Part shown: positions 1 to 36,016 of the stretch, piece by piece
Position numbering within the stretch: position 1 is the first letter of the stretch
Layout of the letters: each line of letters opens with the position of its first letter
Assembly: GCA_016935315.1 (NCBI GenBank)
Contig: JAFGRD010000162.1
Location: 1-36,016, forward strand
Length of the DNA stretch: 36,016 bases
Reading direction: 5' to 3'
From: Pirellulales bacterium
Lineage (GTDB): Bacteria; Planctomycetota; Planctomycetia; Pirellulales; Thermoguttaceae
Made by a program: the position numbers and the translations under genes
Notes under the pieces: generated by a model
Told to the model about the DNA's origin: nothing
What the model saw: the letters and a program-made list of their open reading frames with translations, nothing else
Database searches by the model: none

Positions 1-573
1 AAACCTGCCGCCGAAACAGTACGGCCAATGACTTGCCTCAAGGGGAATTCAGAGAAAATCATAGCGAGACGTGCGGAAAGAGAGTTGGAGTTTTTTAGAA
101 AAGTGGAAAAATCGAGGGGAAGCCCACCTCACCGTCACGCAAGCAAGCCCAAACTGGAAGCCAGGAACACCACCGCACAAGAATGACCGGACGGGGTTGA
201 CGCCATCCACCGGATGCCGAAAAAGTGGTCGCTTGCCTAGTTGATGGCCGTCGGATTTTAAGTGGTCAAATCGCCCACTTGCTGCACATTCGCCGACCAC
301 CATATCGGATGGTACATTATACCGCCACTATTGCTATTATAGAAACCCGGCCTGGGTTGACGGGGGGGGACTTTCAGCCGGAAGCCGTGTGGGGCGATTT
401 CGGAAAGCTGGGCGACTCGAAACATGAAACACACGGCGAACAGGCCCAACGCGACGAATCGAACCCCCCTCGCACGGAGAGAATACGTCATGCCTGAAGG
501 GCACTTGAACCACGTGTTTCTGGGACAAAAGCGGGACACGCCCCGAAAACTGGAAGAAACCCAAGAAAGAAAG
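1..573. other. Intergenic region without a recognisable gene
   Basis: Short open frames exist on both strands, but none has a recognisable domain, a good ribosome binding site or planctomycete-like codon use. The stretch is less GC-rich than the genes that follow and contains runs such as TTATTATAGAAA-like AT patches around 320-350. I see no RNA gene, repeat or clear promoter here. It may contain the 3' region of a gene left of the window, but nothing shows that. Confidence 0.5.
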
Positions 574-600
574 CCTCGCCGCAACCCATTGCTACGACGA
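574..600 (-). terminator. Possible terminator downstream of tRNA-Pro
   Basis: On the minus strand, just past the tRNA 3' end, an imperfect hairpin forms around a GGG-containing loop (inner stem GCAA/TTGC, outer pairs CGTC-like with GGCGAG-like). It is followed by pyrimidine-rich GCTTTCTTTCTTGGGTTTC. The stem has mismatches and the T-run is interrupted, so this is a candidate only. Confidence 0.3.
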
Positions 601-614
601 GACTTGCGTTAATG

Positions 615-689
615 TCGGGGCGACTGGATTCGAACCAGCGACCTTCTGACCCCCAGTCAGACGCGCTATCCAGGCTGCGCCACGCCCCG
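615..689 (-). tRNA. tRNA-Pro (anticodon GGG)
   Basis: Read on the minus strand, a 7-bp acceptor stem CGGGGCG pairs with CGCCCCG. The anticodon stem TCTGA/TCAGA encloses the 7-base loop CTGGGGG, giving anticodon GGG (proline, codon CCC and by wobble CCU). The T arm contains the invariant GGTTCGAATCC. The discriminator base is A at 615, and CCA is not encoded because the following bases are CAT, so it must be added after transcription. It stands alone, without other tRNAs in the window. Confidence 0.96.
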
Positions 690-727
690 TGATTCGCTCC
701 GGCCGGCCACAGCATGCCGCCGGCCTC

Positions 728-830
728 TATTGATGTTTGCATTGTGAATGAGCCAGGCCGACCAACGGGGGGCCGGACAGGTCGGGCTCCCGTTGGTCGC
801 CCTCACGCATTGAGTATGCAAGCGTCAATA
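728..830 (+). mobile_element. 103-bp MITE-like element, complete copy 1
   Basis: The ends are inverted repeats, TATTGATGTTTGCA on the left and TGCAAGCGTCAATA on the right, matching at 12 of 14 positions. Inside, GACCAACGGG (760-769) pairs perfectly with CCCGTTGGTC (789-798), so a single strand can fold into a long hairpin. The outermost TA could be a target duplication of the kind made by IS630/Tc1-mariner-type transposases; no longer direct repeat flanks it. There is no coding capacity. A copy with the same 103-bp core lies at 7938-8121 and an end fragment at 6549-6584. The palindrome ATACTAGTAT abuts its right edge at 831-840, between it and pyrF. Confidence 0.8.
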
Positions 831-988
831 ATACTAGTATGGCAGATGCAGCCGCAAACTGCAACGGGTCCCCACGATCGGCGAGGACTCGTGTTTCGGC
901 CTCGGGGCCGGCATAATGGAAGCCTGCCATCTCGGCTCAGCCGTGACGGAAGTCGCGAGACTTCAGACTTGCCCGAAAGGAGCGTTCC

Positions 989-1918
989 GTGCTGCCATTT
1001 CCCGATCGACTCGACGCGGCCGTCCAGCGGTGCGGAAACCCGGTGCTGGTGGGGCTCGATCCCCGGGCCGAGATGCTGCCGGGTGATGTGGCCTCCTCGG
1101 GTGCCCCCGATGCCGCCCGGACGGCCGATGCGTTCGGGGTGTTCTGCCGCGGCGTGATCGACGTGGTGGCCGGACTGGTCCCGGCGGTAAAGCCGCAGGC
1201 CGCGTTTTTCGAGCAGCTTGGGCCGCCGGGCATGGCCGTGCTGGCCGAGGTGGTCCGATATGCCCAGCAGCAGGGGCTGCTGGTTATCGTCGACGGGAAG
1301 CGGAACGACATCGGCTCGACCGCCACCGCCTATGCCCGGGGATTCCTGGGGCCCAAGGGGCAGAGCCCTTGGGGCGGCGACGCGCTGACCGTCAGCCCCT
1401 ACCTGGGCGACGACAGCCTGCAGCCGTTCGTCGAGGTGGCCGGGCAGCGCGGCGCGGGCGTGTTCGTGCTGGTGAAGACCTCCAATCCCGGCGGCCGGAT
1501 GTTTCAGGACCTGGTGGCCGACGGCAAGCCGCTGTATCGGCACGTGGCCGCCTACGTCGAGCAGCTTGCCGTGGAAACGGCCGGCGGGTGTGGCTATGGG
1601 GCCATCGGGGCGGTCGTCGGGGCCACCTATCCCGAGCAGCTCGCCGAACTGCGACGCGAGATGCCGCACACCTGGTTTCTGGTGCCGGGATTCGGCAGCC
1701 AGGGCGGCACGGCGAAGGACGTGGCGGCGGCGTTCGACGAGCGGGGCTCCGGTGCGATCGTCAACAACTCGCGCGGGATTATCTTCGCCCACGCGCGTCC
1801 CCCGTATGCCGAGCGCTTTGGCGAGGCCCGCTGGCAACAGGCCGTCGAGGCGGCCACGCGCGACATGATCGAGCAGCTTCGCAGCGAGACACCCGCGGGA
1901 AGGCTGGCGGGTCGCTAG
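989..1918 (+). CDS. pyrF: Orotidine 5'-phosphate decarboxylase
   Basis: The 309-residue protein decarboxylates OMP to UMP, the last step of de novo pyrimidine synthesis, in the cytoplasm. The catalytic signature is [12 protein letters not shown] at residues 101-112, with Lys104 and Asp107 as the active-site pair. Residues VKPQAAFFE (67-75) and VPGFGSQGG (232-240) match substrate-binding segments of the longer PyrF subfamily typical of mycobacteria and planctomycetes, rather than the roughly 230-residue E. coli type. The start is GTG at 989, chosen because AAAGGAG lies 6 bases upstream; no ATG fits better. The gene is monocistronic and converges on the gamma-glutamyltranspeptidase gene, whose stop lies 67 bp away. 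The 158 bp upstream, after the MITE-like element, show no clear sigma-70 promoter. Confidence 0.96.
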
Positions 1919-1985
1919 TGAAACGTCGACTCCGGTGACTTCCGTTCGGGAAAGAACCACGCGGCGTCTGGTTGCGGCGCAGCGC

Positions 1986-3749
1986 TCAATACCCCACCGC
2001 GCAGCCGTCCTTCCGCGGATCGGAGCCGCCGAAATATCGCATCGGGTCTTCTTCGCGCCAGATGCCCTGGTAACCGCCGTAGGCCCCGACGCCCCGGCGG
2101 ATCTTGTGGCCCATCTGGGCCAACCGGTCGCGAACCGCGTCGGGGATGTGGCGTTCCAGCCCCACGCTGCCGCCGTCGGCCATCTTGCCGCCGGTGGGCG
2201 TGGAGCTTTCGAAGTGAACCGCCCGGGGCTGTTCGCCCGCCTGTTGAACCGACATGCCGAAGTCGATCAGGTTCATCAGCACCTGGGCGTGTCCCTGCGG
2301 CTGCACGTCGCCGCCCATCACGCCGAACGAGAAGACCGGCCGGCCTGCTTGCGTGACAAACGCCGGAATGATCGTGTGGAACGGCCGCTTGTGGGGCTGC
2401 AGCCGGTTTCGCGCCTGCGGGTCGAGCGAGAAGAGCACGCCGCGGTTTTGCAGGGGGAAGCCGAGCCGGTCGGGCACGTGGCGCGACCCCCAGCCCCAAT
2501 AGACGCTCTGGATCAGCGACACCATGTTGCCTTGGGCGTCGGCTGCCGTCAGATAGACGGTGTCGGCGGAGCTGCGAAGTCTTCCCGGGGCCACTTGCCT
2601 GGCGGCGCGTTTCGGGTCGATCTGCTTGGCTCGCTGCCTGGCGTACTCTTTCGAGATCAACTGCCCCAGCGGCACGTCGGCGAAATCCATGTCGGCGTAG
2701 TAGACGGCGCGATCCTCGAACGCCAGCTTCTTCGCCTCGATGAACAGGTGCAGGTGCTCCGCCGAGTTGGGCCGCAGCGAGCCGACGTCGAACTGTTCGA
2801 GCATATTGAGGATTTGCAGGGCGGCAATCCCCTGGCCGTTGGGCGGCAGCTCCCAGACGTCGTAGCCGCGGTAGCTCGCGGTGACCGGTTCCACCCAGTC
2901 GGCCCGGTGCTCGCGGAAGTCGCGCATCGAGAACCGCCCGCCCTGGCCCTGCGAGAATCTCACGATCCGTTCGGCAATCTCGCCGTGATAGAACGCCTCG
3001 GCGCCGCCTCGGGCGATCAGCTCGAAGAAGCCGGCCAGATCGGGGTTCTTGAAGACGTCGCCGAAGCGGGCCGGCTTGCCGTCGGGCAAGAACGTGGCGG
3101 CCAGCGTGCGGTCCTTTTGCGGGTCGATCGACCAGGACCCCGCGATTACGGGCGTGACTGGAAAACCTTCCAAGGCGTAGGCAATCGGTGCTTTCAGAAG
3201 CGTGTCCAGGCCCAAGGTGCCGAACCGTTTCAGCAGGGCGTCCCAGCCGCTGACGCAGCCCGGCACGTTCCACGACAACGGGCTGTGCGGGTCGATTGAT
3301 TTCAGGCCCAGCTTTTCGGCGTCTCCGAGCGACCAGTCGTACGGCGCCCGTCCGCTGGCGTTCAGTCCGAACAGCTTCCGCCGCGGCTGGCTCCAGACGA
3401 TGGCGAACAGATCGCCGCCGGGACCGCACATCATCGGTTCCACCAGCGAGAGCATCGCGTTGGCGCAGACGGCCGCGTCGATGGCGTTGCCGCCCGCCTT
3501 GAGCACGTCCAGCCCGGCCATGCTGGCCAGCGGCTGGCTGGTGCAAACCATCCCGTGGCGGCCGACCACCGTGGAGCGGTTCTGATTGCGGCTCTCCAAC
3601 GCCCGGCGGTCCAGCAGCACGGGCTGTTCGGCGTCGGGCCGGTTGTTGCCGTCGGCTCGGGCCTGGCCGCGGACTTCCGGCAGGCGTCCTCCAAGAAGTG
3701 CCGAGGCACAGGCCCCGCCGGCCAGCTTCACAAAGCGTCGTCGTTTCAT
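1986..3749 (-). CDS. ggt: Tat-exported gamma-glutamyltranspeptidase family protein
   Basis: A 587-residue N-terminal-nucleophile hydrolase of the GGT family, expected to cleave itself into two chains and to hydrolyse or transfer gamma-glutamyl groups from glutathione-like compounds outside the cytoplasm. The N-terminus MKRRRFVKLAGGACASALLG is a twin-arginine signal. The segment DTVYLTAADAQGN (396-408) carries the predicted nucleophile Thr397 at the new N-terminus of the small chain. PFHTIIPAF (456-464) and GVMGGDVQPQGHAQV (476-490) are family blocks. ATG at 3749 is preceded by GGGAG at good spacing; longer upstream in-frame reading only covers the neighbouring gene in another frame. The gene ends a cluster, starting 23 bp after the preceding stop. 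Its true substrate is unknown, since many bacterial family members act on other gamma-linked or acyl substrates. Confidence 0.93.
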   Translation of the reverse strand: MKRRRFVKLAGGACASALLGGRLPEVRGQARADGNNRPDAEQPVLLDRRALESRNQNRSTVVGRHGMVCTSQPLASMAGLDVLKAGGNAIDAAVCANAMLSLVEPMMCGPGGDLFAIVWSQPRRKLFGLNASGRAPYDWSLGDAEKLGLKSIDPHSPLSWNVPGCVSGWDALLKRFGTLGLDTLLKAPIAYALEGFPVTPVIAGSWSIDPQKDRTLAATFLPDGKPARFGDVFKNPDLAGFFELIARGGAEAFYHGEIAERIVRFSQGQGGRFSMRDFREHRADWVEPVTASYRGYDVWELPPNGQGIAALQILNMLEQFDVGSLRPNSAEHLHLFIEAKKLAFEDRAVYYADMDFADVPLGQLISKEYARQRAKQIDPKRAARQVAPGRLRSSADTVYLTAADAQGNMVSLIQSVYWGWGSRHVPDRLGFPLQNRGVLFSLDPQARNRLQPHKRPFHTIIPAFVTQAGRPVFSFGVMGGDVQPQGHAQVLMNLIDFGMSVQQAGEQPRAVHFESSTPTGGKMADGGSVGLERHIPDAVRDRLAQMGHKIRRGVGAYGGYQGIWREEDPMRYFGGSDPRKDGCAVGY

Positions 3750-3772
3750 GGTTGGACTCCCGCGGGGATGGG

Positions 3773-4555
3773 TCATGGGACGCGGACGGCTGCCGGCTCG
3801 GCAAAGACCTTCAGGTTGCGCAGCCGCCAATCGGCGCCGTGTGTATTGGCGCCGATACGGACCGGTTTCGAGAAGTCGGGCTGATAAGGAAACGGCGCGT
3901 AGTCCACCTCGAACCGTTCTCGCTGCCGGCGGCCTTCCTGGACGGTGACGGTCACCGTGTTGAACTTGTACCGTCCGTGCCGGTCGGTGTTCACCTCGAC
4001 CCGCAGCAGATACTCCACCTGAGCACGGCTCCAATCGATCTGTCGCTGCCCGATCTCGCGGAAGCGGCCATCGGAGAATCCCATGTGCTTCATCACGCCG
4101 TGGGGCGTCTTTCCCGGGGCGACGTCTACGTTGATAGACCAGCAGGAGAGCGACTTCAGGTCGTCTTCCGGACCGGCCACCTGGAAGTTGAGGCAGAACG
4201 AATTGGGGGCCTTGGCGTCGGGCGGTTCGAGAATCGTGAACAGGGCCTCGATCGTGTAGGGGCGTTTGGGGTCCAGCAGCAGGCCCCGCCGGGTCAGGTG
4301 CTGGTTGGCCCCGCCGGCGTCGATCATCACCAGGGCATCCGGCTTGACTCGATACGCGAACGTTCCGGCGAATTGGTGGATATCCCACTGGCCGTTCGGA
4401 TGCACGCCGTCGAACTCCTCCAACACCAAGGCCAGGGGCGCGGGCCGTTGGGCTTCCGGTCGTCGTTCGGGCTGCTGAGCCGGCAGCGCAGTGGTCGCCG
4501 CCCAAGTCGCGATCGTTGCCGTCCACAGAGCGCCTCGACACGCGCGGTTCCTCAT
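3773..4555 (-). CDS. Secreted hypothetical protein, probable jelly-roll fold
   Basis: A 260-residue protein. It begins MRNRACRGALWTATIATWA with a probable Sec signal ending near TALPAQQ. The body is rich in alternating beta-strand patterns (for example EEFDGVHPNGQWDIHQF at the start and FSKPVRIGANTHGADWRLRN near the end). This is the layout of concanavalin-like or DUF1080-like sugar-binding modules of planctomycetes, but no catalytic motif is visible and I do not assign a function. ATG at 4555 has GAAGGAG 6 bases upstream. It lies 44 bp after the stop of the heparinase-like gene and 23 bp before the ggt start, so the three are likely one transcript. The neighbour suggests polysaccharide-related work, which is inference. 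Confidence 0.8.
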   Translation of the reverse strand: MRNRACRGALWTATIATWAATTALPAQQPERRPEAQRPAPLALVLEEFDGVHPNGQWDIHQFAGTFAYRVKPDALVMIDAGGANQHLTRRGLLLDPKRPYTIEALFTILEPPDAKAPNSFCLNFQVAGPEDDLKSLSCWSINVDVAPGKTPHGVMKHMGFSDGRFREIGQRQIDWSRAQVEYLLRVEVNTDRHGRYKFNTVTVTVQEGRRQRERFEVDYAPFPYQPDFSKPVRIGANTHGADWRLRNLKVFAEPAAVRVP

Positions 4556-4599
4556 GATCGTCTCCTTCTGGCTTCGCGACTATCGGTCGCGAGTGGGTG

Positions 4600-6513
4600 C
4601 TATTGCGACGTGACCTCAAAGGGCGACTGCGCCGCGAAGTCGAACTTGCGCCCGTCGACGGTCACGTCGATACGACGCTCCGTCTGCCCGACAACAGCAC
4701 GGGCCGCTTCCACACGAGTCACGTCCACACGGGCCGCCTCGCCGGGCGCGGCGCCGTCGCCGATTTCCAGCAGATGGACGAGCGTCAGAGTCCTGTCTGC
4801 CTGGTAACGGTAATCCGCCCGGTGGGTGTTGACGTCGGTCGCCGTCACGCTCGCGGCGGCCCCGCCCGGCAACAGCGGGCGGCAACGCAACCAGCTTCGG
4901 CCGTTGGATACCGAGAGATTGTTGCCTTCGCGCGAGGGTGCGTCGGGCAGTTGCAGCAGCCATTGCACGTCGGGCAGGCTGCCGCCTTCGGGGGCCGCCA
5001 GGCGATCGACCACCACGACCGTGCCGGGCCGCACGAAGAGCAACTGGCGCACGCAACTCTGTACCAGCTCGGGGGGATAGGCCTGGCCAAACTGGCACGA
5101 CACGGCCGCCCATGGGCCGGCCTCTCGGTGGAACAGGATCTGGCCCGTCTCCAGCTTCCGCCCGCCGGCGAGGTTCTTCTGGAAGTCTTCGACGGTCAGG
5201 AACCATTGCCCGCGCACCGGCCGTTGCGGCTGCCCGCCCAACAGCAGCGTGTTGTGGTTTTCGGTCTTCTGTTGCGGCCCGCCGACGCGGCGGTAGACGG
5301 GCGGATCGACGGCCAGCAACCCGTTGCGATAGACGGCAAAGCCGCCCTGGTCGTAGTGGTTGTGGTCGCCGTAGTGGTCGGTGCAGCGCAGCGCGACGAC
5401 CGTATCGCCGTCGCCGAAGCCGCTGCGGGCGATGAAGTGTCCGCCGCCAGGCCCTCCGGCAAGGAAGCTCAGCGGGGGGGTGGCGGGCTCGGTGTTCAGG
5501 TTCCGCGTGTAGAGCATGTAGAAGACGGGCGTGTCGCCGTAGAATCGTCGCAGGCCGCGTCGCTCGGCCAGCCATCGGCTGAACCAGGCCCCGTGTGGCG
5601 AGCGCAGCGCCCAGGTCATCGCGTCGATCGCCCCGGCCATTTCATAGGTGACGCCGCCGTTGGGCCCCGATTGCAGATCGCCCCAGGGAATGTACCGCAT
5701 GTTGGGCAGCGTGCTGTGGATCAGGTTGTCGAAATGGCGGTCCAGCCAGTCGGCCTGTTCCCGACGCAGCTTGCCGACCAGGTCGGTCTCGAAAGCACTT
5801 TGGGCGCCCAATAAGGTCCAGACGCCGGGCGTCAGATCGTACAGCGCCCAATAACCCATCGGCTCGCTGGGCAGGCCGTCGAGGTATTGCATGGCGGGAA
5901 ACAGCCCGGTGTTGAATCGCCGGCGAATCTGCTCGAACAGTCGATCCGCCGCCTCGTCCTCGCCGGCGGTGGCCAGTGCCCAGACGGCCGTTCCGCCGGC
6001 CGACATCCAGATGTAGTTGTGGAACACGTGATCGTTGCTCACGCGGAACCCGTGTTCGGCCAGCGGCCGGACGCGGCCGCGAACCTCGGCCTTGATCGAC
6101 GGCGTGAATCCCTCGTAGCCGTACAGCCAGTCGTAGGCCAGGGCGAATTCCAGCAGCCGGAAATAGACCTCGAAGGTGTCGACGCTGCCCGGATACTCGT
6201 AGGCCCGCATGGCGGCGATGGCCTTCTCGGCCGCGGCCCGCTGGTCGGTCAACAGCCAGACCATGGCCTGGGCCGACGCGGCGGGCTGCTCGCGGAGCTG
6301 GTCGAGCATGCGCTGGAAGTCGGCGTCGCGCGGGATCGCCTGAAGCTGCGCCAGGGAGATCGCGTGCGGCGTCGGGCCGGGCCGCAGCAGCACGCGCGGC
6401 CGGTCCGTCTTGATCTGCGCCGCCGGCGGGATCAACTCGGCCGATCGGGCCTGAGAGGACGTCATCGGCAGCGCCGCGACAAACAGGCAGCCGGCCCAAA
6501 GGGTTCGATGCAC
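4600..6513 (-). CDS. Heparinase II/III-family polysaccharide lyase, secreted
   Basis: A 637-residue protein with a Sec-type signal (WAGCLFVAALPMTSSQARSA) ending near residue 25. Residues about 60-310 form the alpha/alpha toroid, including VFHNYIWMSAGG (163-174). Residues about 350-600 form the beta-sandwich heparinase II/III domain, with the family signature GDHNHYDQGGFAVYRNG (382-398) and ENHNTLLLGG (418-427). Such enzymes cleave uronic-acid polysaccharides (heparin, alginate, ulvan or similar) by beta-elimination; the substrate cannot be read from the sequence. I choose GTG at 6513 because AAGGAG lies 7 bases upstream and the signal peptide starts there. An in-frame ATG at 6603 would place the N-terminus inside a repeat-derived element. 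First gene of the cluster with the jelly-roll protein and ggt. Confidence 0.92.
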   Translation of the reverse strand: MHRTLWAGCLFVAALPMTSSQARSAELIPPAAQIKTDRPRVLLRPGPTPHAISLAQLQAIPRDADFQRMLDQLREQPAASAQAMVWLLTDQRAAAEKAIAAMRAYEYPGSVDTFEVYFRLLEFALAYDWLYGYEGFTPSIKAEVRGRVRPLAEHGFRVSNDHVFHNYIWMSAGGTAVWALATAGEDEAADRLFEQIRRRFNTGLFPAMQYLDGLPSEPMGYWALYDLTPGVWTLLGAQSAFETDLVGKLRREQADWLDRHFDNLIHSTLPNMRYIPWGDLQSGPNGGVTYEMAGAIDAMTWALRSPHGAWFSRWLAERRGLRRFYGDTPVFYMLYTRNLNTEPATPPLSFLAGGPGGGHFIARSGFGDGDTVVALRCTDHYGDHNHYDQGGFAVYRNGLLAVDPPVYRRVGGPQQKTENHNTLLLGGQPQRPVRGQWFLTVEDFQKNLAGGRKLETGQILFHREAGPWAAVSCQFGQAYPPELVQSCVRQLLFVRPGTVVVVDRLAAPEGGSLPDVQWLLQLPDAPSREGNNLSVSNGRSWLRCRPLLPGGAAASVTATDVNTHRADYRYQADRTLTLVHLLEIGDGAAPGEAARVDVTRVEAARAVVGQTERRIDVTVDGRKFDFAAQSPFEVTSQ

Positions 6514-6548
6514 GGCGTTTCTCCTTGGAACGCGCAAAAGAACAAGTT

Positions 6549-6584
6549 GGTCGGCCTGGATCATTCGCAATGCAAACATCGATA
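6549..6584 (-). repeat. 36-bp end fragment of the MITE-like element
   Basis: Read on the minus strand it starts TATCGATGTTTGCA and continues to GGCCGACC. It matches the first 36 bp of the copies at 728 and 7938, then diverges within a few bases. Only one end is present, so it is a decayed or truncated copy. It lies 36 bp upstream of the heparinase-like start codon, within the likely leader or promoter of that gene. Confidence 0.75.
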
Positions 6585-6685
6585 ATAGCACGTCCGTCTT
6601 CACGGCAGGTCAAGGACGTTCAGGATACTGCGGACGGTCGGCGAATGCAACGATTTCCGTCCCGGAGACGCGGCCACGGAAATCC

Positions 6686-6714
6686 TTGCCCGAGCCGTAT
6701 CGCGAGAATATACT
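6686..6714 (+). promoter_or_regulatory. Sigma-70-type promoter for the aldo/keto reductase
   Basis: TTGCCC at 6686-6691 is followed after exactly 17 bp by TATACT at 6709-6714, a strong match to the housekeeping consensus. Transcription would start near 6721, giving a leader of about 128 bases before the ATG at 6849. This prediction is from sequence match alone. Confidence 0.5.
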
Positions 6715-6848
6715 ATGGCAGGTGCCGCGACGCGAGCGAAGCACACCACCGAGCCGCCGAGCATGCGGCGCAACCGATTGGCCGCGATACCGACAGGTCG
6801 CCCGTCATGGTCGCGGATCGGCCGTCCTACCCACAGGAGCACATCCCC

Positions 6849-7877
6849 ATGTCCGAGAATGAGCGAGCAAATCTCTCCCGTCGAAGTTTCGTGCGAGGGG
6901 CTGGCGTGGCCGCCCTGGGGGCCACGATGGGCGTGGTGCCGCCCGCGGAGGCCGCCGAGAAGGCCGGCGGCGAACTGCCCCAAAGCGTGCTGGGCAAGAC
7001 CGGGCTCCGCGTCACCCGCATGACGCTGGGGACCGCGCCGGCCGGAATCGCCAAGACGATCTCGCCGCAGGGCGTCGCGGAAATCGTCAACGAGGCGCTG
7101 GACTTGGGCGTCACCTGCGTCGATACCTCGCCGAAATACGGCAACGCGGAGGAGGGCGTGGGGCTGGCGCTGGGCCGGCGCCGCAAGGAGATCGTCCTAG
7201 CCACCAAGATCTGGGCCGACGACGTCCCCGACGCCGAGCAGAAGCTGGCCGAGTCGCTGGCCACGCTGAAGACCGACTACGTCGACCTGCTCTACTTCCA
7301 CCACCTCGGCGATCGCGATGTGGAGAAGGCCCGCCGGGCCGATGGGGTGTTCACCTGGCTATTGAAACAGAAGCAGGCCGGCAAGTGCCGGTTCGTGGGT
7401 CTTTCCGGGCACAACCTGCCGGGCCGTTTTGCCCCGTTTCTGGAGACCGGCGAGGTGGACGTGATCCTGGTGTGCTTGAATTTCGTCGACCGCCACACCT
7501 ACGACTTCGAGGAACAGGTGCTCCCGCTTGCCCGCAAGCACAACGTGGGCGTCGTGGCCATGAAGGTCTTCGGCGGCCCCGATCCGAAGACGGGCAGTTG
7601 GGGCAGCCCCGAGGCCAAGCCGAACGTGGGCACCGACCACGTGGAGCAGGCCATTCGCTACGCCCTGAGCCTGCCGGGCGTGGCCACGGCCAACCTGGGC
7701 GTGCACACGAGCAAGCAGCTTCGCGAGAACGTGGAGATCGTCAAGCGATTCCAGCCGCTCTCCGAGGAAGAAGGCGCCACGCTGACCAGGCTGGGCAGCG
7801 AGATGGCGCCCCAGTGGGGCGAGCACTTCGGGCCGGTCGAAGAGGCTCCACCCGAGGCGGACGCGCCCACCGCGTAG
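6849..7877 (+). CDS. Tat-exported aldo/keto reductase
   Basis: A 342-residue protein. LSRRSFVRGAGVAALGATMG (9-28) is a twin-arginine signal, so it is predicted to fold in the cytoplasm and be exported with its cofactor. The aldo/keto reductase barrel follows, opening with LGKTGLRVTRMTLG. The catalytic tetrad is visible: Asp92 and Tyr97 in VDTSPKYG, Lys120 in LATKIW and His151 in LLYFHHLG. Such enzymes reduce aldehydes or ketones with NADPH or act on sugars; planctomycetes have many exported relatives of unknown substrate. ATG at 6849 has AGGAG 9 bases upstream, while reading further upstream would lose the signal peptide. It stands alone, with the enlarged MITE-like copy beginning 60 bp after its stop. 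Confidence 0.93.
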   Translation: MSENERANLSRRSFVRGAGVAALGATMGVVPPAEAAEKAGGELPQSVLGKTGLRVTRMTLGTAPAGIAKTISPQGVAEIVNEALDLGVTCVDTSPKYGNAEEGVGLALGRRRKEIVLATKIWADDVPDAEQKLAESLATLKTDYVDLLYFHHLGDRDVEKARRADGVFTWLLKQKQAGKCRFVGLSGHNLPGRFAPFLETGEVDVILVCLNFVDRHTYDFEEQVLPLARKHNVGVVAMKVFGGPDPKTGSWGSPEAKPNVGTDHVEQAIRYALSLPGVATANLGVHTSKQLRENVEIVKRFQPLSEEEGATLTRLGSEMAPQWGEHFGPVEEAPPEADAPTA

Positions 7878-7937
7878 TCCCGGGCCGCTGAGCGTCCCCC
7901 GCTTTCATGTATGCCTGACCCGTCTCTTGACAGGCCC

Positions 7938-8121
7938 TATTGATGTTCGCATGGTGAATGATCCCGGCCGACCAGATGATCCAGGCCGACCGACGGGAGG
8001 CCGGACAAGTCGGGCTGCCGTTGGTCGCTCGGGCGGATTGAGCGTGCACTTTCTGAAAAAGCGGTACTTAGGCCTGGATGAAAGAGGAAAGGCGCGCAGC
8101 GGCTTTGTGCAAGCGTCAATA
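7938..8121 (+). mobile_element. MITE-like element copy 2, enlarged and carrying an insertion
   Basis: It has the same ends as the 728-830 copy (TATTGATGTTCGCA and TGCAAGCGTCAATA). Its 184 bp equal the 103-bp core plus an 18-bp internal tandem duplication (the unit ending GATCCAGGCCGACC) plus the 63-bp repeat at 8045-8107. The internal palindrome is retained, CGACCGACGG with CCGTTGGTCG, one pair being a G-T wobble. The right terminal repeat overlaps the stop codon of the PQQ-propeller gene at 8116-8118. No transposase is encoded. Confidence 0.8.
8045..8107 (+). repeat. 63-bp repeat nested inside MITE-like copy 2
   Basis: It starts TGCACTTTCTGAAAAAGCGG and ends GCGCGCAGCGGCTTTG, matching 59 of 63 bases at 35934-35996. 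The complete 103-bp copy lacks it at the same point, so it is an insertion there. TGCA occurs at both junctions, which may be a 4-bp target duplication or the element's own end. Here the sequence stops at the loop of the hairpin seen in the right-hand copy, so it appears to be a half element. Confidence 0.8.
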
Positions 8122-9438
8122 ACTCTGCTCGATCCGATACAAGTGCGTATCGCTTCGCAGCAGAAGCGCGCGATCGACGATCACCGGCGACGCCATCAGG
8201 CGACCGTTCAGGTGGTTCTCGGCAAGTCTGACGAATTCCGTGCCCGGCTTCAACAAGGTGATCTTGCCTTCCTGGCTGCAAAAGTAGATCCGCCCGTCAG
8301 CCAACACCGGCGAGGCGGAGTAGTTGCCCGCGATCCGCTCGCACCAGCGGGTCTCTCCGGTTCGGGCGTCGAAGCAGGTGGCCACGCCGGCATCGGCAAC
8401 CAGATAGAGTTCGTCGCCGACGAGCAAGGGAGACGATCGCTTGGGAATCTGCCGGCTGGCCTTCCAGGCGACGTGCGTTTCGGTCACGTCGCCCCGGCCG
8501 TCGGCGCGGATCGCCCAAAGCTGTTGCGAGGCGAACCCGGTGCAGATGTAGACCATGCCATGGCCGAAAACGGGCCGCGGGGCGTTGGAGAAGCCCGCGC
8601 CATAGTTGGCCCACCAAATCGGACGACCGGTCGCCGGCTCGTACGAGACGACCCACTTCGCGCCCGGAACGACCACCTGCCGGCTGCCGCCGGTCTCGAT
8701 GACCAGCGGCGTGCTGAAGGCCTTGCGATACGGCAAATAGGCGGCCTCGATCGGGGGCCGTTCGGTCTTCCATACGGTCTGGCCGGTCCGCTTGTCCAAC
8801 GCCGTGACGTACTGCGCATCGCACCCGTCGCGCACCAGCACCAACAGGTCTTCGTGGAGGACCGGCGAGCTGCCCGGGCCGACTTGGTGATCGAGCCGCA
8901 GACGCCGCCGCCAGACGACTTCGCCGGTGGCCGTATCGAGGCAGGCGGTGCCGTTGGTGCCGAAGTCGCAGTAGAGGCGCCCCGGCTCGATAACCGGCGT
9001 GGGCGAGGCGTAGCTGTTGAAGGCCTGAATCGGGTCGGGGTCTTCGACGTCGAACAGCGTCACCCTCGATAGCAGCTTCCCGCCGGCGCGATCGTAGCAC
9101 AGGGCTTCCAACAGCACGCGACGGTCGACCTCCAGCAAGTCGGCGATCCGGTTCCCTTCGGTGCGGCGCTCGGCCTCCTCGGCCGAGGCGGCTTCCTCAT
9201 GGGCAGTCGTCATCCAGATCTGATCGCCCAGCACGACCGGCGACGAAAAACCGCGCCCGACGACGGGAACCTTCCAGGCAACGTTCTCGCTCTCGCTGAA
9301 GTGCAGCGGCAGCCCGGTCGCCGCCGCATGGCCCTGGCCGCCGGGACCGCGAAACTGGGGCCAATCGTCGGCGACGCTTGCGCCGATGGCGGCGAGCCAG
9401 ATCAGGATGGAGCGGAAGACGAAGCGTCGCAACGGCAT
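8116..9438 (-). CDS. Secreted PQQ-binding-like beta-propeller protein
   Basis: A 440-residue protein with a Sec signal (FVFRSILIWLAAIGASVADD, cleavage near residue 24) followed by DWPQFRGPGGQG, the usual opening of planctomycete BamB/PQQ-like propellers. Repeated blades carry the Ala-Thr-Gly-Glu-x-x-W pattern, as in DTATGEVVWRR, DKRTGQTVWK, EPATGRPIWW and DARTGETRWC. No PQQ-dehydrogenase catalytic set is visible, so a binding or scaffold role is more likely than an enzyme. ATG at 9438 has GAGG 5 bases upstream. The last codons (GTTAT then TGA) overlap the terminal repeat of the MITE-like element at 8108-8121, so insertion may have reset the C-terminus. The gene upstream, the giant secreted protein, ends 64 bp away on the same strand. 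Confidence 0.88.
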   Translation of the reverse strand: MPLRRFVFRSILIWLAAIGASVADDWPQFRGPGGQGHAAATGLPLHFSESENVAWKVPVVGRGFSSPVVLGDQIWMTTAHEEAASAEEAERRTEGNRIADLLEVDRRVLLEALCYDRAGGKLLSRVTLFDVEDPDPIQAFNSYASPTPVIEPGRLYCDFGTNGTACLDTATGEVVWRRRLRLDHQVGPGSSPVLHEDLLVLVRDGCDAQYVTALDKRTGQTVWKTERPPIEAAYLPYRKAFSTPLVIETGGSRQVVVPGAKWVVSYEPATGRPIWWANYGAGFSNAPRPVFGHGMVYICTGFASQQLWAIRADGRGDVTETHVAWKASRQIPKRSSPLLVGDELYLVADAGVATCFDARTGETRWCERIAGNYSASPVLADGRIYFCSQEGKITLLKPGTEFVRLAENHLNGRLMASPVIVDRALLLRSDTHLYRIEQSY

Positions 9439-9502
9439 GGAGACCTCGGGCAACGGGGGGCGGGATGACGCGGACACATTGTCGGCAGTGCAGCAGCGGA
9501 TG

Positions 9503-12500
9503 CTACCACCAGCAACACGCCAGCAGCGCATCGACGACTTGTTGGGGCATTCGGTCTTTCTTGAGCCGGTCGCCGGAACCGAGTCGCGCGAACTCGTAGA
9601 CCCACTCCGACGGCACGGGCGACGTCTGCCCGCCGGCCGCCTTCTCAACGGCAACCTTCGGCTGGGAATCCTTCGGACCGGCCGACTTCGACGGCGCGGT
9701 GATCAGTTGCAGGGCGTTGAGGAAGTGGGTCTGATTGTTGCGGGCCAGGAGCATGTCGGTGGCGTTGACTCGCGCGTCGCGGTTGAAGTCGTAGTCGAAA
9801 TCGACGCCGGCCGGGTTGAGGAAGGTTCGAGGGTTGTTGCGGGCCAGGAGCATGTCGGTGGCATTGACCCGCGCGTCGTTGGTCGAGTTGCCCGCATCGG
9901 CCACGGCATTGCCGAAATAGAAGACGTCGTCCTCGACCAGGCCCAGGTTGCCGCCGGCCAGGGCCGTGACCTGCAGCCACTGCTTCAGGACGTCGCCGTC
10001 GGCGAAGAGGATCGTCATCCGGTCCGACCCGCCGACACCCATTCCCGGCCGCACGCTCACGGACGTCGGCGCGGGACCTTCGCTCCAGCCGTCCGGGCTG
10101 TTGTCGTTGCCGACCTTCAGCGCGAAGTCGGCGGCGGTCGGCGTCGCCGCGAGTCGGGCGACGTCGATCATCAGGCCGTTGATTCCCCGGCTGTAGCTGG
10201 TGTAGTTGGCGAACGTGGCCGTGCCCCCCGGCAACAGCGCCTGCTTGTCGGTGGCCACGGCCGCGTCATCGTCGTCATTGGCGGCCGAGTCGTTCCCGTC
10301 AAACGACGAACCGTTGTAGAAGACGTAACGTCCGACCACCTCGGCCGGCAGCTCGACAACCACATCGACGGGCGTGCTGAGGAAATCGTGCGCGGGGGCC
10401 GTGGAGGAGCCGCTGAAGCGGATCGTAGTCGGCTTGCCGTGGGGAAGCCCCGGAACCGGGGTGAATCCAGCATGGCAGAGCTCCACCGGGAGTACGCCGC
10501 CCGGCCAGTTGCCCCCGGCGTCCGTCCACGAGATGGCCACGTACTGGTCCGTGTTCGGGTCGCCATCGAGGTCCAACACGTCGCAGGTGGGGCCCTGCTG
10601 GCCGACGTATCCGGTGCCGAGCACGCCGCTGAAGCCGTCGAAGCTCAGCACGGTCGAATTGAAGTGCAGCCTCAGATCCAGGCCGGGCAAGGTGCTGTCG
10701 TCGTCGGAGGTGGTGTAGCCGGCCACCACGTCGAAACCTTCACCGCCCTTGACCGTCAGCTCCGCCGGGTCGCCCAAGACCGTTTGGAAGGGCCCGTCGT
10801 CGTCGTCGAAGATGGTGCCCTGTCCCGTGCCCGCGTCGATCGTGGCGCCCGTCGGGTTCGACAACACGACGCTGAACGTCTTGTCGGCCGAGGCAACCGT
10901 GTCGCCGAAGACCCCCACCGTGATGGTCTTGAATTGTTCGCCGGGGGCAAAGGTCAGTGTGCCGCCGGCCGCCTGGTAGTCGCTGCCGGCGACGGCCGTG
11001 CCGTCGATCGTGTCGTAGCGAACCGCGACCTCTTCGGTGGCCGCCTCGGAGAGCGACACGGTGAAATCGAAATCGGTGGTGCCGCTGTGGCCTTCCGGCC
11101 GCAGCACGTGGTCGATCGACGCCTGGGGGACGGGCTCGGCGCTGACCACGGTCACCGTGAAGGAGTCCTCCACCCAGAGCGACTCCGAGTCGGTCGCCCG
11201 AACGGTGATCTGGGCGACGCCGTTCCTGTCGGCCACGAAGGTCAACCGCAGCGTGCTGCCGAAGACAGCCGTCTCGACCAGCCCCGGGTTTCCGTTGGCG
11301 GTGACCGAGTAGGTCAGCCAATCGCCCTTGACGGTTAGGTCGGGATCGTCGAACGAGTTGCCGAGGTCCACTTCTTCAGGCGGGTCGTTCTCGTCGACCG
11401 TGACGTCGGGGATGGGGTTCGTCAGCTCCGGTGGGTCGTTGACCCCATCGACTGTGATCGTGACCGTTGCCAGATTGGAGAGCTCGTGAGTGTCGTCGGC
11501 CCAATAGGTGAAGCTGTCGGTGCCGAAGAAGTCCTCGTCGGGCGTGTAGCTGTATGAGCCGCTGGTCTCGTTGAACGTCAAGATGCCGTGCGAAACGTCT
11601 TCATCCAGCAAGGCAGAAAGCGTGTCGCCGTCCGGGTCGCTGTCGTTGTCCAAGACGTTGCCGGTGACGAGATGGTCTTCCTCGACGGACTGCAGATCGT
11701 CGATGGCCACGGGGGCGTGGTTCTCGCCCGAGGAATACTGCCCGGCGTCTTGCCAGTCGATGGCCTCGCCATAGACGAGCGAGAACAGCCCGGTTCGGCC
11801 CTGATCGCTCGGGTCGGCGTCGCTGTCGAGCTCCTCGTCGGCTCCCTGGTCTTTCAGCGTGAACTGGAATCCGTCGATGTCGTCGAAACGCAGGTAGTAG
11901 TCGCCGGGCGAGAGGGCCCCGAACAGATACAGCCCGAAGGCATCGGTCAACATGTCGTCTACCAGCACGTCGTCGGGCGTGCCGGCCTGGCCGTCGGGAC
12001 CGGGCTGATACAGTTCCACCTGGACGTTGGAGAGTCCCCATTCCGTGTTGGCGTCTTGAATTCCGTCCAGGTCGATGTCGTTCCAGACATAGTTGGAGAT
12101 GGAATTGGGATCGGGTTCCGAGATCACGCCGACGCTGCCGCCGCCCTTGGCCGTCTCGCCGTCTTCCTCGATGGGGACCCCGCCCGGGGCGCCGCCCAGC
12201 GAGCCCGGGAAGACCTCGTCCGAGTAGAACACGCCCGTGATGTAGACCACGCCCGCCCGGTTGACCACGATTCCGAAGCCTTCCTCGTTGCCGGAGGGCC
12301 CGCCGAACGACCGGGCAGAACGGAAGTCGCCGTCCTGTTCCAGCTTCAAGCTGAACAGATCACCCCGTCCATGGCTGTTGACCAAGTACTGGCCGTCGCT
12401 CGGGTCAAAATCGACCATGCCTTCGAACAGCCCGGTCAGCAACACATGACCCCGGTGGTCCAGGGCAACCGAGTTGGCCCGATCGATTCCCTGCCCACCG

Positions 12501-15328
12501 ACGCGGCGCGTCCAGAGCAAGCCGCCGGCGGCGTCGTACTTCGAGACGAAGATGTCGTAGTCGCCGTCGCTGATCAGGGTCGCTTCGGGGTTGACGGCGT
12601 CGAAGTCCAAGACCCCCTGGAAGGCGCCGGCGACGTAGCTGTTGCCGTCCTGATCGACGGCGACCCCGTCGGGCAAGTCATCGGCGATTCCCCCGAGCGT
12701 TTCGACCCAGATCAACTCGCCGGTGTCGGTAAAGGCGCTCAGGAAGACGTCGCTCAGGCCGACGCTGGATCGCTGGGCTGCCACGGCCGACACGGGGTTG
12801 AAATCGGCCGTGCCGCGGAAGTGGCCGGTCACGCGGACATGGCCGTCGTCGCCCACGGCGATGCCGGTGGCCTCATCGAACTCGCCGCCGCCGAAACTTC
12901 GGGCCCAGCCGAAGTTGCCCGAACAATCCAGCTTGGCGATGAACGCATCGGCCTCGCCCGCGCTGGCCAACTCGAAAACTCTCTTGCCCGGGTCGAAGTC
13001 GGCAATGCCGTAGAAACTGCCGGCCGTGTAGATGTTGCCGGCCTGATCCAAGGCGAGACCGAGCGCCGTGTCGGGCCCGACGCCGCCGAAGCGTCTTGCC
13101 CAGAGGAAATCGCCGTACCGGTCGAGCCGTGCCACGAAGACATCGGACTCGCCGGCGCTGGTCAGCTCGAAGACGCGATGGCCCGGATCGAAGTCGACGG
13201 TGTCGCGGAAGCTGCCTGTCACGTAGACGTTCAGATTGTCGTCGACGGCCACGCCGAAGGCCACGTCGTCCTCGACCCCGCCGAAGGTTCGCGCCCAGAG
13301 CAGGTTGCCGGCGGAGCCGTACTTGGCGACGAAGACGTCTTCTCCGCCGACGCTGGCGAAGTCCCATTTTGGGCGGCCGGGGTCGAAATCGATTTCATTG
13401 GTAAAACGGCCGACGACCACGACGTTGCCTGCCCGATCGGCGGCGGCGGCCCGGCCTTCGTCAAGACCGTCGGAATCGATCGAGAGCAGGAAGCCGACGT
13501 CCGGGAAATGCCCGCCCATGCCCGCATCCTGATCGTAGGCCGATTGGCCGAATTCCAGCGTAAACTCGTCGGTGACTCCGGCTCGCGTGTCGGCGTCGCT
13601 ATCGTTCGTATCGTCGTCCCCGGCGTTTGAGACCGTGAAGATGTATCCGTCGAGGAGCGTGAACCGAAGGAAGTAGGAGCCGGGCCGAAACAGCAGGTTG
13701 TTTTCGAAGCGGTAGCGCCCCAGGGCGTTGGTGGTGGTCGTCGCCACGTAGACGGTGCCGCCAGCGTCGGCGGAGTTGCGGAACAGCTCGACCGTGGCGT
13801 CTTTGATTCCCGGCTCTCTGGGATCCTGCACGCCGTCGCCGTTCAGATCGTTCCAGACCAGATCGCCGATGGGAGGCCGCACGAGCTTCAGCAGGAACAC
13901 GTCGGACATACCGGCCGACTCGACAGGGGTTGCCTCGGCCCCCGGGTCGAGATCCATGGCGTCCTGAAACGCCCCGGCAATGCAGAGACTGTCACCGGGG
14001 CCGACGGCGATGGCCTCCATCGCGTCGTCTCCCGGACCGCCGGCGTCGTGTGCCCAGCTCAGACGCCCGGCCGGATCGTGCTTGGCGATGAAGCCGTCGG
14101 CGTTTTCGGCCCTCAGCATGATCCGCGCGCCGCCCGGATCGAACAGGGCCGTCCCGTGGAAGACCCCGGTCGTATAGACGTTGTGCTCGGAATCGACCGC
14201 CACGGCGGTCGCCACGGCGGTGTCTCGTCCGCCCATTTGCCGGGCCCAAACGAGTTTGCCGCTGGCACCGAACTTGGAAACGAAGGCGTCTTCATCGCCG
14301 GCGCTGGTGAACAGGGCGGTGGCCGGACCGGGATCCAGGTCGGCGGTCCCTTGGAAGCTCCCGACGGCGCAAATGCACCCACCTTCCACCGCGACCGCCG
14401 AGACGCGGTCGTGAAGCGGCCCGCCAAGCGACCGGGCCCAGACCAGCGATCCCCCGGGAGAGAGTCTGGCCAGGAAGCCGTCCGTGTTTCCCGCGCCGGT
14501 CAGCCCGATGGCGCCGTTGAAGTCGCGGATCTCGGCCGTGTTTTCGAACGACCCGGCGAACACGACAACGCCGTCGGCCCCCGCGGCCACGCCCCCGGCC
14601 AGATCGGTGCCCGTTCCGCCGGCCGACGCGGCCCAGGCAAACTCGCCGTCCGGATCAAGTCTCGACAGAAAGGCGTCGTGTCCGCCCCGGCTACGCAGGG
14701 GATACTGGCCGTCGCCCGGATCGAAATCGACGGTGCCCTCGAAGGCGCCGGCCGTATAGACGCTGCCGTCGTCGCCCAGCGCGACACTCTCGACGAGCTC
14801 TCTGCCCACGCCGCCCAATTGCCGGGCCCAGATCAGGTCGCCCAAGGGGCTAAGCCGACAGACGAACACGTCGTCCGCGCCCGCGCTGTAGAGCAAGTCG
14901 GATTCCTGGTTCGGCCCCATGCTGGCCGTGCCCTGGAACAGCCCGGCGATGTAGACGCTGCCGTCGGCGCCAAGGGCCATGGCCCGGACCTGATCGTCAT
15001 CCGCGCCGCCGATGCGCCTCGCCCAGATCAGCGACCCGGTGGCGGAATACTTGGCGACGAAGGCATCGGCGCCACCGGCGTCGCGCAAGTAGTGTTGGCC
15101 GGCGCCGGGATCGAAATCGACCGGTCCTTCCACCTGGCCGGCGATGTAGACGTTGCCTTGCGGATCGCCGGCCACGGCGAACGCGTGGTCCTCGCCGAGG
15201 CCCCCGATGCTGAAACCGAGGCCGTAGTCGCCCGAGAGCAGGGCTCGCTGTTCGAGCTGCTCAACGGCCAGAAGCCGCCGTGGGACGAACCGACGGGCGG
15301 GCCCTCTTTTCGACGCATTGCCAGCCAT
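9503..15328 (-). CDS. Giant secreted beta-propeller / SdrD-B / Calx-beta / dockerin protein
   Basis: A 1941-residue extracellular or surface protein. Residues 14-32 (VPRRLLAVEQLEQRALLS) resemble the LEPR-XLL N-terminal export motif of planctomycete giant proteins. Two runs of SBBP-type propeller repeats span about 36-485 and 610-1035, each repeat built on W-A-R/GG...D and GxVDFDPG. Each run is followed by an SdrD-B-like domain (487-603 and 1078-1200) with VWNDLNGDGVQD or VWNDIDLDGIQD. Then come a tandem-95/cadherin-like module (1204-1296), an Ig-like or cadherin-like module (1297-1397), Calx-beta (1401-1510), a cohesin-like segment (about 1518-1660), and two dockerin-type repeats with DARVNATDMLLARNN (1818-1832 and 1851-1865). 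ATG at 15328 follows AAGGAGAGG. TATACT on the minus strand (15349-15354) may be its -10 box. It is divergent from the kinase gene. Role unknown; calcium-dependent adhesion or scaffolding is inferred. Confidence 0.9.
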   Translation of the reverse strand: MAGNASKRGPARRFVPRRLLAVEQLEQRALLSGDYGLGFSIGGLGEDHAFAVAGDPQGNVYIAGQVEGPVDFDPGAGQHYLRDAGGADAFVAKYSATGSLIWARRIGGADDDQVRAMALGADGSVYIAGLFQGTASMGPNQESDLLYSAGADDVFVCRLSPLGDLIWARQLGGVGRELVESVALGDDGSVYTAGAFEGTVDFDPGDGQYPLRSRGGHDAFLSRLDPDGEFAWAASAGGTGTDLAGGVAAGADGVVVFAGSFENTAEIRDFNGAIGLTGAGNTDGFLARLSPGGSLVWARSLGGPLHDRVSAVAVEGGCICAVGSFQGTADLDPGPATALFTSAGDEDAFVSKFGASGKLVWARQMGGRDTAVATAVAVDSEHNVYTTGVFHGTALFDPGGARIMLRAENADGFIAKHDPAGRLSWAHDAGGPGDDAMEAIAVGPGDSLCIAGAFQDAMDLDPGAEATPVESAGMSDVFLLKLVRPPIGDLVWNDLNGDGVQDPREPGIKDATVELFRNSADAGGTVYVATTTTNALGRYRFENNLLFRPGSYFLRFTLLDGYIFTVSNAGDDDTNDSDADTRAGVTDEFTLEFGQSAYDQDAGMGGHFPDVGFLLSIDSDGLDEGRAAAADRAGNVVVVGRFTNEIDFDPGRPKWDFASVGGEDVFVAKYGSAGNLLWARTFGGVEDDVAFGVAVDDNLNVYVTGSFRDTVDFDPGHRVFELTSAGESDVFVARLDRYGDFLWARRFGGVGPDTALGLALDQAGNIYTAGSFYGIADFDPGKRVFELASAGEADAFIAKLDCSGNFGWARSFGGGEFDEATGIAVGDDGHVRVTGHFRGTADFNPVSAVAAQRSSVGLSDVFLSAFTDTGELIWVETLGGIADDLPDGVAVDQDGNSYVAGAFQGVLDFDAVNPEATLISDGDYDIFVSKYDAAGGLLWTRRVGGQGIDRANSVALDHRGHVLLTGLFEGMVDFDPSDGQYLVNSHGRGDLFSLKLEQDGDFRSARSFGGPSGNEEGFGIVVNRAGVVYITGVFYSDEVFPGSLGGAPGGVPIEEDGETAKGGGSVGVISEPDPNSISNYVWNDIDLDGIQDANTEWGLSNVQVELYQPGPDGQAGTPDDVLVDDMLTDAFGLYLFGALSPGDYYLRFDDIDGFQFTLKDQGADEELDSDADPSDQGRTGLFSLVYGEAIDWQDAGQYSSGENHAPVAIDDLQSVEEDHLVTGNVLDNDSDPDGDTLSALLDEDVSHGILTFNETSGSYSYTPDEDFFGTDSFTYWADDTHELSNLATVTITVDGVNDPPELTNPIPDVTVDENDPPEEVDLGNSFDDPDLTVKGDWLTYSVTANGNPGLVETAVFGSTLRLTFVADRNGVAQITVRATDSESLWVEDSFTVTVVSAEPVPQASIDHVLRPEGHSGTTDFDFTVSLSEAATEEVAVRYDTIDGTAVAGSDYQAAGGTLTFAPGEQFKTITVGVFGDTVASADKTFSVVLSNPTGATIDAGTGQGTIFDDDDGPFQTVLGDPAELTVKGGEGFDVVAGYTTSDDDSTLPGLDLRLHFNSTVLSFDGFSGVLGTGYVGQQGPTCDVLDLDGDPNTDQYVAISWTDAGGNWPGGVLPVELCHAGFTPVPGLPHGKPTTIRFSGSSTAPAHDFLSTPVDVVVELPAEVVGRYVFYNGSSFDGNDSAANDDDDAAVATDKQALLPGGTATFANYTSYSRGINGLMIDVARLAATPTAADFALKVGNDNSPDGWSEGPAPTSVSVRPGMGVGGSDRMTILFADGDVLKQWLQVTALAGGNLGLVEDDVFYFGNAVADAGNSTNDARVNATDMLLARNNPRTFLNPAGVDFDYDFNRDARVNATDMLLARNNQTHFLNALQLITAPSKSAGPKDSQPKVAVEKAAGGQTSPVPSEWVYEFARLGSGDRLKKDRMPQQVVDALLACCWW

Positions 15329-15670
15329 GGGACCTCTCCTTGAGAGCCAGTATAGAATGACTCCTCAAGAGCCGGCGTAGTGACCGAATTCTGACGGGAA
15401 CGGGTTGGCGCGGGCCCAGAAGACCGCCGGACGTCGTTGCTCACGGGGCGGCTGGGCACGATGAGCCCTGGGCGGCGCTCGATGCCACAACTTCTGCGAT
15501 CCTCGACGCCTTCTGCGGCGCTGGGCGCCACACCTACACACCTACGCAGCATAACATCCCCGCGAAGTGGCGTCAACCACCCTGCCGAATGCCGGGCCAA
15601 CCCGGCACAATCCCACCGTTTTGCAGATCCGACACAAAGGGTGCCCCACCGAGTGCGGGGCCACGACCTC

Positions 15671-15700
15671 CTGGCAGTTTGCCCGCCGTCCAAGTAGAAT
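15671..15700 (+). promoter_or_regulatory. Weak candidate promoter for the kinase gene
   Basis: CTGGCA at 15671-15676 and TAGAAT at 15695-15700 are spaced by 18 bp and match four of six and five of six consensus bases. It lies just upstream of the 24-25-bp tandem repeat, which would then be in the 5' leader. Confidence 0.25.
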
Positions 15701-15709
15701 CGGTGTTGG

Positions 15710-15758
15710 CGGCAGGGGACCATCGGCCGGGAAGCGGCAGGGGCCATCGGCCGGGAAA
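15710..15758 (+). repeat. Two-unit 24-25-bp tandem repeat before the kinase start
   Basis: Two nearly identical units, each beginning CGGCAGGGG and ending ATCGGCCGGGAA, occupy 15710-15734 and 15735-15758, nine bases before the ATG at 15767. They differ by one inserted A and one terminal base. Each carries a GCAGGGG purine tract, so the pair could affect ribosome access or bind a regulator. It could also simply be a slippage product. Confidence 0.7.
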
Positions 15759-15766
15759 CAGAAGCC

Positions 15767-18700
15767 ATGAGTGCAGAGCAGCCACGCGACGACGATTCCG
15801 TCGGGCCGGTTTTCTCCGAGTCTGCCCCGCAAAACACCAACGCCAGAACGACGAGTTGGACGGGTGGCCGGAGCGACGGCTCGACGGTGCAAGACGCGGG
15901 CCCCGGGCGTCTGTGCGGCAAGAAGATCGGGCGATACACACTGCAGCGGGTGTTGGGCAAGGGCGGCTTCGGCACCGTCTATCTGGGCCACGACGCCGAT
16001 CTGGACCGGCCCGTGGCGGTCAAGTTCCTGGATACGAAGCGGCTGCCGCTGCCACATGCCTTCGAGTCGCTGCAAAACGAGGCCCGTACGCTGGCCAGGC
16101 TTCGCCACCCCGGCATCGTGTCCGTCTACGACGTGGGCCGCGACGACGACGGCACGTGCTACATGGTCATGGAGTACATCGAAGGCCGCTCGCTGCAGGA
16201 CTGGATCAGCCGCGAGCGGCTCTCCTTGCGTCAGGCGGCCGCCGGCGTGGCGGCGATCGCCGAGGCCGTGCATCACGCCCACACGCAGGGGCTGGTGCAT
16301 TGCGACCTGAAGCCGGGCAACGTGCTGATCGACCACAAGGGCCGGTTCTACGTGGCCGACTTCGGCCTGGCGGTTCACGAGGACACCCAGCGGTTGCTCA
16401 AGGGGGAGGTCGGCGGCACCCGGGTCTACATGGCACCCGAGCAGGTGCGCGGCGAGACCCATCGCCTCGACGGCCGCACGGATATCTGGGGGCTGGGTGT
16501 TTTGCTCTATGAGTTGCTGACCGGCCGACGCCCCTTCCAGGGCCGAAATCGCGACGAGCTGCTCGACGAGATCAAAAACCGCGAACCCAAGCCGTTGCGA
16601 CAGATCGACGATTCGATTCCCAGTGAGCTGGAGCGGATCTGCCTGAAATGCCTCACCAAGCGGATGACCGGCCGCTACACCACCGCCATGGATCTGGCCG
16701 GTGACCTGCACCAGTGGATTCAGACGCAAAGCGAAGCCTCGGCGGGCAGCGTCCTGCCGGACGATTATTCGGCCAGCGATTCGGTCTCCAGCAGGGAGCG
16801 CTCCTGGTCGACCTATTCGCGCAGAGTCCCGGTGAAGATCGTCCCCCGAGGGCTGCGACCCTTCGGCTCGCAAGATAAGGCGTTCTTTCCGGAACTCCTC
16901 CCCGGCCCCCGAGCCCGCGACGGCCTGCCCGAAAGCATCCATTTCTGGAAGCGCGGCGTCGAAGACGTCGACGCGGGCTTCGGTTGCGGCCTGATTTACG
17001 GCCCGTCGGGGTCCGGCAAATCGTCGTTGGTGCGGGCGGGGCTGTTGCCACGCCTGGCCGGTCACGTGACCGCCGTCTACGTCGAGGCCATGCCCGGTGC
17101 AACCGAAGCACGCCTGTTGAAAGAGCTGCGCAGGCGGTTTCCCCACCTGACCGACGAGCAGGGCCTGGCCGAGTCGTTGGCCCTTCTCCGCGCCGGCGAG
17201 CAAGCGCTGCCCGACCGCAAGGTCCTGATTGTGCTCGATCAGTTCGAGCAGTGGCTGCACGGTCAGCGCGCGGAAGCCGACACCCGGCTGGTCGAGGCCC
17301 TGCGGCAGTGCGACGGGCAGCGGTTGCAGTGCCTGATCCTCGTCCGCGACGATTTCTGGCTGGCCACGTCCCGCTTCCTTCAGGACCTGGAGGTGCGGCT
17401 GGTCGAAGGTCGGAACGTGGGCCTGGTCGACCTGTTCGACCCCCGCCATGCCACGCGCGTGTTGATCGACTTCGGCCAGGCGCTGGGATGCCTTCCCGAA
17501 GACCTCAGTCAGTTGACCGACGGGCGGGAAGCGTTTCTGGAGCGGGCGGTGGTTGAATTGACCCGCGAGGGCAAGGTTGTGCCGGTCCAACTCAGCCTCT
17601 TCGCCGAAATGGTGAAGGCCAAGCCGTGGTCGCCCGAGACGCTCGACGAGGTGGGCGGCGTGGAAGGCCTGGGGGTGGCGTTCCTCGAAGAGTCGTTCGG
17701 AGCCCGGACCGCCAACCCGCAACATCGCGCGCACCAGCAAGCCGCCCGCGCCGTGTTGAGGACGCTGCTGCCCGACAGCTCGGCCGACATCAAGGGCCAC
17801 GTGCGATCCGACGGCGAGCTGTTCGAGGCTTCCGGCTACACCGATCAGCCGGCGTTCGACGACCTTCTGCGGATCCTCGACACGGAGTTGCGATTGATCA
17901 CGCCCACCGATCCGGAAGGACAGCAGTCGACCGGCGCGGAGCTGCCTCGTCCGGAGTCGGGTCGGCGATACTACCAGCTCGCTCACGACTACCTGGTCGG
18001 TCCGCTGCGCGAGTGGCTGACGCGCAAACAGAAGGAGACCTGGCGGGGCAGGGCCCGGTTGTGCCTCGAACAGAGGACCGCCCAATGGACGCGGAGCCAA
18101 CAGCCCCGCTTTCTGCCTTCGCCGCCGGAAACCCTGGCGATTTGCGTCGGGGTGCCCAAGCGGCAGCGGACCATCGACGGGCAGCGCATGATGCGTGCCG
18201 CCGTGAGGCGCTACGGCACGATCGCGCTGCTGCTGGTCGCGTTGGCGGCCGCACTCGGTGGGGCCGCATGGGAGGTCAACGGCCGGATACAGGGGCGCCG
18301 CCTGACCCAGGCAATCCTGGCATCCAGGCCGGCCGACCTGGAAGGGCTCGTCCACGAGGAGTTGGGGCCTTATCGCCGTTGGGCCGATCCCCGGCTGCGA
18401 AGCAAGGCCTTCGACGAGTCGACCGCCCTGCCGCAACGAATCCGCGCCGGCCTGGCAATTGCCGCGGCCGGCAACGGCCCGGCCGATTCGCCGGACAATC
18501 GGGCGCTGATCGCCTTGCTCTACGATCGGTTGTTCGATTGCAGTCCGGACGAGTTTCCGCTGATTCGCGACGGCCTGGCGCCGCACAAGGCGGACCTTCT
18601 GCCCGGGCTTTGGACGAAACTCCACGATCCGGCCGACACGCCGCAGCACCGCAGGACTCCCTTTCGCGCGGGCGTTTGCCTGGCGACTTACGCGCCGCGG

Positions 18701-20335
18701 GCCGACGCGTGGACCGAGTCCGACGCGGTCTTCCTGGCCGAGTACCTGGTGCGGGTCAACCCGAACGAGCAGCCCGATTGGCGCAAGCACCTGAAGCCGG
18801 TGGCTGCGCGGCTGTTGAGGCCGCTGGAGGTCGTCTTTCGCGACGGGCAACTCGGCGAGGTAACACGAACCGCCGCCGCAACGGCCCTGGCCGATTTTGC
18901 CGCCGAGGATCCCCGGTTGCTCGCCGAGCTGGCCGCCGACGCCATCGCCCCGCAATACGACGTCGTCTACGCGGCGCTGGTTGCCAAGGGGTCCGATCGC
19001 GAGGCGATTGTCCAAAGGCTGCGGGCCATTCTTGCGGAAACGCCCCGGGCCGCCGCGTCGGCGGCCGAACGCATCGGGCTGGCCCGGCGGCGGGCGGGGG
19101 CCGCCGTCACGCTGATTCGTCTCGGGCAACGCGAAGACGCCCTGCGAGTCCTGGACCCGTCCGAGGACGGCGATCCCGAATTCTCCACGCAGTTGATCCA
19201 CCGACTGAAGGACCGCGGCGTGACCGAAGCCGATCTGCTTGCGTGCTTGGACGCCGCCCGCGACACGGCCGCGCGGTATGCACTGCTGTTGGCGCTCGGC
19301 GAGTTTGTCGAGACGCCCGGCGGCAACGCGGCAGGCCTTGGCACCGCCGCCGAGCCGCAGCGTGCCCGGTTGCGAAGAACGGTCCTCGACTGGTTTCGCA
19401 GCGATCCCGATTCCGGCGTCCACTCCGCGTGCGGCTGGCTCTTGCGACGGCTCGATGCGCCCGAGGCGGCCAAGACGCGAGAGACGCCGATGCCGTTCGA
19501 CCCAACGCGGAAGCGCAACTGGTTCGTCGAGACGATCGGCGACGAGACGATGACGTTTGTCGTTTGCCGCCCGGGCTCGTTCATGATGGGGGCCGCGGAT
19601 TGGGATCCCGACCGCGAGATCGACGAGCCACTGCACGAGGAGACCATCGAACGGGCGTTTGCGCTGTGCGACCGCGAGGTGACCAACCGGCACTATCGGA
19701 CGTTCTGCACCGACGCGAACAAGCTGTTTCCGGCCAATAAGGAATTCGCTCCCGAGCCGGAACATCCGGTGGTGGGTGTGGATTGGTATCATGCCGTCTT
19801 CTTCTGCCGCTGGCTGACGGAGCAGGCGGGCATGGACGAGGCCGACCAGTGCTACAACGACCCGGCCGATTGGCAACGCGGTGTCGGCGGCGTTTTCACA
19901 ACCATCGAATATCACGCCGAGCGGTCCGGTTATCGTCTGCCGACCGAGGCCGAGTGGGAGTACGCCTGCCGTGCCGGTACGCCGACGCCCTATAGCTTCG
20001 GCAGCGATCAGAGCCTATCGGGCCGATACGCCTGGACTCTGGAGAACTCCGGCCGCCAGGCACACACGCCCGGACAACTCGGGCCGAACCCGCTGGGGCT
20101 GTTCGACATGCACGGCAACGCCATCGAGTGGTGCCAGGACATCTACCGCACCGATCCCCGCGAGCGTGCCTACAGCCGCATGCTGCGCGGCGGGAGCTTC
20201 TTCTTCTACACGGTCGAGAGCCGCTCGGCCTTTCGGCGCCGGGGCGAGTCGGACGCGGCGCTGTCGAGCTTTGGTTTTCGCGTGGCCAGGACCATGGCCG
20301 CACCCGGCCAAACCGCCGGCGGCTCGTCTCCCTGA
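15767..20335 (+). CDS. Ser/Thr protein kinase - nSTAND NTPase - FGE-like fusion, membrane-anchored
   Basis: A 1522-residue multidomain sensor. Kinase domain about 55-315: glycine loop LGKGGFGTV, Lys86 in VAVKF, HCDLKPGN (178-185, Cys in place of the usual Arg), DFG at 198-200, MAPEQ. nSTAND-type ATPase about 385-760: Walker A GPSGSGKS (412-419), Walker B VLIVLDQFEQ (486-495), and the winged-helix end HDYLVGPLREWLTRKQKETW. One membrane helix lies near 817-835. A helical repeat-like region (about 850-1230) follows, then a C-terminal FGE/SUMF-like C-type-lectin fold (about 1250-1512) with RLPTEAEWEYACRAGTP, GLFDMHGNAIEWCQD, LRGGSFFF and FGFRVAR. The cysteine pair of true formylglycine-generating enzymes is absent. 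ATG at 15767 has only GCAGGGG/GGGAA-like purines upstream. The likely role is signal-dependent oligomerisation and phosphorylation. Immune-like conflict function is inference; no partner gene is adjacent. Confidence 0.93.
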   Translation: MSAEQPRDDDSVGPVFSESAPQNTNARTTSWTGGRSDGSTVQDAGPGRLCGKKIGRYTLQRVLGKGGFGTVYLGHDADLDRPVAVKFLDTKRLPLPHAFESLQNEARTLARLRHPGIVSVYDVGRDDDGTCYMVMEYIEGRSLQDWISRERLSLRQAAAGVAAIAEAVHHAHTQGLVHCDLKPGNVLIDHKGRFYVADFGLAVHEDTQRLLKGEVGGTRVYMAPEQVRGETHRLDGRTDIWGLGVLLYELLTGRRPFQGRNRDELLDEIKNREPKPLRQIDDSIPSELERICLKCLTKRMTGRYTTAMDLAGDLHQWIQTQSEASAGSVLPDDYSASDSVSSRERSWSTYSRRVPVKIVPRGLRPFGSQDKAFFPELLPGPRARDGLPESIHFWKRGVEDVDAGFGCGLIYGPSGSGKSSLVRAGLLPRLAGHVTAVYVEAMPGATEARLLKELRRRFPHLTDEQGLAESLALLRAGEQALPDRKVLIVLDQFEQWLHGQRAEADTRLVEALRQCDGQRLQCLILVRDDFWLATSRFLQDLEVRLVEGRNVGLVDLFDPRHATRVLIDFGQALGCLPEDLSQLTDGREAFLERAVVELTREGKVVPVQLSLFAEMVKAKPWSPETLDEVGGVEGLGVAFLEESFGARTANPQHRAHQQAARAVLRTLLPDSSADIKGHVRSDGELFEASGYTDQPAFDDLLRILDTELRLITPTDPEGQQSTGAELPRPESGRRYYQLAHDYLVGPLREWLTRKQKETWRGRARLCLEQRTAQWTRSQQPRFLPSPPETLAICVGVPKRQRTIDGQRMMRAAVRRYGTIALLLVALAAALGGAAWEVNGRIQGRRLTQAILASRPADLEGLVHEELGPYRRWADPRLRSKAFDESTALPQRIRAGLAIAAAGNGPADSPDNRALIALLYDRLFDCSPDEFPLIRDGLAPHKADLLPGLWTKLHDPADTPQHRRTPFRAGVCLATYAPRADAWTESDAVFLAEYLVRVNPNEQPDWRKHLKPVAARLLRPLEVVFRDGQLGEVTRTAAATALADFAAEDPRLLAELAADAIAPQYDVVYAALVAKGSDREAIVQRLRAILAETPRAAASAAERIGLARRRAGAAVTLIRLGQREDALRVLDPSEDGDPEFSTQLIHRLKDRGVTEADLLACLDAARDTAARYALLLALGEFVETPGGNAAGLGTAAEPQRARLRRTVLDWFRSDPDSGVHSACGWLLRRLDAPEAAKTRETPMPFDPTRKRNWFVETIGDETMTFVVCRPGSFMMGAADWDPDREIDEPLHEETIERAFALCDREVTNRHYRTFCTDANKLFPANKEFAPEPEHPVVGVDWYHAVFFCRWLTEQAGMDEADQCYNDPADWQRGVGGVFTTIEYHAERSGYRLPTEAEWEYACRAGTPTPYSFGSDQSLSGRYAWTLENSGRQAHTPGQLGPNPLGLFDMHGNAIEWCQDIYRTDPRERAYSRMLRGGSFFFYTVESRSAFRRRGESDAALSSFGFRVARTMAAPGQTAGGSSP

Positions 20336-20423
20336 GCGGGCATGGAGAAAGCGGTGCGCCGATTGTAAGAGACGTATTGTGGGAGATCATCCCCGTGGGG
20401 CATGGTACTGAACGGCCGAGCCG

Positions 20424-22139
20424 TCAGCGTCGCGCCGCGGGTGCAACCGCCCCCAAGGCCTCCAGCGGATAGCCGACACCGAGCAGTCGCAGGTCTTTGT
20501 AGTAGAGCTGCCGCGGTGGGCTTTCGGTGGCGTCGATCACCAGCTCCGCGCGGGCGGTGGGGGCCGGCTCGTCGAAGAAGCCCACGATCTGCGCCCGAAA
20601 CACGTCGCCTCCGGTCGTCAAGTACGGCAGCAACGCCTTCATCTTCGGCAGATCGACCAGCCCTTCGGTCAGCAGCCAGGTGACGTGGCGCCGCCCGGCG
20701 TCGTCGCGGGCGCCCGGCCTGCGGCGCGCGGCGGCGATCTGTTCGACCAGCGCCCCGTCCAATCCCGGCACGCCCGCCAGAACCGCCCGGGGCGCCGAGT
20801 TGACGTTCACCCGCCCCCGGATCACCTTGCGGGGATCGACCGTTGCATGGTCGAGCAATTCGGGCAAATACACCCGCACGGACGCCGGATCGTCGTCCAA
20901 CGGGTTTTCGACCAGAGAATACGGCTCGGCACTGGGGTCGGAAGCGGCGGCGGGGTTCGCAACTCGGACCTCGGCGCCGACCAGATCGAGGACCGAGGTG
21001 ATCTCGAAGGCGGCGGGCACGGAAAGATCCAGCGAGGGAGCCGAACGGCCGCGGCCGACGCCCGTCACGCGCCGCGGTGTCTCGGGGGGCACGGACTCGT
21101 TGGTCGGCGCCATGGCATCGGCGTCCGACGGCCCCGAGGCCTCGGCCTCTTCGTACGGTCCGTACTGCCGGTAGAACACGACGAAGTCCGCCCATGCCGG
21201 GTTGAACAGGGCCGTGAGCTTCTCGTGCAGGGCATCGAGATCCTGCTCGTTGAGATCAACGCGGGGCTCCCCTTGCGGGTTGACGTTTCGTTCCGCGCTG
21301 TAGACGGTCAGGTAGGACGCCCAAGTGAGCCGGGCACCGGAAAGGGAGACGCCCTGGGCCTGCCGGGCGGCGTCGGTCTCGGCCGGCTCGAGCTGGTAGT
21401 TGAGATTCGCGTCGGCGCCCATCAGCAGCGCCCGGGTCACGCCGCGAACCAGCATCAGCTCTTCGATCGAAGCCGGGGCGGCGTTGCGGGGTGCATAGGG
21501 GACGCGCAACCCCGTGTAGTAATCGGCCTCGGCCCCGAACTGCCGGCTGGCCGGATCGGCGTCGATCCAATCGAGAATCGCGTCGGCGATCGCTTCGGTC
21601 ATGCCGGGCAGATTCAGCAGGGCCTCGCGCGCGGCGCCCGCCTGCTGCTGCTCCCAAAGCGGCAAGACGGCCAGGTTCAGCCGCGCGGATTCGTCGGCGG
21701 CTCCAAACCGCATTGCCGTGATCTCGTCGTTCTCGATCTGCGGCGAAACCACGCTGAACCGGCCGTGGCGCCCGCCCAAGTCGTCGGCAACCACCAGCGC
21801 GCCGCGAAACAGCTCGGGGTTGTCGAAGCAGCCGCCGGCCAGTTGCCGCTGTTCGGGCGACCTGGCCAACAGCGCGCCGAGCAACTCCGCGCCGGACCCG
21901 ATCAGGTGCTCCGCCTGCAGCTCGTCGGTATGGACGTGGACGGCCTTGTTCTCGGTCGACATCATCGAGACGAAGCTCAGCCCGGCCAGGCTGAGCATCA
22001 GGATGGCCACGGTGACCACGATCAGCACCACGCCGACGCGAGAGCGTGACGGCCCTCGGCGGCCGGTGTCCGACGGCCGGGACAAACGCCGCGCGGCCCG
22101 TTCCAGCGCGTCGATTTCTCGGGTGATTCGTTGCGTCAC
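20424..22139 (-). CDS. gspK: Type II secretion minor pseudopilin GspK
   Basis: A 571-residue GspK-family protein that would sit at the tip of the pseudopilus. The hydrophobic N-terminal helix VGVVLIVVTVAILMLSLAG lacks the Glu at +5, as is normal for GspK. It is followed by the two helix-hairpin-helix-like segments typical of the family: LLNLPGMTEAIADAILDWID, and VNSAPRAVLAGVPGL with EQIAAARR. The length exceeds the usual 300-350 residues through an acidic Ser/Pro-rich insertion around 310-350 (PYEEAEASGPSDADAM). I choose GTG at 22139 over GTG at 22157: it overlaps the gspJ stop in a GTGA arrangement and has AGGA at proper distance, while the upstream GTG has no ribosome binding site. It is the last gene of the gsp run and converges on the kinase gene 88 bp away. 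Confidence 0.87.
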   Translation of the reverse strand: MTQRITREIDALERAARRLSRPSDTGRRGPSRSRVGVVLIVVTVAILMLSLAGLSFVSMMSTENKAVHVHTDELQAEHLIGSGAELLGALLARSPEQRQLAGGCFDNPELFRGALVVADDLGGRHGRFSVVSPQIENDEITAMRFGAADESARLNLAVLPLWEQQQAGAAREALLNLPGMTEAIADAILDWIDADPASRQFGAEADYYTGLRVPYAPRNAAPASIEELMLVRGVTRALLMGADANLNYQLEPAETDAARQAQGVSLSGARLTWASYLTVYSAERNVNPQGEPRVDLNEQDLDALHEKLTALFNPAWADFVVFYRQYGPYEEAEASGPSDADAMAPTNESVPPETPRRVTGVGRGRSAPSLDLSVPAAFEITSVLDLVGAEVRVANPAAASDPSAEPYSLVENPLDDDPASVRVYLPELLDHATVDPRKVIRGRVNVNSAPRAVLAGVPGLDGALVEQIAAARRRPGARDDAGRRHVTWLLTEGLVDLPKMKALLPYLTTGGDVFRAQIVGFFDEPAPTARAELVIDATESPPRQLYYKDLRLLGVGYPLEALGAVAPAARR

Positions 22140-23302
22140 GGTCCGGTCCTGATCCACTGGTCGGGTTTGGGGGCGCTAGGCGGCGCGCCGGCCGGTTTGG
22201 GAATGATCCGCTTGACCGTTAGCGGGCCGGGCGCACGCAGCGGCCCCGGCGTCGCCGGCCGGGGAATCTCGGCCATCGCCGTGGTGCGAGGCGCCGGCTT
22301 GCGCAACGCCGGGTGTGTCTGGGCCGACGGCAAATCGATCACCAGCCGATAGGTCGGGCGCGACGAGTCGTCTCGCGGCTGCTGACCCGTCTTCCCGCCG
22401 TCCGGCGAGATCCCGCTTTCCGTCTCCTCGGCCTCCGCCGCGACTTGCTCGGCGAAGAGGCCTTCCTGTTGCGCCTCGTCGTAGGATCGCACTTGCATGG
22501 TCACTTCGATTGCCGTGGGCAGCGATTTGCGCTGCAAACTGTCCCACTGGCCGCTCCAACTGCTGCCGTCGAAGTAACGGAACTGCAAGCCCACCACTTC
22601 CGGCGCCCAGGTGATCGATTCGTCCTGCGCCAACTCGTCGAGCAACTCCTCCGATGCGTCGCCGGCGGCCGTCGTCGCGAGATCGCCGATGCTCGAAACG
22701 TCTGTCGGCGGAGACGACCGGCCGCCGGGAGACGCCTCCTCTTCGTCGTACGGCGTCTCAAAGTCGAGCTCGCGCCGCGTCAGGCCCGGCCTGCCGTCCC
22801 AGTCGCCTTCGGGCGCATCTGCCTGGGCGAACTCTCGTTGCTCGTCCGGGTTGCGAAACGAGTAATAGACCGTCCGCAACTCGGGCACTTGGGACGTCAT
22901 GGAGCCCCAGAACGTTTCGGAAACGTCGGTGTTCAGGTCCGGGGTTTGCTCCAGGGGAATCACCTGCAGCACGTCGAACCGCAGGGACCGCTGCGTGCCC
23001 AACAGGCCGAACCGCCGCACGGGACTGACCGCGGCGGCGGCGGAGGCGTCGGCCGCCGGATGGCGGGTCGGGCTGTCCTCGATCGCGCTGCGCAGATCGT
23101 CGGCCAGTTGCCCCAGGAGGGATCGCGCCAGTTGCGATTGCTCGGACCGGGCCTGGCCCGTCTCGAACAAGTCCGCGTAGGTGCCCGCCAGCCCCCAGAG
23201 CACGACCAGCAGCGTGACCGAGAGGACCATCGCCACCAGCACCTCGAGCAGGGTGAAACCGCGGCAATCGGCAGGCTGAGCGAGGCGTGTCGGGTGGGCC
23301 AT
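22136..23302 (-). CDS. gspJ: Type II secretion minor pseudopilin GspJ
   Basis: A 388-residue protein with the prepilin signal CRGFTLLEVLVAMVLSV (cut before Phe by the prepilin peptidase, Glu at +5). It is followed by a long periplasmic domain that includes FRNPDEQREF and VVGLQFRYFDGSSW, the latter typical of GspJ. The family is usually about 200 residues. Here an acidic linker and a Pro/Ala-rich tail (PGPLRAPGPLTVKRIIPKPA near the end) lengthen it. ATG at 23302 begins one base after the gspI stop. The stop overlaps the gspK start in GTGA. Assignment to J rather than another minor pseudopilin rests on position and on the VVGLQFRYFDG segment. Confidence 0.85.
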   Translation of the reverse strand: MAHPTRLAQPADCRGFTLLEVLVAMVLSVTLLVVLWGLAGTYADLFETGQARSEQSQLARSLLGQLADDLRSAIEDSPTRHPAADASAAAAVSPVRRFGLLGTQRSLRFDVLQVIPLEQTPDLNTDVSETFWGSMTSQVPELRTVYYSFRNPDEQREFAQADAPEGDWDGRPGLTRRELDFETPYDEEEASPGGRSSPPTDVSSIGDLATTAAGDASEELLDELAQDESITWAPEVVGLQFRYFDGSSWSGQWDSLQRKSLPTAIEVTMQVRSYDEAQQEGLFAEQVAAEAEETESGISPDGGKTGQQPRDDSSRPTYRLVIDLPSAQTHPALRKPAPRTTAMAEIPRPATPGPLRAPGPLTVKRIIPKPAGAPPSAPKPDQWIRTGP

Positions 23303-23303
23303 G

Positions 23304-23801
23304 TCAGAACTCACTCCCACCGAAAACCGGCCCGACGGGATTCCCCGAGGGCAAGGCCAGCGAAGCATCGGCTTCGCCGCCGGGCGCCGGATCGGGAATC
23401 CAGCGGGACAGCGCGCAGCGAGGCCCGCGCCGGACGCCGGTGGGTTGCTCCATGCCGCGTTGCTCCAGCGGCTCCCGCGAAACGGTGACGCGCAGCGTTG
23501 CCAACCCGAGCCGCCGTGCCACGGCGTCGGCCGGCTCGATTTCGACGGAGTAGAGCCAACCGGGGACATCCGGCACGGGGCGATCCTCCACGATCTCCGG
23601 CGCCGCCGCGCCGGCGAGGATTTCCTGGAGCTTCGATTCGCAGATCAACTGGGCGGCGGCCAGATCTTCGGCGTCGGTGTAGTGCTGCCGCCCGATCCCC
23701 GCCAACTCGGCCAGCACCACGGCGGAACCCATCAGGATCGTGACGGCCAGGATCACCTCCAGCAAGGAAAAGCCGGCCCGGTCGGGCGGTGTGGATCTCA
23801 T
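23304..23801 (-). CDS. gspI: Type II secretion minor pseudopilin GspI
   Basis: A 165-residue protein with the prepilin motif DRAGFSLLEVILAVTIL and Glu at +5, then the conserved ICESKLQEI segment and a short beta domain (VTVSREPLEQRG). The length is close to the family's 120-150 residues. ATG at 23801 overlaps the stop of gspH as ATGA, so the two are translationally coupled. GspI is known to nucleate the minor pseudopilin complex with J and K, which matches the gene order here. Confidence 0.86.
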   Translation of the reverse strand: MRSTPPDRAGFSLLEVILAVTILMGSAVVLAELAGIGRQHYTDAEDLAAAQLICESKLQEILAGAAAPEIVEDRPVPDVPGWLYSVEIEPADAVARRLGLATLRVTVSREPLEQRGMEQPTGVRRGPRCALSRWIPDPAPGGEADASLALPSGNPVGPVFGGSEF

Positions 23802-24397
23802 GGTTGTAGTTGCCTCCGCTTCAACTCGCCCACGGTGGCCGCGCCGGTAACGCCGCGCACCAACACGTCGGCGTAGAAGCCCCGGCTTCCGTTGAGCCGG
23901 ATTCGGGCGTTGGTCGTTCGACCGTTGGGGTAGAACACGATCGGCGGCGACCAGCTCTCGGCGTCAAGACGCACGGTCTGCGGCGAATCCTCGGGCGAGG
24001 GCTCAGCCGTTTGCTGCCCGACGAACCGGACGCCCCCGGGCAACTGATCCGGCTCGGGCTCCTCGGGCGAGCGAGGTACGGCGGCGGCGATGCGGCGGGT
24101 TGCCTGGCCTGAGCTGAACGGCAGGCCCATGCCGGCGTCGCGCGTCGGTCGGGGCACGACTTCGAACCGGTTCCCGCCCGGCTGGAAGTGGAACTGTTGG
24201 GCGACGCCCGACTCGATCGCCCGCAGCCGGGCCCCGGCCAGCGCGGTGCGGACCTGTTTGGCCGCGCCGCGCAGCTCGCTCTTGCCCAAGGGCCCCCGCA
24301 TCGCCGGCATCGTCAGCGCCACCAGCAGAGCCACGATGGCCACGACGATGATCATCTCCAGCAGCGTATAGCCGCGGGCGGGGAGGCGTGCCGCCAT
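23798..24397 (-). CDS. gspH: Type II secretion minor pseudopilin GspH
   Basis: A 199-residue protein with the signal PARGYTLLEMIIVVAIVALL (cleavage before Tyr, an unusual +1 residue instead of Phe). The C-terminal GspH domain includes VFYPNGRTTNARIRL and GFYADVLVRGVTG. ATG at 24397 places the prepilin cut after nine residues, which fits the family. No good ribosome binding site precedes it, so an in-frame start upstream (near 24475) remains possible but would make an abnormally long leader. It lies 142 bp after the gspG stop, the largest gap in the run. Confidence 0.85.
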   Translation of the reverse strand: MAARLPARGYTLLEMIIVVAIVALLVALTMPAMRGPLGKSELRGAAKQVRTALAGARLRAIESGVAQQFHFQPGGNRFEVVPRPTRDAGMGLPFSSGQATRRIAAAVPRSPEEPEPDQLPGGVRFVGQQTAEPSPEDSPQTVRLDAESWSPPIVFYPNGRTTNARIRLNGSRGFYADVLVRGVTGAATVGELKRRQLQP

Positions 24398-24539
24398 GGC
24401 ACGGCGGGTGAGTGCCCCTATGTGCGGCGGGTCAACTCGCCGGCCAAACCGTGATGTCGCGGAACATGGCATGGCCAAAGGGCAAGGCCGCTGCGCGTCC
24501 TTCCTCCTGGATATATACCCAACTGGCTGGTTGACCGTC

Positions 24540-25196
24540 TTAGAAGCCGTCCGCCGGCGAGGACAGGTTCGGCTCGGGCGTTCGGCCGGCGGCCCGTCCG
24601 GTGGTCGGACTGGCAGTTCGTCCGGCGGTCGGACTGGTGGTTCGTCCGGCGGTCGGATCCGGTCCCAAGTCGAATTCGGAACCCATCTCCCGGCCCAGGT
24701 CAGCGTCGGTCCCCAGTCCGTCGTCTTCCAGCGTGCCTTCGCCTTCTTCGCCACTGGTCCGCTTCCAACTGACGATGTCGTCTTCGGTGTTGTCTTCGCC
24801 GTCGGGTCCGTACGACCAGATGTCAGGGTAATCGCCCCTACCCTGGGTCGGCGGGTATTCATACTGGAACGGGTTGCCCCAGGCGTCCAGCGGCAGCTCG
24901 CCGGAATCCGTATAGGGGCCGTCCCAGCGGGAGGCCACCGCCCCGTCGGTGCTCGTGGGCTGCGAGACCAGGGCCGCCAGTCCCTCCTCGGTGGCGGGGA
25001 AGGTTTTCATTTCCAGGCAGTAGCGATCCAGGCAGCCCTTGAGCAATTCGATCTGGGACTTGGTCGTGGTGATGTCGGCCTTTTTCTGGGTGCCCAGCAC
25101 CCGCGGCGCAACCATTGCCAGCAACAGCACCAGGATGCCCAGCACCACCAGCATTTCCATCAGCGTGAAGCCGCGACGCTTTCTTGTACGTCTCAT
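24540..25196 (-). CDS. gspG: Type II secretion major pseudopilin GspG with repetitive tail
   Basis: A 218-residue protein. RGFTLMEMLVVLGILVLL is the prepilin cut site and helix. LLKGCLDRYCLEMKTFPATE, DAWGNPFQYEYP and WSYGPDGEDNTEDDI (127-141) are the GspG core, the last carrying the acidic residues of the family's calcium site. GspG normally ends soon after that loop; here a further 75 residues follow. They are first acidic (EEGEGTLEDDG), then repetitive TAGRTTSPTAGRTASPTTGR (182-201), encoded by a 24-bp tandem repeat. A 75-residue tail on the main fibre subunit is odd and would decorate the pseudopilus surface. ATG at 25196 has a strong GAGGAGG 8 bases upstream, the best in the operon, fitting its high demand. 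Confidence 0.9.
   Translation of the reverse strand: MRRTRKRRGFTLMEMLVVLGILVLLLAMVAPRVLGTQKKADITTTKSQIELLKGCLDRYCLEMKTFPATEEGLAALVSQPTSTDGAVASRWDGPYTDSGELPLDAWGNPFQYEYPPTQGRGDYPDIWSYGPDGEDNTEDDIVSWKRTSGEEGEGTLEDDGLGTDADLGREMGSEFDLGPDPTAGRTTSPTAGRTASPTTGRAAGRTPEPNLSSPADGF
24595..24660 (-). repeat. 24-bp tandem repeat inside gspG
   Basis: Two full units and one partial unit with a 24-bp period (24595-24618, 24619-24642, 24643-24660), each beginning CGTCCGGYGGTCGGA on the plus strand. On the coding strand they encode the TAGRTxSP octapeptide. A multiple of three preserves frame, so unit number could vary between strains. Confidence 0.85.
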
Positions 25197-25293
25197 GTCT
25201 GTGTCCTCCTCAGAAACAGAATTCGTGTTCAGTGGCCCGCCGCAACGGGCTGCCCATATTCTTCAGAAGAAAAACGATATTGAGGTCAACTCG

Positions 25294-26505
25294 TCAACTC
25301 ATGGTGGCACTCAGGTCGAACACCGGCAACAGCAGCGCGGTGATCACGAACATGATGATGGTGCCCATGATCAACAGCATCATCGGCTCGACCAGTCGGA
25401 CCATCACGTCGATTCGCCGGGCGTTGGTTCGGTCGATGCCGTCGGCAATGTTGATCAGCACGTCTTCCAGGTTGTTCGACTCTTCCGCGACACTGATCAT
25501 GGCCATCACGGGCCGGGGGATCAGCCCGCACTGGGCCAGCGGCCGCGCCAGCGTGTCGCCGGAAGAGATATTCTCGGCCGATTCGCGAATCGCCCCGGCG
25601 AGCACGGAGTTGCCGGCCGAGTCGCTGCTGATATCCAGCGCCCGCAGCAGCGGCACGCCGTTTCGCAGCAGGGTCCCCAATACGCGGCAGAACCGCGAGA
25701 CGGCATAGCCGAGGAAGATCTTCCCGGCCAGCGGGATCTTCAGCTTCCAGCGATCGACCAGCAGGCAACCGCGCTCGCTGCGCAGCACCCGCCGAACGTA
25801 GATCCCCAAACCGGCCACGCCCGCCAGGATCGGCAGCCCCCAACGCCCGAGCACGTCGCTGATGGCCAGCAAGACGATGGTTGCGGCCGGCAAGCCGCCG
25901 CCCTGCTTCTCCAGGCGGGTAAACAACGTGGCGAACTTGGGGACCATGAATACAATCAGCCCGGCCGTGACCACGAATCCGACAACGGCCAGGAACGCCG
26001 GATAGGTCATGGCCCCGACCAGGCGGGCCTTCAACTCCTCCTGCATCTCCAGGAAATCGGCGGTCCGCTTCAGGGAGTCTTCCAGGAAGGAACCTTCGGC
26101 TCCGGCCCGGACGATGCTCACGGTCAAGTCGCTGAACACCCGGGGATGCCGTGCCATGGCCTGATCGAGCGAGCTGCCTTCGGCCACTTGCTGGCGGACG
26201 TCGGAGAGCACGTCGGCCAAGGCGGGCTGGGCGGCCTGATCGGCGAGGATTTCCAGCGCCGCCAGCAGCGGTACGCCGTTGTCCAACAGATCGGCCAATT
26301 GTCTCAGGTTGGTTGCCAGCACCTGCGTCTTCACGCGGCCCGGCCTCCGCCAGACCTTGCGGACCGTCTCCCGGCACTCCACGTGCAGCGCGTACAGGTT
26401 CCGCTCGCCAAGCGCCAGTAAGGTCTCGCGCTTGCTGCCCGCGGAGATCGTGCCGAACACGTCTTCGCCCGCGGCGTTTCGAGCCGTGTACGCGAACTCG
26501 GGCAT
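25294..26505 (-). CDS. gspF: Type II secretion inner-membrane platform protein GspF
   Basis: A 403-residue polytopic protein of normal length for GspF/PilC. It has an N-terminal PEFAYTARNAAGEDVFGTI segment and two repeated GspF domains (about 70-195 and 272-395), each with the LLxxGVPLLxAL pattern (LLDNGVPLLAALEILAD and LLRNGVPLLRALDISSD). Three hydrophobic helices are visible: FLAVVGFVVTAGLIVFMV, WGLPILAGVAGLGIYV and MLLIMGTIIMFVITALLLPV. It couples the GspE ATPase to pseudopilus assembly. ATG at 26505 is preceded by a GGGGGG tract rather than a canonical site. It follows gspE after 65 bp. Confidence 0.93.
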   Translation of the reverse strand: MPEFAYTARNAAGEDVFGTISAGSKRETLLALGERNLYALHVECRETVRKVWRRPGRVKTQVLATNLRQLADLLDNGVPLLAALEILADQAAQPALADVLSDVRQQVAEGSSLDQAMARHPRVFSDLTVSIVRAGAEGSFLEDSLKRTADFLEMQEELKARLVGAMTYPAFLAVVGFVVTAGLIVFMVPKFATLFTRLEKQGGGLPAATIVLLAISDVLGRWGLPILAGVAGLGIYVRRVLRSERGCLLVDRWKLKIPLAGKIFLGYAVSRFCRVLGTLLRNGVPLLRALDISSDSAGNSVLAGAIRESAENISSGDTLARPLAQCGLIPRPVMAMISVAEESNNLEDVLINIADGIDRTNARRIDVMVRLVEPMMLLIMGTIIMFVITALLLPVFDLSATMS

Positions 26506-26570
26506 CGTGCCCCCCGGGTAGGTTTTCAGGGTGCCGCTGCCAGGAAGCAGCGGCGGAAGGCTAGGTGGTT

Positions 26571-28289
26571 TCAATCGGCCTTGGTAACGCGCAGCACCTC
26601 GTCGATCGTCGTCAATCCGCGACGGACCTTGCGCCAGCCGTCTTGCCGCAGGGTCCGCATCCCCGCGTTGACCGCCGCCCGTTGCACCAGGTTGGTCGGT
26701 GCCCGCTCGCTGGCCAATCGTCGGACTTCGTCGTCGGTCACCAGCAGCTCGTACAGCCCGGTGCGGCCCGAGTAGCCGCTTCCCCGACACTGGCGGCAGC
26801 CGGCGGCCTGGTAGAGCGTCTTGCCGTTGTCGAGACACTCGGCCAGCGGGAAATCGTCGGGCACGTCGTCGGCACTGGGTGTAAAGGGCCGGCGGCATTC
26901 GGGGCACAACGTTCGGACCAGGCGCTGAGCCATCACGCCTTCCACGGTGCTGCAGACGAGGAACGGCTCCACGCCCATGTCGGCCAGTCGCATGAAGGCG
27001 CCGGCCGCGTCGTTGGTGTGCAGCGTGCTGAAGACGAGGTGGCCGGTCAGCGAGGCCTGCACCGCGTTCTCGGCCGTTTCCAGGTCGCGGATCTCGCCCA
27101 CCAGCACCACGTCGGGATCGTGCCGCAGGATGCTCCGCAAGCTGGCGGCGAACGTCAGCCCCACCTTGGTGTGAACCTGGATCTGGTTGATCCCCTCCAA
27201 CTGGTACTCGATCGGGTCCTCGGTGGTGATAATCTTGGTCTCTTCGTCCTTGATCTCGTTCAGGGCGCTATAGAGAGTGGTCGTTTTGCCCGATCCGGTC
27301 GGCCCGGTGACCAGGATGATCCCGTGCGGCTGCTTGATCAACCGGCCGAAGCGCCGGTAGACGTCTTCGTCCATGCCGACCCCGCGGAGCGAGAACTGCA
27401 TGCGGTCTTTGTCGAGCACGCGCATCACGATGCCCTCGCCGTGCAGCATGGGAATCATCGACACGCGGATGTCGACTTCCCTGCCCGACACCTTCAGCTT
27501 GATCCGCCCGTCCTGGGGCACGCGCCTTTCGGCGATGTTCAGCCGGGCCATGATTTTCAGCCGGCTGATGATGGCCGCCTGGAAGCGGTTGATCTCCGGC
27601 GGCATGGGCTGTCTCTGCAGCACGCCGTCGATCCGGTAGCGGATCTTCATTCCGGCGGCCTGGGCCTCGAGGTGGATATCGCTGGCCCGGGCTTCCACGG
27701 CCTCGACCAGGATCTCGTTGACCAGCCGCACGACCGAGGCTTCCTGGGCCGCTTCGGCCGCTTCCGAGCGCTCCCACTCGAGCTCCTCGAGCATCTCGAC
27801 CTTGCCGTTGCGCTCTTCGTCCTGAGCCAGCAGGCCGTCGATCGTCTCGGCCCCCACGCCGAGGTGTGTCTTGACGAGCTTCTCCAGCTCGCCGGGCAAG
27901 GCGAGCACCGGCAAGACGCTCATTTCCGTCGCGGCGCCGACGGCGTCCAGCGCGTGCAGGTCGAACGGATTGGCGGTGGCCACGACCAGCGAGTCGTCCT
28001 CGCGCCGGATGGGGAAGATGCCGTAGCGATGGATCAGCTTCAGCGGAAACTGCTCCAACAGTCGGAGGTCCACCTTGGCAGAAGCCAGGTCGACAAACTC
28101 CAGGCCGAGCGTCTCGCCGACGGCCCGCAAAGCGTCTTCCTCGCTGGCGAATCCCAGCTCCAGGGCGACGCGGTCGAGTCGTCCGTCGGCGGCCTGGGCT
28201 TCGCAGGCGATGCGCATCTGCTGTGCGTCGAGCAGGCCCGCCTGAAGTTGGAGCGGCCCCGCGGTGGCTAGAGTCTGTGCTTTAATCAT
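26571..28289 (-). CDS. gspE: Type II secretion ATPase GspE
   Basis: A 572-residue cytoplasmic hexameric ATPase. An N-terminal MshEN-like domain (about 10-150) is followed by the ATPase: Walker A GPTGSGKTT (329-337), Asp box ITTEDPIEYQLEG, Walker B VVLVGEIRD (394-402) and His box STLHTNDAAGA (421-431). A zinc-binding insert has four cysteines (462, 465, 498, 501 in CPEC and CRQC) and ends SGYSGRTGLYE. All catalytic parts are present. ATG at 28289 has no strong ribosome binding site; a longer in-frame start at 28343 is possible but adds an atypical Arg/Gly-rich leader. It is first in the gspEFGHIJK run and divergent from the EF-hand gene. Confidence 0.93.
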   Translation of the reverse strand: MIKAQTLATAGPLQLQAGLLDAQQMRIACEAQAADGRLDRVALELGFASEEDALRAVGETLGLEFVDLASAKVDLRLLEQFPLKLIHRYGIFPIRREDDSLVVATANPFDLHALDAVGAATEMSVLPVLALPGELEKLVKTHLGVGAETIDGLLAQDEERNGKVEMLEELEWERSEAAEAAQEASVVRLVNEILVEAVEARASDIHLEAQAAGMKIRYRIDGVLQRQPMPPEINRFQAAIISRLKIMARLNIAERRVPQDGRIKLKVSGREVDIRVSMIPMLHGEGIVMRVLDKDRMQFSLRGVGMDEDVYRRFGRLIKQPHGIILVTGPTGSGKTTTLYSALNEIKDEETKIITTEDPIEYQLEGINQIQVHTKVGLTFAASLRSILRHDPDVVLVGEIRDLETAENAVQASLTGHLVFSTLHTNDAAGAFMRLADMGVEPFLVCSTVEGVMAQRLVRTLCPECRRPFTPSADDVPDDFPLAECLDNGKTLYQAAGCRQCRGSGYSGRTGLYELLVTDDEVRRLASERAPTNLVQRAAVNAGMRTLRQDGWRKVRRGLTTIDEVLRVTKAD

Positions 28290-28478
28290 GCGTTCGCGGT
28301 GTGAACCAGGTTGTCCAGATCGACACGACCCGTCTATCCGCATGCAGCGACCGACAGGTGGCAAATCGTCCGTGATTCTCTCGTGGCTTACCGGCGGCCG
28401 TCCTGACAGCCGGGGTTCTTAGGCAGGTGGGTTGCCCGCGGCGAGTGCGTCGCCGGAGGCAAGTGTTTGGCGGGAGGG

Positions 28479-28509
28479 TTGACCTAAGGCCACTGGATTA
28501 TGTTACAAT
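28479..28509 (+). promoter_or_regulatory. Candidate promoter for the EF-hand gene
   Basis: TTGACC (28479-28484) and TACAAT (28504-28509) match the sigma-70 boxes at five of six positions each but are spaced 19 bp apart, wider than ideal. A second -10-like TATACT lies at 28522-28527. The region is an AT-rich island in otherwise GC-rich DNA. Confidence 0.35.
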
Positions 28510-28570
28510 CAACGCAATCATTATACTGAGGTCGCTAGCGCGGTCAATAGAGGCCCCGGGGGCCGGAAGA

Positions 28571-29290
28571 ATGAAACGAATGTACTTGGCGGTTTTTTGT
28601 GACCACCCTATGGTTGTACGATTTGCCCTGGCGGCGGGTGCTGCATGGCTTCTGGTTGCCCCGTGCGCAGGTGCGGCAGAGGGGCCAGCCTCAAACGCCG
28701 CCGTTCCGCTGAAGGTCCTTCGCTATGTCGGCCGCGTGATACAGAAGTACGATCGAGACGGCAATGGACAGCTTCGGCAGAGCGAATGGGCCCAAATGGG
28801 AGGGGATCCATCGTTGGTCGATTTCGACTCCGACGGCCAGATCACCCGCGAAGAGTTGGTCCGGCGAACGGCCGAATATGGCCGGGACCGCCGAATCCGG
28901 CCGCGGCCATCCTCTCTTGGGGGAATTGAAGATATTCTGCCGCTATTGCGGCCGTCCACCGAGCCGGGCGCTCCGAACGTGGCGGACGGCCCCAGCCCAT
29001 CGGCCGACGCCGCAGACGCGCCGGCCGAGGTTGGCGCGCTGCCCGATGTGTTTCGGTACGACCCCCGCCGCGATCGCAAATTCGCCGCCCGGCTGCCCAA
29101 GGGTGTGCCCGACTGGTTTGTCGATCGCGACACCGACGGCGACGGACAGCTTACCATGGCCGAGTTTGCCCCCAAGGGCAGTCGCGCGGAGCTTGCTCGC
29201 TTCGCGCGGTACGACACGGACCACAACGGGCTGGTCACCGCGGCCGAGTATCTTCGCGCGGCGAAGGCGGCGGCCAAGGCGTCGCCCTAG
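28571..29290 (+). CDS. Secreted EF-hand calcium-binding protein
   Basis: A 239-residue protein with a Sec signal (FALAAGAAWLLVAPCAGAA, cleavage near residue 36). Four EF-hand loops of the DxDxDG type occur as two pairs: 61-72 (DRDGNGQLRQSE) and 84-95 (DFDSDGQITREE), then 187-198 (DTDGDGQLTMAE) and 215-226 (DTDHNGLVTAAE). A Pro/Ala-rich linker separates the pairs. Planctomycetes encode many such proteins, but their role is not established. The ATG at 28571 gives a short leader before the hydrophobic core; ATG at 28580 or 28610 would also leave a signal peptide, and the purine stretch GGAAGA touches the first ATG. The YkgJ-type gene starts 68 bp downstream. Confidence 0.88.
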   Translation: MKRMYLAVFCDHPMVVRFALAAGAAWLLVAPCAGAAEGPASNAAVPLKVLRYVGRVIQKYDRDGNGQLRQSEWAQMGGDPSLVDFDSDGQITREELVRRTAEYGRDRRIRPRPSSLGGIEDILPLLRPSTEPGAPNVADGPSPSADAADAPAEVGALPDVFRYDPRRDRKFAARLPKGVPDWFVDRDTDGDGQLTMAEFAPKGSRAELARFARYDTDHNGLVTAAEYLRAAKAAAKASP

Positions 29291-29358
29291 ACGAGGACCC
29301 GGGCTGCCGCGGCGGCCCGCGCAATGGACTGTCTCCTTTTCCAGAAGAGAATGACGTG

Positions 29359-29850
29359 ATGGCAGTAGACTCCCCGACCGCGCTTCCCGTCCGCCAGTCG
29401 AAGCGGAAACCACCTCGCGAGGATCTCGGGCCGGGCGAGGTGCTTTGCACCTACTGTTCGGCCAAGTGCTGTTGCTACTTCGCCTTGCCGATCGAAACGC
29501 CGACCGAATGGGAAGACTTCGAGTACATCCGCTGGTACTTGCTTCACGATCGGGCGACCGTGTTCATTGAAGAGCACTGTTGGTATCTGCTGGTTCACAA
29601 CCGCTGCAAGCACTTGCGCGACGACAATCTATGCAGCCAGTACGAGACAAGACCGCAGATCTGCCGCGACTACACGACCGAGAACTGCGAATACGAGGAC
29701 GCGTGGGTGTACGATCACTATTGGGAAACGCCCGAGCAGGTCGAGGAATATGCCGAAGCGGTCCTCGGCCCCCGCAAGGGACGAGGGCTGCGCAGCCCAA
29801 AACCGAAGGGAGTACCCCGTTCGAAACGAAACCCCCGTGGCATCTCCTGA
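29359..29850 (+). CDS. YkgJ-family cysteine-cluster protein
   Basis: A 163-residue protein of the YkgJ (UPF0153-type) cysteine-cluster family. It has ten cysteines, at 30, 33, 37, 38, 39, 74, 83, 92, 102 and 110, in the characteristic order CTYCSAKCCCYF...HNRCKHL...CSQYETRPQICRDY. These are expected to bind a metal, zinc or an Fe-S cluster; the biochemical role of the family is unclear. The tail is Lys/Arg/Pro-rich and probably disordered. ATG at 29359 has AGAAGAG 9 bases upstream; the GTG directly before it would add one residue. hisS starts 4 bases after its stop, so the two are probably co-transcribed and translationally linked. Confidence 0.88.
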   Translation: MAVDSPTALPVRQSKRKPPREDLGPGEVLCTYCSAKCCCYFALPIETPTEWEDFEYIRWYLLHDRATVFIEEHCWYLLVHNRCKHLRDDNLCSQYETRPQICRDYTTENCEYEDAWVYDHYWETPEQVEEYAEAVLGPRKGRGLRSPKPKGVPRSKRNPRGIS

Positions 29851-29854
29851 AGCC

Positions 29855-31198
29855 GTGAGCAAAACCAACCGCATTACCCCTCGAACCCTCAAGGGTTTCC
29901 GCGACTATCTCCCGGAGGCGATGATCCCGCGCGAGCGCCTGATCGACGTGGCGCGGGGCGTGTATCGCTCCTACGGCTTCAGTCCCATCGACACGCCCGC
30001 CCTGGAGTATCTGGAGATTCTGGCCGGCAAGGGCGGCGAGGAGACCGATAAGCAGCTCTACCAGTTCGAGGACCACGGCGGCCGCCGCGTGGGGCTGCGG
30101 TTCGACCTGACCGTGCCGTTGGCGCGTTTCGCCGCCCAGCACATTGGCCGGCTCGGCACGCCGCTGAAACGCTATCACATCGCCTTGGTGTGGAGGGGGG
30201 AAAACACCCAGCGCGGCCGCTACCGCGAATTCATGCAGTGCGACTTCGACACCATCGGCACCCGCTCGGTCGCCGCCGACGTCGAGACCGTCCTGGTCGT
30301 CCACGACCTGTTCCGCGCGATCGGGTTCTCGGAGTTCACCATCCGTATCAACAACCGCATGGTGCTCAGCGGGCTGCTCGAGCAGCTCGATCTGGACGAC
30401 CAGGCCACGCCCGTGTTGCGGGCGCTGGACAAGCTGGCCAAGGTCGGCCCCGACCGCGTTGCCGCCGAAATGACCGAAACGGCCCAGTGCACCGAGGACC
30501 AGGCGCGGCAAATCGTACGCCTCTCGGAAATCTCCGGCACCAACGAGGAAGTGCTTCGCCAGATCGAGCCCTTGGTAGCGGGAAGCGCGACCGGCCAGGC
30601 CGGCCTGGCCAGACTCCAAGAGATCGTCGGCGCCGTCCGCGCGACCGGCGTGGCCGAGTCGCGATTGCAGCTCGACGTCTCGATCGCCCGCGGGCTGGAC
30701 TATTATACCGGGACCGTGTTGGAGACTTTTCTGGATGCCTTGCCGGGCATCGGCAGCGTCTGTTCCGGCGGGCGCTACGACAATCTGGCCGAGTTGTACA
30801 CGCGGGAGGAACTCCCGGGCATTGGGGCATCGCTGGGGCTGGATCGGCTGCTGGCGGCCATGGAAGAGCTCGGCATGATCGAGAAGGTGGCCACGCCGGC
30901 CCCCGTGTTCATTCCCTACTTCGATCGCGACCGGTTGCACGACTACCTGAGGCTGGCAGCCGCGGTCCGCGCTGCCGGAATCGGCGTAGAGGTCTTTCCC
31001 GAACCGAAGAAGCTCGGCCAGCAACTGAAGTACGCCGACCGCCGTGGCTTCCGCGTCGCTTTGATCGCCGGCGAGAGTGAATTCGAGCAGAGAACCTGCC
31101 GGATCAAGGATCTGGCCGCCGGGCAGCAGCAAGACGTTCCCTTGGAAGACGACGCGGCCAGCATCCTTGCGGCCATCGAGACGATCCTAGGCAAATAA
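29855..31198 (+). CDS. hisS: Histidyl-tRNA synthetase
   Basis: A 447-residue class II aminoacyl-tRNA synthetase that charges tRNA-His. Motif 2 reads WRGENTQRGRYREFMQCDFD (113-132), with the motif 2 arginine Arg114. The histidine-binding block ARGLDYYTGTVLE lies near 278-290, followed by SGGRYDNL and the motif 3 region GIGASLGLDRLLA. The C-terminal anticodon-binding domain starts near 345 (VFIPYFDRDRL). GTG at 29855 puts the usual RTLKGFRDYLP segment ten residues in; an in-frame GTG at 29837 overlapping the YkgJ gene is the alternative, and neither has a strong ribosome binding site. The first-choice start leaves a 4-base gap from the upstream stop. Confidence 0.95.
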   Translation: MSKTNRITPRTLKGFRDYLPEAMIPRERLIDVARGVYRSYGFSPIDTPALEYLEILAGKGGEETDKQLYQFEDHGGRRVGLRFDLTVPLARFAAQHIGRLGTPLKRYHIALVWRGENTQRGRYREFMQCDFDTIGTRSVAADVETVLVVHDLFRAIGFSEFTIRINNRMVLSGLLEQLDLDDQATPVLRALDKLAKVGPDRVAAEMTETAQCTEDQARQIVRLSEISGTNEEVLRQIEPLVAGSATGQAGLARLQEIVGAVRATGVAESRLQLDVSIARGLDYYTGTVLETFLDALPGIGSVCSGGRYDNLAELYTREELPGIGASLGLDRLLAAMEELGMIEKVATPAPVFIPYFDRDRLHDYLRLAAAVRAAGIGVEVFPEPKKLGQQLKYADRRGFRVALIAGESEFEQRTCRIKDLAAGQQQDVPLEDDAASILAAIETILGK

Positions 31199-31251
31199 CG
31201 GTTGCTTCGATTGGTGTTTGCCCGCTCGTCCAGTCGGCAGCACAACACGGC

Positions 31252-32841
31252 TCACCATTTCTCGTCGTACTTCGTCCAGAGCAGATCGCCCAGGTTCCAG
31301 TAGGCGCCGGTGGCCTCGGAGCAGGCGTCGCGGGTCTTCTGGGTGAGATAGGCGCGGGCCTTGGCGGGATCTTTCGCCAGCAGCTTGCCGGCGGCGGCCG
31401 CGATCTCCTCCTGGTCGGCCAGGAACTTTTCCTGGAGAGGATCACGGACCTCCGCCACGTCGACGCGCATCTCGCCCCAGCGATGCGCTGCCAGCGTCGC
31501 CACCCGGTTGAACGCCCACCATGCCGATCTCCGGCTGAAACCGGTCGTGCGACCGTCCGTCTTGAAGTCTTGCGGCAGATCCGCAATGCCCGCGTACAGC
31601 GGAACGTACGTGGTCATGGCCGGATTCCCATACCCGAACCAAACGACGCCGCCGACCGGATCGGGCAGCCGGCAGCGCGACTGGGTGACGGTCGCGTACA
31701 TGCAATACCAGCGGGCCGTCGGCCGCTCGCCGCGCCAGCCCCACCCGCCGTTGATCTTAAACAGCTTGTTCATTTCGTACGGCATAAACGGGTTTGCCAG
31801 CGGGCTCTTGACCGACTGTCCCTCGTCGTCCGTCACGGTCAGGTCCTTCACCATGTCGAAGTCCGTACCCTCGAACGTATCGCGGAAGATCTCCATGATC
31901 TTCTCGGGACCGACGGGTTTTTCCGGCTTGACCGAGAACGGGAAGACGTTGCTGTTGGCGTCCAGCTTCAGAGACGGGGCCAGCAAGTCGAGGACTCTCC
32001 ATTCGCGCCGCGTGGCCGCGAAACTCGTGCGGCCCGAGGGATTGTACGCCTCGTAGAACCGAAACGGTCGGCCGCCGTTCGGGTCCCAGTAGCCTTGCTC
32101 GGCGGCGAACTTCGTAACGTTGGCCGAGGCCATGAAGAAGTCCGGTTTCGAGAGATCGATCTCTCCGATCCTCGCCGAATTGGCCACGACCGAGACATGG
32201 TCGTCGGGAATGCGCCGGGCGGCCCAAACGGCCCCGACCGCGTCCTTGCCCGGCCCGACGATCTCCATCAGCCACACCTCCTGCGGATCGGCGATGGTCA
32301 GGGCCTCACCCTCATCGCACCAACCGTGTTGCTCGATCAGCTTTCCGCCGAGGCGAATCGCTTCTCGGGCGGTCGTCGCCCGTTCGAGCATCAGCCGCGT
32401 CAGCGTTTCGCAATCGATCAGGCCCTTGTCGCTGTGCAACTGCTGGCGACCGCCGAACGTCGATTCGCCGATGGCCAATTGCCGCTCGTTCATGGCGGCA
32501 TAGGCGGGTGCGATATAGGCGAACGTCTCGGCGACCTGAGGGATCTCACCGGTCGGTCGTCGTCCGTAGCGCGGCATGGGACCGCTGTCGTCGTCGCTGC
32601 GCTTGGTCAGAGAGCGCCGAGAGCCCGGCCGATGTGCCGTCCCGGGAACCACGACAACCTCCGAGCTGGTCCGGTGGCTGTCGCAAGTGTGCGAAGTCAT
32701 CACCGATCCGTCGGTCGACGCCTTGCTGCCCACCATGATCGAGGTGCATGCCGGGGCTTGCTCGGCCACGGGAATCCCGCAGACGGAGACCAGGAGCGAG
32801 CCGATCGACAACAGCCCGACGGAAACCGATGCTCTTCGCAT
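31252..32841 (-). CDS. Secreted C69-family dipeptidase
   Basis: A 529-residue Ntn-type hydrolase of peptidase family C69 (PepD-like). A Sec signal (VGLLSIGSLLVSVCGIPVAEQAPA) precedes Cys32 in ACTSIMVGSKASTDGS. Cleavage before that cysteine would expose it as the N-terminal nucleophile. Downstream GGRQQLHSDKGLIDCETLTRL, EVWLMEIVGPG, ARIGEIDL and ATRREWRVLDLL fit the family. The long C-terminal region WWAFNRVATLAAHRW is also typical. ATG at 32841 has AAGGA 9 bases upstream. It lies 64 bp after the pgk stop on the same strand. Substrates are probably dipeptides outside the cell; specificity cannot be judged. Confidence 0.92.
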   Translation of the reverse strand: MRRASVSVGLLSIGSLLVSVCGIPVAEQAPACTSIMVGSKASTDGSVMTSHTCDSHRTSSEVVVVPGTAHRPGSRRSLTKRSDDDSGPMPRYGRRPTGEIPQVAETFAYIAPAYAAMNERQLAIGESTFGGRQQLHSDKGLIDCETLTRLMLERATTAREAIRLGGKLIEQHGWCDEGEALTIADPQEVWLMEIVGPGKDAVGAVWAARRIPDDHVSVVANSARIGEIDLSKPDFFMASANVTKFAAEQGYWDPNGGRPFRFYEAYNPSGRTSFAATRREWRVLDLLAPSLKLDANSNVFPFSVKPEKPVGPEKIMEIFRDTFEGTDFDMVKDLTVTDDEGQSVKSPLANPFMPYEMNKLFKINGGWGWRGERPTARWYCMYATVTQSRCRLPDPVGGVVWFGYGNPAMTTYVPLYAGIADLPQDFKTDGRTTGFSRRSAWWAFNRVATLAAHRWGEMRVDVAEVRDPLQEKFLADQEEIAAAAGKLLAKDPAKARAYLTQKTRDACSEATGAYWNLGDLLWTKYDEKW

Positions 32842-32905
32842 GGAGATGTCCTTTATGTTCGGCGGTCTGGCAAGCGCGGCCAAACACGCACGTCGCAGCG
32901 AATCC

Positions 32906-34093
32906 TCAGGCATCGTCGAGCAACTCGACCGCTTCGAACTTCTGGCCCTCGAGCATGGCCAGGCTGGCGCCGCCGCCGGTGCTGACGTGCGACACCTTGT
33001 CCTCGAAGCCGAGTTGCTGGATGGCCGCGGCGCTGTCGCCGCCGCCGATGATACTGATGCCTTTGCCCTCGGCAATCGCCTGGGCCACGGCCTTGGTGCC
33101 CTCGTCGAACGGCGGCATTTCAAACACGCCCATCGGCCCGTTCCAGACGATCGTCCCGGCGTTTCTGACAATCGCGGCATAGGCCTCGGCCGTCTGGGGG
33201 CCGATGTCGAGCCCCTGGAAGCCGTCGGGTATCTGGCCGGTGGCGACGACCTGCTTGTTGCAGTCGGCGCTGAAAGCGTCGCCGCAGTGCGTATCCTGCG
33301 GCAGAACCAGCTTCTCGCCGCCGGCCGCCAGCAGCTCTTTGGCCAGCTCGACCTTGTCGGGTTCGACCAGGCTGTCTCCCACCCGGCCACCTTCAGCCAG
33401 CGAAAACGTGTAGGCCATCGCGCCGCCGATGAGCACCTGGTCGCAGATGCCCAGCAGGTTCCGGATCACGGAAATCTTGTCGGAAACCTTGGCCCCGCCG
33501 AGAATGGCAACGAACGGGCGTTGGGGGTCGGCAATCGCATCGGTCAGATACTGAATCTCTTTGGCCACCAGGAAACCGACCGCCTTGGGCTTAGTACCCA
33601 TTGCCTTGGGCACGGCCACCATCGATGCATCGGTGCGATGGCAGGTGCCGAAGGCGTCGTTGCAGTAGACGTCGGCCATGGCGGCCAGGGTTTGGGCGAA
33701 CTCGGCGTCGCCCTTCTTCTCGCCGGGATTGAAACGCAGATTCTCCAGCACCAGCACCTCACCGTCGGCCAAGGCAGCGGCTTTCGACCGGGCGTCGTCC
33801 CCAACGGTATCGGCGGCAAAGGCGACCTCCTTGCCCAACAGCTCGCCGAGCCGTACGGCAGTCGGCCTCAGGCTGAACTTCGCATCGCCCGCATCCCCCT
33901 TCGGGCGTCCCAGATGGCTCATCAGAATCACGCGGCCGCCGCGCTCCAACACCGACTCGATCGACGGCATGGCCATGCGGATCCGCCGATCGTCCGTGAT
34001 GTTCTGCCGGTCGTCGAGCGGGACGTTGAAGTCGACCCGCATCAAGACCGTCTTGCCCGCCACGTCCACGTCTTGAATGGTTCTCTTACCCAT
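32906..34093 (-). CDS. pgk: Phosphoglycerate kinase
   Basis: A 395-residue glycolytic enzyme making ATP and 3-phosphoglycerate from 1,3-bisphosphoglycerate. Substrate-binding blocks include [21 protein letters not shown] and [46 protein letters not shown] and [10 protein letters not shown] with the closing [13 protein letters not shown] complete the nucleotide site. ATG at 34093 has GGAAAGAG upstream; longer in-frame reading adds a proline/arginine-rich leader not found in the family. Unlike many bacteria, no gap or tpi gene is adjacent. The preceding HPt gene is 280 bp away. Confidence 0.96.
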
Positions 34094-34373
34094 GTTCGTT
34101 CTCTTTCCAGTGGATCCTTCGAATACTCCCTCGCGCCAAACCGGTAAGTCTATCCGCCCCATGGCAGGCTGGAAAGGGCGGGAGAACGGCCGGGAGACGG
34201 GCGCCTGCGGCTGAATAGCCTCGCATGATTCTGGGAAGAATCCGGTGTCTTGGAGCCGCCTCCCGAAGGGTGGCGGCGGAGCCGGCGGTACTCGGAATCG
34301 TGCCAGTCTATTCAGTGGCTGGCCCGGCGCACCGCGCCACCGCTGTGCGGGATATCTGGGCCCTCGCTGGTGC
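34094..34373. other. Intergenic region with two hairpins upstream of pgk
   Basis: Two compact inverted repeats lie between the HPt and pgk genes: GATTCT-GGGA-AGAATC (34227-34242), and GCCGCC-TCCCGAAGGGT-GGCGGC (34255-34277), the latter with an inner CCC/GGG stem. Neither is followed by a T-run on the minus strand, so they are not clear terminators. They could be a leader structure or an operator for pgk. No promoter is convincing. Confidence 0.45.
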
Positions 34374-34706
34374 CTATTCCGCCGTCCCACCGCGCGCCCG
34401 CTTGCAGATCTCAACCAGTTCCTCGACAGCGCAACGGATCTGCTGGTGAGGCTCTCCATCGCGAATGGCGTCCTCTAGCTTGGCCGCGTGAGGCGAAATC
34501 GGGTCGAAACCATAGCTGCCTGCGGCTCCCTTGAGCTGATGTGCCGTTCGGCGGAGGTTCTCCCAGTCTGACGTCTCGGCCTGATGCAGCAGGGTCGCAA
34601 TTCGATCTGGCATTTCCTCAACGAACAGGTCGACAATTTCTCCCAGATCCGGGTCGCCCCCCAGACTGGAATACAGCGGTTGTGTGTCTGTGGCTTGGTT
34701 GACCAT
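34374..34706 (-). CDS. Stand-alone HPt phosphotransfer protein
   Basis: A 110-residue histidine phosphotransfer domain, about the size of one HPt four-helix bundle. The phosphorylatable residue is His56 in [15 protein letters not shown]. The helices [20 protein letters not shown] and [12 protein letters not shown] flank it. It would relay phosphate between a hybrid histidine kinase and a response regulator, neither of which is encoded in the window. ATG at 34706 follows GGAGAAG at slightly long spacing (about 12 bases). In-frame sequence further upstream to 35012 is Arg/Ser-rich and not part of the domain. Confidence 0.88.
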
Positions 34707-35092
34707 GATTCTTGACTTCTCCGAAATGCCCCGCAATGGTGCACCACTAGGCTGTCGCGCGACGCGCGGACTACGCCACTTCTCCTTCCGGAGCGGAACG
34801 TAACGCTCCCGTACACGATAACATACGTTACGCGACAACTTGGGGCTCTCGTTGCGGCTCGACTGCCTTGGGCTGACTCGCACTACGCGCCCTACAGCCC
34901 GACCATCCCGCACGCCCCGACCGCTCGTCACAAGCGGCCTTGGAATCTGCGAGTTTTGGTGGAACCAGGTCGTCTGGTTAAGAAGGAAGCCACGACCCGT
35001 CGATACGATCACTTAGATTCGCCCTAGAATCCCTACTTACGCCACTTTACGTGAGTATCCCACTAGGTCTTTCCTGACAAGGAGCACCTCCC
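34707..35092. other. Divergent intergenic region with inverted repeat
   Basis: 386 bp between the divergent HPt and cysteine-rich genes. CGTAACG (34799-34805) and CGTTACG (34826-34832) form a 7-bp inverted repeat with a 20-bp spacer, a possible operator. GATTC-GCCCTA-GAATC at 35017-35032 is a second small one. A -10-like TAGAAT lies at 35026-35031 without a good -35. No gene is supported here. Confidence 0.35.
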
Positions 35093-35791
35093 ATGAACCG
35101 TCGTATTCTGTTGCCGGGCTTGGCTGCGGTTGCCATGGCGATGGCCTTTTTGGCCTCGTCGGCAGACGCGGGGCTGTTCGGCCGCTGGGCCACCTGCCGG
35201 CCGGCCACCTGTGCACCGGCTACCTGTGCACCGGCCACCTGCGAACCGGCCACTTGCGAGCCCGCCACGTGCGAGCCCGCCACGTGCGAGCCAGCCACCT
35301 GCTGTCCGGCGCCGTGTTGCCGTCCGAAGTGTGGCCTCCTAGGGCTGCTGAAACGCTGCCGCCCCAAGACATGCTGTGTGACCGAGTGCTGCGAACCGGC
35401 CACCTGTGAGCCCGCCACTTGCGAACCGGCCACCTGTGAGCCCGCCACGTGCGAACCGGCCACTTGCTGCCCGACCACGTGCCGCCCCAAGTGCGGCTTG
35501 CTTGGACTGCTGAAGCGCTGCCGTCCCAAGACGTGCTGTGTGCCGGCATGCTGCGAACCGGCCACTTGCGAACCGGCCACTTGCGAACCGGCCACATGCG
35601 AACCGGCCACTTGCGAACCGGCCTGCTGCGAGCCCGCGTGCTGCGAGCCGTGCTGCAAGCCCCGCTGCGGCCTGCTGGCCAAGCTGAAGGCGCGCCTGGC
35701 AGCCTGCTGCAAGCCTCGCTGCTGCGAGCCGTGCTGCTGCGAGCCGGCGTGCTGCGAGCCGGCCTGCTGCGAACCGGCCTGCTGCAAGTGA
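35093..35791 (+). CDS. Secreted cysteine-rich CEPAT-repeat protein
   Basis: A 232-residue protein of unknown function. The Sec signal ILLPGLAAVAMAMAFLASSADA ends near residue 26. The mature chain is almost entirely repeats of the pentapeptide C-E-P-A-T/C (for example CEPATCEPATCEPAT at 50-64), in three blocks. Each block closes with a basic amphipathic segment: KCGLLGLLKRCRPKTCC (79-95), the same again at 133-149, and RCGLLAKLKARLAACC at 191-206. The third block switches from CEPAT to CEPACCEPAC. Roughly one residue in four is cysteine. Such a protein would need either dense disulfide bonding in the cell envelope or metal binding. ATG at 35093 has AAGGAG 8 bases upstream, a strong signal, and a terminator follows. 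A homogeneous coding pattern in one frame supports it being real. Confidence 0.85.
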   Translation: MNRRILLPGLAAVAMAMAFLASSADAGLFGRWATCRPATCAPATCAPATCEPATCEPATCEPATCEPATCCPAPCCRPKCGLLGLLKRCRPKTCCVTECCEPATCEPATCEPATCEPATCEPATCCPTTCRPKCGLLGLLKRCRPKTCCVPACCEPATCEPATCEPATCEPATCEPACCEPACCEPCCKPRCGLLAKLKARLAACCKPRCCEPCCCEPACCEPACCEPACCK

Positions 35792-35855
35792 GAAACGGAA
35801 GGCGGCCATTTGAATACGCGTTAATTCACGTTTGAGCAACGCCTTTGCGTGAACC

Positions 35856-35896
35856 AAGCGGCCCGCTTGCAGGTCAAGCGGGCCGTTTGTTCTTTT
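35856..35896 (+). terminator. Intrinsic terminator of the cysteine-rich gene
   Basis: AAGCGGCCCGCTT (35856-35868) pairs with AAGCGGGCCGTTT (35876-35888) around the loop GCAGGTC, a 13-bp stem with one G-T wobble. It is followed directly by TTTGTTCTTTTC. It is the clearest terminator in the window and lies 65 bp after the stop codon. Confidence 0.88.
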
Positions 35897-35897
35897 C

Positions 35898-35969
35898 TGC
35901 ACTATCTGAAAAAACGGCACTTAGACCTATATGTGCACTTTCTGAAAAAACGGCACTTAGGCCTATATG
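35898..35969 (+). repeat. Two tandem 36-bp units
   Basis: TGCACTATCTGAAAAAACGG... (35898-35933) and TGCACTTTCTGAAAAAACGG... (35934-35969) have the same length and differ at two positions. The second unit is the start of the 63-bp repeat shared with 8045-8107. Confidence 0.85.
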
Positions 35970-36016
35970 AAAGAGGAAAGGCGCGCAGCGGCTTTGCTCT
36001 TTCATGACGTTTTTTC
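35934..36016 (+). repeat. 63-bp repeat within a larger nested inverted repeat, cut by the window end
   Basis: Bases 35934-35996 match 8045-8107 at 59 of 63 positions. In addition ATGAAAGAG (35967-35975) pairs with CTCTTTCAT (35997-36005), with inner AAAG/CTTT pairing around a GC-rich loop, and GAAAAAACG (35944-35952) pairs with CGTTTTTTC (36008-36016). The element is therefore a nested palindrome whose right end runs past the window. The T-run also makes it terminator-like. No coding capacity. Confidence 0.8.

Follow-up and report, generated by a model that had tools for sequence, protein, structure and literature searches.

Receptors in which an effector, a STAND module and an FGE-type sensor share one chain have been described in general terms. 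In the available portion of their text, Kaur et al. (2021; PMC8195603) present STAND-FGS proteins, some with diversity-generating retroelements (DGRs), as an N-terminal effector (Ser/Thr/Tyr kinases are listed), a central STAND region that includes nSTAND1, and a C-terminal FGS domain. A STAND module, either nSTAND1 or NACHT, together with an FGE-type CLec domain bearing the variable region is also found among the DGR targets of Thiohalocapsa and of clade 5D (PMC10907252, sections available to us). Cyanobacterial DGR variable kinases combine a Ser/Thr kinase with a C-terminal CLec domain, some of them DGR-written; most are predicted to be cytosolic, and a STAND domain is not mentioned in the accessible text (PMC7517822). 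In planctomycetes, single-pass Ser/Thr kinases with a periplasmic sulfatase-modifying domain of the FGE type have been reported, in a description that, as far as it is available, names neither nSTAND1 nor DGRs (PMC11032199). Finally, Treponema denticola TvpA (PDB 2y3c) is a DGR variable protein consisting of the FGE-type CLec fold as a single domain (PMC6328139, in part). Our literature search, with most subscription papers and figures outside its coverage, found no paper pairing DGR with "Planctomycetota"; the older spelling does occur.

Here we describe a planctomycete member of this group. The window, which is the whole stretch of 36,016 nucleotides analyzed from a Pirellulales bacterium, encodes a protein with the effector-STAND-FGS order of the conflict receptors. 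Compared with the text of Kaur et al., whose exact layout may be given in a figure, the protein differs in a sensor predicted to lie outside the membrane by virtue of one helix, in an intervening solenoid, and in a genome with no detected DGR. Unlike the Thiohalocapsa and clade 5D targets, so far as the sections available describe them, the window copy has a kinase effector and lacks the codon mark, and neither a reverse transcriptase (RT) nor a template repeat (TR) was found for it. Unlike TvpA, its FGE-type domain is fused to a solenoid, a membrane helix, a STAND module and a kinase. The protein is probably a single-pass receptor kinase with a cytoplasmic STAND switch, an extracytoplasmic FGE-lectin ligand sensor, and a loop that is DGR-rewritten in some relatives and fixed here.

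Gene, homologs and domain order

The gene occupies 15767..20335 (+) on contig C44 of a 7.1-Mb assembly (172 contigs, 95.3% complete) and encodes 1522 aa in the order kinase, nSTAND1, membrane helix, helical solenoid and FGE-type lectin domain. Pkinase, nSTAND1 and FGE-sulfatase each score above the Pfam cut-off. The original prediction, made from the sequence, that a single 1522-residue frame joins a kinase, an nSTAND-type ATPase, one helix, a helical middle and an FGE-like C-terminus is confirmed by the open frame, Pfam, motifs and structure models. An antisense open frame of 1457 aa (window 15542-19915, -) overlaps the gene; base composition is its most likely cause.

Scanning the species-genome collection gave 251 encoding stretches, and the best 80 of the 251 were reduced to 79 homolog loci, all with planctomycete record titles save one "uncultured bacterium." Singulisphaera acidiphila and Roseiconus nitratireducens are among the species with a homolog. 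We aligned the query with ORFs scoring above 800 bits from these loci and from related genomes, giving 91 rows; identical ORFs and two partial duplicates from the genome of the window are omitted, and contig ends truncate some rows. Mean identity to the query is highest in nSTAND1 (0.55) and the kinase (0.50), with the FGE-type domain (0.37) and the solenoid (0.30) more variable. The family nSTAND region, at E up to 1e-60, is present in 32 of 148 Planctomycetia genomes, the window's own counted. That genome also holds a 59%-identical paralog on another contig, which groups with the query as a separate clade in the tree. The paralog carries relatives of the query kinase and nSTAND parts; the eight best other FGE-type proteins of the genome (L001-L008) have none within the DNA examined.

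Tandem copies of the receptor gene were seen at L052 (three), L107 (two) and L057 (two, one incomplete), and the loops differ between the readable copies of L052 and L107. An in-frame TAG falls within the match at L031, G117:C157, L014 and L017; it seems to break the frame in L031 and may be merely the terminal stop in L014 and L017.

Kinase and nSTAND1 modules

Residues 55-310 (15929..16696, +) form a PknB-like Hanks-type Ser/Thr kinase domain (Pkinase 57-307, 2.4e-53), and the best fold match is PknB itself (5u94; Z 34.4, rmsd 1.7, 258 aligned). The catalytic set is complete: Lys86, Glu105, Asp180, Asn185 and DFG198-200. In the 91-row alignment, query included, Lys86 is conserved in 88/88 rows with a letter and Asp180 in 89/89. 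The catalytic loop departs from the family. The residue before the catalytic Asp is Cys179 rather than Arg, so that the loop reads HCD (16298..16306, +; CAT TGC GAC) and the kinase is non-RD. HRD stands in 87 of the 88 relatives with a letter, the paralog of the window genome among them, and the remaining one has HLD. The Cys179 codon, TGC, is a single base away from an Arg codon, and the HCD reading could be a base error in the assembly. As read, the HCD loop suggests a kinase that can become active without being phosphorylated on its activation loop in the usual way.

In plants, an HCD catalytic-loop motif is known from non-RD immune receptor kinases. To our knowledge, no STAND domain lies in the same chain of plant receptor kinases of the XA21/FLS2 type. 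As far as the available descriptions of XA21 and FLS2 go, the likeness to the window protein extends to a surface sensor, one membrane helix and a non-RD kinase, and is an analogy only, the sensors being unrelated. Non-RD receptor kinases are known in plant surface immunity (PMC4064043, in part).

The nSTAND1 NTPase region spans residues 356-790 (16832..18136, +; PF20703 409-780, 2.7e-20, 73.8 bits against a cut-off of 27.1) and is as conserved across the family as the kinase. Its Walker A motif, GPSGSGKS (residues 412-419; 17000..17023, +), fits GxxxxGK[ST] in 91/91 rows. Walker B, VLIVLDQ (residues 486-492; 17222..17242, +), runs into DQFEQ (491-495), which is invariant in 91/91 rows. Both the Walker A/B ATPase and the kinase with Lys86, Asp180 and DFG had been predicted, and these residues and motifs are all present in the protein. 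By sequence, the nSTAND part had no match in the PDB at E 0.1, and the fold-search list for the kinase-STAND model (residues 45-845) was taken up by kinases. In that model (pLDDT 87.9, pTM 0.57) the single domains are good and their mutual arrangement is uncertain.

Membrane helix, solenoid and topology

A single membrane helix is predicted at residues 812-830 (18200..18256, +), with its N side inside according to the charge rule. The helix separates the FGE-type domain from the kinase and nSTAND1. A hydrophobic segment stands at this position in 82/91 rows, and the charge rule over the family gave N-in for 72, a tie for 9 and C-in for 1. The membrane tether and kinase-plus-STAND layout put forward originally are thereby supported by Pfam, the hydrophobic segment and the structure models. 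Residues 838-1240 (18278..19486, +) form an all-helical solenoid in the structure model, a predicted extracytoplasmic stalk whose fold weakly matches solenoids of the importin, clathrin-adaptor and CAND1 types. The model of the post-helix part, solenoid followed by FGE-type fold, has a pLDDT of 91.2 and a pTM of 0.90. Judged by charge, the kinase and nSTAND1 would be cytoplasmic, and the solenoid and lectin sensor would lie outside the membrane.

The FGE-type domain as a putative ligand binder

The C-terminal FGE-type C-type-lectin domain covers residues 1252-1509 (19520..20293, +), assigned by its fold and by PF03781 (1263-1508, 5.6e-39; 134.8 bits against a cut-off of 23.3). True FGEs have two cysteines before the closing GFR motif; the window protein does not. 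The stretch previously noted as cysteine-free corresponds to residues 1475-1492, and within it we take Phe1480 and Ser1485 to be the counterparts of FGE Cys336 and Cys341, in a register set by eye against human FGE. Among the 81 rows with both columns filled, Cys is found at 1480 in none, at 1485 in 12 and at both in none; the query domain has seven other cysteines. The claim that the catalytic pair is missing is thus borne out, and its absence is the rule across the family, not a peculiarity of the window gene.

TvpA is the best PDB match of the domain both by sequence (3.4e-18) and by fold (2y3c; Z 30.5, rmsd 2.4 over 245). Given this match and the missing cysteine pair, the FGE-like domain most likely binds a ligand and would make no formylglycine, in keeping with the role originally proposed. 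For TaqVP, another such variable protein, its authors considered it unlikely that FGE activity could readily be assembled (PMC6328139, in part). Two entries labeled "Ser/Thr kinase" in the PDB sequence list, 5nxl and 5nyy, were rejected as a link to kinases; the fold list identifies them as T. curvata FGE.

Other chemistry in the same fold has to be weighed, since PvdO (Z 27.9) and EgtB (22.3) also match the model well, with true FGEs at about 23. A PvdO- or EgtB-like enzyme in place of a binder is nevertheless improbable in our estimation: TvpA matches better, the NCBIfam equivalog cut-offs are missed by far (PvdO 61.6 of 500 bits, EgtB 31.3 of 360 bits), and the loop is hypervariable and NNY-rich in the family, as described below.

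A homologous loop written by DGRs in two relatives

By alignment and codons, residues 1475-1505 (20189..20281, +) make up a loop homologous to DGR variable regions, here lacking the DGR codon mark. The loci L074 and L040 each encode a relative that shares the full domain order and has this loop written by a DGR; TR, variable region (VR), RT and adenine-biased mismatches are present at both. L074 encodes a complete family member (Pfam kinase, nSTAND1 and FGE) that ends in a VR at 12540-12660, with the TR beyond it at 12941-13061. The RT gene (13757-14944, -) lies about 1.1 kb past the receptor gene, and its product contains LGNQTSQ and YVDD stretches, which we take to be DGR-typical. Between TR and VR, 20 of 22 mismatches fall on template adenines (p 2e-10). 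L040 has its own TR/VR and RT, with 9/13 mismatches at TR adenines (p 7e-4) and a VR that looks shortened. Relatives of the L074 RT were found at 3/79 homolog loci, one of them being a mere 205-aa RT-like fragment with no Pfam match beside the family member of L090.

When 80 family loops were compared with 164 loci, a same-genome pair emerged only for L074, a locus represented twice; two cross-genome look-alikes for the loops of L056 and L095 were discounted as template repeats. At RT-bearing loci, TR/VR pairs were present in 7/14 (L145, L147, L148, L149, L152, L153 and L040). Of the three targets profiled among these seven, that of L040 is the sole full family member, and those of L147 and L148 are kinase-FGE proteins without nSTAND1. 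The sensor seems common to different receptor designs. L147 (TR 5839-5938, VR 4419-4518; 10/12 mismatches at template adenines) and L148 (TR 5864-5990, VR 4446-4572; 18/22) are two separate DGRs of one Gemmataceae genome.

At the genome level, the 148 Planctomycetia genomes showed no clear enrichment of RT with the family: a DGR-type RT at E up to 1e-50 occurs in 3/32 family-bearing against 8/116 family-free genomes, and at E up to 1e-30 in 4/32 against 12/116. Some RVT_1 match is present in 26/32 homolog genomes, many being of other kinds by size.

The codon mark across the family

DGR mutation converts AAY codons to NNY codons exclusively. In the L074 template, AAY stands at 11 positions of the loop, and these columns can be followed through the family. 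For the 77 members in which 9 or more of the 11 positions are filled, the template columns hold 647/846 NNY codons, where the third positions of the respective genes would predict 418. This and the following counts overstate independence, since the aligned genes share ancestry and a few are near-copies. Taken singly, 43/77 members reach p under 0.05, and 18 are perfect. We set this enrichment aside as stand-alone proof until the amino-acid control and the control columns agreed. Indeed, N, D, Y, F, H and C are obligately NNY-coded and common in the loop, so that the pattern could be a mere amino-acid effect in a family unconnected to DGRs, a possibility to which the unenriched RT presence in family genomes also lends itself.

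Among residues for which NNY and NNR codons both exist, the excess remains in the template columns (307/444 NNY against 229.5 expected) and in those only: 45 control variable columns of the FGE domain gave 1017/2052 against 1029.3, and the other loop columns 397/816 against 400.1. Moreover, K, E, Q, M and W, which NNY cannot encode, make up 68/879 residues in the template columns against 763/3694 in the control columns. Under this stricter test, 14/78 members singly reach p under 0.05, and 21/78 are all-NNY where 3.4 are expected. Single control columns can be as NNY-rich as template columns, with a maximum of 0.88, so only the summed test counts. An amino-acid effect is contradicted by the L074 locus, adenine-biased template repeats and RT genes adjoining two members, and we give that explanation almost no credence.

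Members with at least 10 of 11 NNY codons are scattered over the tree (19 changes for this label against 23.8 in shuffles), which is consistent with repeated gain or loss. For two perfectly marked members, L109 and L052, the search of their genomes for a template repeat returned only the self-match (0/2), and the genomes of the perfectly marked L044, L083 and L095 have no RVT_1 match at all. A perfect mark therefore seems to be evidence of past, not present, DGR writing. With RT missing from most family genomes, marked members lacking a TR, and six loci at which the loop is constant, the loop appears to function in fixed form in many family members. The six (L081, L084, L085, L088, L097 and L100) have a near-constant loop of the GGTYL[NT]D...ADGFRVART type and a neighbor gene in common, and form a subgroup, presumably with a fixed ligand, that is worth study.

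The window copy appears orphaned and fixed

The loop of the window protein has 6/11 NNY codons (p 0.58), the chance level, with 3/7 among degenerate residues; its paralog has 7/11 (p 0.27). Glu1484 (GAG) cannot be reached by adenine mutation of AAY. No RVT_1 match was found in the window genome (95% complete), nor was a homolog of the L074 RT at E 1e-30, and the search for a second copy of the loop found none, the runner-up being a 34-bp stretch at E 0.008. We therefore rejected an active DGR in this genome. With no codon mark, no RT and no loop repeat, the window copy appears to be an orphaned, fixed receptor. Its loop was either never DGR-written or was written long ago and then drifted, and a DGR could have been missed in a genome of 172 contigs that is 95% complete.

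These results go beyond the original prediction in three respects: the cysteine-free stretch has its counterpart in the variable region of DGR targets, hypermutation affects the loops of some relatives, and the kinase is not of the RD type.

Genomic neighborhood and the defense question

Generally, the neighbors look ordinary. Those annotated in the window include T2SS proteins K and E, HisRS, gamma-glutamyltransferase, an aldo/keto reductase and an SdrD/SBBP-repeat surface protein. The last, divergent from the kinase gene at 9503-15328 (-), has 1941 aa with SBBP repeats and SdrD_B, Calx-beta and cadherin-like domains. Further along, 35093-35791 (+) encodes a cysteine-rich protein with CEPATCEPATC-type repeats that matches a keratin-like Pfam model.

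A link of such STAND proteins to conflict and defense systems had been cited originally, with recurrence of homologs in defense islands as a check; a defense-island setting found no support. PADLOC profiles gave no match at E 1e-5 to ten of the window's neighbor genes, and the 25 listed of the 35 PADLOC matches of the query itself all fall in the kinase domain. Profiles were run on the window's neighbors; around the homologs, clusters were named from their sequences, and none of the 25 listed clusters (570 ORFs, 76 homolog loci) looked defense-like by eye, the largest of them (15 loci) mixing several families. The neighborhood favors neither defense nor any single pathway, and a defense role is unproven.

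These data bear on two further explanations. The protein could be an Avs-like anti-phage STAND system whose kinase effector shuts the cell down upon infection. Its N-terminal effector, central STAND and C-terminal sensor follow the tripartite plan, and a counter-invader function has been suggested for STAND-FGS proteins that carry kinase effectors and are associated with DGRs (PMC8195603, in part). Neither the ten neighbors nor the listed PADLOC matches, all in the kinase, fit such a system. Avs proteins presumably bind phage proteins inside the cell. The sensor of the window protein is predicted to lie outside, whereas characterized Avs proteins bind conserved phage proteins (PMC10907252, sections available). 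We regard an anti-phage system of this kind as doubtful.

Alternatively, the protein could have no part in defense and be a planctomycete receptor kinase of the ordinary sort that responds to an environmental or developmental signal, the ligand of its FGE domain coming from nutrients, wall or matrix. Secretion and housekeeping genes as neighbors would suit this, as would the conserved loops of the six-locus subgroup, whose common neighbor looks metabolic by eye, as for a dedicated receptor. ECF-sigma-like genes, again by eye, lie near six other relatives, and periplasmic FGE-type domains are common on planctomycete Ser/Thr kinases (PMC11032199, available text). However, a STAND switch and the DGR-written sensors of some relatives suit recognition of a threat or of non-self better than that of a fixed nutrient. 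An ordinary receptor is a serious candidate, to which we assign a little under an even chance.

Discussion

We return to the single-pass receptor kinase with a STAND switch. In the mechanism we propose, the external FGE-type lectin sensor, held on its helical solenoid, would bind a ligand through the loop that DGRs hypermutate in some relatives. Since no DGR was found and no codon mark is seen in the window lineage, this receptor would recognize one fixed ligand. Binding or clustering of the ligand might free the STAND ATPase, which would then exchange nucleotide, self-associate and gather the kinase domains, and the gathered kinase would phosphorylate downstream targets.

A more speculative extension, which we think unlikely as it stands, casts these proteins as surface innate-immune receptors of planctomycetes. 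The NLR plan, with its STAND module, and the receptor-kinase plan would be united in one membrane-spanning chain with a DGR-rewritable lectin sensor; once a useful ligand was found, the DGR would be lost and the receptor fixed. The window gene would be one such case, its shift to a non-RD HCD loop paralleling the plant immune kinases.

The general design is already published, and the contrast between fixed and hypermutated members is the most useful feature of the family. A loop that serves as a rewritable binding surface, with no active site, would account for why the FGE domains of the family lack the enzyme cysteines. With hypermutated and fixed versions of one receptor available, whether DGR-written STAND sensors recognize invaders, kin or nutrients becomes a comparative, testable question.
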